Positions 1 through 64,000 of a stretch of DNA of 64,000 nucleotides are shown here, one piece after another. The position numbers were made by a program, and so were the translations under genes. The stretch spans positions 124,001-188,000 of the forward strand of contig JAJEFD010000009.1 of the NCBI GenBank assembly GCA_022820645.1. The letters are read 5' to 3'. Source of the DNA: Dehalococcoidia bacterium (GTDB lineage Bacteria > Chloroflexota > Dehalococcoidia > Lucifugimonadales > Australimonadaceae). The first letter of the stretch is position 1, and each line of letters begins with the position of its first letter. Under the pieces are notes generated by a model. That model was not told the DNA's origin. It did no database searches and saw only the letters and a list, made by a program, of their open reading frames with translations.

Positions 1-1
1 C

Positions 2-886
2 GGCTGGTGGAGCAGGAGCGACCTGCTCATCGCCACGGAGACCTATCTCTGCCTCTGGGGTGCCGCGTTCTGGTACCTCGGACGCTCGGTGAAAGCGTCC
101 GCGTCCGGCGTGCCGGACGAGATATGGGCGCTGCGGCCCGACCGCGTGCGGGTGGTGCGCGACCCGGAGCGGTACGTGGCGGGGTTCGTCTACGAGGAGC
201 GGGGACGGGAGACGGCGCTCCTGCCGGAGGAGGTGGTCTGGTTCCGCTACTTCAACCCGCTGGAGGAGTTCGCCGGGTTCTCGCCGATGGCAGCCGCGCG
301 GCTCACAGCCGATATGGGGATGGACGCGCTGCGGTTCAACCGCGAGTTCTTCCGCAACGGCGCGCAGCCGCAGGACCTCGTCTTCCGAGCGAACGGGCCG
401 GTTACCGACGGCCAGATCACCGAGTTCTACTCGAGGCTGGAAGCTCGCCACACCGGGCCGGGCAGAGCGCATCTACCGCTCGTCACCGGCGAGGCCTGGG
501 ACGTGCAACGTCTGGGGTTGAACCAGCGGGACATGGAGTGGCTCGCCGGACTGCGGTGGAGCCTGGAGGGCGTTGCGCGCGTGTACGGCGTCCCGCTGCC
601 GCTGCTGGAAGACTTCAGTCACGCGACGCTCAACAACGTGCGGGAGGCGCGCCGCATGTTCTGGGAGAAGACGATGGTCCCGGAGCTGACGTTCCTCGCG
701 GGCGCGATCAACGAGGGCCTGATGCCGAGGCTCGGACCGTCGGCGCGGGGGCTGTCCGTGGCGTTCGACCTCACGCAGGTCGAGGCGCTGTCGGAGACGG
801 AGAGCGAGCGCACGAGGCGCCAGGTGGCGCTCGTGCAGGCGGGCATCCTCACGCCGGAGGAGGCACGGCGGGAGCGGGGGCTCTAA
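2..886 (+). CDS. Phage portal protein (HK97/PBSX-like), 5' end outside the window
   Basis: Open reading frame continues to the window edge (GWWSRSDLLIATETYLCLWGAAFWYLGRSVKAS...). Portal-like segments: 'VVWFRYFNPLEEFAGFSPMAAARLTADMGMDALRFNREFFRNGAQPQDLVF' and 'MEWLAGLRWSLEGVARVYGVPLPLLEDFSHATLNNVREARRMFWEKTMVPEL'. Confidence 0.85.
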   Translation, partial: GWWSRSDLLIATETYLCLWGAAFWYLGRSVKASASGVPDEIWALRPDRVRVVRDPERYVAGFVYEERGRETALLPEEVVWFRYFNPLEEFAGFSPMAAARLTADMGMDALRFNREFFRNGAQPQDLVFRANGPVTDGQITEFYSRLEARHTGPGRAHLPLVTGEAWDVQRLGLNQRDMEWLAGLRWSLEGVARVYGVPLPLLEDFSHATLNNVREARRMFWEKTMVPELTFLAGAINEGLMPRLGPSARGLSVAFDLTQVEALSETESERTRRQVALVQAGILTPEEARRERGL

Positions 887-1077
887 CCTCGCTGGCGCTT
901 GCTCACCCAGGGACCGGGCGGGCCGTCCAGCGGCGTGCAGACGCGGCACGGGCGGTAGCCCGCCCCGGCGGCCTCGCGTTCGTCAGCGAAGGTGACGCGA
1001 TGGTCCGGCCTCGTGCGGCGGCCCGGCGGGCAGTTGGGACGGCAGAAGATGCGCGTCGTCGTGCAGCCGTTCAACAC
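883..1077 (-). CDS. Stand-alone Ada-type zinc-binding domain protein (64 aa)
   Basis: GTG start. 'TTRIFCRPNCPPGRR...VTFADEREAAGAGYRPCRVC' has the C-x3-C...C-x2-C ligand pattern of the Ada N-terminal metal-binding domain, with no methyltransferase or AraC part. Confidence 0.75.
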   Translation of the reverse strand: MLNGCTTTRIFCRPNCPPGRRTRPDHRVTFADEREAAGAGYRPCRVCTPLDGPPGPWVSKRQRG

Positions 1078-1093
1078 GGCGTCAGCCGGCCCG

Positions 1094-1828
1094 TCATACG
1101 GGGAGGTCTGCGGCAGAGTTGAGGTGGTCGTAAGCGCTCTTGAAGTCTGCGAGGGTGTCGATGTCCGTCCAGAAGAGGCCCTCGATGTCTCGCGTCGTGA
1201 CTCCGCACGGCGTGTTCGCCAGGTGCTGCATCACGCGGCTCAGCTCCAGTGCCGCGCCATCCTGTGCATAGAGGTAGTCGAGGGTGGCGAAGATGGACGG
1301 CTGGAAGACGAAGACGCCGATGTCCACGGCGTTCCAGCGCCGCAGCCCCTTGCCGATGCGCTTGAGGAAGCCGTCGCCGTCGACCAGCACCTTCGTGGCG
1401 TCGCTCAACTGGCTCTCCATCGACGCAGCCGAGTCCACGCCCAGCATCGCCGGATGCTCGCACTCTCCCACCAGCCGGACGGCAACACCCGGCTCGATGA
1501 TATGGTCGCTCATCGCCAGCATGAACGGCCCGCCTCCCGCGAAGTCCCGCGCGGCGCGGACCGAGACCGCATTGCCGCCCTCGAACTCCGGGTTGTGGAT
1601 GAACTCCAGCCGCACCCCGTCGGGCGCCCAATCGACGAGTCCTTCCATGATCTGCTCCGCCCGGTAGCCGACGACGATGCCGACCTCCCTGATGCCTGCC
1701 TCCGCCATGGCGGTGAGCGGGTACCAGATGAGCGGACGCTCTCTCAGATGTATCAGCGGTTTCGGCGTCCGGTACGTGAATGGCCGGAGTCTGCCGCCGT
1801 CACCGGCAGCGAGGATCACTCCCTGCAT
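1094..1828 (-). CDS. Sugar-phosphate nucleotidyltransferase family protein
   Basis: N-terminal 'MQGVILAAGDGGRLRPFTYRTPKPLIHLRERPLIWYPL' is the NTP_transferase signature. Confidence 0.9.
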   Translation of the reverse strand: MQGVILAAGDGGRLRPFTYRTPKPLIHLRERPLIWYPLTAMAEAGIREVGIVVGYRAEQIMEGLVDWAPDGVRLEFIHNPEFEGGNAVSVRAARDFAGGGPFMLAMSDHIIEPGVAVRLVGECEHPAMLGVDSAASMESQLSDATKVLVDGDGFLKRIGKGLRRWNAVDIGVFVFQPSIFATLDYLYAQDGAALELSRVMQHLANTPCGVTTRDIEGLFWTDIDTLADFKSAYDHLNSAADLPV

Positions 1829-1935
1829 GGCACGCTCCTTCAGCGTTGTGCTATAGAAGCCTGTCCGCCGGGGGAATGACGGAAGGCGGCGCCCTCAGCT
1901 TGCCAGGGCGCGAGAGAGAAAACAGCCTGAGGCGG

Positions 1936-4038
1936 TTAAGCCCTGGCCAGCTCCTGGGACTCCTCCACTATCTTCGGAGTCAGGTGCGCCGGTACCTCGC
2001 CATAATGGTCGAACTGCATGGAGAGGGTCCCGCGTCCCTGTGTGAGCGCGCGCAGATGGGTGGAGTACTGCTGCGCCTCCGATTGCGGCACCTCGGCCTC
2101 GATGTGTGCGACGCCGCCCACCGGGGTCATGCCGGATATGTGCGCGCGCCGTGTATTCAGGTCGCTCACTACCGCGCCGGCGAACTGCTCCGGCGTCTCG
2201 ATGGCCATGCGCATCACCGGCTCGAGCAACGTGGGGGAGGCCTCCACGACTCCCTTCTTCATCGCCATGCTGCCGGCTATCTCGAAACTCTGGCCGGACG
2301 AGTCCACGGAATGCGAACTCCCGTCCGTGAGGACGACTTTCACGTCCACGATGGGGAAGCCCGCGAGGGCGCCCTCTTCCATCGTCTTGTGTATGCCCTT
2401 CTCCACGGCGGGGATGTACTCGCGCGGCACGTTCCCGCCCACGACCTCGGAGGCGAACTCGAAGCCTTCGCCCCTGCCGCGGGGCTCCAGCCGGAGCAAC
2501 ACGTGCCCGTACTGGCCGTGGCCGCCGGTCTGTTTCTTGTGCTTGTACTCGACGTTCGTTATCCGGGAGATGGTCTCGCGGTACGCCACGCGCGGCGCGG
2601 CGAGCTCCAGCTCGACGCCGAACTTCCGCTTCGCGCGCTCCGCCATCACTTCCACGTGCGTGTTGCCCTGGCCTGCGATGACCAGTTCGGCCGTCGCCTG
2701 ATCGCGGTTGAGCACCAGCGACGGGTCTTCTTCCGTAAGCCGGGCGAGCGACGAGGAGAGCTTCTCGAGGTCGGCCTTGCTCTTGGGGTGCACGGCTATG
2801 CGGAAGACGGGCTCCGGGTACTCCACGCGGGGTAGCGATACGGCGTCAGCCTTGGTCGTGAGCGTGTCTCCGGTGACGGCGTGCGCCAGTTTCGAGACGC
2901 TGCCGATGTCGCCGGCGGCGAGGCTCGCGACGCTCTCCTGCTTCTTGCCTACGGGAACGAACACCTGCCCGATGCGCTCGGTGTCACCCGATCCGCTGTC
3001 GAACACCTCGCTGTTCGCGGAGAGCGTGCCGCTCATCACGCGGAAGAACGAGAGCTTGCCGACGAACGGGTCGGCGGTCGTCTTGAAGATGAAGGCTGCG
3101 AGCGGGCCGTTCGCGTCGGCGGTCAGTTCCACGTCGGCGCCGCCCTTCGTGGCCTTCACGGCCGGTACGTCGGCAGGGGAGGGGATGTAGCTCACGATGG
3201 CGTCCATCAGCTCCCCGATACCCAGTTCGGTGGTGGAGGAGCCGGCCAGCACGGGGACGGTCTGCCCCGTCCGGACGCCGATGCTCAGACCCTGGGCTAT
3301 CTCCTCGTCGCTGAGCTCGCCTTCGTCCAGGAACTTCATCGTGAGGTCGTCGTCGGTCTCGGCGACGGCCTCCCCGAGCTGGTCCTTCGCCGTTGCGATG
3401 GCGTCCTCCATCCCGGCGGGCGCGCTGCCCGAGACGCAGCTGGCAACGCCGCTGAAAGAGGACTCAGCGCCGATGGGGAGGTTGATAGGCGCGCACCGGC
3501 TCCCGAACTGCGAGCGGACCTGGGCCATCGTGGCCTCATAGTCGGCATGCTCGCGGTCCATCTTGTTGACGAAGACGATGGTGGGGATGCCGAGGTCGCG
3601 GACGCGCTGCCACGCGATCTCGGCGCCCACTTCCACGCCGCTGGGGGCGGAGAGGACGATCACCGCGGCGTCGGCGGCGCGCAGCGCGGAGACGGTCTCG
3701 CCCAGGAAGTCCGCGTAGCCGGGGGTGTCGATCACGTTGATCTTCACGCCCTTCCAGACGCACGGGAGCACGGCGAGTTGCAGGCTGGTCTGCCTGCGAT
3801 GCTCTTCGGGCTCGAAGTCGGAGGCGGTGTTGCCGTCCTCGACACGCCCCGGCCGGTTGATGGCCTGGGTTGCGTGGAGCATCGCTTCTGCGAGCGACGT
3901 CTTGCCTGCGCCTGAGTGCGCCAGGAGTACTACGTTGCGGATCTGCTGCGTCGTGAATTGGTCCACGATAGGCGCCTCCCCTGTAACGCCGGAGTGGGTT
4001 GTGCAGCGCATAATAGTTATCAGGCCATGAACGTGCAA
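1936..4038 (-). CDS. Elongation factor G-like translational GTPase
   Basis: 'RNVVLLAHSGAGKTSLAEAML', 'NVIDTPGYADFLGE', 'IVFVNKMDRE' are G1/G3/G4 motifs; EF-G domain IV/V-like C-terminus. The true start may be slightly downstream. Confidence 0.9.
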   Translation of the reverse strand: MHVHGLITIMRCTTHSGVTGEAPIVDQFTTQQIRNVVLLAHSGAGKTSLAEAMLHATQAINRPGRVEDGNTASDFEPEEHRRQTSLQLAVLPCVWKGVKINVIDTPGYADFLGETVSALRAADAAVIVLSAPSGVEVGAEIAWQRVRDLGIPTIVFVNKMDREHADYEATMAQVRSQFGSRCAPINLPIGAESSFSGVASCVSGSAPAGMEDAIATAKDQLGEAVAETDDDLTMKFLDEGELSDEEIAQGLSIGVRTGQTVPVLAGSSTTELGIGELMDAIVSYIPSPADVPAVKATKGGADVELTADANGPLAAFIFKTTADPFVGKLSFFRVMSGTLSANSEVFDSGSGDTERIGQVFVPVGKKQESVASLAAGDIGSVSKLAHAVTGDTLTTKADAVSLPRVEYPEPVFRIAVHPKSKADLEKLSSSLARLTEEDPSLVLNRDQATAELVIAGQGNTHVEVMAERAKRKFGVELELAAPRVAYRETISRITNVEYKHKKQTGGHGQYGHVLLRLEPRGRGEGFEFASEVVGGNVPREYIPAVEKGIHKTMEEGALAGFPIVDVKVVLTDGSSHSVDSSGQSFEIAGSMAMKKGVVEASPTLLEPVMRMAIETPEQFAGAVVSDLNTRRAHISGMTPVGGVAHIEAEVPQSEAQQYSTHLRALTQGRGTLSMQFDHYGEVPAHLTPKIVEESQELARA

Positions 4039-4091
4039 CGCACAAACGGCAGAACAACCGCAGGCGCCCCAAGATGAGACAAGGCTGACCG

Positions 4092-5357
4092 ATGCGCACG
4101 CTGACGGGCAACCTTACGCTCGGCCTGTGGGCCCTGGCGGCCATGCTCCTGATCGCCGCGGGCATGGGACGCGGCGATTCCATCGAGCAGTTGCACCGCG
4201 CCTCCGCTCCTTACGAGCAGGACATCCTGCGGTGGGAGATAGTTCACTTCACGGACAAGTGGTTCAACCTCGCTGTGGGCGTCTTTGGCAGGCCGGATGC
4301 GGAAGAACGGCTGGAGCGGGCGCAGGAGTTCTTCCGTGTAGGCGGGGAATTGAACGCAAAGCGGCGGGAGATAGAGCGCGTTCTCGCAGAGGGGGCATCG
4401 GATGCCGAGGTCGCGGCTCTGGAGGCGGAGAGAGAACGGCTGGAGCGCCGCCGCGCGGAGCTGTCGCCGCTGGTGGAAGAGACGCTCGAGGGCGCGATAT
4501 CGCAGAGCGCCGACGACCTCGGCGTCATCGCTCGCTTCGGTCCGGTGCGCTGGCCTCCGGTGGACTTCACGTTCCAGGAGGGCGGCCACGTGCTGGTGCG
4601 CTCGCCTCGGGACGACATCGTCCGCCTGGACGACCGCTTGCTCACTTCCGACATCAGCCTGCCGGAGCAGGACGAGTTGGAGCGGAAGGTGGAATCGCTC
4701 GACGACAACATCTCCGCGATCGTGGCCCGCATCGGCGGGGTGGCGACATATCCCGCGCAGGTGACGCCGGACACGTCGCTCCGCGGCGCGCTGTCGGTCG
4801 CCAGCCACGAGTGGATGCACCACTGGCTCATCTTCCGCCCGCTGGGGCGAGCGTGGTTCGCGGGCGGCGAGCTCACGAGCGTGAACGAGACCGTGGCCAA
4901 CATCGCCGCGGAGGAACTGAGCGACCGGGCACTGGAACTGCTGACCGGCGAAGTGGTGCAGCGCGACCCGTGGCAGCCCCCCAAGGCCGGCGAACCTCGA
5001 CCCACACCGGAGCCCGGCGTGTTCGACTTCCGGTATGAGATGCGGGAGACGCGCGCCCGGCTGGAAGAGCTGCTGGAGGAGGGGAAGGTTCAGGAGGCGG
5101 AGACTTACCTGGAAGAGCGGCGGCTCCGGTTCGTGGAAGAGGGCTACAGCATCCGTAAGCTTAACACGGCGTGGTTCGCTTTCCACGGCACGTACGCGGA
5201 CAGTGGGGCGGTGTCGCACGAGAACCCCATCGAGCCGCAGCTGCGCACGATACGCGCCGATTCTGCGGGCCTCGCCGAGTTCCTCGAACGCGTCGCCGTC
5301 ATCGACGAGGACGGCGAGTTGGAGCGCCTCGCGCGGGAGGCGGGTTGGCGTCCGTAG
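4092..5357 (+). CDS. Membrane-anchored or secreted putative metallopeptidase with HEXXH motif
   Basis: N-terminal hydrophobic segment 'GLWALAAMLLIAAGM'; 'VASHEWMHHWLIFRPLGRAWFAGGELTSVNETVANIAAEEL' contains HEWMH. Confidence 0.65.
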   Translation: MRTLTGNLTLGLWALAAMLLIAAGMGRGDSIEQLHRASAPYEQDILRWEIVHFTDKWFNLAVGVFGRPDAEERLERAQEFFRVGGELNAKRREIERVLAEGASDAEVAALEAERERLERRRAELSPLVEETLEGAISQSADDLGVIARFGPVRWPPVDFTFQEGGHVLVRSPRDDIVRLDDRLLTSDISLPEQDELERKVESLDDNISAIVARIGGVATYPAQVTPDTSLRGALSVASHEWMHHWLIFRPLGRAWFAGGELTSVNETVANIAAEELSDRALELLTGEVVQRDPWQPPKAGEPRPTPEPGVFDFRYEMRETRARLEELLEEGKVQEAETYLEERRLRFVEEGYSIRKLNTAWFAFHGTYADSGAVSHENPIEPQLRTIRADSAGLAEFLERVAVIDEDGELERLAREAGWRP

Positions 5358-5406
5358 CGGCATCCCGCGCTGTTAGAATCCTGCCACTCCCGCCAGTGAG
5401 GCTGCA

Positions 5407-7995
5407 TTGCTTCCGATAAGCCTCTCGCTCTCCAACTTCCTCTCCTACCGTGACGCCGCCCCCACGCTCCACCTGGAGGGCATCCGCGTCGCGTGCCTGT
5501 GCGGCCCGAACGGCAACGGCAAGTCCGCGCTGCTGGACGCCGTCACGTGGGCGCTCTGGGGCAAGGCGCGCGGCCAGCGCCACGAGCAGCTCCTCCACCA
5601 CGGCCAGACCGAGATGCAGGTCGAGCTGGTGTTCGACGTCGGCAGCGAGCGCTATCGCGTCTCCCGCCGCTACTCCCAGGCGAGACGCAATCCGCAGAGT
5701 TCGCTGGAGTTGGCGGTCCGGACTGCCAGCGGGGAGTTCACCACGGCGGGGACGGAGGGCACCGGAGACACCATCCGGGAGACCCAGGCGAGGATCGAGC
5801 GCCTCATCAACATGGACTACGGAACGTTCGTGAACAGCGCGTTCCTCGTGCAGGGACGCGCCGACGAGTTCACGATGGCCACTCCCGGCGAGCGCAAGGA
5901 CGTGCTCTCCAGGGTGCTCGGGCTGGGGCGGTACGACGAGCTCGCGGAGCGCGCCCGTCTCCGGGGACGCGACGCACGGGCGAAGCTCGACGCCACCGCC
6001 ATCAACATCGACCGCCTGCGCGAGCGTGCCGCGAAGGCCGGTGAGACGCGCGTGGCGCTGGCCGAAGCCGAACGTGAACTCGCCGAGGCGATTGCGTACG
6101 CGAACGGCCTCGCGGAGCGACTGCAGCTCCTCCGCGACAAGGTCGCGCACCTCGAACGGCGGCAGGCGGAGCGGGATGAGCAGGACGCTGCTGCGCAACG
6201 CGCGCGCCAGCGGCAGGCAAGCGAGGAAGCGGAAGCCGCGACCCTCAACCAGCGTCTCGTCGGCTGGCAGCGCACCATCGAGCGCGCTGGCGAGATCGAG
6301 CAGGGGGTCGCCGCGTTGCAGGGGGCACGCGAACACGCACGGTCTCTGGCTGAGGCAGCGCAGCAGGCGTATGCGCTCCAAACGCAACTCGCGCCGTTGG
6401 AGAACGCGATAGGCCAGGCCCGCGCGCGGCTGGAGAGCGACATCCAGGCGCAGCGGCAGCACGTCGACACCCAGCTCACACCGAGGGCGGAGTCGCTGCC
6501 TTCGCTCCAGCGCGGCCATGATGCGCTGGCCGAGCGTCAGACGGCGATGGAGAGCCGCCGGAACGATGCGACGCAGGCTGAGGAGTCGCGACGGCAACTC
6601 GAACTCGAGGCGCAGACCCTGCGGCGCGACAACGAGCAGTTGCAGGAAGTCGGCACGCGGACGCGTGAGAAGCTCGATTTGCTGGGACACCAGCACCAAG
6701 ACGGCGCGGAGTGCCCGCTCTGCAGCAGCGAACTCGGGCCGGACGGCGTCGAGCGGATACGCTCGGCCTACGAGCACGAGATCGCGGAACTGCGCCAGCG
6801 ATACGCCGCGCAGAAGCAGCGCGCGGAGGAGCTGGAACGACAGGCGACCGAGGCCGCGGCAGGCGCGGAGCGCGCGCAGAGCGAGCTGACCGCCGAGCAG
6901 CAGCGCATCGCGGAGGAGCAGAGCCGTCTGACCGTGCAGCGGGAGGAAGCGGAGCGGGCCGTGGAGCAGTTGAAGCAGGCCGTTCCTCTGCTCCGGCAGA
7001 ATGAGGCCGCGCTTGCGAACGGCGCGTACGCGCAGGATGAGCAGGCGGCCGCGAAAGGCTTGCGGGAACGGCTTGCCGTGCTCTCGTTCGACCCCGCCGC
7101 GCTCAATGCCGCGGAGGCGCAGGTGCAGGACCTCATCCACTGGGAAGAGGAGCGGCAGGCGCTCGTCACGGCGCGCGAACGCATGGATGACGATACCGCG
7201 GCCCTTGAGCGTGCCCGCGCCCGTGCGTCGGAGGCGGCGGGTGACGCCGCCCGCGCCGAGCAAACGAGCGCTGCGATAGCGGAGGAGCTGGCGGAACTGC
7301 CGTCGTGGAAGGCGCAGCGCGCGCAGGTCGAGGAGGAATTGCGTGTCGCGTCCGCGGCTCGCGACAGCCTGCAGGCCCGCAAGGGCTCGCTGGAGAACGA
7401 GATGCTCCAGATCGAACAGGCCGCCGCCGACCTTGCGCATGCGGAGGCCCGGCGGGAAACGCTCACCGGCGAAGCGAGCGCCTACGCGGAGCTTGCGCTC
7501 GCGTTCGGCAAGGGCGGCGTGCAGGCGCTCCTGATGGAGGCCGCCATCCCGCGCCTGGAAGACGAGGCAAACGACCTGCTGCGCCGCATGACGGACGGCA
7601 GGATGACGCTGAAGCTGGAGACGCAGAAGGAGCGCAGGAGCGGCGGAGACGCCGTCGAGACGCTGGAGATCGTCATCGCGGACGAACTCGGCTCCCGCGC
7701 CTACGAGATGTTCAGCGGAGGCGAGCGCTTCCGCATCGACTTCGCCGTCCGCATCGCGCTCAGCAAGGTGCTCGCGTGGCGCTCCGGCGCGCCGCTGCCC
7801 ACGCTCTTCATCGACGAGGGGTTCGGTACGCAGGACGCCGAGGGGCGCGACCGCATCCTGGAGGTCATCCAGGCGATCGAGGACCGGTTCGAGCGCATCC
7901 TCGTCATCACCCACATGGACGACATCAAAGAGGCGTTCCCGGTGCGTATCGAGGTCACGCGCGGCCCGAAGGGCTCGACGTTCTCGCTCTCCTGA
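5407..7995 (+). CDS. sbcC: SbcC/Rad50-like exonuclease ATPase subunit
   Basis: TTG start. Walker A 'CGPNGNGKSALLDAVTWALWG', coiled coils, CPLC zinc hook, C-terminal 'MFSGGERFRIDFAVRIALSKVL...LFIDEGFGTQD'. Confidence 0.88.
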   Translation: MLPISLSLSNFLSYRDAAPTLHLEGIRVACLCGPNGNGKSALLDAVTWALWGKARGQRHEQLLHHGQTEMQVELVFDVGSERYRVSRRYSQARRNPQSSLELAVRTASGEFTTAGTEGTGDTIRETQARIERLINMDYGTFVNSAFLVQGRADEFTMATPGERKDVLSRVLGLGRYDELAERARLRGRDARAKLDATAINIDRLRERAAKAGETRVALAEAERELAEAIAYANGLAERLQLLRDKVAHLERRQAERDEQDAAAQRARQRQASEEAEAATLNQRLVGWQRTIERAGEIEQGVAALQGAREHARSLAEAAQQAYALQTQLAPLENAIGQARARLESDIQAQRQHVDTQLTPRAESLPSLQRGHDALAERQTAMESRRNDATQAEESRRQLELEAQTLRRDNEQLQEVGTRTREKLDLLGHQHQDGAECPLCSSELGPDGVERIRSAYEHEIAELRQRYAAQKQRAEELERQATEAAAGAERAQSELTAEQQRIAEEQSRLTVQREEAERAVEQLKQAVPLLRQNEAALANGAYAQDEQAAAKGLRERLAVLSFDPAALNAAEAQVQDLIHWEEERQALVTARERMDDDTAALERARARASEAAGDAARAEQTSAAIAEELAELPSWKAQRAQVEEELRVASAARDSLQARKGSLENEMLQIEQAAADLAHAEARRETLTGEASAYAELALAFGKGGVQALLMEAAIPRLEDEANDLLRRMTDGRMTLKLETQKERRSGGDAVETLEIVIADELGSRAYEMFSGGERFRIDFAVRIALSKVLAWRSGAPLPTLFIDEGFGTQDAEGRDRILEVIQAIEDRFERILVITHMDDIKEAFPVRIEVTRGPKGSTFSLS

Positions 7996-8012
7996 CGCGC
8001 CGAAGGCGCGCC
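7996..8012 (+). terminator. Putative terminator hairpin after sbcC
   Basis: CGCGCC-GAA-GGCGCG stem-loop right after the sbcC stop, followed by CCTTCT. Confidence 0.5.
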
Positions 8013-8078
8013 TTCTCGTGTAGCATCGCCTCGCCGGCGAACGCCGGCGCACACGTCTCACTGACAGGAGGACTGCCC

Positions 8079-8489
8079 ATGACGCTGCATCAGGCGGAGG
8101 AGAGCAAGGCGCGGGGACGCGCGGTACGGAAGGCGATCAGCGGGTCGGAAGGTTCGCGGAGCACCGGCAACGCCGCCGGGCTGGACATGGTCCCGGGGTT
8201 GGAGGACTTCGTCATCGGCTTCAACTTCGGCGAGATATGGTCGCGCGAGCGCATCGACCTCAGGACGCGCTGCATGATCGTGCTCGGCATGATGACGGCG
8301 CTGGGCCGCACGCCGCAGGTCGGGGCCTACACCCGTTACGCGCTGCACCTCGGCATCACGCCGGAGGAGATTGCGGAAGTGTTCATGCAGGCGATCCCGT
8401 ACGCAGGGCTGCCCGCCGCGTTCAACGCCATGCAGGCCGGCAGCGACGTCTTCAAGGAGCAGGGCGTCACCGTCAACATGGAGGCGTAG
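8079..8489 (+). CDS. Carboxymuconolactone decarboxylase family protein
   Basis: 'RTRCMIVLGMMTALGRTPQVGAYTRYALHLGITPEEIAEVFMQAIPYAGLPAAFNAM' is typical of the CMD fold; ATG at 8079 preceded by GGAGG-like sequence. Confidence 0.88.
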   Translation: MTLHQAEESKARGRAVRKAISGSEGSRSTGNAAGLDMVPGLEDFVIGFNFGEIWSRERIDLRTRCMIVLGMMTALGRTPQVGAYTRYALHLGITPEEIAEVFMQAIPYAGLPAAFNAMQAGSDVFKEQGVTVNMEA

Positions 8490-8495
8490 CGGCGC

Positions 8496-9140
8496 ATGAC
8501 CATCGATTCCCGCTGGGACCAGAGCGCGATGGTGGAGCGGATGTCGTCCGACTTCGGACGCCGCTACCCGCTCGCGTTCTGGGAGTTCTTCGAGTCCCAG
8601 GTGCGCCCGCGCACCGGCGACGCTCCCGCCATCGCCGACCTCGGCTGCGGGGCCGGGCTGCTGCTGCAGGAGCTGTCGTCGCGCTTGCCGGACGCCACGC
8701 TGCGCGGTATCGACGTGTCCAGGGCGATGCTCGCGAACGCCAGGGAACTCGACTACGCCGCGGCCACGCCGACGTTCACGCTGCACGATCTGAACCACGC
8801 GCCGTATCCGGTCGAGGACGCGTCGCTCGACCTCTGCATCAGTGCGAACGTGACCTGCTTCCTCGACAACCCCCTCGTGTTGTTCGCGGAGGTGCGCCGG
8901 ATGCTGCGGCCCGGCGGGGTCTACCTGCTGTTCGACTGGAAGCGGCAGACGCTCCCGGCCTACGTCGAGGGCAGGGGAGGGTTCGGCAACGATCCGGCGG
9001 CGCTGATGAGCCTCCAGCCGTACCACAACCGTTTCACGCTGGACGAGTGGCGCTGGCTGCTCGCGGAAGGCGGCTTCGACCTCGTCGGTGAGGCGCACCC
9101 GCGCACCAGCCATGTCGCGCTCGCGGGGGCGCCGCGATGA
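8496..9140 (+). CDS. Class I SAM-dependent methyltransferase
   Basis: 'IADLGCGAGLLLQELSSRLPDATLRGIDVSRAML' motif I/II; 'LRPGGVYLLFDW'. Confidence 0.85.
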   Translation: MTIDSRWDQSAMVERMSSDFGRRYPLAFWEFFESQVRPRTGDAPAIADLGCGAGLLLQELSSRLPDATLRGIDVSRAMLANARELDYAAATPTFTLHDLNHAPYPVEDASLDLCISANVTCFLDNPLVLFAEVRRMLRPGGVYLLFDWKRQTLPAYVEGRGGFGNDPAALMSLQPYHNRFTLDEWRWLLAEGGFDLVGEAHPRTSHVALAGAPR

Positions 9141-9790
9141 CGCAGCGGGACGAGCGCGCTCTGCGGCGCCAGTTGGAGCGGTACACGCTCCGCTTCAACG
9201 ATGCGTTCTGGCGGTTCTGGGACGAGCAGGTCGCGCCGGTGCTGCCGCCCGCGCCGGTCATCGTGGACGTGGGGCCGGGGCCCGGCCTCTTCCTGCGCGA
9301 CCTCTCCGAGCGTCTGCCGGACGCGACGCTCCACGGCGTGGACGCGAACGAGGCGATGGTCGAGAACGCCCGCGCCATCGACTACGCCGGGCCCGTGCCC
9401 ACGCTCGTGCTGGCAGACGCGGAGAGTTCGCCGTTGCCCTACGACGACGGGTCGGTCGACCTGCTCACGATGGCGGCGGTGCTCCACACGTTCGACGACC
9501 CGTTCTCGTTCCTGCGGGAGCAGGCTGCCCGCGTGCTGAAGCCGGATGGGCGGATGCTGCTGTTCGACTGGTTCCGCCAGCCGATGCGGGACTACGTCGA
9601 GCGTCGGCTGATCGAGCCGGGCGAGCCCGAGGAGACGCGCTACGAGCGAGCGCTGGAGCAGTTCCGCATCCACAACAAGTACACGCTGGACGATTGGCGC
9701 TGGGTGCTCGCGGAGTCGGGGATGCGCGTCGAGGCGGAGACCTCCGAGCCGCACCCGTTCGCCCGCGTCTGGCTGCTCCGCCCTGAGTAG
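9137..9790 (+). CDS. Class I SAM-dependent methyltransferase (paralog of upstream gene)
   Basis: 'IVDVGPGPGLFLRDLSERLPDATLHGVDANEAMVENARAIDYA'; overlaps upstream gene by ATGA. Confidence 0.85.
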   Translation: MTQRDERALRRQLERYTLRFNDAFWRFWDEQVAPVLPPAPVIVDVGPGPGLFLRDLSERLPDATLHGVDANEAMVENARAIDYAGPVPTLVLADAESSPLPYDDGSVDLLTMAAVLHTFDDPFSFLREQAARVLKPDGRMLLFDWFRQPMRDYVERRLIEPGEPEETRYERALEQFRIHNKYTLDDWRWVLAESGMRVEAETSEPHPFARVWLLRPE

Positions 9791-9796
9791 GGGTGC

Positions 9797-10174
9797 TCAC
9801 CCGCCCAGCCGGGCGCGGATGACGAGCAGGATGACGAACCCCTCCGCGCCGAGCACGAGGCTGTACCAGAGCTGATCTGCCCCCACCGTAAGCACGAACC
9901 CGACGAGACCGGGGGCGTGGGCCAGTATGAGGAGGGTCTGCGCGAGACGGGCGGGGGGCCGCTGGCTCGCCAGGGCATTCGCGGTGATGAGCAGCGAGGC
10001 GATGGGTACTGCGATGCCGGTGGCAACCGCCGCGATGGTCGCGAGCCGCGCCCCGAAGAACGGCTCGCTGTCGACGATCGCGAAGTAGATCACGGCGACG
10101 GCGACGTAGACGAATGGCGCGGGGAGCATCCCCCGCACCAGCATCTGGAACCTGCGGCGTTCGATGGGGTTCAT
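9797..10174 (-). CDS. Small integral membrane protein, unknown function
   Basis: 125 aa, three or four hydrophobic stretches. Confidence 0.6.
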   Translation of the reverse strand: MNPIERRRFQMLVRGMLPAPFVYVAVAVIYFAIVDSEPFFGARLATIAAVATGIAVPIASLLITANALASQRPPARLAQTLLILAHAPGLVGFVLTVGADQLWYSLVLGAEGFVILLVIRARLGG

Positions 10175-10205
10175 CGCGGGCGGGGTCTCCGTGCACTTCT
10201 TTCCT

Positions 10206-10358
10206 TGTCATGCTGAGCGGAGCCGAAGGCGGAAGCCTGAGGCGCAGTCGAAGCATCTCTCGGGGAACGTTCGTGAGTACAGCCCCGCTTGTCCTGAGCT
10301 TGTCGAAGGGCTGCCCGAGAGATTCCTCGACTCCGCTGCGCTGCGCTCGGAATGACAC
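10206..10358. repeat. MITE/REP-like inverted-repeat element
   Basis: Left arm TGTCATGCTGAGCGGAGCCGAAGGCG...AGTCGAAGCATCTCTCGGGG is an imperfect inverted copy of the right end (RC: TGTCATTCCGAGCGCAGCGCAGCGGAGTCGAGGAATCTCTCGGGCAG). Centre carries CTTGTCCTGAGCTTGTCGAAGGG. A related half copy lies near 61309-61350. Confidence 0.75.
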
Positions 10359-10371
10359 TTCCTCCCGCGCG

Positions 10372-12846
10372 TCACTTGACGACGACGCTGACGAGGTAGC
10401 GGCCGGGGACGAAGACGACCTTGTCCACGCTCTTGCCGTCGGTCCAGGCGAGCACCTTCTGGGAGGTGAGCGCGGCCTCTTTCGCGTCGCCCTCGGAGAT
10501 CGAGGCAGGGACGGCGATGCGGTCGCGCACCTTGCCGTTCACCTGCACGACGAGCGTGGCTTCCTCGATGGCGGCGAGCGCCTCGTCCCACTCCGGCAGG
10601 GGCTGGTTGTGGACGCTGTACTCGTGTCCGGTGCGTTCCCAGAGCTCCTCGGCGAGGTGCGGGCCCATCGGCGCGAGCAGCAGCAGCAGCGACTCGACCG
10701 CCTCGCTCCACGCGCCGCGCGAGACGGAGCCGGCATCGTAGGCGGGCCCCATCTCGTTGGTGAGTTCCATCATCGCCGCGATCGCGGTGTTGTACTTGAA
10801 GCGCTCCAGCCCCTCGATGACGGCGCGGATGGTCTGGTGCGTCTTGCGCACGACTGCACGATCGGAGGCGCCCTCGGACTCGGGCAACGTGCCGGTGTCC
10901 CGCAGGCAGAGGTCCCAGAAGCGGTTCACCCAGCGGGCGACGCCGTTGATGCCGGAGTCGCTCCAGTCGCCGCCGCCCTCCCACGGGCCCATGAACATCA
11001 GGTAGAGGCGCACGACGTCCGCGCCCAGCTCATGCACGTACTCGTCAGGCGCGACGACGTTGCCGCGGCTCTTGCTCATCTTCATGTGGTCGGAGAGCAC
11101 GACGCCCTGGTTGAAGAGGCGGAGGAACGGCTCGCCGAAGTCGATGAGGCCGAGGTCGCGGACGACCTTGGTGAAGAAGCGGGCGTAGAGCAGGTGCATC
11201 ACCGCATGCTCCGCCCCGCCGGTGTACTGGTCGACCGGGTTCCACGAACCGACGCGCGCGGGGTCGAAGGGGCCCTCGGCGAAATCCGGGCTGACGTAGC
11301 GGAGGAAGTACCACGACGAGTCCACGAACGTGTCCATCGTGTCGGTTTCGCGGGTCGCGGGGCCGTTGCAGCCGGGGCAGGTCGTGTGCAGGAAGCCGTC
11401 GTGGTAGCGGAGCGGCGACTCGCCGGTCGGCTTGAACTGGGCATCGTCCGGCAGCACGACGGGGAGATGGTCGTACGGCACGGGCTGCGCGCCGCAGTCG
11501 CCGCAGTAGACGATGGGGATGGGCGTGCCCCAGTAGCGCTGGCGGCTGATGAGCCAGTCGCGCATCCGGTAGCCGACGGTGCGCCTGCCCCAGCCCTGCT
11601 GTTCGACGTGGTCGGCGATGGCCTCGTACCCGGCGGCGTTCGGCATGCCGTTGAACTGTCCGGAGTTGACCTGCGAGCCGCTCTTCTCGACCCACGCCTC
11701 CCGGAGCGGGGCCCCGTTCCATCCCGGCGGCGCGACGACGACGCGGATCTCCAGCCCGTACTTCAGGGCGAAGTCGAAGTCGCGGGAGTCGTGGGCGGGG
11801 ACGCCCATCACCGCGCCGGTGCCGTAGGTGAGCAGTACGTAGTCGCCCACCCAGATGGGGACGCGGTCGCCGTTGAGCGGGTTGACCGCGTAGGAGCCGG
11901 TGAACACGCCCGTCTTCTCGCGCTCGACGGAAAGGCGGTCTATCTCGGTGGCCTCGCGGGCGCGGGCGACGTACGCCTCGACGGCGCCACGCTGCTCCGG
12001 CGTCGTGAGACGCTCGACGAGCGGGTGCTCCGGGGCGAGGACAACGAACGTGACGCCGAAGATGGTGTCGATGCGCGTCGTGAACGTCGTTATCTCGCGC
12101 TCGTCCAGACCGTATTCCGAGATGTCGAACGAGATGTCGACGCCCTCGCTGCGGCCTATCCAGTTCGTCTGCATCGTCTTGATGCGTTCGGGCCAGTCGA
12201 CGACGCCGGAGAAGTCGAGCAGCTCGTCGGCGTAGTCGGTGATGCTGAAGAACCACTGGTCCATCTCGCGCCGGATGACGACGTCGCCGGTGCGCTCGCA
12301 CTTGCCGTCGACGACCTGCTCGTTGGCGAGGACGGTCTGGCAGGTGGGGCACCAGTTGACGGGGGCGGACGCACGGTAGGCGAGGCCCTGCTCGTACATC
12401 TTGAGGAAGAACCACTGGTTCCAGGCGTAGTAGTCCGGCTGGCAGGTGACGATCTCCCTGTCCCAGTCGTAGACCGTGCCCATGGAGCGGAGCTGGTCGC
12501 GCATGCGGTCGATGTTCCCCATCGTCCAGATGGAGGGGTGGATGCCCCGGTTGATGGCGGCGTTCTCCGCCGGGAGGCCGAACGCGTCGAACCCCATGGG
12601 GTGCAGGACGTTGTAGCCGCGCATGCGCATGAAGCGGGCGTGGGCGTCGGACGGGGCCATGGCGTACCAGTGGCCGATGTGGAGGTCGCCGGAGGGATAG
12701 GGGTACATGGTGAGGGCGTACCACCGGGGGCGGGGGTCGTCGTCGTTCACCTGGTAGAGGTGGTCGTCGGCCCACCGCTGCTGCCACTTGCGGTCTATCT
12801 CGCGCGGGTCGTAGCGGAGAGGGGCCATGCGCTGGCGGGTCGTCAT
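10372..12846 (-). CDS. leuS: Leucyl-tRNA synthetase
   Basis: 'YPYPSGDLHIGHW' (HIGH), 'DHMKMSKSRGNVV' (KMSKS), 'TMDTFVDSSWYFLRY'. ATG at 12846 ('MTTRQRMAPLRYDPREIDRKWQQRW'); the ORF track start at 12978 is likely too far upstream. Confidence 0.96.
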   Translation of the reverse strand: MTTRQRMAPLRYDPREIDRKWQQRWADDHLYQVNDDDPRPRWYALTMYPYPSGDLHIGHWYAMAPSDAHARFMRMRGYNVLHPMGFDAFGLPAENAAINRGIHPSIWTMGNIDRMRDQLRSMGTVYDWDREIVTCQPDYYAWNQWFFLKMYEQGLAYRASAPVNWCPTCQTVLANEQVVDGKCERTGDVVIRREMDQWFFSITDYADELLDFSGVVDWPERIKTMQTNWIGRSEGVDISFDISEYGLDEREITTFTTRIDTIFGVTFVVLAPEHPLVERLTTPEQRGAVEAYVARAREATEIDRLSVEREKTGVFTGSYAVNPLNGDRVPIWVGDYVLLTYGTGAVMGVPAHDSRDFDFALKYGLEIRVVVAPPGWNGAPLREAWVEKSGSQVNSGQFNGMPNAAGYEAIADHVEQQGWGRRTVGYRMRDWLISRQRYWGTPIPIVYCGDCGAQPVPYDHLPVVLPDDAQFKPTGESPLRYHDGFLHTTCPGCNGPATRETDTMDTFVDSSWYFLRYVSPDFAEGPFDPARVGSWNPVDQYTGGAEHAVMHLLYARFFTKVVRDLGLIDFGEPFLRLFNQGVVLSDHMKMSKSRGNVVAPDEYVHELGADVVRLYLMFMGPWEGGGDWSDSGINGVARWVNRFWDLCLRDTGTLPESEGASDRAVVRKTHQTIRAVIEGLERFKYNTAIAAMMELTNEMGPAYDAGSVSRGAWSEAVESLLLLLAPMGPHLAEELWERTGHEYSVHNQPLPEWDEALAAIEEATLVVQVNGKVRDRIAVPASISEGDAKEAALTSQKVLAWTDGKSVDKVVFVPGRYLVSVVVK

Positions 12847-12914
12847 ACGTCGCTCCAAGGGTCGGGCACTGTGAGGTATCAGTTTAGCCGAAAGCGGTTC
12901 AGGCGTGTGGCGGG

Positions 12915-13076
12915 GAGCAAGATTCCAACGCCCCTCGAATTCTGGAATCTTGTTCGGCGGTCCAGGAGTGAACGACATGTCCGTTTTGGAATCTTGAAAT
13001 CTTGTTCCGGGGCCATTTTCATGGCCGTGGCCTGCTTCCCGCGGTTTCGAGGGAGCAAGGCATCAAGATTTCATCG
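12915..13076 (-). promoter_or_regulatory. Putative structured leader upstream of leuS
   Basis: Complementary decamers: caagattcca 12918-12927 with tggaatcttg at 12943-12952 and 12987-12996; gaaatcttg 12996-13004 with caagatttc 13064-13072. Alternative mutually exclusive stems are possible. Confidence 0.4.
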
Positions 13077-13165
13077 AATTCAAAGTTTGGCAGTGCCCAC
13101 CGGTGTCCATTCCGTTGCATTCTGTTTCATCGCGCTTGCTACTGGGCCGAAGGAACGGTCATGTA

Positions 13166-13215
13166 ACCAGCGTACGCGGTGAGGGCGCGACCGCGAAAGG
13201 GGCGGGTGTCAGGAA
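13166..13215 (-). repeat. Dispersed ~55-bp element, copy A (oriented towards leuS)
   Basis: RC: TTCCTGACACCCGCCCCTTTCGCGGTCGCGCCCTCACCGCGTACGCTGGT; matches copies at 14541, 15361 and 61539. Confidence 0.65.
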
Positions 13216-13401
13216 TCCGACAGGGATGGATGAGATGGGGTTCCGTTACTCAGCAGAGGCTAGAGTCGAGTGTGGATGAGCGGTGGAGGTGGTGTTGGTG
13301 CGCATGCTAGACTAGGCAATGCGTCAGGCGATCAGACCAAAGTGTAGCCTCACATCCACTCAAGGCACATCATCCAGCGAGGCCACTAAACTCAATAGAG
13401 G

Positions 13402-14499
13402 GTGGTTTCGAAACTGCTAGTAACTAGGAGAGAGAACGTGACGGCATCCCCTGTGAACAGGATACAGATTCTCTACAATGCACAGCACCCACCCTACCTG
13501 TACGGGGCAGTGCATATTGTGGGTGGTAGCTTGCAGAATCAATGGTGGGAGAAGCCATTCGTAGTCTCCAAAAAGATGTCCAATGGAGAAGAAATAGTTT
13601 ACGGCACCGTCAAAGCGATTCTAAAGAAAATTTCATCACAATTTGATCGGCTAGAGAAGTTCAACATAGAAACACAGGCTGCACTGGAAATCAAAGGTGT
13701 TGAACCTGTCATAACGACTTCTAATACTTCGACGTTACCCGAATCCGAAATAACATCCCAGATTCTTGACGAACAAGATAGATTGATTGAAGAGATTTTG
13801 TCGATGATTTCAGTGAACATCCGAATACTCTCTGAGATTTTCCCGAATAAGCTCAAGGCATACAAAGTGGACGTCTACGACTACGATGGTGGTCAAGTTG
13901 GCAGTATTGAGCTTAGCAAAGTAACAGATCTACTTGTCCACAATCGCTATATGGTAATTCGGGATACCCGTATCGTGGACTTGTTCTCGGATGAAAACTT
14001 TATGGCTGGACAACCTCAGATGGGCCTGCAGATTGATTTCAACGAATATCTTGACGAAGTCCAGAAAGCCATAGGCGGGCTGACTGTTAAGGATCTAATC
14101 AGTAGACTGTGGGGAATTACTAAGAAAATATCTACATCTTCAAACATACGGGATATAATATTTCTAACTCAGAATCTGTATGCCTTGGGAGAATCACTAG
14201 TGGGCACAGAACCAATTCACTCCGGCCCATTGAAAACTATCCTTGATAGAGTCGCCAGTAAGCATCTCGATGCAATGTATCCCAAGAGCCAGGAACTAAA
14301 GAGCATTGAAGCCATTGTCACTGTGACATTCACTACACCCAGCTTCTACCTAGAACCTGATATCGACTCGAAACAGATTCGCATTCAGACACAGGTGAAT
14401 GGGCAAACCGAGACGCTTGTCATGGACTATGAAGACTTCTTTTCAGAGCTATCCCAAGCATCCGGCAGCAGGAAACTCTATACGCGACCTGTCAGTTGA
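13402..14499 (+). CDS. Hypothetical protein, AT-rich compared with surroundings
   Basis: 365-aa ORF with GTG start in a locally low-GC segment; no family recognised. Confidence 0.6.
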   Translation: MVSKLLVTRRENVTASPVNRIQILYNAQHPPYLYGAVHIVGGSLQNQWWEKPFVVSKKMSNGEEIVYGTVKAILKKISSQFDRLEKFNIETQAALEIKGVEPVITTSNTSTLPESEITSQILDEQDRLIEEILSMISVNIRILSEIFPNKLKAYKVDVYDYDGGQVGSIELSKVTDLLVHNRYMVIRDTRIVDLFSDENFMAGQPQMGLQIDFNEYLDEVQKAIGGLTVKDLISRLWGITKKISTSSNIRDIIFLTQNLYALGESLVGTEPIHSGPLKTILDRVASKHLDAMYPKSQELKSIEAIVTVTFTTPSFYLEPDIDSKQIRIQTQVNGQTETLVMDYEDFFSELSQASGSRKLYTRPVS

Positions 14500-14540
14500 G
14501 TCTTGTCCGTCGCTGGCATGGCAGGGTTGCCTGCGGGCGC

Positions 14541-14598
14541 GGGTGACTCGCGACACCGCCCCCTAGACCCCGCCGCGCCCGCGCCTGCTACCATGATC
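14541..14598 (+). repeat. Dispersed ~55-bp element, copy B
   Basis: GGGTGACTCGCGACACCGCCCCCTAGACCCCGCCGCGCCCGCGCCTGCTACCATGATC; ends at the start codon of the next CDS. Confidence 0.65.
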
Positions 14599-15126
14599 CC
14601 CATGGCGGACTTGAAGAATGATCTGTACATATCGATCGTCGATATCGCCCGCATACACAGGCGGGCACCGGGCAACGTCCGGCGCAGCCTGCGCTCGCTT
14701 GGCATTGCGACAGTTACGCAGAAGAGCGGTAAGCCTGCAAAGACTAGGCTGTATGTCTCCCGCGAGGATTACGAGAAAGTGGCCGATAGGTTGACGTCTG
14801 GCGTCTCTCGAGCGCAGGGCGTGAGTGCCGAGGGAGCGGGTTATTTCTATCTGGTTCAACTCGAGCCGGAGCTGGATCCAGCCAGGTTCAAGGTGGGATT
14901 CAGCATCGATGCTGACGGCCGACTGGCGCAGCACCGCACGGCGGCACCCTTTGCCGTCGTAGTGAAGACGTGGTCGTGCAAGGCTCTCTGGGAGCAGACG
15001 GCTATCGACTGCATCACGCAGGGCTGCGAGCGATTGTCTGCTGAGGTGTTCCGAGGCGATCTAACCCAGGTGCAGGTCACCGCAGACCGGTTCTTCGAGA
15101 TTATGCCGGGGGGAGTGGGGGCTTAG
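14593..15126 (+). CDS. HTH-like N-terminus plus T5orf172/Mug113-type GIY-YIG-like domain protein
   Basis: N-terminal 'SIVDIARIHRRAPGNVRRSLRSLGIATVTQKSG...RLYVSREDY' is HTH-like; C-terminal 'GYFYLVQLEPELDPARFKVGFSIDADGRLAQHRTAAPFAVVVKTWSC...WEQTAIDCI' resembles T5orf172 GIY-YIG domains. Start at 14593 or 14602. Confidence 0.6.
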   Translation: MIPMADLKNDLYISIVDIARIHRRAPGNVRRSLRSLGIATVTQKSGKPAKTRLYVSREDYEKVADRLTSGVSRAQGVSAEGAGYFYLVQLEPELDPARFKVGFSIDADGRLAQHRTAAPFAVVVKTWSCKALWEQTAIDCITQGCERLSAEVFRGDLTQVQVTADRFFEIMPGGVGA

Positions 15127-15360
15127 ATTATGAACACCCCTCCTGCTTCGAGCATTGGGCGCTTCGGTCTCATGGTGGTGCTTCTACGTGCCGGAGCATT
15201 TCCCGGACCGGCAGTTCCCGTGCGGTGCAGATAGCGACCATTGAGGATCTGCTGAACCGCAATGGCCCCGATGTGCCGCGCCTCAGCCTCGCGGACGCAT
15301 CGACGTTCCGCCGGGCCGCGCGGCATCGCCGCTCGGAGGGGCGGTCGGGCGGATGCTGTA

Positions 15361-15416
15361 GGGGACCCGCGACACGCGCCCCTTACGCAATCGTCCTCAT
15401 CCGCCCTACCATGGTC
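15361..15416 (+). repeat. Dispersed ~55-bp element, copy C
   Basis: GGGGACCCGCGACACGCGCCCCTTACGCAATCGTCCTCATCCGCCCTACCATGGTC; upstream of the amidohydrolase at 15631. Confidence 0.65.
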
Positions 15417-15630
15417 TTGACTACGAGGCCCTGCACCTGACACGGACCATCCAGCGCGTTCGGGAGTGCAGTGGCACCGAATGGCACCAATGGTCACCGC
15501 TGAGGCGTCTGGGGGGGCAATGTCCCACTATGTCCCGGAATGTCTCATCTGCGCCGAACGCCGATGCGGCGTTGTCAGAGGCGTGGTGAGACCGAATGAG
15601 ACCGGGAATTAACGCGCAAGGAGGCTTGCC

Positions 15631-16695
15631 ATGGGGATCCTCGAACGGACGTACGCTCCCGAGGTCGGCCCTGCGGTCGACGAGGTGCTCATCTCGTCGG
15701 ACTCGCACGTGATCGAGCCCGCGGGCCTGTGGAAGGAGAACCTGCCCAGGGAGTTCCGCGACCGCGCTCCCGACCTCGGCGGCGCCCGCAGGAACGATGC
15801 TCCCGGCGGGATGGACAAGGCGGAGCGAGTCAGCGAGATGGCCCGCGACGGCGTCAGTGCCGAGGTGCTGTACCCGACGCACGGCCTGAAGACGCTCGTC
15901 CTCGGCGACCGCGACCTCGAAGAGGCGTGCGCCAGGGTCTACAACGACTGGCTTGCGGACTACTGCTCGGCGGCGCCGGACAGGCTCATCGGCCTCGCTC
16001 TGCTCTCGACGTACCGGATCGAGGCGGCGGTCGAGGAGATGGAGCGCAGCCGCAAGGCGGGCATGGCCGGCGTCATCGTCTGGCAGGTCCCCGACCCCTC
16101 GCTTCCTTTCACGTCCCGCCACTACGATCCCCTGTGGGCGCGCGCCCAGAACCTCGACATGCCGGTCTCGCTGCACATCCTCAGCGGCCACGGCTACAAC
16201 CTGCGTCAGTCGTTCGGGCAGGGGGAGCGCGGCATGGAGCAGGAGCGCACCAGCGTCAACCTGAAGCTCGTCTACGCGATGGACGCCCTGTACGACTTCA
16301 TCTTCTCCGGCGTGCTGGAGCGCTTCCCCCGCCTCAAGCTGGTGCTCGTCGAGAACGAGATAGGCTGGCTCCCGTTCGTCCTGGAGCAGTGGGACTACTA
16401 CTTCCGGCGCCACGGTACGGACAGGGCCGCCCTCGACCTCACGATGCTCCCCAGCGAGTACTTCAACCGGCAGGTGTACGCAACGTTCTTCAACGACGCG
16501 GTGGGCGGCAGGCTGCTCTCCTGGTGGGGCGCCGACAACTGCATGTGGTCGAGCGACTATCCGCACGGCAACTCGACGTGGCCGGACTCGCGGCAGATCG
16601 TCGCGCGCGACATGGGCAACCTGCCCGCGGACGTGCGCGCCAGACTGCTGCGCGAGAACGTGTCGAAGCTGTACGGGATCGAGGTCAGCGCTTGA
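15631..16695 (+). CDS. Amidohydrolase family 2 (TIM-barrel) protein
   Basis: 'LISSDSHVIEPAGLW', 'PVSLHILSGHGY', 'WSSDYPHGNSTWPDS' are typical amidohydrolase_2 motifs. Confidence 0.9.
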   Translation: MGILERTYAPEVGPAVDEVLISSDSHVIEPAGLWKENLPREFRDRAPDLGGARRNDAPGGMDKAERVSEMARDGVSAEVLYPTHGLKTLVLGDRDLEEACARVYNDWLADYCSAAPDRLIGLALLSTYRIEAAVEEMERSRKAGMAGVIVWQVPDPSLPFTSRHYDPLWARAQNLDMPVSLHILSGHGYNLRQSFGQGERGMEQERTSVNLKLVYAMDALYDFIFSGVLERFPRLKLVLVENEIGWLPFVLEQWDYYFRRHGTDRAALDLTMLPSEYFNRQVYATFFNDAVGGRLLSWWGADNCMWSSDYPHGNSTWPDSRQIVARDMGNLPADVRARLLRENVSKLYGIEVSA

Positions 16696-16696
16696 G

Positions 16697-17704
16697 CTAG
16701 ATGGCGCCGGGCCCGACGCGGATGCACGCCGTCCAGTGGCCGGGGCTCGTCTCCTTGAGCGGAGGGACGACGGCGCGGCACTCGTCGACTGCCATGGGAC
16801 ACCGCGTGTGGAAGACGCAGCCCTGCGGCGGGTTCTGCGGGCTGGGGATGTCGCCCTGCAGCACGATGCGCTCCCGCACCTCCTCCACCCCAGGGTCGGG
16901 CACCGGCACGGCGGAGAGCAGCGCCCTGGTGTACGGATGCTGCGGGTCCTCGTAGAGGTCGTCGCAGGGCGCGAGCTCCATCAGCCGCCCGAGGTACATG
17001 ACCGCGACCCGGTCCGAGATGTGCCGCACCACGGAGAGGTCGTGCGCGATGAGGAGGTACGTGAGCCCGAACTGCTCCTGCAACTCCTGCATGAGGTTGA
17101 TGATCTGGGCCTGGATGGAGACGTCGAGCGCGGAGACGGGCTCGTCGGCGACGATGAACTCCGGCTCCGCCGCGATGGCCCGGGCGATGCCGATGCGCTG
17201 GCGCTGGCCTCCGGAGAACTCGTGCGGGAAGCGGTCGGCCATGTACGGGTTGAGCCCGACGACCTCCAGCAACTCCTGGATGCGCTCCCGCATCCGGGCC
17301 TTGCCCTGCACCAGCCCGTGGACGCTCACCGGCTCGCCGATGATGCCGGCTGCGGTCATGCGGGGGCTGAGCGACGAGTACGGGTCCTGGAAGATGGCGT
17401 TGATGCGCCTGCGCATGGAGCGCAGTTCCCTGCCGCTCAGCGTGCTCATCTCCACGCCGTCGAACTTCACCTCGCCCTCGGTCTGCTGGTGCAACTGCAG
17501 GATGCAGCGCCCCAGCGTGCTCTTGCCGCTCCCGCTCTCGCCGACGAGGCCGAGCGTCTCGCCGCGCTGTATCGTGAGCGATACGTCGTCCACGGCCTTG
17601 ACCTCGCCGATGCGCTTCTTGAACACGATGCCGGACGTGACCGGGAAGTACTTCTTCACCCGGCTCACTTCGACGAGGGGCGTTTCCGATCGGGTTGTCG
17701 TCAT
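16697..17704 (-). CDS. Oligopeptide/dipeptide ABC transporter ATP-binding protein (OppF/DppF-like)
   Basis: '[17 protein letters not shown]', '[39 protein letters not shown]', C-terminal oligo_HPY '[11 protein letters not shown]'. Confidence 0.93.
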
Positions 17705-18693
17705 GCGCCGCCTCCCGTTTCCACTGCCCAGCAGGCGACGTGGTGCTCGACGCCTGCGCCGCGCACGTGCCGCACCTCCGGCACGTCGTCTTCACAGCGT
17801 GCGATGGCGTAGGCGCAGCGCTCGCGGAACGCGCAGCCCGGCGGGAGGTTGCTCAGGTCGGGCGGCATCCCCTCGATGGGGATGAGACGTTCACCCTTCG
17901 GCTTGTCGAGCCGTGGCACGGACGCCAGCAGCCCCTTCGTGTAGGGATGCTGCGGCTCGTCGAACACCTGGTGCAGCGTGCCGCGCTCGACGATGCGGCC
18001 CGCGTACATGACGTTGATGCGGTCGACGTAGCGCGCCACGACGCCGAGGTTGTGGGTGATGATGATGACCGCGATGCCGAGCTCGCGCTGCACCTGCTGA
18101 ATGAGCTCGAGGATCTGGGCCTGGATCGTCACGTCCAGCGCGGTCGTGGGCTCATCGGCGATGAGCAGCTTCGGGTTGCAGGAGAGCGCCATGGCGATCA
18201 TGACGCGCTGGCGCATGCCGCCGGAGAACTCGTGGGGATAGGCGCGGAGCCGGTTCGCGGCGTCCGGTATGCCGACGAGCTCCAGCAGCTCCGATGCGCG
18301 GGCGTGCGCCGTGTCCGTGTCGTAGTCGAGGTGCCGCTGCACGGCCTCGGTGAGCTGGCGGCCTATCGTGAGCACGGGGTTCAGGGAGGTCATGGGCTCC
18401 TGGAACACCATGCCGATGCGGTTGCCCCGGATGTCCCGCATCGTCTTCTCATCCTGTTGGAGCAGGTCGTCGCCCATGAAGCGTATCGTCCCGGCCAGGA
18501 TACGGCCGGGCGGGCTGGGGATGAGGCGCATGATGGAGAGCGCGGTGATGCTCTTGCCGCAGCCGCTCTCCCCGACGAGGGCGAGCGACTCGCCTTCCAT
18601 GAGGTCGAAAGTGACCCCGTCCACGGCCTTCACCACGCCGGCAGACGTGAAGAAGTGCGTGCGCAGGCCGTTCACTTCCAGGAGGGCTGTCAA
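17701..18693 (-). CDS. Oligopeptide/dipeptide ABC transporter ATP-binding protein (OppD/DppD-like)
   Basis: '[19 protein letters not shown]', '[37 protein letters not shown]', '[11 protein letters not shown]'. Confidence 0.93.
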
Positions 18694-18772
18694 GGGATAT
18701 CTGCTCCAGTGCGCTTGGGCGCCATCCGATACGGCGTGAACCTAGCCTAACGAGGGGCGGGTGTAAAGTGCG

Positions 18773-19288
18773 CTACGCCTTCCGGGGGACCTTGTAGCGG
18801 CGTCCGCGTTCGCGCACGGTGCGCTGCGCCCCGAACTCCATCACCGGCACGCCGTAGCCGCAACTCGTGGCGGTGCTCTCGACGTCGACCACGATGGCCT
18901 GCCGCTCCGGCAGCGCGATGTCCTCCGCAGGGGCGGCGAGCAACCGCTCGGCGAGCGGCGACTCCGCGATGGGCGTCACCGTGGCGTGACCGTACAGCCG
19001 CACGACGGCGGCATCCTCCCGGTCGAACGAGCAGACCATGACGGTGATGGGGCCGCCCGCCATCGAGTGGCGTGCCGTCTCGTTGCCGCTGCCCGTGTAG
19101 TCGAGGTACGCCACGCGATGCTCGTCCAGTACGTGGAGCGGCACGCCGCCCTTTGGCGAGACGTTCACCGCTCCGACGCCGTGCGCTCCCGGCGCGAGGC
19201 CGGGGTCGGCGGTGGCGACGAAGAAGACCTGCGCCTGCCGGATGAGGTCGGCCTGCTTGTCCGTGATGCGGTCGAAGTAGTCGGCCAT
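18773..19288 (-). CDS. Pyridoxamine 5'-phosphate oxidase-family protein
   Basis: 'FFVATADPGLAPGAHGVGAVNVSPKGG...VAYLDYTGSGNETARH' PPOX-like. Confidence 0.8.
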   Translation of the reverse strand: MADYFDRITDKQADLIRQAQVFFVATADPGLAPGAHGVGAVNVSPKGGVPLHVLDEHRVAYLDYTGSGNETARHSMAGGPITVMVCSFDREDAAVVRLYGHATVTPIAESPLAERLLAAPAEDIALPERQAIVVDVESTATSCGYGVPVMEFGAQRTVRERGRRYKVPRKA

Positions 19289-19297
19289 GGCGTGCTC

Positions 19298-20074
19298 CTA
19301 CGCTGCCCTCGCCACCCAGACGAGGTCTTCCGTTTCCCCGGTGACGGGGCCGCCGTCGAAATCGCCGTAGACGGCCTCGAGATCGAAGCCGCAGAGTTCG
19401 AGCAGGTGCTCCATCTCGTACCGGAAGGTGTAACGCTGATCGACGTCCCGCAGCAGCCGTCGTTCCACCACGCCCTCGTCGCTCACCTCCTCGATGATGA
19501 GGCGCATCTCGTTCACCTGCGTCACAGGGTCCCAGCCGTTCTGTCCCCAGACGACGAGCGTGCCGCCCCCCTCCCGTTCGACGTCTTTCAGGTGGTAGGC
19601 GAGCCGGGACTGCTCGTCGGTCACGAGGGAACTCACGTCCGGATTGAACGTGTCCATCACGAACATACCGCCGGGCGCCAGCCGCTCCCGGACGCGGGCG
19701 AGCGCCTGCCGCTGCTCCTCCGTCGTGAGCATGCTTTGGAAGGAGCGGAACGGCATGATGACGAGCGGGAAGCGCTCGGCGAGTTGCAGCGCCGCCATGT
19801 CGCCGGACTGGAAGACGCACCGCTCGGCGAGGCCGCGCTTCGCTGCCTTCTCCTGCGCGACCTCGATCATGCGGGGCGAGATGTCGATGCCGGCGACGGC
19901 CACGCCTTCCCGTGCGATGGCGAGGCTGATGCGCCCCGTGCCGCAGCCGAGTTCCAGGACGGGGCCTCCCGACTCGCGTGCCAGCTCGACGTAGAAGTCG
20001 ATGTCGTGCGTCAGGTCGGCGTGCACCGCATCGTAGATGTCGGCCCAGTCGTCGTAGGGGAAGTCGAATGGCAT
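19298..20074 (-). CDS. Class I SAM-dependent methyltransferase
   Basis: 'VLELGCGTGRISLAIAREGVAVAGIDISPRMI'. Confidence 0.88.
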   Translation of the reverse strand: MPFDFPYDDWADIYDAVHADLTHDIDFYVELARESGGPVLELGCGTGRISLAIAREGVAVAGIDISPRMIEVAQEKAAKRGLAERCVFQSGDMAALQLAERFPLVIMPFRSFQSMLTTEEQRQALARVRERLAPGGMFVMDTFNPDVSSLVTDEQSRLAYHLKDVEREGGGTLVVWGQNGWDPVTQVNEMRLIIEEVSDEGVVERRLLRDVDQRYTFRYEMEHLLELCGFDLEAVYGDFDGGPVTGETEDLVWVARAA

Positions 20075-20086
20075 GGGGCTAGCCTA

Positions 20087-20698
20087 TCAGCCGCCGCCCA
20101 TGCGCTGGAGAGCGCGTCTGACGCGCTCGTCGGTGGGGGCGTCCGCCGCGCCGTCCTCGGCGGCGAGCGCCTGCCGCGCTTCGAGTGCGGAGTAGCCGAG
20201 CGCCATGAGCCATTGGAGGGCGGGGTCGCCCGCTGCACCTGCAGTCGTGGCAACCCCTGCGGTGGTCACGAGCGGCGCGCCGATCTCGTCCTCCAGCTTG
20301 CTCTTGAGGTCCAGGATGATGCGCTCGGCGGTGCGCTTGCCGACGCCGGGCGCGCGGCTGATGGCGGTGGCGTCGCCCGCGACGATGGCGGTGGCGAGGT
20401 CTTCCGGCGGGAGCACGCTCAGCACGGCGAGCGCGGCCTTCGGGCCGACCTGGCTCACGCCGAGCAGCATCTCGAAGAGGCGGCGTCCGTGCTCAGAGGC
20501 GAAGCCGTACAACTGCAGGTCGTCCTCGCGGACGATGAGGTGGGTGTGCAGCCGCACGGGGCTGTCCGCGCCGGGCAGCCCGCCGAGGTCGTGCGCAGGA
20601 ACGAAGACGCGCAGCAGGATGCCGCCGCCTACGCGCACGACGACCGAGTCGGCGTGCTTCGCCTCGATCGTGCCCTCGACGCCCGCGATGATGCTCAT
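20087..20698 (-). CDS. ruvA: Holliday junction branch migration protein RuvA
   Basis: 'MSIIAGVEGTIEAKHADSVVVRVGG', 'LLGVSQVGPKAALAVLS', 'RAPGVGKRTAERIILDLKSKL'. Confidence 0.95.
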   Translation of the reverse strand: MSIIAGVEGTIEAKHADSVVVRVGGGILLRVFVPAHDLGGLPGADSPVRLHTHLIVREDDLQLYGFASEHGRRLFEMLLGVSQVGPKAALAVLSVLPPEDLATAIVAGDATAISRAPGVGKRTAERIILDLKSKLEDEIGAPLVTTAGVATTAGAAGDPALQWLMALGYSALEARQALAAEDGAADAPTDERVRRALQRMGGG

Positions 20699-21198
20699 CG
20701 GGCCCTCACCCGTTCGGCGGTGCGGAGCGTCTGCGCGTGACAGAGCGCTATGGCGATGGCGTCCGACGCGTCCTCGGCCATCGGCTCGTCGCCGAGTTCC
20801 AGCAGGATGCGGACGGAGCGCTGCACCTGCGCCTTGTCGCCCGCGCCGTAGTTGGCGACGGCGCTCTTGACCGTGGCGGGCGAGTAGCGGTGGATGGGGA
20901 TGCCGGCGTTCGCCGCGACGAGCAGCGCGACGGCCTGGGCCTGTCCCACGGCGACCGCGGACTTGGCGCCGCGCGCCGCCGCGACGAACGGCTCCTCTAT
21001 CGCGAGTTGGTCCGGCATCCAGCGCTCCGCGAGAGCCTGCAGTTCGCCGAGCAAGAGGTGGAGCCGCTCCGCGATCTCCTTCGACCGTCCGCCGTCGAAC
21101 GTTCCCCACGCCAGGCATTGCGTGCCGCCCTCGTCGTCGAGGTCGAGGATGCTGTAGCCCATCGTCTGGGTGCCGGGGTCGACGCCGAGGATACGCAT
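20695..21198 (-). CDS. ruvC: Crossover junction endodeoxyribonuclease RuvC
   Basis: 'MRILGVDPGTQTMGYSILD', 'AIEEPFVAAARGAKSAVAVGQAQAVAL'; 4-bp overlap with ruvA. Confidence 0.95.
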   Translation of the reverse strand: MRILGVDPGTQTMGYSILDLDDEGGTQCLAWGTFDGGRSKEIAERLHLLLGELQALAERWMPDQLAIEEPFVAAARGAKSAVAVGQAQAVALLVAANAGIPIHRYSPATVKSAVANYGAGDKAQVQRSVRILLELGDEPMAEDASDAIAIALCHAQTLRTAERVRAR

Positions 21199-21218
21199 GG
21201 CGCTCCGTCCGTTCTCCT

Positions 21219-22061
21219 CTACCGCAGGGCGTAGCGGTCATTCTCTTCGGCAACGACCGCCTGTTCCTCGATGAGCTTGGTGAGCGTGGTAACGAGCTGC
21301 CGCTCGGCGAGGCGCTCACGGGACTGCGGGAGGCGCTTGTAGATGCGGACGCGGAGCTCGGCGGGTGAGAGCGGGCCGTCGCGCAGCGCGTTCAGGATGG
21401 CCTGCTCCCGCTCGTGCCGGTGCTTGATGAGGGCGTTGAGCCGCGCCTTCGGCCTCTTCACCGGCCCGCCGTGGCCGGTGTACATGATGCGGGCGTCCAC
21501 GTCCTTCAGCATCTCCAGCGTTCGCATGTAGTCGGCGAGGTTGCCGTCGTGCGGGCCGATGCTCGTGGTGGAGACTGCCAGGACGGTGTCGCTGGTGAAG
21601 AGCGCCTTGCGCTCCGGCGCGAAGAGGGCGAGCGAGCCGGAGGTATGGCCGGGCGCCCAGACGGCTTCGAGCGAGAGGCCGCCGAGCTCGCGACGGTCGC
21701 CGTGCTGCAGGTCGTCGGCGACGTGCAACTCGCCGTGGAGGCGGTCGTTCTCGATGGCCTCGCGGTCGTTGGGGTGGCACGCGAGCGGCGCGCCGGTCTC
21801 GCGGTGCATGTGGAGCGCGCCGCCGCCGTGGTCGGGATGGCGGTGCGTGATGATGATCTCGGAGACGGGCGGGGCGTTGACCTCCCGGATGTAGGCGGCG
21901 CGGGCGCGGTGGTCGTCCTCGTTCTCCCAGCCCGTGTCGATGAGGACCGCGGTGTCCGAGCCGAATACGAGGTAGGCGTTGGGCGGCGGGAAACCGGGCA
22001 GCGGCTCCCGTCCGAACGTGAGTTGGTGTATCCCCTGCTCCAGTTCCACGGCGCGCTCCAT
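21219..22061 (-). CDS. MBL-fold metallo-hydrolase (LACTB2-like) with C-terminal winged helix
   Basis: 'IITHRHPDHGGGALHM', 'WAPGHTSGSLALF', 'MYTGHGGPV'. Confidence 0.88.
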   Translation of the reverse strand: MERAVELEQGIHQLTFGREPLPGFPPPNAYLVFGSDTAVLIDTGWENEDDHRARAAYIREVNAPPVSEIIITHRHPDHGGGALHMHRETGAPLACHPNDREAIENDRLHGELHVADDLQHGDRRELGGLSLEAVWAPGHTSGSLALFAPERKALFTSDTVLAVSTTSIGPHDGNLADYMRTLEMLKDVDARIMYTGHGGPVKRPKARLNALIKHRHEREQAILNALRDGPLSPAELRVRIYKRLPQSRERLAERQLVTTLTKLIEEQAVVAEENDRYALR

Positions 22062-22111
22062 TCTAGCGCACCGGGCGGCCGCCCCCGCTACGTCGCTAAC
22101 TGGCCTAAACT

Positions 22112-22627
22112 ATGGCCGACCCTCGACCCGCCCAAGGAGCACGATCCGTGAGCGACGTTGCGTTTCAAGACATGCTGGCCGGCAACCACTGCTGGGGATG
22201 CGGACCGGACGCGAAGGACGGCCTGAGGCTGCGGAGCTACTGGGACGGCGACGAGACGGTGTGCACGTGGATGCCGCGTCCCGAGTTCGCCGCGGGGCCG
22301 CGTCACATCCTCTACGGCGGCATGATCGGCAGCGTCATCGACTGCCACAGCATCTGGACGGCCATCGCCGAGGCGTACAAGGTCGAGGAGCGCGAGATCG
22401 GCTCCGGGCCTGTCATCTGGTACGCGACGGCGTCGCTGCACGTGACCTACCTGAAGCCGACGCCGATAGACCAGCCGCTGACGATGCGTGCACGGGTGAC
22501 GGAGCTGGTGCGGCGCAAGGCGCTGGTGAGCTGCTCGCTCGAGTCGGGCGGTGTCGAGACGGCGACGGGCGAGATGGTCGCGGTTCGGGTGCCGCCGGAG
22601 TGGTTCGAGGACCAGGAAGGAGGATGA
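22112..22627 (+). CDS. PaaI/hotdog-fold thioesterase family protein
   Basis: 'NHCWGCGPDAKDGLRLRSYWDGDETVCTWMPRPEFAAGPRHILYGGMIGSVIDCHSIWTA'; start may be GTG near 22148. Confidence 0.8.
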   Translation: MADPRPAQGARSVSDVAFQDMLAGNHCWGCGPDAKDGLRLRSYWDGDETVCTWMPRPEFAAGPRHILYGGMIGSVIDCHSIWTAIAEAYKVEEREIGSGPVIWYATASLHVTYLKPTPIDQPLTMRARVTELVRRKALVSCSLESGGVETATGEMVAVRVPPEWFEDQEGG

Positions 22628-22631
22628 GGCA

Positions 22632-23111
22632 ATGACGGTAAGCGTTTCAGGGCTGGTAGGACGTCCGCTGGAGTTGGGCCATGCAGACCTCGCGGCGCTG
22701 CCCGGACAGGTGGACGACGTCTCGACTCTCGCGCCCGGACGCGAGGGGTCGGCGGTGCGTTTCACGTCGGTGCTGGAAGCGGCGTCGGCGCAGGCGAGCG
22801 CGGAGTTCCTCACGCTGGAGGCCGACGGAGGCTTCGCGGCGAGCATCCCGCTCGCGGCGGTCGCCGACCAGGCGCTGCTGCTGTATGCGCTGGACGGCGG
22901 GCCGCTGCCGCACGACAAGGGCGGTCCGGTACGCTTCCTCATCCCGAACCCCGCCGCGTGCGGCACCGCGGAAGTGGATACGTGCGCGAACGTGAAGTGG
23001 CTGAACTCGATCAGTCTCAGCACTGAGCGTGGACGCGACGTGCGCCCAAGCACACTGCGCGCGCACGAGGCGCTACACGAGGCTGAACGCAGGGAAGGAG
23101 GCGCACGATGA
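22632..23111 (+). CDS. Short sulfite-oxidase-fold (Oxidored_molyb-like) domain protein
   Basis: 'TLEADGGFAASIPLAAVADQALLLYALDGGPLPHDKGGPVRFLIPN...CANVKWLNSISLS' resembles the C-terminal part of the SUOX Moco fold; 160 aa. Confidence 0.6.
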   Translation: MTVSVSGLVGRPLELGHADLAALPGQVDDVSTLAPGREGSAVRFTSVLEAASAQASAEFLTLEADGGFAASIPLAAVADQALLLYALDGGPLPHDKGGPVRFLIPNPAACGTAEVDTCANVKWLNSISLSTERGRDVRPSTLRAHEALHEAERREGGAR

Positions 23112-23662
23112 CTCGACTGCCGGAGGTAACGCGGGACGCCGTGGCCGAGGAGCTGCGCCACGCATTCGATGCACTCGTTGCCGACAGCGGCGGGGAGGTG
23201 CCCCTGGGACCTGGCGCCGTCGCAGCGCTGAGCCCGGAGATGGCGCTTCGACGGCGTCCGCTGAGCAACTACGTGCGCTGGGAGTTGACGCTTCCCCAGC
23301 ACGTGCAGGAGCTAGCCATCCTTGCGACAGCGCGGCAGATGGACTGTCCGTACGTGTGGAATGCGCACGCCCCCATGGCCCGGAAGGCCGGTGTAAGCGC
23401 CGAACTGGTGGACGCGATGCGCGAGCGCGCGCCGCTCCCCGCGATGGCGGAGGACGAGTCGGCGGTCGTGACGTTCGTAACGGAGATGCTGGGCGGTCAC
23501 CGCGTGTCGCAGGGGGCGTATGATGCGGCCATCGCTCAGTTCGGGATACGGCAGACGGTAGACCTCATCGCGCTGGCAGGGCAGTACGTGACCAACGCGT
23601 GCTTCCTGAACGCATTTGAGATAGCGTTGCCGGAAACGGCGGAGCCGGTGTTGCCGGTCTGA
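23108..23662 (+). CDS. Carboxymuconolactone decarboxylase/AhpD-like protein
   Basis: 'LSNYVRWELTLPQHVQELAILATARQMDCPYVWNAHAPMARKAGVSAELVDAMRE'. Confidence 0.8.
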   Translation: MTRLPEVTRDAVAEELRHAFDALVADSGGEVPLGPGAVAALSPEMALRRRPLSNYVRWELTLPQHVQELAILATARQMDCPYVWNAHAPMARKAGVSAELVDAMRERAPLPAMAEDESAVVTFVTEMLGGHRVSQGAYDAAIAQFGIRQTVDLIALAGQYVTNACFLNAFEIALPETAEPVLPV

Positions 23663-23678
23663 ATCGAGGAGGCAGACG

Positions 23679-24752
23679 ATGGGCATCATAGACGCTGACG
23701 CGCACGTCATAGAGATAGACCAGACGTGGGACTACATGGACCCGTCTGAGCGTCACTACAGGCCGGGCACGGCCTACCAGACGCTCGAGAACGGGGAGGT
23801 GATGAAGTACTGGATCATCGGCGGGCGCGCCATCAGGACGGCGTGGCCGGGCGGCGGTCCACGCGGCGAGTTCGGCCTCTTCATCGGCAACGTCGTGCTG
23901 CCGACCGACTCCAAGTTCATGCTGGACGTGCAGGCGCGCATCGCTCACATGGACGAGCTCGGCACCGACCTCCAGGTGCTCTACCCCTCGATGTGGACGG
24001 GCCCCATCACCACCAATCCCGCGGAGGAGGTCGCGCTCTGCCGGAGCTACAACCGCTGGATGGCCGACATCTATGCAGAGGGCAAGGGCCGCTTCCGCTG
24101 GGCAGCCGCGATGCCCGTGCTGGACCTGGAGGAGGCGGAGCGCCAGCTGCGGTTCGCGAAAGACAACGGCGCCGTCGCCATCAACCTGCGCGGTATCGAG
24201 GTCGGCAACCGGCTCATCAACGACCCGTACTTCTACCCGGTCTACGAGTGGGCAGCCGAGTTGGACATGCCCATCTGCCCGCACTCCGGCACCGGGAGTT
24301 TCGAACTGGACGCCATCTTCGGCAGCCGGGAGACGCAGTTCGAGCGCAACAAGTTCAGCGGCCTCTCAGCGTTCCACACGCTGTTGATGTCCGGCCTGCC
24401 GGAACGGTTCCCCAACACGAAGTGGGGCATCATCGAGTTCAGCGCCGACTGGATCCCGTACATGCTGAACGATCTTGCCCGCCGCATGGAGCGGCGCGGC
24501 GACGGCCTGAGCGCCGACCCGCTGACTGAGAACAACATCTGGGTGACGGTGCAGTTGAACGACGACCTGGAGCAGATACACCGCTACGTGGGCGGCAACC
24601 GGCTCGTCATCGGCACCGACTACGGCCACGCCGACTCCGCGACCGAGATATACGCGCTCAAGACCTTCGAGAACGACGAGCGCATGCCGGCGGAGAGCCG
24701 CGAGCGCATCCTCTGGGACAACCCCAGGGAGCTGTACGGCATCCAGAACTGA
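23679..24752 (+). CDS. Amidohydrolase family 2 protein
   Basis: 'IIDADAHVIEIDQTWDYMDPSERHYRPG', 'MPICPHSGTG', 'LVIGTDYGHADSATEIYAL'. Confidence 0.9.
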   Translation: MGIIDADAHVIEIDQTWDYMDPSERHYRPGTAYQTLENGEVMKYWIIGGRAIRTAWPGGGPRGEFGLFIGNVVLPTDSKFMLDVQARIAHMDELGTDLQVLYPSMWTGPITTNPAEEVALCRSYNRWMADIYAEGKGRFRWAAAMPVLDLEEAERQLRFAKDNGAVAINLRGIEVGNRLINDPYFYPVYEWAAELDMPICPHSGTGSFELDAIFGSRETQFERNKFSGLSAFHTLLMSGLPERFPNTKWGIIEFSADWIPYMLNDLARRMERRGDGLSADPLTENNIWVTVQLNDDLEQIHRYVGGNRLVIGTDYGHADSATEIYALKTFENDERMPAESRERILWDNPRELYGIQN

Positions 24753-24780
24753 ATCAGGTCCGCAACCGCTACGACCTGCG

Positions 24781-24807
24781 AAGGGGCGCCCATCGGGGCG
24801 CCCCTTT
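24781..24807. terminator. Bidirectional terminator between convergent genes
   Basis: AAGGGGCGCC-catcgg-GGCGCCCCTT followed by TC, between stops at 24752 (+) and 24843 (-). Confidence 0.75.
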
Positions 24808-24842
24808 CACGTGCGTCGTTCTTGAAGTGGCGATGCGAGCGG

Positions 24843-26156
24843 TCAGGTCCCCAGCGTAAGGTTCGGCAGGAAGAGGACGATCTGGGGGAAGGCGACGAGG
24901 ATCCCCAGCGATATGAGGTCGAGCACGACGAACGGTATCGCGGCTTTATAGATCTCCGTGATGCTGGCGGTCGGGATAACGCCCTTGAGCGCGAACAGGA
25001 CGAGGCCGAAGGGCGGTGTCTCCGCCCCGATGGATATCGCCACCAGGAACAGCATCCAGAACCAGATGGGGTCGAACCCCAGCGGGCCGATGATGGGCGA
25101 GAAGATGGGGATCGCTACCATCATCATCGATATCTGGTCGAGGAAGAGGCCCAGCAGGATCAGTGCCCCCAGCATGGCGAGCAGCAGCACCGTCGGCGGC
25201 AGGTCCAGGCCCACCAGCACGTTCAGGAAGCCCTGCGTAGCCCCGCTGAGCGCGAGCGTCTGGCTCATGGCGATGGACCCGCTGATGATCAGAAGGATCA
25301 TGCCGGCGATGCGCATGGCGTCGCGGAGTGCGTCCTTCAGCACGCCCATCGAGAGGCGCCGGTAGATGAGGGCAACGATCACGGCGCCGATGGCTCCTGT
25401 GGCGGCCGCCTCGCTCGGGGTTGTGATGCCGAACAGGATGAATCCCATCACCATGAAGAAGACGATGGAGAACGGAGCGAGTTTCACCGTGGCGTAGAGC
25501 TTGATCTTCATGGGGGCCGGCGGCGCATCGTATATCGGGGCGAGGCCCGGGTTCAGGCGCACGCGGATGAACACGAAGATGACGTAAGTGGTGGCCATCA
25601 TCAGGCCGGGGAAGAAGCCGGACACGAGCAGCTTGCCGACGGGTATCTGGGCGAGCGTCGCCGTGAGCACGGCCAGACCGCTGGGCGGGATGATGGCTGC
25701 GAGCAGGCCGGAGTTGAAGATCGTCCCCAGGGCGAGGCGCGGCGAGTAGCCCCGCTTCTCCATCTCCGGGTAGAGCGTCGAGCCGAGCAACGCCGTATCC
25801 GCGATGCCCGCTCCGCTCAGAGTAGCCAAAATGGTTCCGGAGCCCATCGTCACGTAGAGGAGGCGTGCTCTCACCTTGCCGACCCACTTGTCGACCGCGT
25901 CGATGATCAGCCCGAATGCGCCCGAACGGTAGAGCACGGCACCCATGAGGAAGAACATGGGCGCGGCGATGAACCGGAAGTTGGCGACCGAGTCCACGAT
26001 GCTGCCGGTCAGTAGCAGCAGGCCCTGCGTTCCGCCCGTGACCCAGATCAAGCCGACGATGTTGAGCCCGGCGAACGCGAACGCGACCGGGATGCCGGAC
26101 ATGAGCAGCAGGATCAGCAGCGTGAAGCCGATGAGCAGGACAGCCCACCACTCCAT
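24843..26156 (-). CDS. TRAP transporter large permease (DctM-like)
   Basis: Polytopic; 'LLLMSGIPVAFAFAGLNIVGLI', 'SGSGTILATLSGAGIADTALLGSTLYPEMEKRGYSPRLALG', 'LLAAIIPPSGLAVL'. Confidence 0.93.
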   Translation of the reverse strand: MEWWAVLLIGFTLLILLLMSGIPVAFAFAGLNIVGLIWVTGGTQGLLLLTGSIVDSVANFRFIAAPMFFLMGAVLYRSGAFGLIIDAVDKWVGKVRARLLYVTMGSGTILATLSGAGIADTALLGSTLYPEMEKRGYSPRLALGTIFNSGLLAAIIPPSGLAVLTATLAQIPVGKLLVSGFFPGLMMATTYVIFVFIRVRLNPGLAPIYDAPPAPMKIKLYATVKLAPFSIVFFMVMGFILFGITTPSEAAATGAIGAVIVALIYRRLSMGVLKDALRDAMRIAGMILLIISGSIAMSQTLALSGATQGFLNVLVGLDLPPTVLLLAMLGALILLGLFLDQISMMMVAIPIFSPIIGPLGFDPIWFWMLFLVAISIGAETPPFGLVLFALKGVIPTASITEIYKAAIPFVVLDLISLGILVAFPQIVLFLPNLTLGT

Positions 26157-26217
26157 GGCTAGCCTCCTGCCTTACGCGGTTGGGAATCTCGCGCGGACGT
26201 CGTGCGGGTGGGCGAGG

Positions 26218-26763
26218 TCATATCTCGGCGAACTCCGATGGGGATACCACCTCGCCCTCAACACGGTTCCGACCGCGATAGCTTGCGTATGCGTCGCGGA
26301 GGAACTGGATGCCGAGCGTTGCGAATCCGAACGGCAGCACCCACCAGATCCAGGCCTGGCGGATGCTGAACGCGTCGCCCCGGATGATCGTCCCCGCGTC
26401 GATGCCCTCCCAGACGCGGCTGCCCGTCTTCCACACGAGCATGCCGCAGATCGCGGCTGCGAGGATGGAAGTGCCCACCCGCATGAGGCTGGCTGTTCGC
26501 GGGCTCACCCGCTCCATGATCAGAGTCAGGCGCGTGTGGGCGTCGTGCTTGAGCAGCCACGCGCCGGCGAGGAAGGGGATCGCCATCACGGCGTACTCGT
26601 TGATCTGGATCACCCAGGGCAGCGAGTCGTTGAAGACGCGCCGCATGAGCACTTCCAGCCCGATGGTCAGCGCCATCACCGCGATCAGCCAGGTGGCGGC
26701 GAACGCCCCCACGTCGATCACGATGTCGAATGCCCTGCCCAGCACGTGCAGCGCTCGATTCAA
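26218..26763 (-). CDS. TRAP transporter small permease (DctQ-like)
   Basis: Four TM segments; 'LEVLMRRVFNDSLPWVIQINEYAVMAIPFLAGAWLLKHDAHTRLTLI'. Confidence 0.9.
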   Translation of the reverse strand: MNRALHVLGRAFDIVIDVGAFAATWLIAVMALTIGLEVLMRRVFNDSLPWVIQINEYAVMAIPFLAGAWLLKHDAHTRLTLIMERVSPRTASLMRVGTSILAAAICGMLVWKTGSRVWEGIDAGTIIRGDAFSIRQAWIWWVLPFGFATLGIQFLRDAYASYRGRNRVEGEVVSPSEFAEI

Positions 26764-26780
26764 GGGCTGTGTCTCCTTCT

Positions 26781-26849
26781 GGACGGCGGCACTGCCGCCG
26801 TCCGTTCACAGGCGGGTGTCCGGCGGTCCAGCCGAGGCCGGACCGCCGG
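26781..26849 (-). terminator. Two hairpins between dctP-like and dctQ-like genes
   Basis: GGACGGCGGC-act-GCCGCCGTCC (26781-26803) and CCGGCGGTCC-n10-GGACCGCCGG (26820-26849). Confidence 0.6.
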
Positions 26850-26879
26850 GTGCTCATCCCCGGTTATCTTCCCGGGCGC

Positions 26880-27941
26880 CTATCCAGTCGAATTCTTTAC
26901 ACAGGCAACCGTGTCCAGGAAGCGCTCGACATACTCGGCGGGCTCGTTTTCAGCCATGTATGCCCATTGGGCGTTGGCGTTGACGTCGTCTACGCGCTGC
27001 GCCGCCTCTGGCGTAAGCGTGACGATCTCAACACCCGAGTCGGCCATCACCTGGAGCGCTTCCTGGTCGAGCCGGAAGAATTCACTTGCCGCCCTGTGGT
27101 TGGCAAGCACCATGCCGTCGATGACGGCCTGTTGCAGGTCGGGCTCCAGGCTGTTCCACGCGTCCAGGTTCATCAGGAACATCAGTTGCCCGGACCCGAC
27201 AGACTGCTCGACGACGTACTTGAAGTGCTCGTGCCAGCCGAACTGCACCGCGAGCTGAGCGCCGCCGCCTATCGTCCCGCCCTCCACGAGGCCACGGTCG
27301 AGGGCTTCGTAGAGTTCGCCGATCGGCATGGCGACGGCGGTGCCGCCCAGCTCTTCAACGAACGCCGTCGCGGTCGGGCCCGATGCCCGCAGCTTGATGC
27401 CGTCGAGCCGGCCGGTGGTGGGGTCGATCGGCTTGGTCAGGTAGGTGCGGCTGCCGACCCGCGGGCTGACTCCGCCCAGGTACTTCACGCCGACCTCGTT
27501 CTGGTAGAACTCGTCGATCAGGTCCCACATGCCGCAGGCCACCTTGCTGTCCAGCGAGCCCTTGATGGCGTTCCACCCGCAAGCCAGCGAGGTGAAGTCC
27601 GGGTGGTAGGCGCAGGTCGTCGAGTTCACTTCGAACAGGCCGTCCCTCATCGGCACGAGCTGTTGGAACGAGGGGACGGACTCAGGGCCGCCCGAGCGGA
27701 CCACGCGGACACGTCCGCCGGTGGCGTCCTCGATGGCCCCGATAACGTTCCTGTCCCCGAATTCCTCAAGGGAGATGCCATCGGCCCATGAACTGATCAT
27801 GCGCAGCTCGATCACCTCCGGTTCCGGCGTGGGCGTGGGCTGGGCCGGTACCGGTGTGGGCGTGGGGTCGTCGCTACCGCACGCAGCGAGCAGCGCGATG
27901 AACAGTACGGCCCCGATCAGTAACTGGAATCTTCGTAGCAT
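26880..27941 (-). CDS. TRAP transporter substrate-binding protein (DctP-like lipoprotein)
   Basis: Lipobox-like 'ALLAACGSDDPTPTP', then 'LRMISSWADGISLEEFGDRNVIGAIEDATGGRVRVVRSGG'. Confidence 0.88.
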   Translation of the reverse strand: MLRRFQLLIGAVLFIALLAACGSDDPTPTPVPAQPTPTPEPEVIELRMISSWADGISLEEFGDRNVIGAIEDATGGRVRVVRSGGPESVPSFQQLVPMRDGLFEVNSTTCAYHPDFTSLACGWNAIKGSLDSKVACGMWDLIDEFYQNEVGVKYLGGVSPRVGSRTYLTKPIDPTTGRLDGIKLRASGPTATAFVEELGGTAVAMPIGELYEALDRGLVEGGTIGGGAQLAVQFGWHEHFKYVVEQSVGSGQLMFLMNLDAWNSLEPDLQQAVIDGMVLANHRAASEFFRLDQEALQVMADSGVEIVTLTPEAAQRVDDVNANAQWAYMAENEPAEYVERFLDTVACVKNSTG

Positions 27942-27988
27942 GATCTCCTCCCTTTCGGTAGTGCGTGGGGCCGCCGAACGGCTCCTGA

Positions 27989-29035
27989 CTAAGCGACCGC
28001 CTCATCGAGTTCGTAGAAGCGGATGGTGTTGTTCCGGAAGATGTTGCGCTTCTCGTCGTCGGAGAGGTCGCCCCGGTTCCGGAGGATCTCGATGTCCTCG
28101 ACGATCTCAGCCGGATGCTCGTGCCAGTAGTCGCTGGCGTAGAGCACGACCTGGTCTCCCAGGCGGTCGATGGCGTAGCGGAGGCTCTGCTCGCCGCTCT
28201 GGCAGCTCAGGAAGATGCGGCCGCTCGTGAACAGGTCGATAGGGTCGGTGACGCCTTCGCGCGTCCGTCCGGTGAACCGGTCGATGAGGTACGGCACCCA
28301 GCCCGTGTCTGCTTCCAGGTAGGCCATGCGCAGTTTGGGGTACTCGTCGAAGAGGCCCGACATCATCATGCTGCTCGCCTGGATCATCTGGGCGAGCGGG
28401 TGCTCAAGCAGCACTGCCTCGGTGCGGGCAAGGGAGTTCGTGCCGAGTCCTATGGACGGCGCGCCGTGGACGGCCAGCGGGATGTTCAGCCGTTCCGCCT
28501 CGGCGTAGATGGGCCAGAAGCACGTGTCTCCCAGCGGCCTGCGTACGCCCATGTCCGCGCTGTTGGCCGGGAGCATGGCGCTGACCATGCCGAGCTCGGT
28601 AACGCTGCGGCGCAGCTCCTTGACCGATTCGTCCACGTCCTGCAGCGGCAGCAGGGCCACGCCCTTGAACCGGGGGCTCCTGCGCGTGTAGCGGTCATGG
28701 AACCAGTTGTTGTACGCGCGGCAGAGTAGCACGGCCCAGTCGGCGTCCTGGATCATGCCGACCGACAAGCCGGCGGTCGGGTAGAGGACAGTGGACTCGA
28801 TGCCCGTCTCGTCCATGAAGCTGAGCCATTCCTCGGCGCCGACGTAGCCGGGGTGCATGCCGGCGGCAGCACGGAAGACGTCGCGCTGGTAGCCGTCCAG
28901 CGTGGGGAAGAACGGGAAGTTGGGCCCGTCCTTGATGCCGCTCCTGACCGGCTCGTCGAGGTACTCCCGTATCTCGTCGTCGTGTTCCTGTATGTGTCCG
29001 TCGCCGTCGATGATCAGGTACTCGTTGTCCGCCAT
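27989..29035 (-). CDS. Amidohydrolase family 2 protein
   Basis: 'LIIDGDGHIQEHDDEIREYLDEPVR', 'LAVHGAPSIG', 'VVLYASDYWHEHPAEIVEDIEIL'; ATG at 29035. Confidence 0.9.
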   Translation of the reverse strand: MADNEYLIIDGDGHIQEHDDEIREYLDEPVRSGIKDGPNFPFFPTLDGYQRDVFRAAAGMHPGYVGAEEWLSFMDETGIESTVLYPTAGLSVGMIQDADWAVLLCRAYNNWFHDRYTRRSPRFKGVALLPLQDVDESVKELRRSVTELGMVSAMLPANSADMGVRRPLGDTCFWPIYAEAERLNIPLAVHGAPSIGLGTNSLARTEAVLLEHPLAQMIQASSMMMSGLFDEYPKLRMAYLEADTGWVPYLIDRFTGRTREGVTDPIDLFTSGRIFLSCQSGEQSLRYAIDRLGDQVVLYASDYWHEHPAEIVEDIEILRNRGDLSDDEKRNIFRNNTIRFYELDEAVA

Positions 29036-29079
29036 ACTCCCAACTCCTTCTTGGAATGCTTCGTGTAACAGGTGGCGGC

Positions 29080-30177
29080 TCACCCGGCGCGGGGGAGCAC
29101 GACCGGCTTGACCTCCCGGAACTCCGACATCGCCTGCAGCGCGTCGGTGACCGTGTCCAGCGTGTAGGTGCCGCTGATGAGGCGCTCGAACGGGAAGCGG
29201 TCGCTGCGGGTGGCGAGGAACTGGAGCGCCTTGTAGAAGTGCCGTCCCACCGCGCCGATCACCCCGTTCACCTGCAGCGACTTCACCGTGATCAGGCCGC
29301 CGGGCAGCGTGATGTCCCTGCCCTCGACCCCGATGGCGAGGAACCGCCCGCCCCGGCGCACCATCGCCAGGCCTTCGGGGTTCGCCGCGGACGACGCGCA
29401 TTGCACCACGACGTCCGGCCCTATCCCGCGTGTTCGCTCGCGGACCCACTCGATGCGGTCGGACGCCTCGGTGGCCTCGTCGATGTTCAGGACCTCATCC
29501 GCGCCCCAGTCCGTCGCAACGGCGAGCCGCTCAGCGGGAGCGCCGATGACGATGACCTTCGCCGCTCCACGGTCGCGCGCCAGTGCTGAGGCATAAAGTC
29601 CCAGTGGGCCGCATCCCTGCACCACGACCGTCTCGTGCGGTTCGATGGCGCCGAGCCGCTCGAATCCGTGCACGACGGTCCTCAGGGCGCAGGCAGCGGA
29701 TGCGGCGAGCGGCGAGGAGACCTCCTCGGGCACTTTCACGACGTCGCTCAGCGCCGGGTAGTAGTGGTACTCCGCGCAGCCGCCCTGGACGTAGGGGAAC
29801 ACATCGGCCCGCTGGCGACCGAAGGCGTAGCTGTTCATGCAGAGGTTGGTCTGGTGCGCTACGGTGCAGAAGTAGCAGTGGCCGCAATAGGGGTAGCTGA
29901 CGATGATGCGGTCGCCCTTCACCACGGGCTGGCCGAGTATGTCCCGGCGGTCGCCGCGGACCTCCTCGACGATGGCCGCTGTCTCGTGCCCCGGAACGTA
30001 CGGCGTCGTGCCCGGCGGGATGAGGTCGCCCTGCCAGTAGTGGACGTCCGTGCCGCAGAGGGTCGCTGCGTCGACGCGCGCGAGGATGCCGCCGTCGTCG
30101 AGGTCGGGGAGGGATACGCGCTGCAACTCCACCGGGGCGAGCACTCCTGTCACCACTGCGGCCAGACAGTCGCTCAT
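29080..30177 (-). CDS. Zinc-dependent alcohol dehydrogenase (MDR family)
   Basis: 'GTDVHYWQGDLIPPGTTPYVPGHETAAIVEEV', 'IVSYPYCGHCYFCTVAHQTNLC', 'VVVQGCGPLGLYASALARDRGA'. Confidence 0.92.
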   Translation of the reverse strand: MSDCLAAVVTGVLAPVELQRVSLPDLDDGGILARVDAATLCGTDVHYWQGDLIPPGTTPYVPGHETAAIVEEVRGDRRDILGQPVVKGDRIIVSYPYCGHCYFCTVAHQTNLCMNSYAFGRQRADVFPYVQGGCAEYHYYPALSDVVKVPEEVSSPLAASAACALRTVVHGFERLGAIEPHETVVVQGCGPLGLYASALARDRGAAKVIVIGAPAERLAVATDWGADEVLNIDEATEASDRIEWVRERTRGIGPDVVVQCASSAANPEGLAMVRRGGRFLAIGVEGRDITLPGGLITVKSLQVNGVIGAVGRHFYKALQFLATRSDRFPFERLISGTYTLDTVTDALQAMSEFREVKPVVLPRAG

Positions 30178-30401
30178 TGGGGGGCCTCCTCCCTGTGGGA
30201 CTCCTGCCCTGAACGGTTATGCGTGATTCCGTTGCAGCGTGCGCCGAGTATCGGAGCCTTCAACAGGAGTGTCAAGTTATGAATACGATAATCTGCGCTA
30301 TAGAGCAAAAACGCTACGATTTTCATATCCTTGGATACCCGTCGTGCAGTTCGCTCTGAGCGGCGTATGATACGGGCACGCTGCGGGACAGGAGGGAGAC
30401 G

Positions 30402-31448
30402 ATGCCGGTAATCGACGCCGATACGCACGTAGATGAGACCGAGTCCACTTGGCAGGCCCTGGAAGGCGCTCTCGCCAGGTACACCCCCACCACGATGACG
30501 CCGCCCGATGAGGCGATCGAGCACGCGAGTCTCGACCCGCACCGGAGCCGGTTCTGGCTGGTGGAGGGCCGCCTGCAGGTCAGGGCGGTGCGGGACGACG
30601 AGCATCACCCGGCACGCGCCCGGCGGGAGCTGGACGACCTCGAGGGCCGGCTGGAAGACATGGACCGGATGGGCGTGGATATCCAGGTGCTCTTCCCCAC
30701 CTTCTTCATACGCTACATCTCGCTCAACCCGGAGCCTGAAGCGGCGCTGGCGAGCGCCTACAACCGCTGGGTGGCGGAGAGATGCGACCAGACGGGCGGG
30801 CGTCTGCGCTGGGCAGCGGTGCTGCCGTGGCTCGACACCGACGCTTCCATCAGGGAGCTGCGCTGGGCGAAAGAGAACGGCGCCTGCGGCATCTTCAAGC
30901 GGGGGCTCGACCTCCTGAAGCCGGTGGGCGACCCACACTTCTTCCCGGTGTACGAGGCGGCGAACGACCTGGACATGCCGCTCTGCGTGCACACGGGCCA
31001 CCCGGGCAGCGACGGCGACCGCGGCTTCCCCATCATGTCCGCGTTCCTCTCGGTCGTGCGGTCGAAACTGCCCGCCCGGTTCCCCAATCTCCGGTTCGGG
31101 TTCATCGAGGCCGGAGCGTCGTGGATCCCGTACGTCCTGTCCCAGATCGCCATGAACGAGCGCTCGGACACGCTCCATGAGCGGACCGTCAAACTGGCAA
31201 CGTCCGGGGACCTGTTCAGGGACAACCGTCTCTACGTCTCCATCGATCCCGTGGACGACGTCGAGTACCTGCTCACGCTTGGCACCGAGGACAACCTCAT
31301 GATCGGCACGGACTACTGCCACTCGGATATATCCGCAAACGTCAGCGCGCTGAACGAGGTCCGCCGCTGGGCCGACTCCGGCATGATCAGCGGGGACGTG
31401 GCCGGGAAGATACTGGAGGACAACCCCAGGACGTTCTACGGCCTGTAG
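30402..31448 (+). CDS. Amidohydrolase family 2 protein
   Basis: 'VIDADTHVDETESTWQALEG', 'DMPLCVHTGHPGSDGDRGF', 'LMIGTDYCHSDISANVSAL'. Confidence 0.92.
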   Translation: MPVIDADTHVDETESTWQALEGALARYTPTTMTPPDEAIEHASLDPHRSRFWLVEGRLQVRAVRDDEHHPARARRELDDLEGRLEDMDRMGVDIQVLFPTFFIRYISLNPEPEAALASAYNRWVAERCDQTGGRLRWAAVLPWLDTDASIRELRWAKENGACGIFKRGLDLLKPVGDPHFFPVYEAANDLDMPLCVHTGHPGSDGDRGFPIMSAFLSVVRSKLPARFPNLRFGFIEAGASWIPYVLSQIAMNERSDTLHERTVKLATSGDLFRDNRLYVSIDPVDDVEYLLTLGTEDNLMIGTDYCHSDISANVSALNEVRRWADSGMISGDVAGKILEDNPRTFYGL

Positions 31449-31514
31449 AGGGTGTTTGCTTCCTTCCCCCTCGATGGGGGAAGGTCAGGATGGGGGCGAC
31501 AGGAGGAGACCAGC

Positions 31515-33686
31515 ATGACGAACCGGGTCGTGGGAACGCCGACGAGGCGTGTCGAGGGGCCGGACAAGGTGACCGGCCGGCAGCGGTACTCCGCCGATAT
31601 GGAGATGGACGGGCTGCTCTGGGGCAAGATACTCCGCAGTCCGTATCCCCACGCGCGGATCGTGCGGGTCGACGCGTCGAAGGCTCGAGCTGTGCCCGGT
31701 GTCCACGCCGTCATCACCGGGGCCGACTCCCCTCGCCTCATCGGCCGGGCGTTGAAGGACCTCCCGGTCCTGGCCTACGAGAAGGTGCGGTTCATCGGCG
31801 AGCGGGTCGCCGCCGTGGCCGCCGAGACAGCCGTCGCCGCGAAGGAGGCAGTCGACCTCATCGAGGTCGAATACGAGGAGCTCACCCCTGTCTTCGACAT
31901 GCAGGAGGCGCTCACTCCCGGCGCGCCCATCGTCCACGACGACCCGACGGCCTACACGGGCGCGTTCGTCCATCCGGAACGCCCCGACCTCCCCAACCTC
32001 TGTTCCTTCGACCGCTGGTCGCGCGGCGACCTTGCGGCGGGCTTCGCGGCGGCTGACCGTATCCTGGAGAACACCTTCCGCACGCAGAAGCAGCACCACG
32101 TCTACATGGAGACGCACGCCTGCGTGGTCTCGGTGGCGGAGGACGGCGCCGCCGAGGTGTGGGCCTCCAACAAGAGCCCGTACGCGCTCCGGGGCCAGCT
32201 TGCCATGTCGCTCGGCGTGGAGCCTGCGTCGATCAGGATCTACCCCATGGCGGTGGGCGGCGACTTCGGCGGCAAGGGCTCGCCCATGGACACGCCGGTT
32301 GCCTACCTGCTCTCGCAGGTTGCCGGAAGGCCGGTCAAGATCGTCATGGGCTACGACGAGGAGCTCCTCGCCGCGAACACGAGGCATCCGAGCGAGATCA
32401 CGGTCCGCACCGGCGTCACCAACGACGGCATGCTGACCGCGCTGGAGGTCAGCGCCTGCTTCGACAGCGGCGCGTACGGCGCGTTCAAGGCGGTCCCCAA
32501 CGTCAACCTCCACGCGATGGAGCAGACCGCAAGCTGCTACCGCGTCCCGGCCTTCGACGTGAAGAGCTACGTGGCGTACACCAACGTCATCCCCTCCGGC
32601 CACATGCGCTCGCCCGGCGGGCCCCAGATCACCTTCGCGGTGGAGTCGCAGCTGAACATCGTGGCCGCCGAGCTCGGGATGGACGCGGCGGAGCTGCGCC
32701 TGAAGAACCTCGTGCAGCCCGGAGACACCGCTCCGAACGGTGAGCAGTGGGTCAACATCAAGGCGGTCGAGACGCTGCAGGCCGCCCTGGACGCGGTCGA
32801 CTGGAACGAGCCCAAGGCGCCGCTCGTGGGACGCGGGCTCGCCATGTACGAGCGCGGCCCTATCGGCGGCGACTCCAGCTGCAAGCTCATCCTGCACGCG
32901 GACCGTTCGCTGAGCCTCATCCTGCCGATCCCCGACCCCGGACAGGGCGGCCCTACGGTGATGCAGCAGATCGCAGCCGAGCACCTTGGCGTCGGTTCCG
33001 ACCGCGTCGCCGTGCGATTGGTTCCGACCGACCAGCTGCCCTTCGACATGGGCGTCGGCGGAAGCCGCACGACCTTTGCCGTGGGTGTGGCGGTCGCCCA
33101 GGCGGCGGAGACGCTGACGGCGCGTCTCAAGGAGACCGCGGGCGACGCCCCCTTCGACGAGGCCGCTGCGGCGCTCGTGGCGGCGGAAGGCGGCGACGTC
33201 ACCGTCGAGGTCTACCGCAAGACTCCCTTCATTCCCGAGCCCGCCACGACCGAGTTCACCGCCCAGGCGGCGGAGGTGGAGGTCGACCCGGAGACCGGAC
33301 AGGTGAAGGTGCTCCGTGTCATCACCTCGCATGACGTCGGCACGATCATCAACCCGGCGGGCCACCAGGGGCAGATCGCCGGCGGCGCTGTCCAGGGCTT
33401 CGGCATGGCCATGATGGAGGAGTTCGCGTTGGACGGCGGGAAGCCCGTTGCCCTGAACCTTGCCGACTACAAGATCCCGACCATCATGGACGTCCCCACG
33501 CTCGAAACGGTGCTGGTCAGCCGCGACGACGGGCCGGGGCCCTTCAACAGCGGGGCGATCGCGGAGTCGGCGAACGTGCCCACGGCGGCGGCGGTCGCCA
33601 ATGCGGTCAGCGACGCCATCGGCAAACCCGTGCTCCAGCTGCCGGTCACCGCGGAGTATGTCCTGGGGCTGCTGCGCGGCGACTGA
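31515..33686 (+). CDS. Xanthine dehydrogenase/CoxL-family molybdopterin-binding large subunit
   Basis: 'RRVEGPDKVTGRQRYSADMEMDGLLWGKILRSPYPHARIVRVD', 'VGGDFGGKGS', 'MRSPGGPQITFAVESQLN', 'GMAMMEEFALDGGKPVALNLADYKIPTIMDVP'. Confidence 0.92.
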   Translation: MTNRVVGTPTRRVEGPDKVTGRQRYSADMEMDGLLWGKILRSPYPHARIVRVDASKARAVPGVHAVITGADSPRLIGRALKDLPVLAYEKVRFIGERVAAVAAETAVAAKEAVDLIEVEYEELTPVFDMQEALTPGAPIVHDDPTAYTGAFVHPERPDLPNLCSFDRWSRGDLAAGFAAADRILENTFRTQKQHHVYMETHACVVSVAEDGAAEVWASNKSPYALRGQLAMSLGVEPASIRIYPMAVGGDFGGKGSPMDTPVAYLLSQVAGRPVKIVMGYDEELLAANTRHPSEITVRTGVTNDGMLTALEVSACFDSGAYGAFKAVPNVNLHAMEQTASCYRVPAFDVKSYVAYTNVIPSGHMRSPGGPQITFAVESQLNIVAAELGMDAAELRLKNLVQPGDTAPNGEQWVNIKAVETLQAALDAVDWNEPKAPLVGRGLAMYERGPIGGDSSCKLILHADRSLSLILPIPDPGQGGPTVMQQIAAEHLGVGSDRVAVRLVPTDQLPFDMGVGGSRTTFAVGVAVAQAAETLTARLKETAGDAPFDEAAAALVAAEGGDVTVEVYRKTPFIPEPATTEFTAQAAEVEVDPETGQVKVLRVITSHDVGTIINPAGHQGQIAGGAVQGFGMAMMEEFALDGGKPVALNLADYKIPTIMDVPTLETVLVSRDDGPGPFNSGAIAESANVPTAAAVANAVSDAIGKPVLQLPVTAEYVLGLLRGD

Positions 33687-33705
33687 GCGGAGGAGGTGTA
33701 ACGCC

Positions 33706-34770
33706 ATGAAGGTCATTGACGCGGACGCGCACGTTGACGAGACCGACGCTACCTGGGACTTCCTGGAGCCGGAGCACGCGAAGCTGCGCCCCATCACGGC
33801 GGTCGCGGTCGAGGACGCAGCCACAGAGGGCATCTCGAAGAACTTCCTGCGCTACTGGAACGTGGACGGCCGGATGCGCCTGCGCCGGATGCGCGACGAC
33901 GTCCGCACCGGCACCACCGAGGCCACCCGCGAACTGAAGGACGTTCCCGCGCGCCTGCTACAGATGGATGAGCTCGGCGTCGACGTGCAGGTGCTCTACC
34001 CGACGATGATGCTGAGCGCCGTGAGCGAGAAGCCGGAAGTGGAGGCCGCGCTCTGCCGCTCCTACAACCGCTGGATAGCCGGCCGGTGCGCCGAGTCCGG
34101 CGGCCGCCTCCGGTGGGTCGCGTCGCTTCCCGTGCTCAGCATCGACGTTGCCGTCGAGGAGATGGCGTGGGCGAAGGAGAACGGCGCGGCGGGCGCGATC
34201 AAGCGCGGCGTCGAGGCGGGGCAGCGCTCGGCGGGCGACCCGTACTTCTACCCGCTCTACCGGCAGGCTGAAGAGTTGGACATGGCGATGTGCATCCACA
34301 TCGGCGCGGGCGAGGTGACGGAGGGGATGACGAACCCCATCTGGCAGCACCGCCTCCCGCCGATCGATGCGTTCGTCTCGCTCGTGCTCGAGCGGGTGCC
34401 GCAGAAGTTCCCCCGGCTGCGCGTCGGCTTCGTGGAAGCGATGTCGTCCTGGGTGCCCTTCGCCCTTGCGGAGCTGGAGGCGCGGAAGGAGCGCATGGCC
34501 TGGCTGATGGACATCGACCTGCAGGAGGACCTGCTGCGCGAGTGCCGCTTCTACGTCGCCTGCCAGACGCACGAGGACCTGAACTACATCGCGTCGCGCA
34601 CGGGCAGCGACAACCTCGTCATCGGGACGGACTACGGCCACGCCGACCAGTCGGCGGAGATCAACGCGCTGAGCATCCTGCGCGAGAAGGGCGAGCGAGA
34701 GGAGATCCCCGCGGACCTCGCGGAGAAGGTGCTCACCGCCAACCCCGCGGCGCTCTACGGCATCGACTAG
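33706..34770 (+). CDS. Amidohydrolase family 2 protein (paralog of 30402 gene)
   Basis: 'VIDADAHVDETDATWDFLEPEHAKL', 'DMAMCIHIGAG', 'LVIGTDYGHADQSAEINALSIL'. Confidence 0.92.
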   Translation: MKVIDADAHVDETDATWDFLEPEHAKLRPITAVAVEDAATEGISKNFLRYWNVDGRMRLRRMRDDVRTGTTEATRELKDVPARLLQMDELGVDVQVLYPTMMLSAVSEKPEVEAALCRSYNRWIAGRCAESGGRLRWVASLPVLSIDVAVEEMAWAKENGAAGAIKRGVEAGQRSAGDPYFYPLYRQAEELDMAMCIHIGAGEVTEGMTNPIWQHRLPPIDAFVSLVLERVPQKFPRLRVGFVEAMSSWVPFALAELEARKERMAWLMDIDLQEDLLRECRFYVACQTHEDLNYIASRTGSDNLVIGTDYGHADQSAEINALSILREKGEREEIPADLAEKVLTANPAALYGID

Positions 34771-35939
34771 GGCTCGCCGAAGAAGCGGACGGCGTTGTCC
34801 CACATGAACTTGCGCATCGTGTCGGGCCCGATGCTCGGCCAGCCCTGCACGATGGCGGGCGAGTTGGGGAACTGGCACTCCGCGTGCGGGTAGTCCGACG
34901 CGTACATCAGGATGTCGTCGCCGAGGAAGTCCATGACCATGCGGACCATGTCTTCCTCCTCCGTCATCTCGATGCTCGCGAAGAAGCGCCCGTTCGCGAC
35001 GTACTCGCTCATCTTGTGCTGCAGGTCGGCGGTGAAACCGACGTAGGCGGCGTTCACGTCCATACGGCGCACCCAGAACGGCAGCCAGCCAACGCCCGAC
35101 TCGAGGACGCCGAAGTTGATGGGGTAGCGGTCCATGATCCCCGCGCCGATGAACGCGGCCATCGTCTTCATCGCGCCCCACGGGTGCGAGCAGAGGCGCG
35201 CGAGGAAGCGGTTGTTGTCCATGTCCTTGTAGCCGGGGAAGTACGGCGGCGCCCACGTCATGCTGTGGTGCACTGCGCCGAGACCCCGGTTGGCGGCGGC
35301 GGCCCAGAGCGGCTCCATACGCGGATGGTCCATCGGCTCGCCGACGCCCGCGAACGGCAGGACGCCGGCGGCCCACCGTTCCTTCCCCCAGCGGTCGACC
35401 TCCGCGACCGAGCCCTCGACGTCCGTACCGGAGACGGCGAGGAGCGCCTTGAACCGGCCCGGGTGCGCGGCGGCGAGGTCGTTCACCATGCGGTGATACG
35501 CGCGGATCAGCCCCATCTCCAGCGCGGGGTCGCCGAGCAGCGAGACGCCGATGGCGACGTCCGGCACCATCATGTGCACGTCCGTGCCTTCCTCGTCCAT
35601 GTCGGCGACGCGCTGCTCGAACGCATCGTCGATGACGCCCACCCCGGGAAGTTTCTCGCCGGTGTACTCGCCGAAGTGCAGGCGGGAGTGCGCGTCCTTC
35701 GGGACCTCGCGCGGCTCGGCGTCGCCCAGGTGCCGCCGGTAGGGGCTGAGGCTCACCGCGTAGTGGTGACGAGCGGGGTCCTCGCGGGGCGTCGTCGTCT
35801 GGTCGGACCGCGCGCCGACCTTGTACTGCTCCAGTTCAGGCAGCCGCTCCCTGAACTCGCTGTCGAAGTAGGGCTCCAGCGCCTCCACCGACGGGTGGAT
35901 GTGCGTGTCTGCGTCGAAGACTCTCTGTCCGTTCAGCAT
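34767..35939 (-). CDS. Amidohydrolase family 2 protein
   Basis: 'VFDADTHIHPSVEALEPYFDSEFRERLP', 'ILMYASDYPHAECQFPNSPAI'. Confidence 0.92.
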   Translation of the reverse strand: MLNGQRVFDADTHIHPSVEALEPYFDSEFRERLPELEQYKVGARSDQTTTPREDPARHHYAVSLSPYRRHLGDAEPREVPKDAHSRLHFGEYTGEKLPGVGVIDDAFEQRVADMDEEGTDVHMMVPDVAIGVSLLGDPALEMGLIRAYHRMVNDLAAAHPGRFKALLAVSGTDVEGSVAEVDRWGKERWAAGVLPFAGVGEPMDHPRMEPLWAAAANRGLGAVHHSMTWAPPYFPGYKDMDNNRFLARLCSHPWGAMKTMAAFIGAGIMDRYPINFGVLESGVGWLPFWVRRMDVNAAYVGFTADLQHKMSEYVANGRFFASIEMTEEEDMVRMVMDFLGDDILMYASDYPHAECQFPNSPAIVQGWPSIGPDTMRKFMWDNAVRFFGEP

Positions 35940-35977
35940 TTGCGTCCTCCGTTGGAGAGGAGTATATCCCTCATCTT

Positions 35978-36556
35978 ATGACGGCGACTCCCCCAACGAG
36001 CGGTCTCGGCGCGGTGGAAGTGCGCGAGGTGGACGCCGCGCGCTGGCCCGACTTCGAGCGGCTGTTCGAGTCGCGCGGCGGGCCTCGCTGGTGCTGGTGC
36101 CGGATGTGGCGCAGGGACGCCGACGGCAGGATGCCGCACGACCGCGCCCATATGAAGGAGGCGATGCGGCAGAGGATCGCCTCGGGCGGGCGCGTCGGTC
36201 TGCTGGCGTACGTGGACGGCGAACCCGCCGCCTGGTGCTCGGTTGCGCCTCGCGAGACGTTCGTGGGCCTCGGCGGGGTGGAGGAGCCGGGCGAGGACCC
36301 CGCTGCCGTCTGGTCGCTTACCTGCTTCTACGTGCGGAACGCGTTCCGCCATTGCGGGCTGATGGACAGTCTCATCGAGGAGGCGGCGCGGCACGCGCAA
36401 GAGCACGGAGCGGAGGTCATCGAGGCGTACCCCGTTCCGCCCGACGGCCCGAGCTACCGCTTCTGCGGGTTCGTGCCCGTGTTCGAAGCGCACGGGTTCT
36501 CGGAGGTTGGGCGCGCGGGGAAGCGGCGGCACGTCATGCGGCGGTCGTTGGGGTGA
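35978..36556 (+). CDS. GNAT-family N-acetyltransferase
   Basis: 'VEVREVDAARWPDFERLFESRGGPRWCWCRMW...VWSLTCFYVRNAFRHCGLMDSLIEEAARHAQEHGAEVIEAYPV'. Confidence 0.82.
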   Translation: MTATPPTSGLGAVEVREVDAARWPDFERLFESRGGPRWCWCRMWRRDADGRMPHDRAHMKEAMRQRIASGGRVGLLAYVDGEPAAWCSVAPRETFVGLGGVEEPGEDPAAVWSLTCFYVRNAFRHCGLMDSLIEEAARHAQEHGAEVIEAYPVPPDGPSYRFCGFVPVFEAHGFSEVGRAGKRRHVMRRSLG

Positions 36557-36559
36557 GCG

Positions 36560-37306
36560 TCAGAGGATCTGGTCGAGGAAGGCCTTGGTGCGCTCTTCCT
36601 TGGGGTTGGTGAAGAACTCCTCCGGCTTGCTCATCTCCACTATCTCGCCCTCATCCATGAAGATGATGCGGTCCGCCACGTTCCGCGCAAAGCCCATCTC
36701 GTGCGTGACGCAGAGCATGGTCATGCCGTCGCCCGCGAGCTCGATCATAACCTTCAGCACCTCGTTGATCATCTCCGGGTCCAGGGCTGAGGTTGGCTCG
36801 TCGAACATCATGAGCCGGGGATTCATGGCAAGAGCCCGGGCGATGGCGACGCGCTGCTGCTGTCCGCCGGAGAGCTGGCCGGGGTACTTGTCGGCCTGTT
36901 CGGGGATGCCGACCCGTGTGAGCAGTTGGAGTGCGAGCTCTTCCGCCTGTTGCCTCGGCATGTGGCGCACCTTCTGCGGGCCCAGGGTGATGTTCCGCAT
37001 GACGGTGAGGTGCGGGAAGAGGTTGAACTGCTGGAACACCATGCCGATCTCGGCGCGTATCTGGTGCAGGCTTCGCGCGTCGTCCGTCAGTTCGATGCCG
37101 TCGACGACGATCCGGCCCTGATCGTGCTTCTCCAGCTGGTTGACGGTGCGCAGCAGGGTGGATTTGCCGGAACCGGAAGGGCCGATGATGACGACGACCT
37201 CTCCCTCCTGAACAGAGAGGTCGACGTCCCGGAGCGCGGTGAAGTCCCCGAACCGCTTGACGACCCGCTCTAGGCGGACTATCTCGTTGTCTGTCTTCTG
37301 TTCCAT
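36560..37306 (-). CDS. aapP: Amino acid ABC transporter ATP-binding protein
   Basis: '[34 protein letters not shown]', '[34 protein letters not shown]'. Confidence 0.9.
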
Positions 37307-37309
37307 CTA

Positions 37310-38659
37310 TTACCGCCTCTCGCCCACGCCCAGTCTCTTCTCCGCAGCTCCACCGAGCCGCGACAGGATGTAGGAAACGCTCCAGTAGATGAGGCCGACC
37401 ACGATGTATATCTCGAAGAACGCGCCGTCCGCGATGTCCGTCTGCCCGGCGAGTATCTTCTTGGCCTGCTCGAGGGTATTGATCAGGGATATCGCCGCGA
37501 GCAGGGCAGTGTCCTTCCACAGGGCGATGAACCGGCCGATTATCGCTGGGATGACGGCCTTAATCGCCTGGGGCAGGATGATGAAGACGTATTTCTGGAG
37601 GGAGGAGAGGGCCAGCGCATTCGATGCTTCGTATTGCCCGCGCGGTATGGCCTGCAAGCCTCCCCTGATGACTTCCGCGATGTAGGCGCCGCCGAAGAAG
37701 GCGAACACGATCATCACCCGGTAGACTAGGGATATGCTGCTGAACGCTTCACCGAGCGGTCCCAGCTCGTCTTTGAGGAAGGTCGCGAACAGGAGCCACA
37801 CCAGAAGAGGCGCGGCACGGACCACCTCTATGTACCCAACCGAAACGAAGCGTACGGCCCGATAGGGGGAGATACGCCCCAGTGCGAGCACCAAGCCGAT
37901 GAAGAACGAGAAGAAGCCCCCCACCGCGAAGATGAGGATGTCCAGGAACGCACTTCCCCAACTGTTGATGGAGACGCCGATCTGCAGCAGCACTGCAGCG
38001 GGGACGAGTAGCACCCACGCAGCGCCGACGGACTGCAGCAGCACCGGACTGCTCTTCCACCTGCTCAGGACGTGCTTGCCGAACAGGGCGCCCAAGACCA
38101 GCAGCGCGAGCAGCGCAGCCATGATGAGCCAGGTGCCGCCGAACGGCAGCGCAAGTCCGAGGGAGAAGGCGTAGAGCCAACGAGGCGCCCAGCCCTGCTC
38201 CCATACCAACTCGCGGTCAATGCCGCTGATGGTAGAAGTCTGGCCACCGGACGTTATCTCCTGGGTGAACGGCGTCTCCTCGATGTAGAGGTTCGTCCCC
38301 AGGCCGAAGGTGAGCACGATGACGGCGATGATGCCGACGGTGATGACGTAGGGCCGCATCCTGCCGACCCAGATGCCGTAGGAGACTGAGGCAAGTACGG
38401 CGGCGGCGAAGACTGCTATCCATATCCGGTAGACTTCCTCGCCCGGATAGCCGCCAACGAAGAACAGCCTGCGATTGAGCGAAACCAGGGCCCAGTTGGC
38501 GTCGAACAGGACGAATTTCGCGACCAGGAAGGCGATGAGGAGCCCCACAGCGATCGTGACGACGCTGACGAGCGAGTTGAGTTTCGAATTAAAGAGGTTC
38601 GCCTGCGCCCATTCGATGCGCTGTGCTACCGGTGAGTAGGGTGCGGTGACGGCGCTCAT
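37310..38659 (-). CDS. aapM: Amino acid ABC transporter permease
   Basis: Polytopic; 'GGAYIAEVIRGGLQAIPRGQYEASNALALSSLQKYVFIILPQAIKAVIPAIIGRFIALWKDTAL'. Confidence 0.85.
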   Translation of the reverse strand: MSAVTAPYSPVAQRIEWAQANLFNSKLNSLVSVVTIAVGLLIAFLVAKFVLFDANWALVSLNRRLFFVGGYPGEEVYRIWIAVFAAAVLASVSYGIWVGRMRPYVITVGIIAVIVLTFGLGTNLYIEETPFTQEITSGGQTSTISGIDRELVWEQGWAPRWLYAFSLGLALPFGGTWLIMAALLALLVLGALFGKHVLSRWKSSPVLLQSVGAAWVLLVPAAVLLQIGVSINSWGSAFLDILIFAVGGFFSFFIGLVLALGRISPYRAVRFVSVGYIEVVRAAPLLVWLLFATFLKDELGPLGEAFSSISLVYRVMIVFAFFGGAYIAEVIRGGLQAIPRGQYEASNALALSSLQKYVFIILPQAIKAVIPAIIGRFIALWKDTALLAAISLINTLEQAKKILAGQTDIADGAFFEIYIVVGLIYWSVSYILSRLGGAAEKRLGVGERR

Positions 38660-39897
38660 TTGACCTGCACGTTCCGGTTGATGGTGTTCATGATGAAGGA
38701 GATGACGAGGTTGGTCAGCACGAACACGACGAAGATGAAGAAGTAGGTCTGGAGCAGGCTGCCCTCGTTATTCACGATGCGGTTGGATATGAGGACGATC
38801 TCCCCATAGGCAATGGCGTGGGCCAGCGTCGAGTCCTTGTTTGCGTTCTGGTACTCGTTGTTGAGCGCGGGAATCATGATCCGCAGCGCCTGCGGCAGGA
38901 TGATGAGGGTGAGTTGCTGATACGCGGAGAGGCCCAGCGCCGCCGCCGCCTCGCTCTGTCCGCGCGAGATGGCCTGTATGGAGCCCCGAACGATCTCCGC
39001 GATGAAGGCGCTGAAATAGAGGGAGAGTGCGATGAGCGCGCTGACGTAGCCCAGCTTGAGCACGTTGCCACCCGCGTACGAGTAGAACCCGGACGCGGCC
39101 TGCACCACTTCAGGAAGCGTGATGCGGACGGGCAGCAGCAGGGCGAAGTAGCTGACGGCTGCTACGGCAGCGAAGGTTGCTCCTCCCCAGGCGTTGGGGT
39201 GCGTGCTCTGCCCGGTGTCGTTCTCCTGCTTCATCCGCCGGCTTCGGACTATCACCCCCGCCACTATTCCAATGGCCAGAGCTATCAGCCAGAGGGGCCA
39301 CAGCCCATTGCCTGCTTCGACCCAGGGCACAGCCATGCCGCGATTGCTGACAAAGAGCACGCCGTTCAAACCTGCGCGGTCCTGTATCTGGGGCAGTTCC
39401 CTGAACATTGCGAACGCGAAGAAGAACATGATGAGTAGGAGCGGGAGGTTCCTGAAGAGTTCCACGTAGAGCTTGGCCACGCGACTGAGCAGCGGGTTCG
39501 GGGTGAGCCGCGCCACGCCGATGAGGAGACCGAGGAACGTCGATACGGCGATGGCGAAGACAACGACCGAGAGCGTATTCCCGGCGCCCTTCAGGATTGC
39601 TTGCCAGCGGGGATCACCTGCCTCTACGTTCAGGCCGGGGAAGATGGAGCTCCGGTCCGGGCTGCCGTACGGCTCGACGAGGAAATCGAAGTCGAAGAAG
39701 TCGGCGGCGTAGACGGAACTGGCGATGTAGAAGACGAACGCTGCCGCGAAGCCGCCTACCGCCACGTTTATCACCAGGTGGCGGTACCGGTTCCGGAACC
39801 AAATCCCCGCCCCGATCGCAACGGCGACAGCCAAGGGTCTGGCGAGCATGGGTGGGAGCTTGCTGCGTCGCCGGGTATCGGGTAGGCGTTCTTGCAT
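38656..39897 (-). CDS. aapQ: Amino acid ABC transporter permease
   Basis: 'FIAEIVRGSIQAISRGQSEAAAALGLSAYQQLTLIILPQALRIMIPALNNEYQNANKDSTLAHAIAYGEI'. Confidence 0.87.
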   Translation of the reverse strand: MQERLPDTRRRSKLPPMLARPLAVAVAIGAGIWFRNRYRHLVINVAVGGFAAAFVFYIASSVYAADFFDFDFLVEPYGSPDRSSIFPGLNVEAGDPRWQAILKGAGNTLSVVVFAIAVSTFLGLLIGVARLTPNPLLSRVAKLYVELFRNLPLLLIMFFFAFAMFRELPQIQDRAGLNGVLFVSNRGMAVPWVEAGNGLWPLWLIALAIGIVAGVIVRSRRMKQENDTGQSTHPNAWGGATFAAVAAVSYFALLLPVRITLPEVVQAASGFYSYAGGNVLKLGYVSALIALSLYFSAFIAEIVRGSIQAISRGQSEAAAALGLSAYQQLTLIILPQALRIMIPALNNEYQNANKDSTLAHAIAYGEIVLISNRIVNNEGSLLQTYFFIFVVFVLTNLVISFIMNTINRNVQVK

Positions 39898-39953
39898 CGT
39901 GTGAACCAGCCAGTCTCATGCTCACGGGAAGGGTGATCAGGCGCTATTTGACA

Positions 39954-39989
39954 AGAGCGGGCAGGAATCCGTCAATTCCTGCCCGCTCT
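39954..39989 (-). terminator. Intercistronic hairpin between aapJ-like and aapQ-like genes
   Basis: AGAGCGGGCAGGAAT-n6-ATTCCTGCCCGCTCT, 15-bp perfect arms. Confidence 0.75.
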
Positions 39990-40012
39990 CTTTCCTGCTT
40001 ATGCGCGTTAGG

Positions 40013-41152
40013 TTAGCGCATGGGCGGGGCGTAGATCAGTCCGCCGTCCAGGTAGGAGGCGTTCGGGGAGCCCGCACGCGTCAGTCCGACCCTTTCGAGC
40101 GTGGCCTCGTAGGCCTCGCCGTAGTTGCCGACTTGGGCGATGACGTCCTGCATGAACGTGCCCTTGATCTTGCCATGGCCGATGCCAAGGTTGCTGGGAG
40201 CGCCACCGTCGAAGCCGACGCCGAGCAGACGCGCAACGGTGTTGTTCGGCGGGTTGGCAGCCATCTGGCTGACGTTGCCGGACGTAACGCCTTGCTCCTC
40301 AGCGATGATCATGCCGTTGACGACCCACCGCACGAGGTCTTCCCACTCCGAGTCGTAGTCGCGGACGCTGGGGCCAAGGGGCTCCTTGGACAGCGTCTCG
40401 GGGAGCACGACTGCGGAGATGCCGTCGTCGGTCTGGAGGGTGAACTGGTGGCCGCCCAGCTGGGACTTGTCGGATGACCAGGCATCGCACTGGCCGCTGA
40501 TGAATGCGGCGCGCAGTTCAGGGTTCTGCTGGAATGTCAGCTCTTCGTAGGTCAGGCCCTGCTCGGTGAAGTAGTCGGAGACCGCGCCCTGCGTGCTGGT
40601 GCCGTCCAGGATGCAGATCGTCGCGCCGCCGAGTTCGCTCACACTCGACAGGTCGGCGTCGGCCTTCACCATGATCCCCGCGCCGTCGTAGAAGGTCGTG
40701 GGGGCGAAGGCGACGTTCAGGTCCGCGTCCCGGCTCGCCGTCCACGTGGTGGTCCGGATCAGGACGTCGATCTCCTTGGCGGCAAGAAGCTCGAAGCGGT
40801 TGGCCGAGGTGGCCTCCTTGAACTCAACCTTGCTGCTGTCGCCGAAGACCGCAGCGGCGACGGCGCGACAGTAGTCCGCGTCGTTCCCGTCAACGGTGCC
40901 GTCGGCGTTGAAGACCCCGAAGCCGGGGGTGTCCGCCTTGACGCCGCAGATGAGGTTGCCACGGTCAAGCACCACACTCAGCGTGTCTTCCGCAGCCTGC
41001 CGTCCCTCGAGCGTGGAGATCTGGGACTGGAGTGAGGCGACTTCGGCTTCGAGTTCCATGACTCTTTCCGACTCGCCATCGTCGCCACAGGCGACCACCG
41101 CGGTCAAGGCGACGGCAAGAACCGATATGACCAGTAGCATTCGCACTTTCAT
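40013..41152 (-). CDS. aapJ: General L-amino acid ABC transporter substrate-binding protein (AapJ-like)
   Basis: Lipobox-like 'VALTAVVACGDDG'; 'GNLICGVKADTPGFGVFNADGTVDGNDADYCRAVAAAVFGDSSKVEF...LIRTTTWTASRD'. ATG at 41152. Confidence 0.9.
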   Translation of the reverse strand: MKVRMLLVISVLAVALTAVVACGDDGESERVMELEAEVASLQSQISTLEGRQAAEDTLSVVLDRGNLICGVKADTPGFGVFNADGTVDGNDADYCRAVAAAVFGDSSKVEFKEATSANRFELLAAKEIDVLIRTTTWTASRDADLNVAFAPTTFYDGAGIMVKADADLSSVSELGGATICILDGTSTQGAVSDYFTEQGLTYEELTFQQNPELRAAFISGQCDAWSSDKSQLGGHQFTLQTDDGISAVVLPETLSKEPLGPSVRDYDSEWEDLVRWVVNGMIIAEEQGVTSGNVSQMAANPPNNTVARLLGVGFDGGAPSNLGIGHGKIKGTFMQDVIAQVGNYGEAYEATLERVGLTRAGSPNASYLDGGLIYAPPMR

Positions 41153-41389
41153 TTCGATGACCCTCCCAAGGTTCGTTTCGGTCCCATCGTTGGAAGCCGA
41201 GCGGCGGATTGTGCCGTCGCGGTGACGCATTATAGTACATGCAACAGTCAATTACTACAGACACAATCCATCCGATACCGTGTATCAAAGGTATGTGCGG
41301 GTCGCGGGTCAACAGGAGGGCGGATAGTAGTAGGATTCTCCCGTTCATTGTCCTGTTCGACATGATCCAACCTATACGAGGAGGCTTTC

Positions 41390-41956
41390 GTGAACATCGT
41401 CAGCCGCTACACCGTTGAAGAGTTCGGGCATGATGTCCGGCGGTCGCTCGACGCCAATGAAGCCGGCATGGAGTCGATCCTCCGGCTCGGGCATCTGTTG
41501 CAGCGCTTCGGTGGGGAGAATAGCCGGGACTACTTCTGGAGCATCGGCGAACCCGCCACCATCAGTTCGGGCCTGCCCGGGCAGAAGCTGTACGACGACC
41601 CGGACGGCCTGTTCCGCCTGCTGCTTGCGCAGTACCCGCCGAACACGCCGACCGCCATCCACAGCCACGAGGGATGGGTCGTCATCGGCCTGCTCGAAGG
41701 GAGTGAACGCTACACGTCCTGGCGCCGCGTCGACGACGGCTCGACGCCCCTCGCGACGCTGGAACTGGTGCAGGACCACCACATCCTGCCCGGGGAATTC
41801 GGCTACCTGTACGACGGGCCGTTCAACGTGCACCGGCAGGCCGCGGAGGCCGAAGGAGCCGTGGAACTCGTGCTGATGAAGGGCCGTGGTCAGCGGCTGG
41901 AGCACATAGACGAAGCGACAGGCGAGTGCTCGCAGCCGATGGAGTTGAACCGCTAG
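41390..41956 (+). CDS. Cupin-like protein, possibly distantly related to cysteine dioxygenase
   Basis: 'YPPNTPTAIHSHEGWVVIGLLEGSERYTSWRRVDDG...ILPGEFGYLYDGPFNVHRQ' resembles a cupin metal-binding core. Confidence 0.55.
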   Translation: MNIVSRYTVEEFGHDVRRSLDANEAGMESILRLGHLLQRFGGENSRDYFWSIGEPATISSGLPGQKLYDDPDGLFRLLLAQYPPNTPTAIHSHEGWVVIGLLEGSERYTSWRRVDDGSTPLATLELVQDHHILPGEFGYLYDGPFNVHRQAAEAEGAVELVLMKGRGQRLEHIDEATGECSQPMELNR

Positions 41957-41963
41957 CGCTGCG

Positions 41964-43394
41964 TCAGGGCGAACGTGCCGGTTCTTCGGCAGGCGAAGGC
42001 GGGGGCAGGATACCGATACGTAACCATCTGCCCGTGAAGTAGTACCCGCCGTAGAGCGCGAACCGGATGAGCATCGCGATGGCGATTGCGATCGCGATGC
42101 CCAGCGCCTCGGCGGACGTCCACCTCGACAGCACGAACGCTATGGGGATCTCCATGACCCACATGCTCATGAACGTCACGAGCATGGGCGCGAGGGTGTC
42201 GCCTGCCACGTTGAACGACTGCTGGAACACCTGTCCTCCGCCGAGCAGGGTGCCTGCCACCGCTTGGATGCGCAGCCAGACTACCGCCGTATCGACGAAT
42301 TCCGGGTCGCTGCTGAACAGACCGATGAAGAACTCGGGGAAAACGATGAGGAGTATCCCGGCGGCGCCCCGTATGGCCATCACATAGCCCACAGCCCATT
42401 TGACGGTGCTCCGCGCACGGGCTGGTTGCTCCGCGCCGAGGTTCTGCGCAACCAGGATGCCGGATGCCCGCCCCATCCCCTGGCTGCCGATGTTCGTCAT
42501 CCGCTCCAGCCTGCGGGTCAGCGAGTATGCCGCCAGCGGCAGGTCCCCGAAGGGAGAGACGAGCCTGATCAGGACCATCTCGGAGAGGCCGCGCTCCATC
42601 TGCGTGGCCGTGGCGGGGGCGCCGATCTTGATGATGCGCCACATCAGCGGCAGGTCCACGCGGTAGTCGAGCAGCGAAAGCTTGAGCCGTGAGGAGCCGG
42701 AGCTGAGCGCGTACAGGTTCCAGATAACGCCCACGACCTGCGCCGCGGCGTTGGCTGCCGCTGCGCCGGCGATGCCCATCTCCGGCATGCTGAACCAGCC
42801 GAAGATGAGGAATGGGCTGATGATGAGATGCAGCACCCGCGACGCTATCGTGGACTTCATGTGCGTGAACGTGTCGCCGGACGCCTGCAGCGCCGCCCCG
42901 GTGGTCTGCCGGAAGCTCTGGACCCCCGACGAGACGAACTGGAACTGCAGGTAGTAGACCGCCACGTCTGCCACGGCCTCGCTCACCCCGACGATACGGA
43001 GCAGGAACGGGGCGAACACGATTCCGAAGATGGTCAGCACGAACGAGAGCAGGAAGGTGAGTGTGAATGCCTGCAGCATGGCGTGGTTCGCGAGGTCGAT
43101 CCGCTGCGCGCCGACCGCACGGGCGATAACCGCCTGCATCCCTACGTCCAGACCCATCCGCGCCATCATGATGAGGTGGCCGTACGCCTGCGCGACGCCC
43201 ACTCCGCCTATCGCGTTGAATCCGGCGACCTTCGCGGCCCAGAAGATGTCGGCCAGCTGGTCCGACGCGTTGAAGACGCCGGCCACCATCTGTGGCCAGG
43301 CGATGAACCAGAGGTTGCGCCGGACGTCGCCCTGCGTCAGGTCACGCGTTGCGTAAGCGGAGCGCATGCGTCCGTGCCGCGGGCGCATGTTCAA
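41964..43394 (-). CDS. MATE-family efflux transporter
   Basis: 12-TM-like; 'LWFIAWPQMVAGVFNASDQLADIFWAAKVAG', 'GMGRASGILVAQNLGAEQPARARSTV'. Confidence 0.9.
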   Translation of the reverse strand: MNMRPRHGRMRSAYATRDLTQGDVRRNLWFIAWPQMVAGVFNASDQLADIFWAAKVAGFNAIGGVGVAQAYGHLIMMARMGLDVGMQAVIARAVGAQRIDLANHAMLQAFTLTFLLSFVLTIFGIVFAPFLLRIVGVSEAVADVAVYYLQFQFVSSGVQSFRQTTGAALQASGDTFTHMKSTIASRVLHLIISPFLIFGWFSMPEMGIAGAAAANAAAQVVGVIWNLYALSSGSSRLKLSLLDYRVDLPLMWRIIKIGAPATATQMERGLSEMVLIRLVSPFGDLPLAAYSLTRRLERMTNIGSQGMGRASGILVAQNLGAEQPARARSTVKWAVGYVMAIRGAAGILLIVFPEFFIGLFSSDPEFVDTAVVWLRIQAVAGTLLGGGQVFQQSFNVAGDTLAPMLVTFMSMWVMEIPIAFVLSRWTSAEALGIAIAIAIAMLIRFALYGGYYFTGRWLRIGILPPPSPAEEPARSP

Positions 43395-43798
43395 CCCGCC
43401 TGAGCTCGCAGGAGAAAGCCGGAGGCCGCCCCGACGAGCACGGAAGCGACGGATGTCCAGAGGAAGATGATGCCGTTCACCCTTCGCGCGGTGTCTTCAC
43501 CCCAGAATCCCCGCAACGAGAGCGCTGTCTTCAGTGTGAGCCAGGCGATGCCCGCCAGAACAGCGTCTTCCGGCGAGAAGAAGACGACTCCTCCCATCAG
43601 GAGACGTTCGATGATGCCGTTCCCGATCCCAACCCAGAGCGGGGGGACCGTCCATGAGGTGGCGCTGTAGCCTCTCAGTTCGCGCGTCGCCCATCTGCTG
43701 ATGGGCCGGACGGTCAGAAACACGACCACTGCAGCAAGCTGAACAGCACCGAAGAGGAGCCATGCTTCGCGGGTTATGTCGGAGAAAGATGGGTCCAT
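43391..43798 (-). CDS. Small integral membrane protein, unknown function
   Basis: 135 aa with four hydrophobic segments; overlaps the MATE gene by 4 bp. Confidence 0.6.
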   Translation of the reverse strand: MDPSFSDITREAWLLFGAVQLAAVVVFLTVRPISRWATRELRGYSATSWTVPPLWVGIGNGIIERLLMGGVVFFSPEDAVLAGIAWLTLKTALSLRGFWGEDTARRVNGIIFLWTSVASVLVGAASGFLLRAQAG

Positions 43799-43819
43799 GG
43801 GAGCCTCGACTCTGTATTA

Positions 43820-43866
43820 CCGGAAAGTAGGAAACCGCGCAAGCAGCGCAGTTTCCTACTTTCCGG
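43820..43866. repeat. 47-bp near-perfect palindrome
   Basis: CCGGAAAGTAGGAAAC-cGCGC-aagca-GCGCa-GTTTCCTACTTTCCGG; 16-bp perfect outer arms plus 4-bp inner stem. Confidence 0.9.
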
Positions 43867-43943
43867 CAGTGATTCCCTGCGCCGTACGACCGCGCGTCAC
43901 GGAACTGGTTGTGACAGCAGTCTGACAGTTAATCGTGCACGCC

Positions 43944-45758
43944 CTACGAGGTATCCAGCACGTACGCCGCGTAGAGCAACTCCCCCTCTTCGTTGTTCTC
44001 GAACGTGAGGCTCCCCTCGGGGAAGGTCGATTCCAACTGCGGGATGAGCGTCAGGTAGTTCTCGGCCAGCAACCAGACCGTCGGTCCGCGCACCGTCTCC
44101 GCGTCTATCTCGCCGCTCCCCCCGAAGACCGGGCTGCCGTTCGCGGTCTCCGTGTCGTGGAGGAACCATTGCACGACGGCATTCGTCCGGGGCAGGCGGT
44201 CGTTGTAAAGGCGCACCTCGTACACGGCGCCAAGCGACTGCGCGAACCGCACCGCCTCCACCTCCTTGCGGGCCAGGGCCCACTCCGATTCGACGAGCCA
44301 GCTGTCGTAGTCGCGGGCCTGCTGTCCGGCGAAGAGGAGCACGAATGCGGCGAGGGCTACCGCGGCTACCGCGTTCCCGAACCACCCGGCAAGGATGGGG
44401 ATAGGGAGCGCGCCGGCAAACCGGTTCCAGCGGTTATGCACCAGCGACACGACGGTGTCCAGCCCGACTGCCGCGATCGCGAGGACGAAGAAGATGCCGA
44501 GCAGGTAGCGCCGGCTCTCCGCGTCGGGTGTCAGAACGGCGGGTACGAGCGAGATGAGCCAGCCTGCGAGCAGCAGCTGGCTGGGGCGTTTCCTGATGGA
44601 CAGGAGGAGCATCGCCAGTCCTGTCCAGAAGAACACCTCCGTGCTGAAGTGCAGCAGCGGTATCCCTCCGGTCCCGACGTTCCCCTCGCGCGGCATCGGC
44701 GTGTGGACGTACGTGACCACCTCCCACGCCCGGCTGATGAGCGCTGAAGGGGAGAGAGGCGTCCTGTCGTACAGGCGCAGGGACGCCTCGATGACGTCCG
44801 ACGTGAGATAGAAGAAGACCATGTGCGCGCTGACCGCCACGGAAGCGCCGAGGAACCAGTAGACCTCCTTGCGTCGCGTTTCCGGGCGCAACAGCAGGAA
44901 GAGGACGAGCACCCCCCACACAGCGATCGCATAGAGAGGGAAGGACTTGTAGGTGTACCACCCGAGTCCGAACAGGACGCCGCCGAGCCCGGCAACCCAC
45001 GAGCGGTTTGACCGTACGCCGGCGATGAACAGCCAGATGCTCGCCGCGAAGCAGAAGACGGCGGGCATGGCCGGGAACGCGATGCGGCTGAAGACGAGGA
45101 GCCAGACGTGAAAGGTGAGGAACGCTGCGGTGAGGATGGCCGTCCGGGCGGGGAAGAGCTGCCGCATCAGGAAGTATGCGACGGGTATGAGCGCGACGCC
45201 GGGGAGTACGGCGCTCCAGCGGGCCGTAGCGATGCTCGCGTCCCGGAAGAACAGGAGCAGCGCCTGCAGGTGAACGAGCCCCGCGGGTGTACCCAGCGTC
45301 ACGCCGGTCCAGGCGCCGGGCCACACCTCGCCTCGAGAGATGCGCAGCGCCTCGAGCGCCAACTCTGCCTCGTCGTTCGCGATGCCCGGCGGCACGGTCT
45401 CAAGGTTCTGTGTGCGGATGATCGCTGCGACGAAGGTCAGCGCTGCGACGACCGCTATCTCCCACAGCCGTATCCGGCTGCCTGCGCGGGCGGTCTGCTC
45501 GGCGAACACGGGGAGAGCGGCGGACGCACCTGCCAGGGGAGCCAGCGCCCGCGCGGCCTGCCGGCTCAGTCCTCGTGCCGTTCTCCATGCTGTCCCGATA
45601 CCCTTGCTGACCGCTTCCGTGGACGTGTGCCATCGACCTGTTCGTGAAGGAATTGAGGCGGAAGGGACGCTGGCAGGCACGAGGGCATGACCGCAGTAGA
45701 AGCAGAAGCGGTGGTGCACGGCGTTCGCGGTGCCGCATTGCGGGCAGATGGTGTTCAA
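43944..45758 (-). CDS. ArnT/PMT-like membrane glycosyltransferase with N-terminal zinc ribbon
   Basis: N-terminal 'ICPQCGTANAVHHRFCFYCGHALV' (CxxC...CxxC), then 'PPGIANDEAELALEALRISRGE' and multiple TM segments. Confidence 0.8.
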   Translation of the reverse strand: MNTICPQCGTANAVHHRFCFYCGHALVPASVPSASIPSRTGRWHTSTEAVSKGIGTAWRTARGLSRQAARALAPLAGASAALPVFAEQTARAGSRIRLWEIAVVAALTFVAAIIRTQNLETVPPGIANDEAELALEALRISRGEVWPGAWTGVTLGTPAGLVHLQALLLFFRDASIATARWSAVLPGVALIPVAYFLMRQLFPARTAILTAAFLTFHVWLLVFSRIAFPAMPAVFCFAASIWLFIAGVRSNRSWVAGLGGVLFGLGWYTYKSFPLYAIAVWGVLVLFLLLRPETRRKEVYWFLGASVAVSAHMVFFYLTSDVIEASLRLYDRTPLSPSALISRAWEVVTYVHTPMPREGNVGTGGIPLLHFSTEVFFWTGLAMLLLSIRKRPSQLLLAGWLISLVPAVLTPDAESRRYLLGIFFVLAIAAVGLDTVVSLVHNRWNRFAGALPIPILAGWFGNAVAAVALAAFVLLFAGQQARDYDSWLVESEWALARKEVEAVRFAQSLGAVYEVRLYNDRLPRTNAVVQWFLHDTETANGSPVFGGSGEIDAETVRGPTVWLLAENYLTLIPQLESTFPEGSLTFENNEEGELLYAAYVLDTS

Positions 45759-45924
45759 GGGAGGCTGCTCAGAGGCTGCTGGGGAGGATGGTAGAAGAGT
45801 ACCGGTTCATCCTACCGCATCCGCTGTGGCTTGGGTTGCTGTTAGCAGCATCGTGAAGGCTTGCCCGTCCGTGGGGCTGGGAGTATCGTGCGGGAGAGTC
45901 CGCACGTTGGAGGCGCATCAGGCG

Positions 45925-47193
45925 ATGCTCACTGCTCAGCAGAACGAACTGCTCACCCGGGTTGGCCCCGGTACACCTATGGGCGACACGCTCCGGCGAT
46001 ACTGGCTACCGGCGCTGCTCGATTGGGAACTGCCGGAACCGGACTGTACTCCCGTGCGCTTGCGGCTCCTCGGCGAGGACCTCGTCGCATTCCGCGACAC
46101 GAGCGGACGCGTGGGCGTGCTCGACGAGTACTGCCCGCACCGGCTCACGTCGCTCTGGCTCGGCCGGAACGAGGAGAACGGTCTGCGCTGCGTCTACCAC
46201 GGCTGGAAGTTCGACGTGACCGGGCAGTGCGTCGACCAGATGAACGAGCCGAACCAGTTCGCGGCCAAGATCAAGACGGTCTCTTACCCGGTTGCAGAGG
46301 TGGGAGGCGTGCTGTGGGTATACATGGGGCCGAAGGAGAAGCAGCCCCCGCCCCCCAATTTCGCATGGACGGGCGTGCCCGCGGAGCATCGCGTGGTGAC
46401 GAAAGTGGTGGAGGAGTGCAACTGGCTGCAGGCGCTCGAGGGCGGGATAGACACCTCGCACGCGCCCATCATGCACCGGGCGCTGCGCCCGAACCCCTCG
46501 CAACCCGGTATACCGGTGAACGATGTATTCGTACAGGGCGCGGCGCCGTCGCTGGAAGTGGACGTGACCGACTACGGCTACCGCTACTTCGGCATCCGCC
46601 CGCTCGGCACGGACCAGCAGTACGTGCGCGGCTACCACTTCGTGATGCCGTGGACGCAGCTGCGCCCCGCAGGCAGGGGGGTGCAGAGCCAGACGCATGG
46701 CCATCACTGGGTGCCCATCGACGACTACCACTGCCTCGTGTGGAACTGGTACTACAACGAGTCTGTGCCGCTGGACAAGGGCGAGGCCGGGCCCGAGGAG
46801 ACGGGCAACATCTTCGGTGTGGACGTGGATGCGGAGAACGGGTTCCGCTCCATACGCAACCGCTCCAACAACTGGCTGATAGACCGTGCTGTGCAGAAGA
46901 CGGACACCTTCACCGGCATCGTTGGCATCAACACGCAGGACCGCGCGGTGCAGGAGATGATGGGCCCGATCGTGGACCGCTCCCGTGAGCACCTTGGCCC
47001 TGCTGACAAGGCGATCATCGCCGCGCGGAAGTTGCTGGAGGAGGCGGTGCGCACCGTGCAGGACGGCGGCGACCCGCCGGGCGTTTCGCCCAGCTACTAC
47101 GAGTTGCGCGCCGCGGAGAGCATCCTCCCGGCGGACGATGATTGGCGCACCGACCTCATCCCGCGCATGGACCCCTCGCTCGTCAGTGCATAG
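45925..47193 (+). CDS. Rieske non-heme iron aromatic ring-hydroxylating oxygenase, alpha subunit (phthalate 4,5-dioxygenase-like)
   Basis: 'DEYCPHRLTSLWLGRNEENGLRCVYHGWKFD' (CxH...CxxH Rieske) and 'ALEGGIDTSHAPIMHR'. ATG at 45925. Confidence 0.92.
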   Translation: MLTAQQNELLTRVGPGTPMGDTLRRYWLPALLDWELPEPDCTPVRLRLLGEDLVAFRDTSGRVGVLDEYCPHRLTSLWLGRNEENGLRCVYHGWKFDVTGQCVDQMNEPNQFAAKIKTVSYPVAEVGGVLWVYMGPKEKQPPPPNFAWTGVPAEHRVVTKVVEECNWLQALEGGIDTSHAPIMHRALRPNPSQPGIPVNDVFVQGAAPSLEVDVTDYGYRYFGIRPLGTDQQYVRGYHFVMPWTQLRPAGRGVQSQTHGHHWVPIDDYHCLVWNWYYNESVPLDKGEAGPEETGNIFGVDVDAENGFRSIRNRSNNWLIDRAVQKTDTFTGIVGINTQDRAVQEMMGPIVDRSREHLGPADKAIIAARKLLEEAVRTVQDGGDPPGVSPSYYELRAAESILPADDDWRTDLIPRMDPSLVSA

Positions 47194-47374
47194 CGAGCCG
47201 CCCCGCATCCCAGGCGCCGGACGACTTCCCCTCTTCTGCCCCTGTGTATGAGCGTTGACGCTCGGCATACGCGGTGTTAGGTTCCCGCGTGGGTAACGCC
47301 GCTGTGCAGGGCTTTGCCGTAAGGGAGGTCGGCGCAGGACGGCAGACCCTTCATCCGGTCAGAGGGAGGATGAC

Positions 47375-48508
47375 ATGAACCGGAAGGTGATCAGCATCTG
47401 TACGCGCGCCGTTCTGGCAACGCTGGTTGCGCTGCTGGCAGTGGCGTCGCTCGCTGCATGCGGCAGCGACCCGACGCCCACGCCAACCGCGACGCCTGCG
47501 CCCCAGGCGACTCCGACGCCGGTGCCGGGCTTGCTGGACCAGCTGTACGCAGCAGCCCAGCAGGAAGGCGAGATCGTCTGGGCGACGACCGACACCGAGG
47601 AGCGCACCACCGCCATAATCGGCGCCTTCCAGGCGAAGTACCCCGGCGTCAACGTGAGCCTCATCACCGCCAACAGCGCCGAGTTGCGGGAGCGTCTCTT
47701 CCTGGAGGCGCAGGCAGGCAGAATCACGGTTGATGTTACCGACCCCGGACGCGACAACCGCGTGATCGAGGAGGACCTCGCCGAAGACCTCACCGACATC
47801 GTCGAGGAGCTCGGAGTTGACCCCAACTTCGTCTACTCGGATAACCGCATCTGGCTGAAGGTGGGTGTGCCGCACGCGCCCATCTGCAACACCGACCGGC
47901 TCTCCGCGAGCGAGTTCCCGCAGTCCTATGAAGACCTGCTCGACCCGAGCCTAGATGGCGAGATCGTCGTAGAGAACCGGCTCAAGGGCTTCATCTACTT
48001 GACGAATCTCCCTGAGTACGGTGACACGCGGCCGGGCCTGTGGGAGGAAGACCGCGTTGCGGAATACCTGTCCGCTGTGAAGGCGAACAACCTCAAGGCA
48101 CAGCGCGGCAACGGCGTCGTCGGCGACCTCGTGGCGTCCGGCGAGGTCTCATGCGCCCTGGAGATCAACCTCAGCTCGTTCCAGGACCTCTGGTCGAAGG
48201 GTGCGCCGCTGGACATCGTTCCGGTCGAGACCATCTCCGTGGAGCCTGTCCACCACTTCGTGCCGAAGAACTCCCCGAACCCGAACGCGGCCAAGCTGTT
48301 CGCCGCGTTCCTGATGGGGCCTGATGGGCGGGCGCTCTGGACGCAGGTTCGCCCGACGTCCGACCTGACTCTCTCCGAGAACACACCGTACGCCGACCTG
48401 GTCAAGTCCAAGGGCTCGAAGATAGTACCGCCGGGGACCGAGCTGAACGACCACTTCAGCAGACTCACGGACAGGTACCTCGAGGCTATCGGCATCCCGA
48501 CCGGATAG
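47375..48508 (+). CDS. Iron(III)-type ABC transporter substrate-binding lipoprotein
   Basis: Lipobox-like 'ASLAACGSDPTPTP'; 'QLYAAAQQEGEIVWATTDTEERTTAIIGAFQAKYPGVNVSLITANSAELRERLFLEAQAG'. Confidence 0.85.
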   Translation: MNRKVISICTRAVLATLVALLAVASLAACGSDPTPTPTATPAPQATPTPVPGLLDQLYAAAQQEGEIVWATTDTEERTTAIIGAFQAKYPGVNVSLITANSAELRERLFLEAQAGRITVDVTDPGRDNRVIEEDLAEDLTDIVEELGVDPNFVYSDNRIWLKVGVPHAPICNTDRLSASEFPQSYEDLLDPSLDGEIVVENRLKGFIYLTNLPEYGDTRPGLWEEDRVAEYLSAVKANNLKAQRGNGVVGDLVASGEVSCALEINLSSFQDLWSKGAPLDIVPVETISVEPVHHFVPKNSPNPNAAKLFAAFLMGPDGRALWTQVRPTSDLTLSENTPYADLVKSKGSKIVPPGTELNDHFSRLTDRYLEAIGIPTG

Positions 48509-48530
48509 GACTCGAAGTCTGATGCAGTCA

Positions 48531-48566
48531 GGGCGCCGGGATGATGACGGAATCACCCCGGCGCCC
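48531..48566 (+). terminator. Intercistronic hairpin between SBP and permease genes
   Basis: GGGCGCCGGG-n16-CCCGGCGCCC, 10-bp perfect arms. Confidence 0.65.
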
Positions 48567-48615
48567 TGTAGCCTGAGGGGCAGCACAGCTCTGCCCCAGG
48601 AGTGAGCGGCGCGTC

Positions 48616-50364
48616 ATGATTGGGCAGCAGACAACGATGGGGCGCACTCTGCGCCGGGGGCTGCGGACGGACCCGCAGGTGCTGATCGTCATCGGCTCCC
48701 TGGGGGCGCTGCTGGCGTTTCTCGTCGTCGTGCCTCTGGTGCTCGTGCTGTGGTTCAGCTTCCGCACCGCGGGGCCTGGTGAGCGCGGCGGCACGTTCAC
48801 CATCAGCAACTACGTGGACACCTTCCTCAATCCGCTCACGTACGAGCTGCTCATCAACACGTTCTGGTTCTCGGTCGGCTCGATCATCGTCGGTCTCATC
48901 ATCGGCGTCGGTTTCGCATGGCTCATCGAGCGCACGAACACGCCGCTGCGCAACTTCGGCTTCGTATCCATCGTCATCAACAGCGCGATGCCCGCGGCGA
49001 TGTTCGCCATCGCGTGGGTGCTGGTGCTGAACCCCCGCACCGGCCTGGTGAACCTTCCGTTCACGGCGTGGCTGGACTGGGACAGGGGGCCGTTCAACCC
49101 GAACACGATGTGGGCGCTGATCTTCGTCGAGGGACTGCGGCTCGCGGCCACCATCTTCCTCATGGTCATCGGCCTCTTCCGCAGCATGGACCCGTCGCTG
49201 GAGGAGGCGTCCTCCATGTCGCAGGTGGGCACGTTCAAGACGGCGCGCCACGTTACGCTGCCCATCATGACGCCGGGCATCCTGGGCGTCGTGGTCTACA
49301 TCGCCACGTCGACGGTCGGCGTCTTCGAGATCCCGGGTGTGATGGGGATGCCGGCGGACATCCACGTGCTCGCGACGCGCATCTACCTGGCGACGAGCCA
49401 GGTGCCGCCGGACTACGGCTTCGCCACGAGCCTCGCGACGATCGCGGGCATCCTCGGCGTGGTCGGCATCTTCATCTACCACCGCGTGACGCGGATACAG
49501 CAGCGGTTCGCGACGGTGACCGGCAAGGGCTACCGTCCGCGGCGCATCGAGCTGGGGCCGACGGGCCGGTTCATCAGCGCGGGCCTCATCATCCTCTTCT
49601 TCATCCTCACGTTCGGCCTGCCGATGTTCATCCTCCTGTGGGCGAGCCTCATCCCGTTCTACCAGGCGCCGCTGCCGAAGGCGCTGGAGTTCGTCAGCCT
49701 GGACGCCTACCGCTTCATCCTCACCGGACCGGGCAGGCACGAGTTCATGCAGGGACTGCGGAACTCGCTGCTGCTCATCCTCGTGGTGCCCGCGCTGACG
49801 ATGCTCCTCTCGGCAGTCGTCTCGTGGTTCGTGGTGCGGAGCAGGGCGCGGGGGAAGTCGATACTGGACATGCTGGCGTTCATGCCCCATACCGTGCCCG
49901 GCATCGTCATGGGGCTTGCGTGGCTCATCATCGGGCTGTTCGTCCTCGTGCCCACCTACGGGACGATATGGCTCATCGTCATCGCCCACATCTCGCTGTT
50001 CATCGCCTATGGCACGCGGACGACGAACGGGGCGATGTTCCAGATACACCGCGAGTTGGAGGAGGCCGGCGCGATGAGCGGGGCGGCGTGGTTCAGCACG
50101 TTCCGGCGCATCATCCTGCCGCTGCTCATGCCGTCGCTGGTCGCGGGCTGGTTGTGGGTCGCCATCCATAGCGGACGCGAGTTGACGGTGGCGCTGCTGC
50201 TGCAGTCCAGTTCCAACCGCATCATCTCCGCCTACGTCTGGCAGCAGTTCTTCGGCGGGCGGCTGAACCTCGCGGCGGCGGCGGGCGTGCTGCTGGTGAT
50301 ACTCATCATCCTGCTCGTCGTGCTCACGCGGGTCGTGGGTCAGCGGCTCAGCAGGCAACAGTAG
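48616..50364 (+). CDS. Iron(III)-type ABC transporter permease (double-length)
   Basis: Two BPD_transp_1-like halves; 'LEEASSMSQVGTFKTARHVTLPIMTPGILG' and 'LEEAGAMSGAAWFSTFRRIILPLLMPSLVAG'. Confidence 0.9.
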   Translation: MIGQQTTMGRTLRRGLRTDPQVLIVIGSLGALLAFLVVVPLVLVLWFSFRTAGPGERGGTFTISNYVDTFLNPLTYELLINTFWFSVGSIIVGLIIGVGFAWLIERTNTPLRNFGFVSIVINSAMPAAMFAIAWVLVLNPRTGLVNLPFTAWLDWDRGPFNPNTMWALIFVEGLRLAATIFLMVIGLFRSMDPSLEEASSMSQVGTFKTARHVTLPIMTPGILGVVVYIATSTVGVFEIPGVMGMPADIHVLATRIYLATSQVPPDYGFATSLATIAGILGVVGIFIYHRVTRIQQRFATVTGKGYRPRRIELGPTGRFISAGLIILFFILTFGLPMFILLWASLIPFYQAPLPKALEFVSLDAYRFILTGPGRHEFMQGLRNSLLLILVVPALTMLLSAVVSWFVVRSRARGKSILDMLAFMPHTVPGIVMGLAWLIIGLFVLVPTYGTIWLIVIAHISLFIAYGTRTTNGAMFQIHRELEEAGAMSGAAWFSTFRRIILPLLMPSLVAGWLWVAIHSGRELTVALLLQSSSNRIISAYVWQQFFGGRLNLAAAAGVLLVILIILLVVLTRVVGQRLSRQQ

Positions 50365-50376
50365 GGGGAGGTCAAC

Positions 50377-51522
50377 GTGGCGGTAGCGCTTCAGGTCAGG
50401 AACCTCTTCAAGCGGTTCGACACCGATCAGGGCGAGGTGCGCGCGGTCGAGGACGTGACGTTCGACGTCGAGTCGGGCGCGTTCTTCACGCTGCTCGGTC
50501 CGTCCGGCTGCGGCAAGTCCACGACGCTCCGCTGCATCGCGGGGCTCGAACGCCCGGACGACGGCGACATCACGCTGGAGGACGCCGTGCTCGTGTCGTC
50601 GAGCCGGGGCATGTGGACGCCGCCGCACAAGCGGCCCATGGGCATGGTCTTCCAGTCGTACGCCATCTGGCCGCACATGAACGTTTTCGACAACGTGGCG
50701 TTCCCGCTGAAACAGGGGCCGCAGAAGTTCTCCAACGCGGAGACGCGGGACCGCGTGATGCGCTCGCTCGCGCTCGTCCACCTGGACGGACTGGAGAAGC
50801 GACCCGCGCCGCAGTTGAGCGGAGGCCAGCAGCAGCGGCTCGCGCTTGCGAGGGCGCTCGTGAACGAGCCGAAGGCGCTCCTGCTCGACGAGCCCCTGAG
50901 CAACCTGGACGCCAAGCTGCGCGAGGAGATGCGCAATGAGCTGAAGCTGCTCACTTCCACGCTCGGCATCACCACGCTCTTCGTGACGCACGACCAGTTG
51001 GAGGCGCTGACGCTCTCCGACCAGGTGGCAGTGATGGACAGCGGACGCCTCGTCCAGTACGGCCCGCCGCGCGAGATATACGAGGCCCCGCGCAACCGGT
51101 TCGCCGCGGAGTTCATCGGCTCCGCCAACTTCTTCGAGGGCACTGTCACGGATGCCGCGGAGACGGGCGGCGTCACCGGTGTGGAGACGGAGCACGGCGT
51201 GCTGCGCTGTACGACGGCGGAGGCGGTGGGCAAGGGGACGCGGGTTGCCGTGGCCGTGCGGCCGGAGAACGTCATGCTGCACACTGGCGCGCCTCCTGCC
51301 GGAGACGACGTCAACGTGCTCTCCGGCACGGTGGCGAGCGTCGTCTACCTCGGCAACACGCTCGACTGCCAGGTGGAGGTGAACGGCGCGCTGGTGAAGG
51401 CGGACGTGCATCCCGGCGAGGACGTGAACGAGAACGACACGGTTGCGCTATCTTTCAAGGTATCGGCCTCCCGGGTCGTGCCGGTCGGCGTGGCCGTCGC
51501 GGCGGCAGAACAGGCGGGCTAA
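50377..51522 (+). CDS. ABC transporter ATP-binding protein (FbpC/PotA-like) with TOBE domain
   Basis: 'LLGPSGCGKSTTLRCIAGLERPDDGDI', '[40 protein letters not shown]', C-terminal TOBE-like region. Confidence 0.92.
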   Translation: MAVALQVRNLFKRFDTDQGEVRAVEDVTFDVESGAFFTLLGPSGCGKSTTLRCIAGLERPDDGDITLEDAVLVSSSRGMWTPPHKRPMGMVFQSYAIWPHMNVFDNVAFPLKQGPQKFSNAETRDRVMRSLALVHLDGLEKRPAPQLSGGQQQRLALARALVNEPKALLLDEPLSNLDAKLREEMRNELKLLTSTLGITTLFVTHDQLEALTLSDQVAVMDSGRLVQYGPPREIYEAPRNRFAAEFIGSANFFEGTVTDAAETGGVTGVETEHGVLRCTTAEAVGKGTRVAVAVRPENVMLHTGAPPAGDDVNVLSGTVASVVYLGNTLDCQVEVNGALVKADVHPGEDVNENDTVALSFKVSASRVVPVGVAVAAAEQAG

Positions 51523-51541
51523 CCCCAACAGGAGCAGACGC

Positions 51542-52318
51542 ATGAGACTGGAGAACCAGGTAGCTATCGTTACGGGCGCGGGACGGAACATCGGCGAGTC
51601 GGTGGGCCACTACTTCGTCGGGGAGGGCGCGAAGGTCGCGCTCGTCGACGTACGGCTGGAGGCCGCGCAGGCCGTCGCCGACGCCATCAACGCCGAGCAC
51701 CCCGGCTGCGCCATCGCGGTCCAGGCGGACGTGTCGTCGAGCGAGGACGTGCAGCACATGGTGAGCGCGGCCGTCGAGGCGTTCGGCGGCGTGGACATTC
51801 TCGTGAACAACGCCGCGATCACCGACCACACCCCTGCGCTCGACCTCCCCGAGGACGAGTGGGACCGCATCATCGACGTGACGCTCAAGAGCGTGTTCCT
51901 GACGTGCAAGTACGCGGGGCGGCAGATGCGCGACCAGGGGCGCGGGGGCAAGATCATCAACATCGCGTCCACGTCCGGCCACCGGGGCCGCGCCGACGCG
52001 ACGGCATACTCGGCGGCGAAGGGCGGCGTGCTGAACCTTACCCGCTCGCTCGCCATCCAGTTCGCGCAGTTCGGCGTGCGGGTGAACTCGCTGACCCCCA
52101 ACCGCATCGGCTCTCCGGTCGGACAGGAAGAGCTGCCTGCGGAGGGCCGGGGCGTGTCGAACCTCGTGGGACGGCAGGGCATGCCGCCCGACATCGCGAA
52201 GGCGGTCGTCTTCCTGGCATCGGACGACGCCGACTTCATCGCGGCAGCCGACCTGCTGGTGGACGGCGGCTCGCTCGCGGGCAGCGTTCCATTCTCGTCC
52301 CCTCCCCCGAGCCGCTAG
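51542..52318 (+). CDS. Short-chain dehydrogenase/reductase
   Basis: 'AIVTGAGRNIGESVGHYF', 'DILVNNAAITDHTP', 'IASTSGHRGRADATAYSAAKGGVLNLTRSLA'. Confidence 0.92.
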   Translation: MRLENQVAIVTGAGRNIGESVGHYFVGEGAKVALVDVRLEAAQAVADAINAEHPGCAIAVQADVSSSEDVQHMVSAAVEAFGGVDILVNNAAITDHTPALDLPEDEWDRIIDVTLKSVFLTCKYAGRQMRDQGRGGKIINIASTSGHRGRADATAYSAAKGGVLNLTRSLAIQFAQFGVRVNSLTPNRIGSPVGQEELPAEGRGVSNLVGRQGMPPDIAKAVVFLASDDADFIAAADLLVDGGSLAGSVPFSSPPPSR

Positions 52319-52323
52319 GAGGC

Positions 52324-52665
52324 TCAGATCGTGGATGGGTCGGCAACGACCCCGCTGTAGCGTTGTGCACTGGAGCGTGGTTCTAGGCTGACGAGGGTCA
52401 ACCGTTGTGGTTCTTTCGAGACGTATTTGAGGGCAACGTGCGCAGTCGGGATACCCTCAGCGCCCAAAGTGGAGATCATCTCTTCGAGGTTGGCCCCGAC
52501 TCCGACCACCTCCTCGCCGTACACGGCGACCCAACAGTCCGGGTGCTCTTCCCGCATCCGTTCCATGATGGACCGCAGGTAGCGGTTGTCCCGCTTGAAC
52601 TGCGCCATCTCTGCGCTCATCCGTTTGAGGTCGAGTGATTCCCGGAATTTCCGCTGCGTGCTCAT
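52324..52665 (-). CDS. DUF5678-like small protein
   Basis: 'CWVAVYGEEVVGVGANLEEMISTLGAEGIPTAHVALKYV'; ATG at 52665. Confidence 0.6.
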   Translation of the reverse strand: MSTQRKFRESLDLKRMSAEMAQFKRDNRYLRSIMERMREEHPDCWVAVYGEEVVGVGANLEEMISTLGAEGIPTAHVALKYVSKEPQRLTLVSLEPRSSAQRYSGVVADPSTI

Positions 52666-52737
52666 CGTGTTCTCTCCGGCGGCGTGGCGCACACCGCCAG
52701 TCTACCGCCCGCCCCGGCACCGTCCAAGTGGCGCGTG

Positions 52738-53190
52738 TCACATCTCCGGCGACAGCCACACCCGAAGCAGCACCGACTCCGACGCCGGCAGCGCGACGAG
52801 CGTCCGCGCGACCACGCCCCGGGACGCCAGTGCGCGCTCGACCTCCGGCGGGTCGTCGACGCCGCGCACGACGTCGATGCGCGCCTCGCGCTCGCGGCCC
52901 CGGTAGTAGACCGTCGCCGGAGCGCCGCTTGCGACGTTGCGCCACCAGAGGGCGCGGACGCTCGTCAGCGCGTGGAGCGCCCCACTGCCGGCCGGCCGGC
53001 ACGTTACCGGCACGAGGTACGTCCTGCCAGTGCGCCGTCCCTCGCAGCGCACGACGAGCACGCTTCCCCGCAGCAGCGGGTGCAACCGCGACCGCACGAC
53101 CCACGCGGTGGCGGCGTTCACCCGGCGGAACACGGCAGGGATGACGGTCACCACCATCCACCGTGCGAGTCCGAGCCTGATCACGCGCAT
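52738..53190 (-). CDS. Deazaflavin (F420)-dependent nitroreductase-family protein
   Basis: 'SVLVVRCEGRRTGRTYLVPVTCRPAGSGALHALTS...WWRNVASGAPATVYYRGREREARIDVV'. Confidence 0.78.
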   Translation of the reverse strand: MRVIRLGLARWMVVTVIPAVFRRVNAATAWVVRSRLHPLLRGSVLVVRCEGRRTGRTYLVPVTCRPAGSGALHALTSVRALWWRNVASGAPATVYYRGREREARIDVVRGVDDPPEVERALASRGVVARTLVALPASESVLLRVWLSPEM

Positions 53191-53234
53191 GGGCCGAGGC
53201 TATCGGGGGCGGGTGGGGGTGCGCCAGCCCCCTG

Positions 53235-53268
53235 TTGACAACTGCCCCCTGATCCGATCAACGATCAG
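53235..53268 (+). promoter_or_regulatory. Putative methyltransferase promoter/operator
   Basis: TTGACA at 53235-53240; inverted repeat CTGATC-n8-GATCAG (53249-53268) with three GATC sites just before the ATG at 53272. Confidence 0.4.
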
Positions 53269-53271
53269 CGC

Positions 53272-54202
53272 ATGGCCCTCACGGATACAGCCGCCGCCTC
53301 ATGCGGGCTTGACATACCGACACCCCATTGGGCGTCCCCTGCGAGGGATTCCATACTCTACGTTGGCGATGCGCTGGAAGTTCTCGCCACGATTCCTCCA
53401 GAGACGGTCGACTGCGTCTGGACCGACCCTCCGTATAAGCTGTCCAACGGCGGCATCACCTGCGTAGCGGGCCGGATGGTGAGCGTTGACAAAGGAGAGT
53501 GGGATCGGAGCGAGGGGCTTGAGGTCGACCACCAGTTCAACCACGACTGGATTGCTGCGTGCAAGCGGGTGCTCAAACCAACCGGGACCATCTGGGTATC
53601 CGGCACGTTGCATCTCTATCCGAGCGTGGGAATGGCCCTGCTGGAGAACGGCTTTCGTCTGCTCAACGACATCATCTGGGAGAAACCGAACCCGCCACCG
53701 AATATGGGACGTAGAACGTTCACGCACTCCACCGAGGTTGTGCTATGGGCGAGCAAGGCTGAGAAAGGCAGCCGGCATAAGTACACGTTCAACTACGATC
53801 TGATGCGCGAGGAGAACGGCGGCAAGCAAATGAAAACGGTCTGGGGCTTCCGCACGCCTGGCCGCGAGGAGAAGCGCTTCGGGAAGCACCCGACGCAGAA
53901 ACCGGTTTCGCTCATCGCCCGATGCCTGCGCGCCAGCACAGACCCGGACGGCCTCGTGCTCGATCCGTTCGCCGGTGCCGGAAGCACGGGCGTTGCCGCG
54001 CTGCAGGAAGGTCGAAAGTTCATCGGCATCGAGGCTGTTGCGGAGTACGCTGACATCGCGCAGCAGCGCTTGGAATCAGTGCTTTACCCCCCCCCCCCCC
54101 AATTATTCAGGAAATGCTACGAATCTCGAAAATATTCACTCAGAGTACTCGGCGGAAATCTCTTATCACAGGCCGAGATTGTTCGAAAAAAGAGAGCATT
54201 GA
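53272..54202 (+). CDS. Beta-class adenine DNA methyltransferase (DpnA/M.DpnIIB-like). As sequenced the frame reads through to 54621; 54202 is the stop if the C tract loses one C
   Basis: 'DCVWTDPPYKLSNGGITCVAGRMVSVDKGEWDR', 'LVLDPFAGAGSTGVAALQEGRKFIGIE'; intact core 53272-54084 followed by C14 at 54087-54100. Confidence 0.85.
54087..54100. repeat. Homopolymeric C14 tract inside the methyltransferase ORF
   Basis: ...GTGCTTTACCCCCCCCCCCCCCAATTATTCAGG...; all three downstream frames differ in length and end. Confidence 0.85.
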
Positions 54203-54205
54203 GAT

Positions 54206-54628
54206 ATGGCTGGGCGCAATACTCGGACAGGCGACGTTATGGAGCGGATGGTACTGCCTGCGTTGGAGATGGGAGGGTACGAGGTCACGCGCAGTGTAAA
54301 CGTCGGGTCGCGGTTTGGGGTTTCCCGTCACATCGTAGATACGCTTGCAGGCGATGCAAATGGCAGGCTGCACCTCATTTCGCTGAAGTGGCAACAGGTG
54401 CAGGGCACTGCAGAGCAGAAGATACCGTTCGAAGTCATATGTCTTGTAGATACCATGCTGAGAGACGAACGATTCTTCAAGGCATACCTTGTGCTGGGCG
54501 GCGAGGGGTGGAAGTACAAGGAGTTTTACTTGAGTGGTGGTCTGAAGCCCTATCTCGCAAACGCGGACATGGTGAACATCGTCTCAATGGAGCAGTTCGT
54601 CACGCTGGCGAATCAGGGTAGGCTCTGA
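54206..54628 (+). CDS. PD-(D/E)XK-like restriction endonuclease, candidate partner of the methyltransferase
   Basis: 'SRHIVDTLAGDANGRLHLISLKWQQVQGTAEQKIPFEV' has D...(S)LK followed by the GTAEQKIPFE segment seen in nuclease-fold restriction enzymes; adjacent to the MTase. Confidence 0.65.
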   Translation: MAGRNTRTGDVMERMVLPALEMGGYEVTRSVNVGSRFGVSRHIVDTLAGDANGRLHLISLKWQQVQGTAEQKIPFEVICLVDTMLRDERFFKAYLVLGGEGWKYKEFYLSGGLKPYLANADMVNIVSMEQFVTLANQGRL

Positions 54629-54662
54629 CAATTCACGTGCGCAGCTTGGACGAGCCTTCGGG

Positions 54663-55781
54663 CTAGCTACTCCCTTTCCTGGTCTCCTCCCCTACCTCCT
54701 CATACACCCGCAGCACGGCCTCCGTGGGGACGTAGTGTATGCCGCGGCCGGTGCCGTGCCGGGTGAGGAGCCCTGCCGTCAGCATCTCGCGCAGGTGCCT
54801 GGCCGCCGTCTGGTTGCCGACGTTCGCGAAGTGGCGGTACTCGCTGTTCGTGATGGACCCGCTCTGGCAGGCGACCCATAGCCCGAGCTGCCGGTCGAGG
54901 TTGCCGCGCAGCTGCGCTGTGAACGCTTCTTCCAGCCTGTCGATCTGCATCCTGTGCAATCGCGTCTCAGCGGCGGCGGCCTCGGCCTGTGCCGCGTGCG
55001 CGCGGAGGTAGTAGTCCGTCCAGGGCGTCACGTCGCGGTCCTGGGGGTCGTAGGCAGGGCCGAGCGAGTCGGCTATCGCGCGGTAGTAACCCTGGGTGTC
55101 GCGCCCGAAGTACGCCTCCAACGAGACGAGTTCCTGCGATTTGTAGTCTGCGAGATAGAGGACGAGCGCTTCGAGGATGCGAGCCGTACGCCCGTTGCCG
55201 TCGTCGAACGGATGGATGGCCACGAAGTTGAGGTGGGCGAGCGCGGCGCGGTAGTAGGGGGGCAGTCCCTCGCGCGGCGTGTTGAGCCATTGCACATACT
55301 CTTCCATGAGCGGTTGGACGCGGTCGGGCGGCGGAGGCCGGAACAGCGGACGTTGCGTTGCGCTGTTGATGACGAAGTTCTGTACGAACCGGTACTGACC
55401 GGGGTTGTAGCCGCCGGGCAGCGACTTGGTGACGAGGAAATGGATGGTCTTGACGGTCTCCTCGGTGATGCACGGCGAGGCTGCGTTGGCGACGACCTGG
55501 GCGTACTCCATCGCCTCGCGGTAGTTGAGCGCTTCCTGCTGCTGGCTGACCGGCGCGGCGATCTGCCGGCCCCGCAGGAGGCTCTCGACCTGCTCCAGCG
55601 TGAGCGTGTTGCCCTCGATACGCGTGGAGTAGTGGACGCTGAGGGCGATGGCGTGCCGCCGCAGTTCGCCCATGTAGGAGTCGGGAGCATCCTGGTACTC
55701 GTCGAGGGTCTCGCGGGCGCGCTGCAGGTCTTCCAGCAGGCGGCTGGCGTCGAGCGACGGACTGAAGCGCAGGTAGAGCAT
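54663..55781 (-). CDS. Fic-family protein with N-terminal inhibitory-type motif and C-terminal winged-helix-like region
   Basis: 'HPFDDGNGRTARI' is the Fic HPFx[D/E]GNGR motif; 'YSTRIEGNTL' matches (S/T)xxxE(G/N); C-terminal 'SGSITNSEYRHFANVGNQTAARHLREMLTAGLLTRHGTGRGIHYVP'. Confidence 0.93.
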   Translation of the reverse strand: MLYLRFSPSLDASRLLEDLQRARETLDEYQDAPDSYMGELRRHAIALSVHYSTRIEGNTLTLEQVESLLRGRQIAAPVSQQQEALNYREAMEYAQVVANAASPCITEETVKTIHFLVTKSLPGGYNPGQYRFVQNFVINSATQRPLFRPPPPDRVQPLMEEYVQWLNTPREGLPPYYRAALAHLNFVAIHPFDDGNGRTARILEALVLYLADYKSQELVSLEAYFGRDTQGYYRAIADSLGPAYDPQDRDVTPWTDYYLRAHAAQAEAAAAETRLHRMQIDRLEEAFTAQLRGNLDRQLGLWVACQSGSITNSEYRHFANVGNQTAARHLREMLTAGLLTRHGTGRGIHYVPTEAVLRVYEEVGEETRKGSS

Positions 55782-55786
55782 AGCGA

Positions 55787-55842
55787 CGATTAAATCGATG
55801 TATCACACGATTCAATCGTGTGATACATGCATTCTAATGCAT
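55787..55842 (-). promoter_or_regulatory. Three abutting palindromes upstream of fic
   Basis: CGATT-a-AATCG (55787-55797); ATGTATCACACGATT-c-AATCGTGTGATACAT (55798-55828); ATGCATT-ct-AATGCAT (55827-55842). Confidence 0.85.
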
Positions 55843-55879
55843 CAACAGCTGTGCGGCTACGCGGGATAGCGTTGAGGGG

Positions 55880-58846
<2,967 letters not shown>

Positions 58847-58890
58847 GGGGTTAGATGGTATCACCTGCGCAGGGCGGCGGGTGAGGGTAC

Positions 58891-59256
58891 CTACCGCTGT
58901 GCGATGGGGCGCCCCGGCAGGCGAGCCCACACCTCGTCGCCGCGCACGAACGTCTCGAACGCCGTCGCGTCGTACGTGTAGCGGTCGAGGCACTCGCCGG
59001 TGACGATGTCGAAGATGGCCGAGTGCAGCGGACAGATGACCTGCCCCGGCTCGACCGTGCCCCACGATAGCATCGCGCCCTGGTGCGGGCAGAAGTTCTC
59101 CAGCGTGCCGATGCGCTCCCCGTCCCAGAAGACCGCTATCTCCCACCCGCGGTACTTCGGGTGCTCGATCTCGATGGCGAGCGCGCCCTTCTCCTGCAGT
59201 TCGCTGAGCGGGCAGAGGTAGTACTCGTTCAGGGTTGTGGGGGCCTGGCTGAACAT
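58891..59256 (-). CDS. Rieske [2Fe-2S] domain protein
   Basis: '[37 protein letters not shown]' (CPH...CPLH). Confidence 0.88.
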
Positions 59257-59259
59257 GGG

Positions 59260-59667
59260 CTACTGGATCTCCAGGAGCGGCTGACCGGCCTCGACCGCCT
59301 GGTCCTTCTTGATCTTCACGCCCTTCACGACGCCGCTGCGCGCCATGCGCACGCTCTGCTCCATCTTCATCGACTCGAGCAGGCAGATCTCGTCGCCCGC
59401 CTCCAGCTCCTGCCCCTTCGTGACCGTCACGGAGACGATCTTCCCCGGCAGCGGACAGCGGATGACGCGCTCGTCGCCCTGCGTGATGCCGCGCAGACCG
59501 GGCAGCTCCGCCTTGCGGGGCGCGGAACGCCGCACCGGAACGCCGGCGTCTCCCGGGTTGCCGACCTCGACCGTGTAGGTTTCGCCGTCCACGACGACCT
59601 CCACCGGGTTCTGGAAGAGGTCGGCGATCTCGACGTCGTACCAATCGTCGTTGACTCGCACGCGCAT
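59260..59667 (-). CDS. Biotin carboxyl carrier-like protein
   Basis: C-terminal 'CPLPGKIVSVTVTKGQELEAGDEICLLESMKMEQSVRMARSGVVKGVKI' with ESMKM biotinylation motif. Confidence 0.9.
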   Translation of the reverse strand: MRVRVNDDWYDVEIADLFQNPVEVVVDGETYTVEVGNPGDAGVPVRRSAPRKAELPGLRGITQGDERVIRCPLPGKIVSVTVTKGQELEAGDEICLLESMKMEQSVRMARSGVVKGVKIKKDQAVEAGQPLLEIQ

Positions 59668-59675
59668 CCGTTTCA

Positions 59676-61160
59676 CTACAACACTCCGTTGCTGAGGCGG
59701 TTCACCATGGCCATACGCCGGCCGTGCATCCGCCACCTGCTGAACTGTATCTCCTGCGGGGACTCCTGTTCCAGCGCCATCGCGACCGCTATCGCGGCGG
59801 CGAGCGCGCTGTTGCGCGCCGGTTCGTTCAGCATCCGCTCCAGGAACGCGTTGTCGAACGCGCCGCTCCTGAAGTCCTTGTGCTCCAGCACGCGCTGGAC
59901 GAGCGGGATGTTCACGACCGGCCCCTCGACGACGTACTGGTCGAGCGCCGCCAGCATGCGGGCGATCGCCTCCTCCCGCGTCTCGCCGTGGACGATGAGC
60001 TTCGCCATCATCGACTCGTAGTGCGGCGACACCTCGTAGCCTTGGTACAGCGCGCTGTCGACGCGAACGTGCGGCCCCTCCGGCTCGACGAGCACCGAGA
60101 CCGTGCCCGCGGTCGGCAGCAGCATCACCGGGTCCTCCGGGTAGATGCGCGCCTCGATGGCCGCCCCGTGCTGGTGGACGTCGCTCTGCGAGAGCGGCAG
60201 ACGCTCCCCCGCCGCGACCCGCAGCTGCAGCTCGACGAGGTCCAGCCCCGTGACCATCTCCGTGACGGGGTGCTCCACCTGCAGCCGCGTGTTCATCTCC
60301 AGGAAGTAGAAGCGCTCCTCCTTCGCGTCGTACAGGTACTCGATGGTGCCCGCGTTCGTGTAGCCGATGCTCTTCACGAGCCGGACCGCCGACTCGAGCA
60401 GGGCGCTCCGCACCTCCGGCGTCAGCTTGGCGCACGGCGTCTCCTCGACCACCTTCTGGTTGCGGCGCTGCACCGAGCAGTCGCGCTCGAACAGGTGCAG
60501 CGCCTTGCCGAAGTGGTCCGCGATGACCTGCACCTCGACGTGCGACGCGTTCAGGATGCGGCGCTCCATGTAGACGCGGCTGCTGCCGAACGCGTTCAGC
60601 GCCTGCGACCGCGCACGCTCCACCGCCTCCGGCACCTCTTCGATGCTGTTCACGACGCGGATGCCCATGCCGCCGCCGCCGTCCGCCGCCTTGATCATCA
60701 GCGGGAAGCCGATGCCCCGCGCGATCGCCACCGCCTGCGCGTCGTCTATCTCGCCCTCCGCGCCCGGGCTGATGGGCACCCCGGCCTCCCGCGCGAGCCT
60801 GCGCGCCATAATCTTGTCGCCCATCTGCGCGATGACCTTCGACGACGGCCCGATGAACGTGAGCCCTTCCTTCTCGACCGCCTCGACGAACGACGGGTTC
60901 TCGGAGAGGAAGCCGTAGCCGTGGTGGATGGCCTGCGCCTTGACCTTCTTCGCGGCCTTGATGATGTTCTCGCTGTTCAGGTACGACTCGGACGCGGGCG
61001 CCCCGCCGATCTGGACGGCGCGGTCGGCCATGCCGACGTGCTTCGCCTTCGCGTCGGCGGACGAATACACCGCCACCGCCTCGATGCCGAGACGCTGGCA
61101 GGTGCGGATGACGCGGCAGGCGATCTCGCCGCGATTGGCGATGAGCACGGTGTCGAACAT
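59676..61160 (-). CDS. accC: Biotin carboxylase subunit
   Basis: 'MFDTVLIANRGEIACRVIRTCQRLGIEAVAVYSSADAKAKHV', 'IKAADGGGGMGIRVV', 'FLEMNTRLQVEHPVTEMVTGLDLVELQL'. Confidence 0.95.
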   Translation of the reverse strand: MFDTVLIANRGEIACRVIRTCQRLGIEAVAVYSSADAKAKHVGMADRAVQIGGAPASESYLNSENIIKAAKKVKAQAIHHGYGFLSENPSFVEAVEKEGLTFIGPSSKVIAQMGDKIMARRLAREAGVPISPGAEGEIDDAQAVAIARGIGFPLMIKAADGGGGMGIRVVNSIEEVPEAVERARSQALNAFGSSRVYMERRILNASHVEVQVIADHFGKALHLFERDCSVQRRNQKVVEETPCAKLTPEVRSALLESAVRLVKSIGYTNAGTIEYLYDAKEERFYFLEMNTRLQVEHPVTEMVTGLDLVELQLRVAAGERLPLSQSDVHQHGAAIEARIYPEDPVMLLPTAGTVSVLVEPEGPHVRVDSALYQGYEVSPHYESMMAKLIVHGETREEAIARMLAALDQYVVEGPVVNIPLVQRVLEHKDFRSGAFDNAFLERMLNEPARNSALAAAIAVAMALEQESPQEIQFSRWRMHGRRMAMVNRLSNGVL

Positions 61161-61203
61161 GGGAGATTAGTGTAACGGGCGCAGCCGCCCCCGGCCAACC
61201 TCA

Positions 61204-61384
61204 TCGAAACATCTCGGCCATCCGTGTCCTGGGTTGTCCTTCCCGCGCCTCTCCGTCATTCCAGCGGAGGCTGGAATCCAGGAGGCGGCGTGGCGTGGTG
61301 AGGGCTGTCATGTTGAGCGCAGCCGCAGGCGGATTCGAAACATCTCTCGGGCATCCGTGTCCTGGGTTGTCCTTCCCGCGCCTC
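61204..61384. repeat. ~50-bp direct repeats with an intervening REP-like palindrome
   Basis: TCGAAACATCTC(TCG)G-CATCCGTGTCCTGGGTTGTCCTTCCCGCGCCTC at 61204-61251 and 61335-61384; ATTCCAGC-ggag-GCTGGAAT in 61258-61277. Confidence 0.85.
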
Positions 61385-61538
61385 CTCTACCAAACCCCCG
61401 CTCAGGCGTGAACCCCCCGGCTTCGCCCCCAAAATTGTGCGCCAAAGTGCGCCATTGTGGGCCATTCCACTCCTGCGACCCCGACCTCCGCACCGGGGCA
61501 GGCCCCCGACGCTGTCCGCGGGGCGGAGCGCCGTCACC

Positions 61539-61588
61539 GACCAGCGTACGCGCCCCTGCCGCGACGGCGAAAGGGGCGCGTGTCGCAG
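61539..61588 (-). repeat. Dispersed ~55-bp element, copy D (oriented towards accC)
   Basis: RC: CTGCGACACGCGCCCCTTTCGCCGTCGCGGCAGGGGCGCGTACGCTGGTC. Confidence 0.65.
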
Positions 61589-61650
61589 CCTCCGTCATTC
61601 CCGCGCAGGCGGAAATCCAGAGGTGCCATGACCGGGGCTATGGCTCGCCA

Positions 61651-62499
61651 TCAACCCTTGAAGACGTGTTCTCTATGGTAGCGAAGGAACTCTCTACTTG
61701 GCTCGAACTTCTGCGGGAGGGCGATCTGAAGGCCGTCGTAGACCCCTATCGACTTTACGAAGAAATCGTCATCACCCTGCAGGTGTTCGCTGGAGACACG
61801 GACAGTCATATCGTCGGTTACGGTTATGATTCCGGAATCGAACGCTTTATCGTGTAATGCGGACAGGAGTAGGCCATTCCGGGGATTGACTCGGTTGGCC
61901 TTATCGTGGCTCCACGGAATGATGTGGCTCGCTATCAGTAGACTGGGGTTCGACAGGCCGGTGATGCAGCAGCGCCCGGTGTAGGAACTCAGCACAGTCC
62001 TTCGGAAGAACCTCTGCCCGACGCGTGTCGTTGCTTCTACCGGCCTGTCTTCCCCTAGGCGGCTCTCCTCCGGTTGATCGTCGGGTGCTTCTTCTGCCAA
62101 GCCAATCTCGCTTACAGCCTGATCTGATTGAATGGCGAACTGGTCCCAGTCGTTTTGCATCTCTGCCCACACTAGGCGTTCCACAGAAGAAGTGTTTCGT
62201 AGGCCGCTGCGACCGGTAGAGGTAATCTTGGGATCAAGGCTGGCGATGTTCACCAGCTTCATGGCGAGCGCTGATGGAGATCTCCCCATCGCCTGCGCAA
62301 ACCGAATGATTACCGGGTTGCTAGCGTGAAGCCTCCCGAAGGGCAACTGGCAGTACAAGTTGAGTGCGACCAGTAGTTCGCTCCGTGTCCATTTACGGTT
62401 GGTGACCATGTCGACCCGCTTTCGCCTTTTGCTATTGCTTTGTAGGTCTATGTCAATGACCCGAAGATCGTCCATGTTGGCATAGTCATGCTCAATCAA
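61651..62499 (-). CDS. HNH endonuclease (HNH_2-like)
   Basis: 'GRCCITGLSNPSLLIASHIIPWSHDKANRVNPRNGLLLSALHDKAFDSG'; N-terminal 'WTRSELLVALNLYCQLPFGRLHASNPVIIRFAQAMGRSPSALAMKLVNIASLDP'. Confidence 0.85.
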   Translation of the reverse strand: MIEHDYANMDDLRVIDIDLQSNSKRRKRVDMVTNRKWTRSELLVALNLYCQLPFGRLHASNPVIIRFAQAMGRSPSALAMKLVNIASLDPKITSTGRSGLRNTSSVERLVWAEMQNDWDQFAIQSDQAVSEIGLAEEAPDDQPEESRLGEDRPVEATTRVGQRFFRRTVLSSYTGRCCITGLSNPSLLIASHIIPWSHDKANRVNPRNGLLLSALHDKAFDSGIITVTDDMTVRVSSEHLQGDDDFFVKSIGVYDGLQIALPQKFEPSREFLRYHREHVFKG

Positions 62500-63994
62500 C
62501 CTGTGCTTTGATTCTTTCGCGCAATTCTTGGAGCTGTGGATGAAGAGGAGCTACGGATCGCATCACCCTCCTCAGACACTCTCGTGATTCTATACCAGTC
62601 AATTGCTCTAGGCGATGGCCGAGGTTGTGATAGTCGATTTCCGAGCGAATGGACTCGATTAGGGTATCTGCTTCTCCTATCGAACAGCCGAATTGAGTGG
62701 CAAGTTGGGCGTGATAATCGGGGAGGAGCAGTTGTTCCATGACCCATTGCTCAGGTGGCAATGCACCTGGCAGAATGATATACTCTGGATGTAAGCTTTC
62801 ATCAGAAGGAGCTTCTTTCGCTATTGCCTTCTTAATGTCCGATTCAGAACAATCGCCGTCCAGTACGCACATGGCTCTCATTGTATACCCTGAACGCAGA
62901 TGGGAAACACCTTGACGGACCACAGTCTCATTGCTGCCTACTTCTCTAACGTCCGTGCGATTTCTAAGGCCATAGGGAAGAGCTTCCTCAATTAATGCCT
63001 TCGCGCTGAAGTCTTCACAATACAATACCAGTTCTGGCTTAAAGACACCACTCATTTCGTGGATTGCGAACCGCGTACTAGGTGATTCTATTGCTTCGTG
63101 GTTGTCGCCTTGTCTACTAAGCAGGATTCTCGCTTGCCGTGGCAATGCGTCAAGAAATGCCTCCGAGTGTGTTGAGCAGACTATCTGTGTCTTTCGCTTC
63201 AGACAGACTTCAACGAGAATCTCGGCTAACCGAACCTGGGCTTCAGGATGCAAGCCAGCTTCAATCTCTTCTATCAGTAGAAGGCTTGAAGTTGGCAGTT
63301 CCTGTAGTGTGTGAAGGAGATTGATAATCCAACTCTCGCCACTACCCATGTTGAAGCCTGTGAATTCAACTCCCGAGCGAGCTCTCTGAAGAGCATGGCG
63401 CTTGATTTCTTGGATTTCAGCCGAACTGTAGATTCTACCCATAATGTAAGACAATTGCTGGGTCGATGTTGATGTTAATGAAGAAGAGTAGGTACCGATC
63501 TGTTGGTTGGCGAATGCGCTCCGAACACCTGCTATCTCATGGGCAGGGATTAGACGCCTAAGAGGACTGAAAGCCACTTCTCGTTCGGGCCGTGCAGTGT
63601 ATCTTCCCCACCGGGTAGGAGTCTTCCTAAATTTGACCGAAGGAGTTGGCCTGGAGTGCCTATATGTCCAAGTTACCGAAACACCATCAAAGGACTGCTC
63701 ACTGGAAGCCCGAAGAAAGAAATCTTCGAATGTATAATAGGACCTATCAGCGGCTTTGGACTTTGGCTGGTGTAGCCAGTTTGGAATACGCCAGCCTGCC
63801 GGCGAGTGATATGCCAGTGCTGCTAGAGCTAGAATCGTGCTCTTCCCTACACCATTCTTTCCGCACAACGCAGTGACTGGATACCGAAAGGGTACGTAAA
63901 GGCCATGTATACCTCGCAAGCCACCACTAATGGCGATACTCTCGAGATATGGCCTGTGGATGTCATCTGTGGGATTATCCCAAAGATGTTGCAA
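62492..63994 (-). CDS. OLD-like ABC ATPase with C-terminal TOPRIM domain, possibly truncated by window end
   Basis: Walker A 'CGKNGVGKSTIL', signature-like 'MGSGESWII', Walker B 'SLLLIEEIEAGLHPEAQ', H-loop 'VCSTHSEAF', TOPRIM-like 'LVLYCEDFSAKALIEEAL' and 'AMCVLDGD'. TTG at 63994; the frame stays open to the edge. Confidence 0.82.
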   Translation of the reverse strand: MQHLWDNPTDDIHRPYLESIAISGGLRGIHGLYVPFRYPVTALCGKNGVGKSTILALAALAYHSPAGWRIPNWLHQPKSKAADRSYYTFEDFFLRASSEQSFDGVSVTWTYRHSRPTPSVKFRKTPTRWGRYTARPEREVAFSPLRRLIPAHEIAGVRSAFANQQIGTYSSSLTSTSTQQLSYIMGRIYSSAEIQEIKRHALQRARSGVEFTGFNMGSGESWIINLLHTLQELPTSSLLLIEEIEAGLHPEAQVRLAEILVEVCLKRKTQIVCSTHSEAFLDALPRQARILLSRQGDNHEAIESPSTRFAIHEMSGVFKPELVLYCEDFSAKALIEEALPYGLRNRTDVREVGSNETVVRQGVSHLRSGYTMRAMCVLDGDCSESDIKKAIAKEAPSDESLHPEYIILPGALPPEQWVMEQLLLPDYHAQLATQFGCSIGEADTLIESIRSEIDYHNLGHRLEQLTGIESRECLRRVMRSVAPLHPQLQELRERIKAQVD

Positions 63995-64000
63995 TGCTCT

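What the first reader, a model, noticed from the sequence alone, without database searches (positions are those of the whole stretch)
61651..63994. ABC ATPase-TOPRIM plus HNH nuclease two-gene module: candidate anti-phage system mixing Septu-like and OLD-like parts
Seen: an SMC/OLD-type ATPase (GKNGVGKST, IEEIEAGLHP, STHSEAF) with TOPRIM-like motifs (CEDFSAK, VLDGD) overlaps by 8 bp an HNH gene (CITGL..LIASHIIPWSHDKANRVNPRNGLLLSALHDKAF). Both lie in a locally low-GC segment next to repeats. Known: Septu pairs an ATPase (PtuA) with an HNH nuclease (PtuB); Gabija and OLD proteins are ATPase-TOPRIM; PARIS separates ATPase and TOPRIM. Inference: an ATPase-TOPRIM co-translated with an HNH nuclease would carry two nuclease activities and may be an undescribed or rare variant.
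Basis: partly seen in the sequence, partly recalled or inferred. Interest (0 to 1): 0.77.

Follow-up and report, generated by a model that had tools for sequence, protein, structure and literature searches.

The report
Methylase-guided defence operon with ATPase-nuclease
The two genes are the tail of a five-gene bacterial defence operon that joins a DNA-marking enzyme, its repair partner and a cutting enzyme with a helicase-nuclease and an ATP-driven nuclease; related DNA-marker plus ATP-driven-nuclease pairs turn up in many phage genomes integrated in bacteria, including E. coli, where the idea can be tested.

Summary
The ATPase-TOPRIM gene starts 30 bp outside the window. The operon continues for three more genes on the same strand: Vsr, a C5 cytosine methyltransferase (Dcm) and a UvrD helicase with a PD-(D/E)XK nuclease, then ATPase-TOPRIM, then HNH. 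Adjacent genes overlap (the HNH start is uncertain). The island has lower GC (0.49-0.55) than its flanks (0.68-0.70), and two sister-genus genomes lack its ATPase.

TOPRIM is supported: E339, D340 and D391 are invariant in 79/79 relatives and D393 in 78/79, and the AF2 model has TOPRIM secondary structure. The ATPase belongs to the HEC-04/IbfA (OLD-like) family, not Septu or GajA. The HNH is a recurrent, usually stand-alone restriction-type endonuclease, sometimes beside Dcm or Vsr.

ATPase plus this HNH is not co-conserved. The functional set is: prophage locus L230 has ATPase-TOPRIM, Dcm, UvrD-PDDEXK, Vsr and an unrelated HNH. A sister branch of the ATPase lies within 400 bp of a Dcm in 54 of 60 viral/prophage loci, one found in 32 of 5,426 E. 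coli genomes.

Best reading: a composite restriction-modification operon whose ATPase-TOPRIM is an ATP-gated effector. Verdict: new variant of a known kind.

The parts
61651..62499 (-). HNH_2 endonuclease gene, last gene of the operon; 282 aa from TTG 62499, probably 252 aa from ATG 62409. HNH core about 61840-61974.
   Evidence: Pfam HNH_2 E 1.6e-14; PADLOC HNH PDLC04132 E 2e-116; catalytic H192, N208, H216 and C177/C178 invariant in 10 homologues, family start near residue 31
62492..64000 (-). HEC-04/OLD-like ATPase-TOPRIM gene; continues 30 bp beyond the window (start C19:188030 = window 64030; 512 aa). Gene 4 of 5.
   Evidence: PADLOC HEC-04 173 bits over residues 14-463; Pfam AAA_21; AF2 mean pLDDT 84, Foldseek best hit OLD 6p74
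63836..63862 (-). Walker A (GKNGVGKST, residues 57-65 of the full protein)
   Evidence: G57, N59, G62, K63 invariant in 79 of 79 relatives
63011..63016 (-). TOPRIM motif 1 acidic residues E339-D340 (CEDFSAK)
   Evidence: invariant in 79/79 relatives; E-D also invariant in the 11 Dcm-linked ATPases
62852..62860 (-). TOPRIM DxD motif (D391-G-D393)
   Evidence: D391 79/79, D393 78/79; DGD invariant in the Dcm-linked branch; lies after the third strand of the domain in the model
61161..61650 (.). High-GC intergenic left boundary of the island, with short dispersed repeats (e.g. 61592-61620, with an inverted 93% copy on the other side of the operon at L002:7970-7998)
   Evidence: blastn of the gap against the contig

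Best explanation
This is a five-gene defence operon, read Vsr > Dcm > UvrD/PD-(D/E)XK helicase-nuclease > OLD/HEC-04-like ATPase-TOPRIM > HNH_2 endonuclease. It works like a composite restriction-modification system. Proposed mechanism: (1) Dcm methylates a cytosine motif in host DNA as the self mark. (2) Vsr repairs the T:G mismatches that 5-methylcytosine deamination leaves. (3) HNH cuts incoming DNA that lacks the mark. (4) The helicase-nuclease enters at the ends and unwinds or degrades the DNA, as AdnAB/RecB-type enzymes do. (5) The ATPase-TOPRIM is an ATP-gated effector nuclease, active on unmarked or damaged DNA, or a back-up that fires when restriction is blocked. Shown: gene content, overlap, intact catalytic motifs, recurrence of Dcm+ATPase-TOPRIM and of Dcm+helicase in unrelated loci. 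Inferred: all activities, the division of labour in steps 3-5 and the defence function.
For: One strand, tightly packed: Vsr/Dcm overlap 50 bp (11 bp from the second Met), Dcm/helicase 4 bp, helicase/ATPase 23 bp; a 10/12 promoter-like match sits about 60 nt before Vsr. Domains: Vsr E 5e-26, C5 methylase E 6e-57, UvrD E 2e-56 plus PDDEXK_1 E 6e-20. Helicase Walker motifs, nuclease D837/D859/K861/Q881 and four cysteines are invariant across 8 homologues. Recurrence: L230 carries ATPase-TOPRIM, Dcm, UvrD-PDDEXK, Vsr and an HNH of another family; L233 carries ATPase-TOPRIM, Dcm, Vsr and UvrD-PDDEXK. 54 of 60 members of the Dcm-linked ATPase branch have a Dcm within 400 bp. Dcm then helicase recurs in G440, L234, L239; helicase, Vsr and Dcm in G021. 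HNH of this family lies beside Dcm and/or Vsr in L180, L183, L184, L224, L227, L126 and L137.
Against: No second copy of this exact gene set with this HNH was found. The window ATPase is a long branch (28% to its nearest relative) that groups weakly with solitary HEC-04-like proteins, not inside the Dcm-linked clade, so its link to Dcm may be a separate event. HEC-04 acts alone in E. coli according to PMC12111858, so the ATPase could be an independent passenger. Most HNH relatives are orphans without a nearby Dcm. No activity, methylation or phage data exist here.
Confidence: 0.6

Rival explanations
1. Two independent systems stacked in one transcript: a Dcm/Vsr/HNH type II restriction-modification set, with a solitary HEC-04/IbfA-type ATPase-TOPRIM (abortive infection) and a helicase gene inserted between methylase and nuclease as passengers.
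For: 80 ATPase relatives in public genomes show none of the partner genes beside them (one has a Vsr 4 kb away). HEC-04 was defined as an embedded single-gene system with its own anti-phage activity (PMC12111858). The window ATPase falls with solitary ones in the tree.
Against: Genes overlap by 4-23 bp around the insert. A sister branch of the ATPase is tied to Dcm in 54 of 60 loci. L230 and L233 hold the same functional set in other orders.
Confidence: 0.25
2. A Gabija-like pair (UvrD helicase + ATPase-TOPRIM) embedded in an R-M operon: the two proteins form a GajA/GajB-type complex, and Dcm/Vsr/HNH is the surrounding R-M.
For: The helicase matches GajB models (192 bits) and lies directly upstream of an ATPase-TOPRIM with a 23-bp overlap. 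Both parts also co-occur in L230 and L233.
Against: GajA models match only about 55 residues around Walker B (44 bits, against 173 for HEC-04). The helicase is 1015 aa with an extra PD-(D/E)XK domain and pairs with Dcm or type III mod/res without any ATPase-TOPRIM in most loci. Gene order is the reverse of gajA-gajB as I recall it.
Confidence: 0.1
3. A Septu-like ATPase + HNH effector pair.
For: Gene adjacency; Foldseek finds PtuA among the hits.
Against: PtuA 31 bits against a cut-off of 500; no PtuB match at E<=1; this HNH family is found beside Dcm/Vsr or alone; the pair is not co-conserved.
Confidence: 0.03

Closest known systems
HEC-04 / IbfA (PADLOC PDLC04149)
   Same: ABC ATPase fused to a C-terminal TOPRIM, about 500 aa; best profile for the window protein and for the Dcm-linked branch. 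Reported active against T4 and T5 (PMC12111858).
   Different: HEC-04/IbfA is described as a single gene; here it is gene 4 of a five-gene operon with Dcm, Vsr, helicase-nuclease and HNH. Identity to its nearest relative is only 28%.
MORC/paraMORC restriction-modification operons (Iyer et al. 2008, PMC2292703)
   Same: Dcm + Vsr + endonuclease (HNH in some) + an ATPase gene + often a helicase. Locus L224 here is Dcm > GHKL ATPase > HNH of the window's own family, with Vsr.
   Different: The ATPase slot holds an OLD-type ABC ATPase-TOPRIM instead of a GHKL ATPase, and the helicase is an SF1 UvrD/PD-(D/E)XK protein, not SF2.
Gabija (GajA/GajB)
   Same: ATPase-TOPRIM encoded next to a UvrD-type helicase.
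   Different: Not in the GajA family by profile; helicase twice as long with its own nuclease; methylase, Vsr and HNH present.
TOPRIM-OLD and HNH-OLD back-up effectors embedded in BREX (PMC12839542)
   Same: OLD-ABC TOPRIM and HNH nucleases placed inside methylation-based operons as auxiliary or back-up effectors; [quoted passage not shown]
   Different: The host here is a Dcm/Vsr R-M operon without any BREX core gene (PglZ, BrxC, etc.).
Septu (PtuA/PtuB)
   Same: ABC-type ATPase gene followed by an HNH gene.
   Different: Neither protein belongs to the Ptu families; the operon has three further genes.
AdnAB / AddB type helicase-nucleases
   Same: UvrD-like motor with C-terminal PD-(D/E)XK nuclease and cysteines typical of an Fe-S nuclease; PDB matches to a UvrD/REP helicase chain of 6ppu and to AddA.
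   Different: Here it is linked to DNA methylases rather than being housekeeping.

Membership tests
HEC-04 / IbfA | Sequence match to the family profile over most of its length | tested here: met
   173 bits, residues 14-463 of 512, E 1.8e-51
HEC-04 / IbfA | ATPase and TOPRIM catalytic residues intact | tested here: met
   Walker A/B, E339, D340, D391 in 79/79, D393 in 78/79
HEC-04 / IbfA | Single-gene system | tested here: not met
   Embedded between overlapping genes of a five-gene operon
HEC-04 / IbfA | Anti-phage activity | not testable with these tools
   needs phage challenge
Gabija | First gene belongs to GajA | tested here: not met
   44 bits over about 55 residues only, against 173 bits for HEC-04; GajA complex 8sm3 only rank 31 by fold
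Gabija | UvrD-type helicase partner (GajB) | tested here: inconclusive
   GajB models 192 bits, but 1015 aa with a PDDEXK_1 domain
Septu | PtuA ATPase | tested here: not met
   NCBIfam PtuA 30.9 bits against cut-off 500
Septu | PtuB HNH nuclease | tested here: not met
   no PtuB model at E<=1; HNH matches PDLC04132
Type II restriction-modification with Vsr | C5 cytosine methyltransferase with catalytic motifs | tested here: met
   PF00145 E 5.9e-57; PCQ, ENV and QRR motifs conserved
Type II restriction-modification with Vsr | Vsr mismatch endonuclease linked to the methylase | tested here: met
   PF03852 E 5e-26, overlapping Dcm
Type II restriction-modification with Vsr | Restriction enzyme of the same specificity, blocked by the methylation | not testable with these tools
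   HNH_2 is the candidate; specificity needs biochemistry
MORC/paraMORC R-M operons | GHKL (MORC or paraMORC) ATPase gene | tested here: not met
   No GHKL gene among the five; it is present in L224 with the same HNH family
OLD-family nucleases by context class (alone; + UvrD; + retron) | TOPRIM-OLD architecture | tested here: met
   Foldseek top hit TsOLD 6p74 E 8e-13, although TM-score is only 0.33; motifs conserved
OLD-family nucleases by context class (alone; + UvrD; + retron) | Falls into a listed context class | tested here: inconclusive
   Next to a UvrD helicase but not GajB-like, and with Dcm, which no class in PMC10568477 has

The most novel reading that the evidence does not exclude
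Dcm plus OLD/HEC-04-like ATPase-TOPRIM is an unrecognised restriction-modification architecture: the OLD-family ATPase-TOPRIM is itself the restriction (or suicide) component, with C5-cytosine methylation as the self signal. It is spread mainly as a two-gene prophage cassette (E. coli example: 'ATP-dependent nuclease' WP_000107696.1 + 'DNA cytosine methyltransferase' WP_000721512.1). The window operon is an elaborated version with Vsr, helicase-nuclease and HNH added, assembled with a different ATPase branch.
Probability: 0.35. Interest if true: 0.75.

Novelty: new variant of a known kind. Interest (0 to 1): 0.55.

Why it matters
How OLD-family ATPase-TOPRIM nucleases tell self from foreign DNA is an open question; for Gabija a 2025 preprint (PMC12407980, abstract) calls it unknown. 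A family that keeps a cytosine methylase next to the nuclease in 54 of 60 loci offers a direct answer to test: methylation as the self mark. The E. coli prophage copy makes it a simple laboratory experiment. It would also show that the ATPase slot of Dcm/Vsr/HNH restriction operons can be filled either by GHKL (MORC-like) or by OLD-type ATPases.

Tried and rejected
Septu membership: rejected by profiles and by the lack of co-conservation. GajA membership: rejected by profile. A two-gene ATPase+HNH unit: rejected. A clean empty-site comparison in the sister genome G446 failed: the left flank matches up to window 61203 (different sequence follows) and the right flank is on another contig; absence of ATPase and helicase matches in G446 rests. 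AF2 of the HNH without an alignment gave pLDDT 39 and was not used. HNH scans of IMG/VR gave nothing. Plasmid and phage collections held no close relative of the helicase or of the Dcm-linked ATPase. The Foldseek TM-scores are low (0.27-0.41), so the OLD assignment rests mainly on sequence motifs and secondary structure. The paper by Krishnan et al. 2020 on ABC ATPases, which may describe related operons (recalled from memory), is not held, so novelty of the Dcm+OLD pair could not be checked against it.

Full report
OBSERVATION. The two reverse-strand ORFs are present. Pfam gives AAA_21 for the first (E 1e-18) and HNH_2 for the second (E 1.6e-14). The window is C19:124001-188000 of a 2.75-Mb, 19-contig genome. 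The ATPase frame is open at the window edge. With the neighbouring DNA it is 512 aa, starting at an ATG at C19:188030. The HNH homologues begin near residue 31 of the ORF as listed, so the HNH probably starts at ATG 62409, 82 nt after the ATPase stop; the 8-bp overlap depends on a TTG with no evident ribosome-binding site.

THE REAL UNIT. Upstream of the ATPase, on the same strand and outside the window, lie three more genes. They are a UvrD helicase with C-terminal PDDEXK_1 nuclease (1015 aa, L002:3009-6056 = C19:188008-191055), a C5 cytosine methyltransferase (365 aa, L002:6053-7150) and Vsr (136 aa, L002:7101-7511). Overlaps are 23 bp (helicase/ATPase), 4 bp (Dcm/helicase) and 50 bp (Vsr/Dcm; 11 bp if Dcm starts at its second Met). 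A promoter-like site (10 of 12 matches) lies about 60 nt before Vsr; a consensus match is weak evidence. The genes have GC 0.49-0.55 against 0.68-0.70 in the adjacent flanks. The island sits between a biotin carboxylase gene (named from its sequence) and an HbpS/RidA-type gene. The ATPase has no match in 12 other genomes of the family, two of them of the same genus; in one of these two the helicase is also absent.

IS THE TOPRIM REAL? Yes, as far as sequence and modelling go. In an alignment of the window protein with 78 relatives from public genomes and viral contigs, the Walker motifs, E339, D340 and D391 are invariant and D393 is conserved in 78 of 79. The AF2 model on 75 sequences has mean pLDDT 84. 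Residues 324-409 of the model read strand-helix-strand-helix-strand-helix-strand, with E-D after the first strand and DxD after the third, which is the TOPRIM layout. Foldseek's best hit is a full-length OLD nuclease (6p74, E 8e-13), followed by PtuA and retron ATPases, but TM-scores are low, so fold alone would not prove it. The best PADLOC model is HEC-04 (173 bits); GajA, PtuA and AriA match only the ATPase core.

CO-CONSERVATION. Of 80 genome loci with relatives of the ATPase (25-31% identity), none shows the HNH, the helicase or the methylase near it, and one has a Vsr 4 kb away (not all loci have long flanks on both sides, and distant HNH families would be missed by this search). Of about 43 full-length homologues of the HNH (8 found in a 251-genome sample of the window's phylum, 33 in a 336-genome sample of the phylum of G512, plus Neisseria gonorrhoeae and Hymenobacter), none has this kind of ATPase beside it. 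Seven or eight have a Dcm and/or a Vsr, and L224 has Dcm > GHKL ATPase > HNH with Vsr, which is the paraMORC-type R-M of Iyer et al. 2008.

WHAT DOES RECUR. (a) Helicase + R-M genes: Dcm/Vsr in G021, G440 and G042; type III mod/res in G007, in the Blastomonas plasmid and in many viral contigs; NOV_C GHKL genes in others. (b) The functional set itself: viral-contig locus L230 has ATPase-TOPRIM > Dcm > UvrD-PDDEXK > Vsr > HNH (PF01844, another HNH family), and L233 has ATPase-TOPRIM, Dcm, Vsr and UvrD-PDDEXK in a divergent arrangement. Both neighbourhoods hold phage structural genes. (c) Dcm + ATPase-TOPRIM: 13 of the 80 best Dcm loci in IMG/VR have such an ATPase next door. Searching with 11 of these ATPases gave 60 full-length relatives, of which 54 have a Dcm within 400 bp and 59 have one within about 5 kb (some are near-duplicates). 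L433-L435 also carry an HNH gene. One member is present at >=99% identity in 32 of 5,426 complete E. coli genomes, annotated 'ATP-dependent nuclease' and 'DNA cytosine methyltransferase', in a lambdoid prophage beside racR/ydaS-type genes. These ATPases also score best against HEC-04 (100-108 bits for the two tested) and match no NCBIfam equivalog at its cut-off.

PHYLOGENY. The Dcm-linked ATPases form one clade. The window ATPase is a long branch that joins two solitary relatives (SH-aLRT 92, flagged as a meeting of long branches), outside that clade. If right, OLD-type ATPase-TOPRIM genes have been joined to Dcm at least twice, which argues for a functional link; but the tree does not settle it.

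MECHANISM. Shown: gene content, order, overlap, intact catalytic residues, recurrence. Inferred: Dcm marks self; Vsr limits deamination damage; HNH is the restriction nuclease; the helicase-nuclease processes ends; the ATPase-TOPRIM is an ATP-gated nuclease acting on unmarked or processed DNA, or a back-up suicide effector of the kind proposed for TOPRIM-OLD genes embedded in BREX (PMC12839542). In the two-gene prophage version no other nuclease gene is evident in the loci inspected, so there the ATPase-TOPRIM itself is the likely restriction or suicide component.

COMPARISON WITH THE KNOWN. HEC-04/IbfA by protein family (PMC12111858); paraMORC-type R-M by operon plan (PMC2292703); Gabija by the helicase + ATPase-TOPRIM theme, but not by family. 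The OLD review consulted lists OLD proteins alone, with a UvrD helicase and in retrons, none with a methylase (PMC10568477). [quoted passage not shown]

VERDICT. A real defence-type operon, misread as a two-gene Septu/OLD hybrid because the window cut it. The most valuable outcome is the recurrent Dcm + OLD-type ATPase-TOPRIM association, which is directly testable in E. coli.

Noticed in passing
L459 (E. coli FORC 064, NZ_CP022664.1:2649031-2651924): Prophage-borne pair 'ATP-dependent nuclease' (WP_000107696.1) + 'DNA cytosine methyltransferase' (WP_000721512.1), found in 32 of 5,426 complete E. coli genomes at >=99% identity; a tractable model of the Dcm + OLD-TOPRIM pair.
   Followed up: partly
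L386-L445: 54 of 60 relatives of the Dcm-linked ATPase-TOPRIM have a C5 methylase within 400 bp, in both orientations; in the loci inspected often next to a phage repressor or integrase.
   Followed up: partly
L229, L236-L238, L240, L241, L244, L245, L257, L260; L009, L134: UvrD-PDDEXK helicase-nuclease genes sit directly beside type III-like mod/res genes, sometimes with a NOV_C GHKL gene: a recurrent accessory of restriction systems.
   Followed up: partly
L433-L435: HNH gene (329 aa; weak match to the IscB profile's HNH region) > predicted membrane protein > ATPase-TOPRIM, with convergent Dcm.
   Followed up: no
L128, L132, L133: HNH of the window's family as an orphan gene beside the same neighbours (aspartate carbamoyltransferase, a Clp-type AAA gene) in several genomes of one family: a stable chromosomal position with no methylase nearby.
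   Followed up: no
L138 (Hymenobacter plasmid): HNH of the window's family faces a UvrD-helicase gene without PDDEXK_1.
   Followed up: no
window 61161-61650 and L002:7512-8020: Short palindromic, dispersed repeats (core TTCCCGCCTGCGCGGGAATGACGG) on both sides of the operon in inverted orientation, with further copies along the contig; possible insertion or recombination sites.
   Followed up: partly
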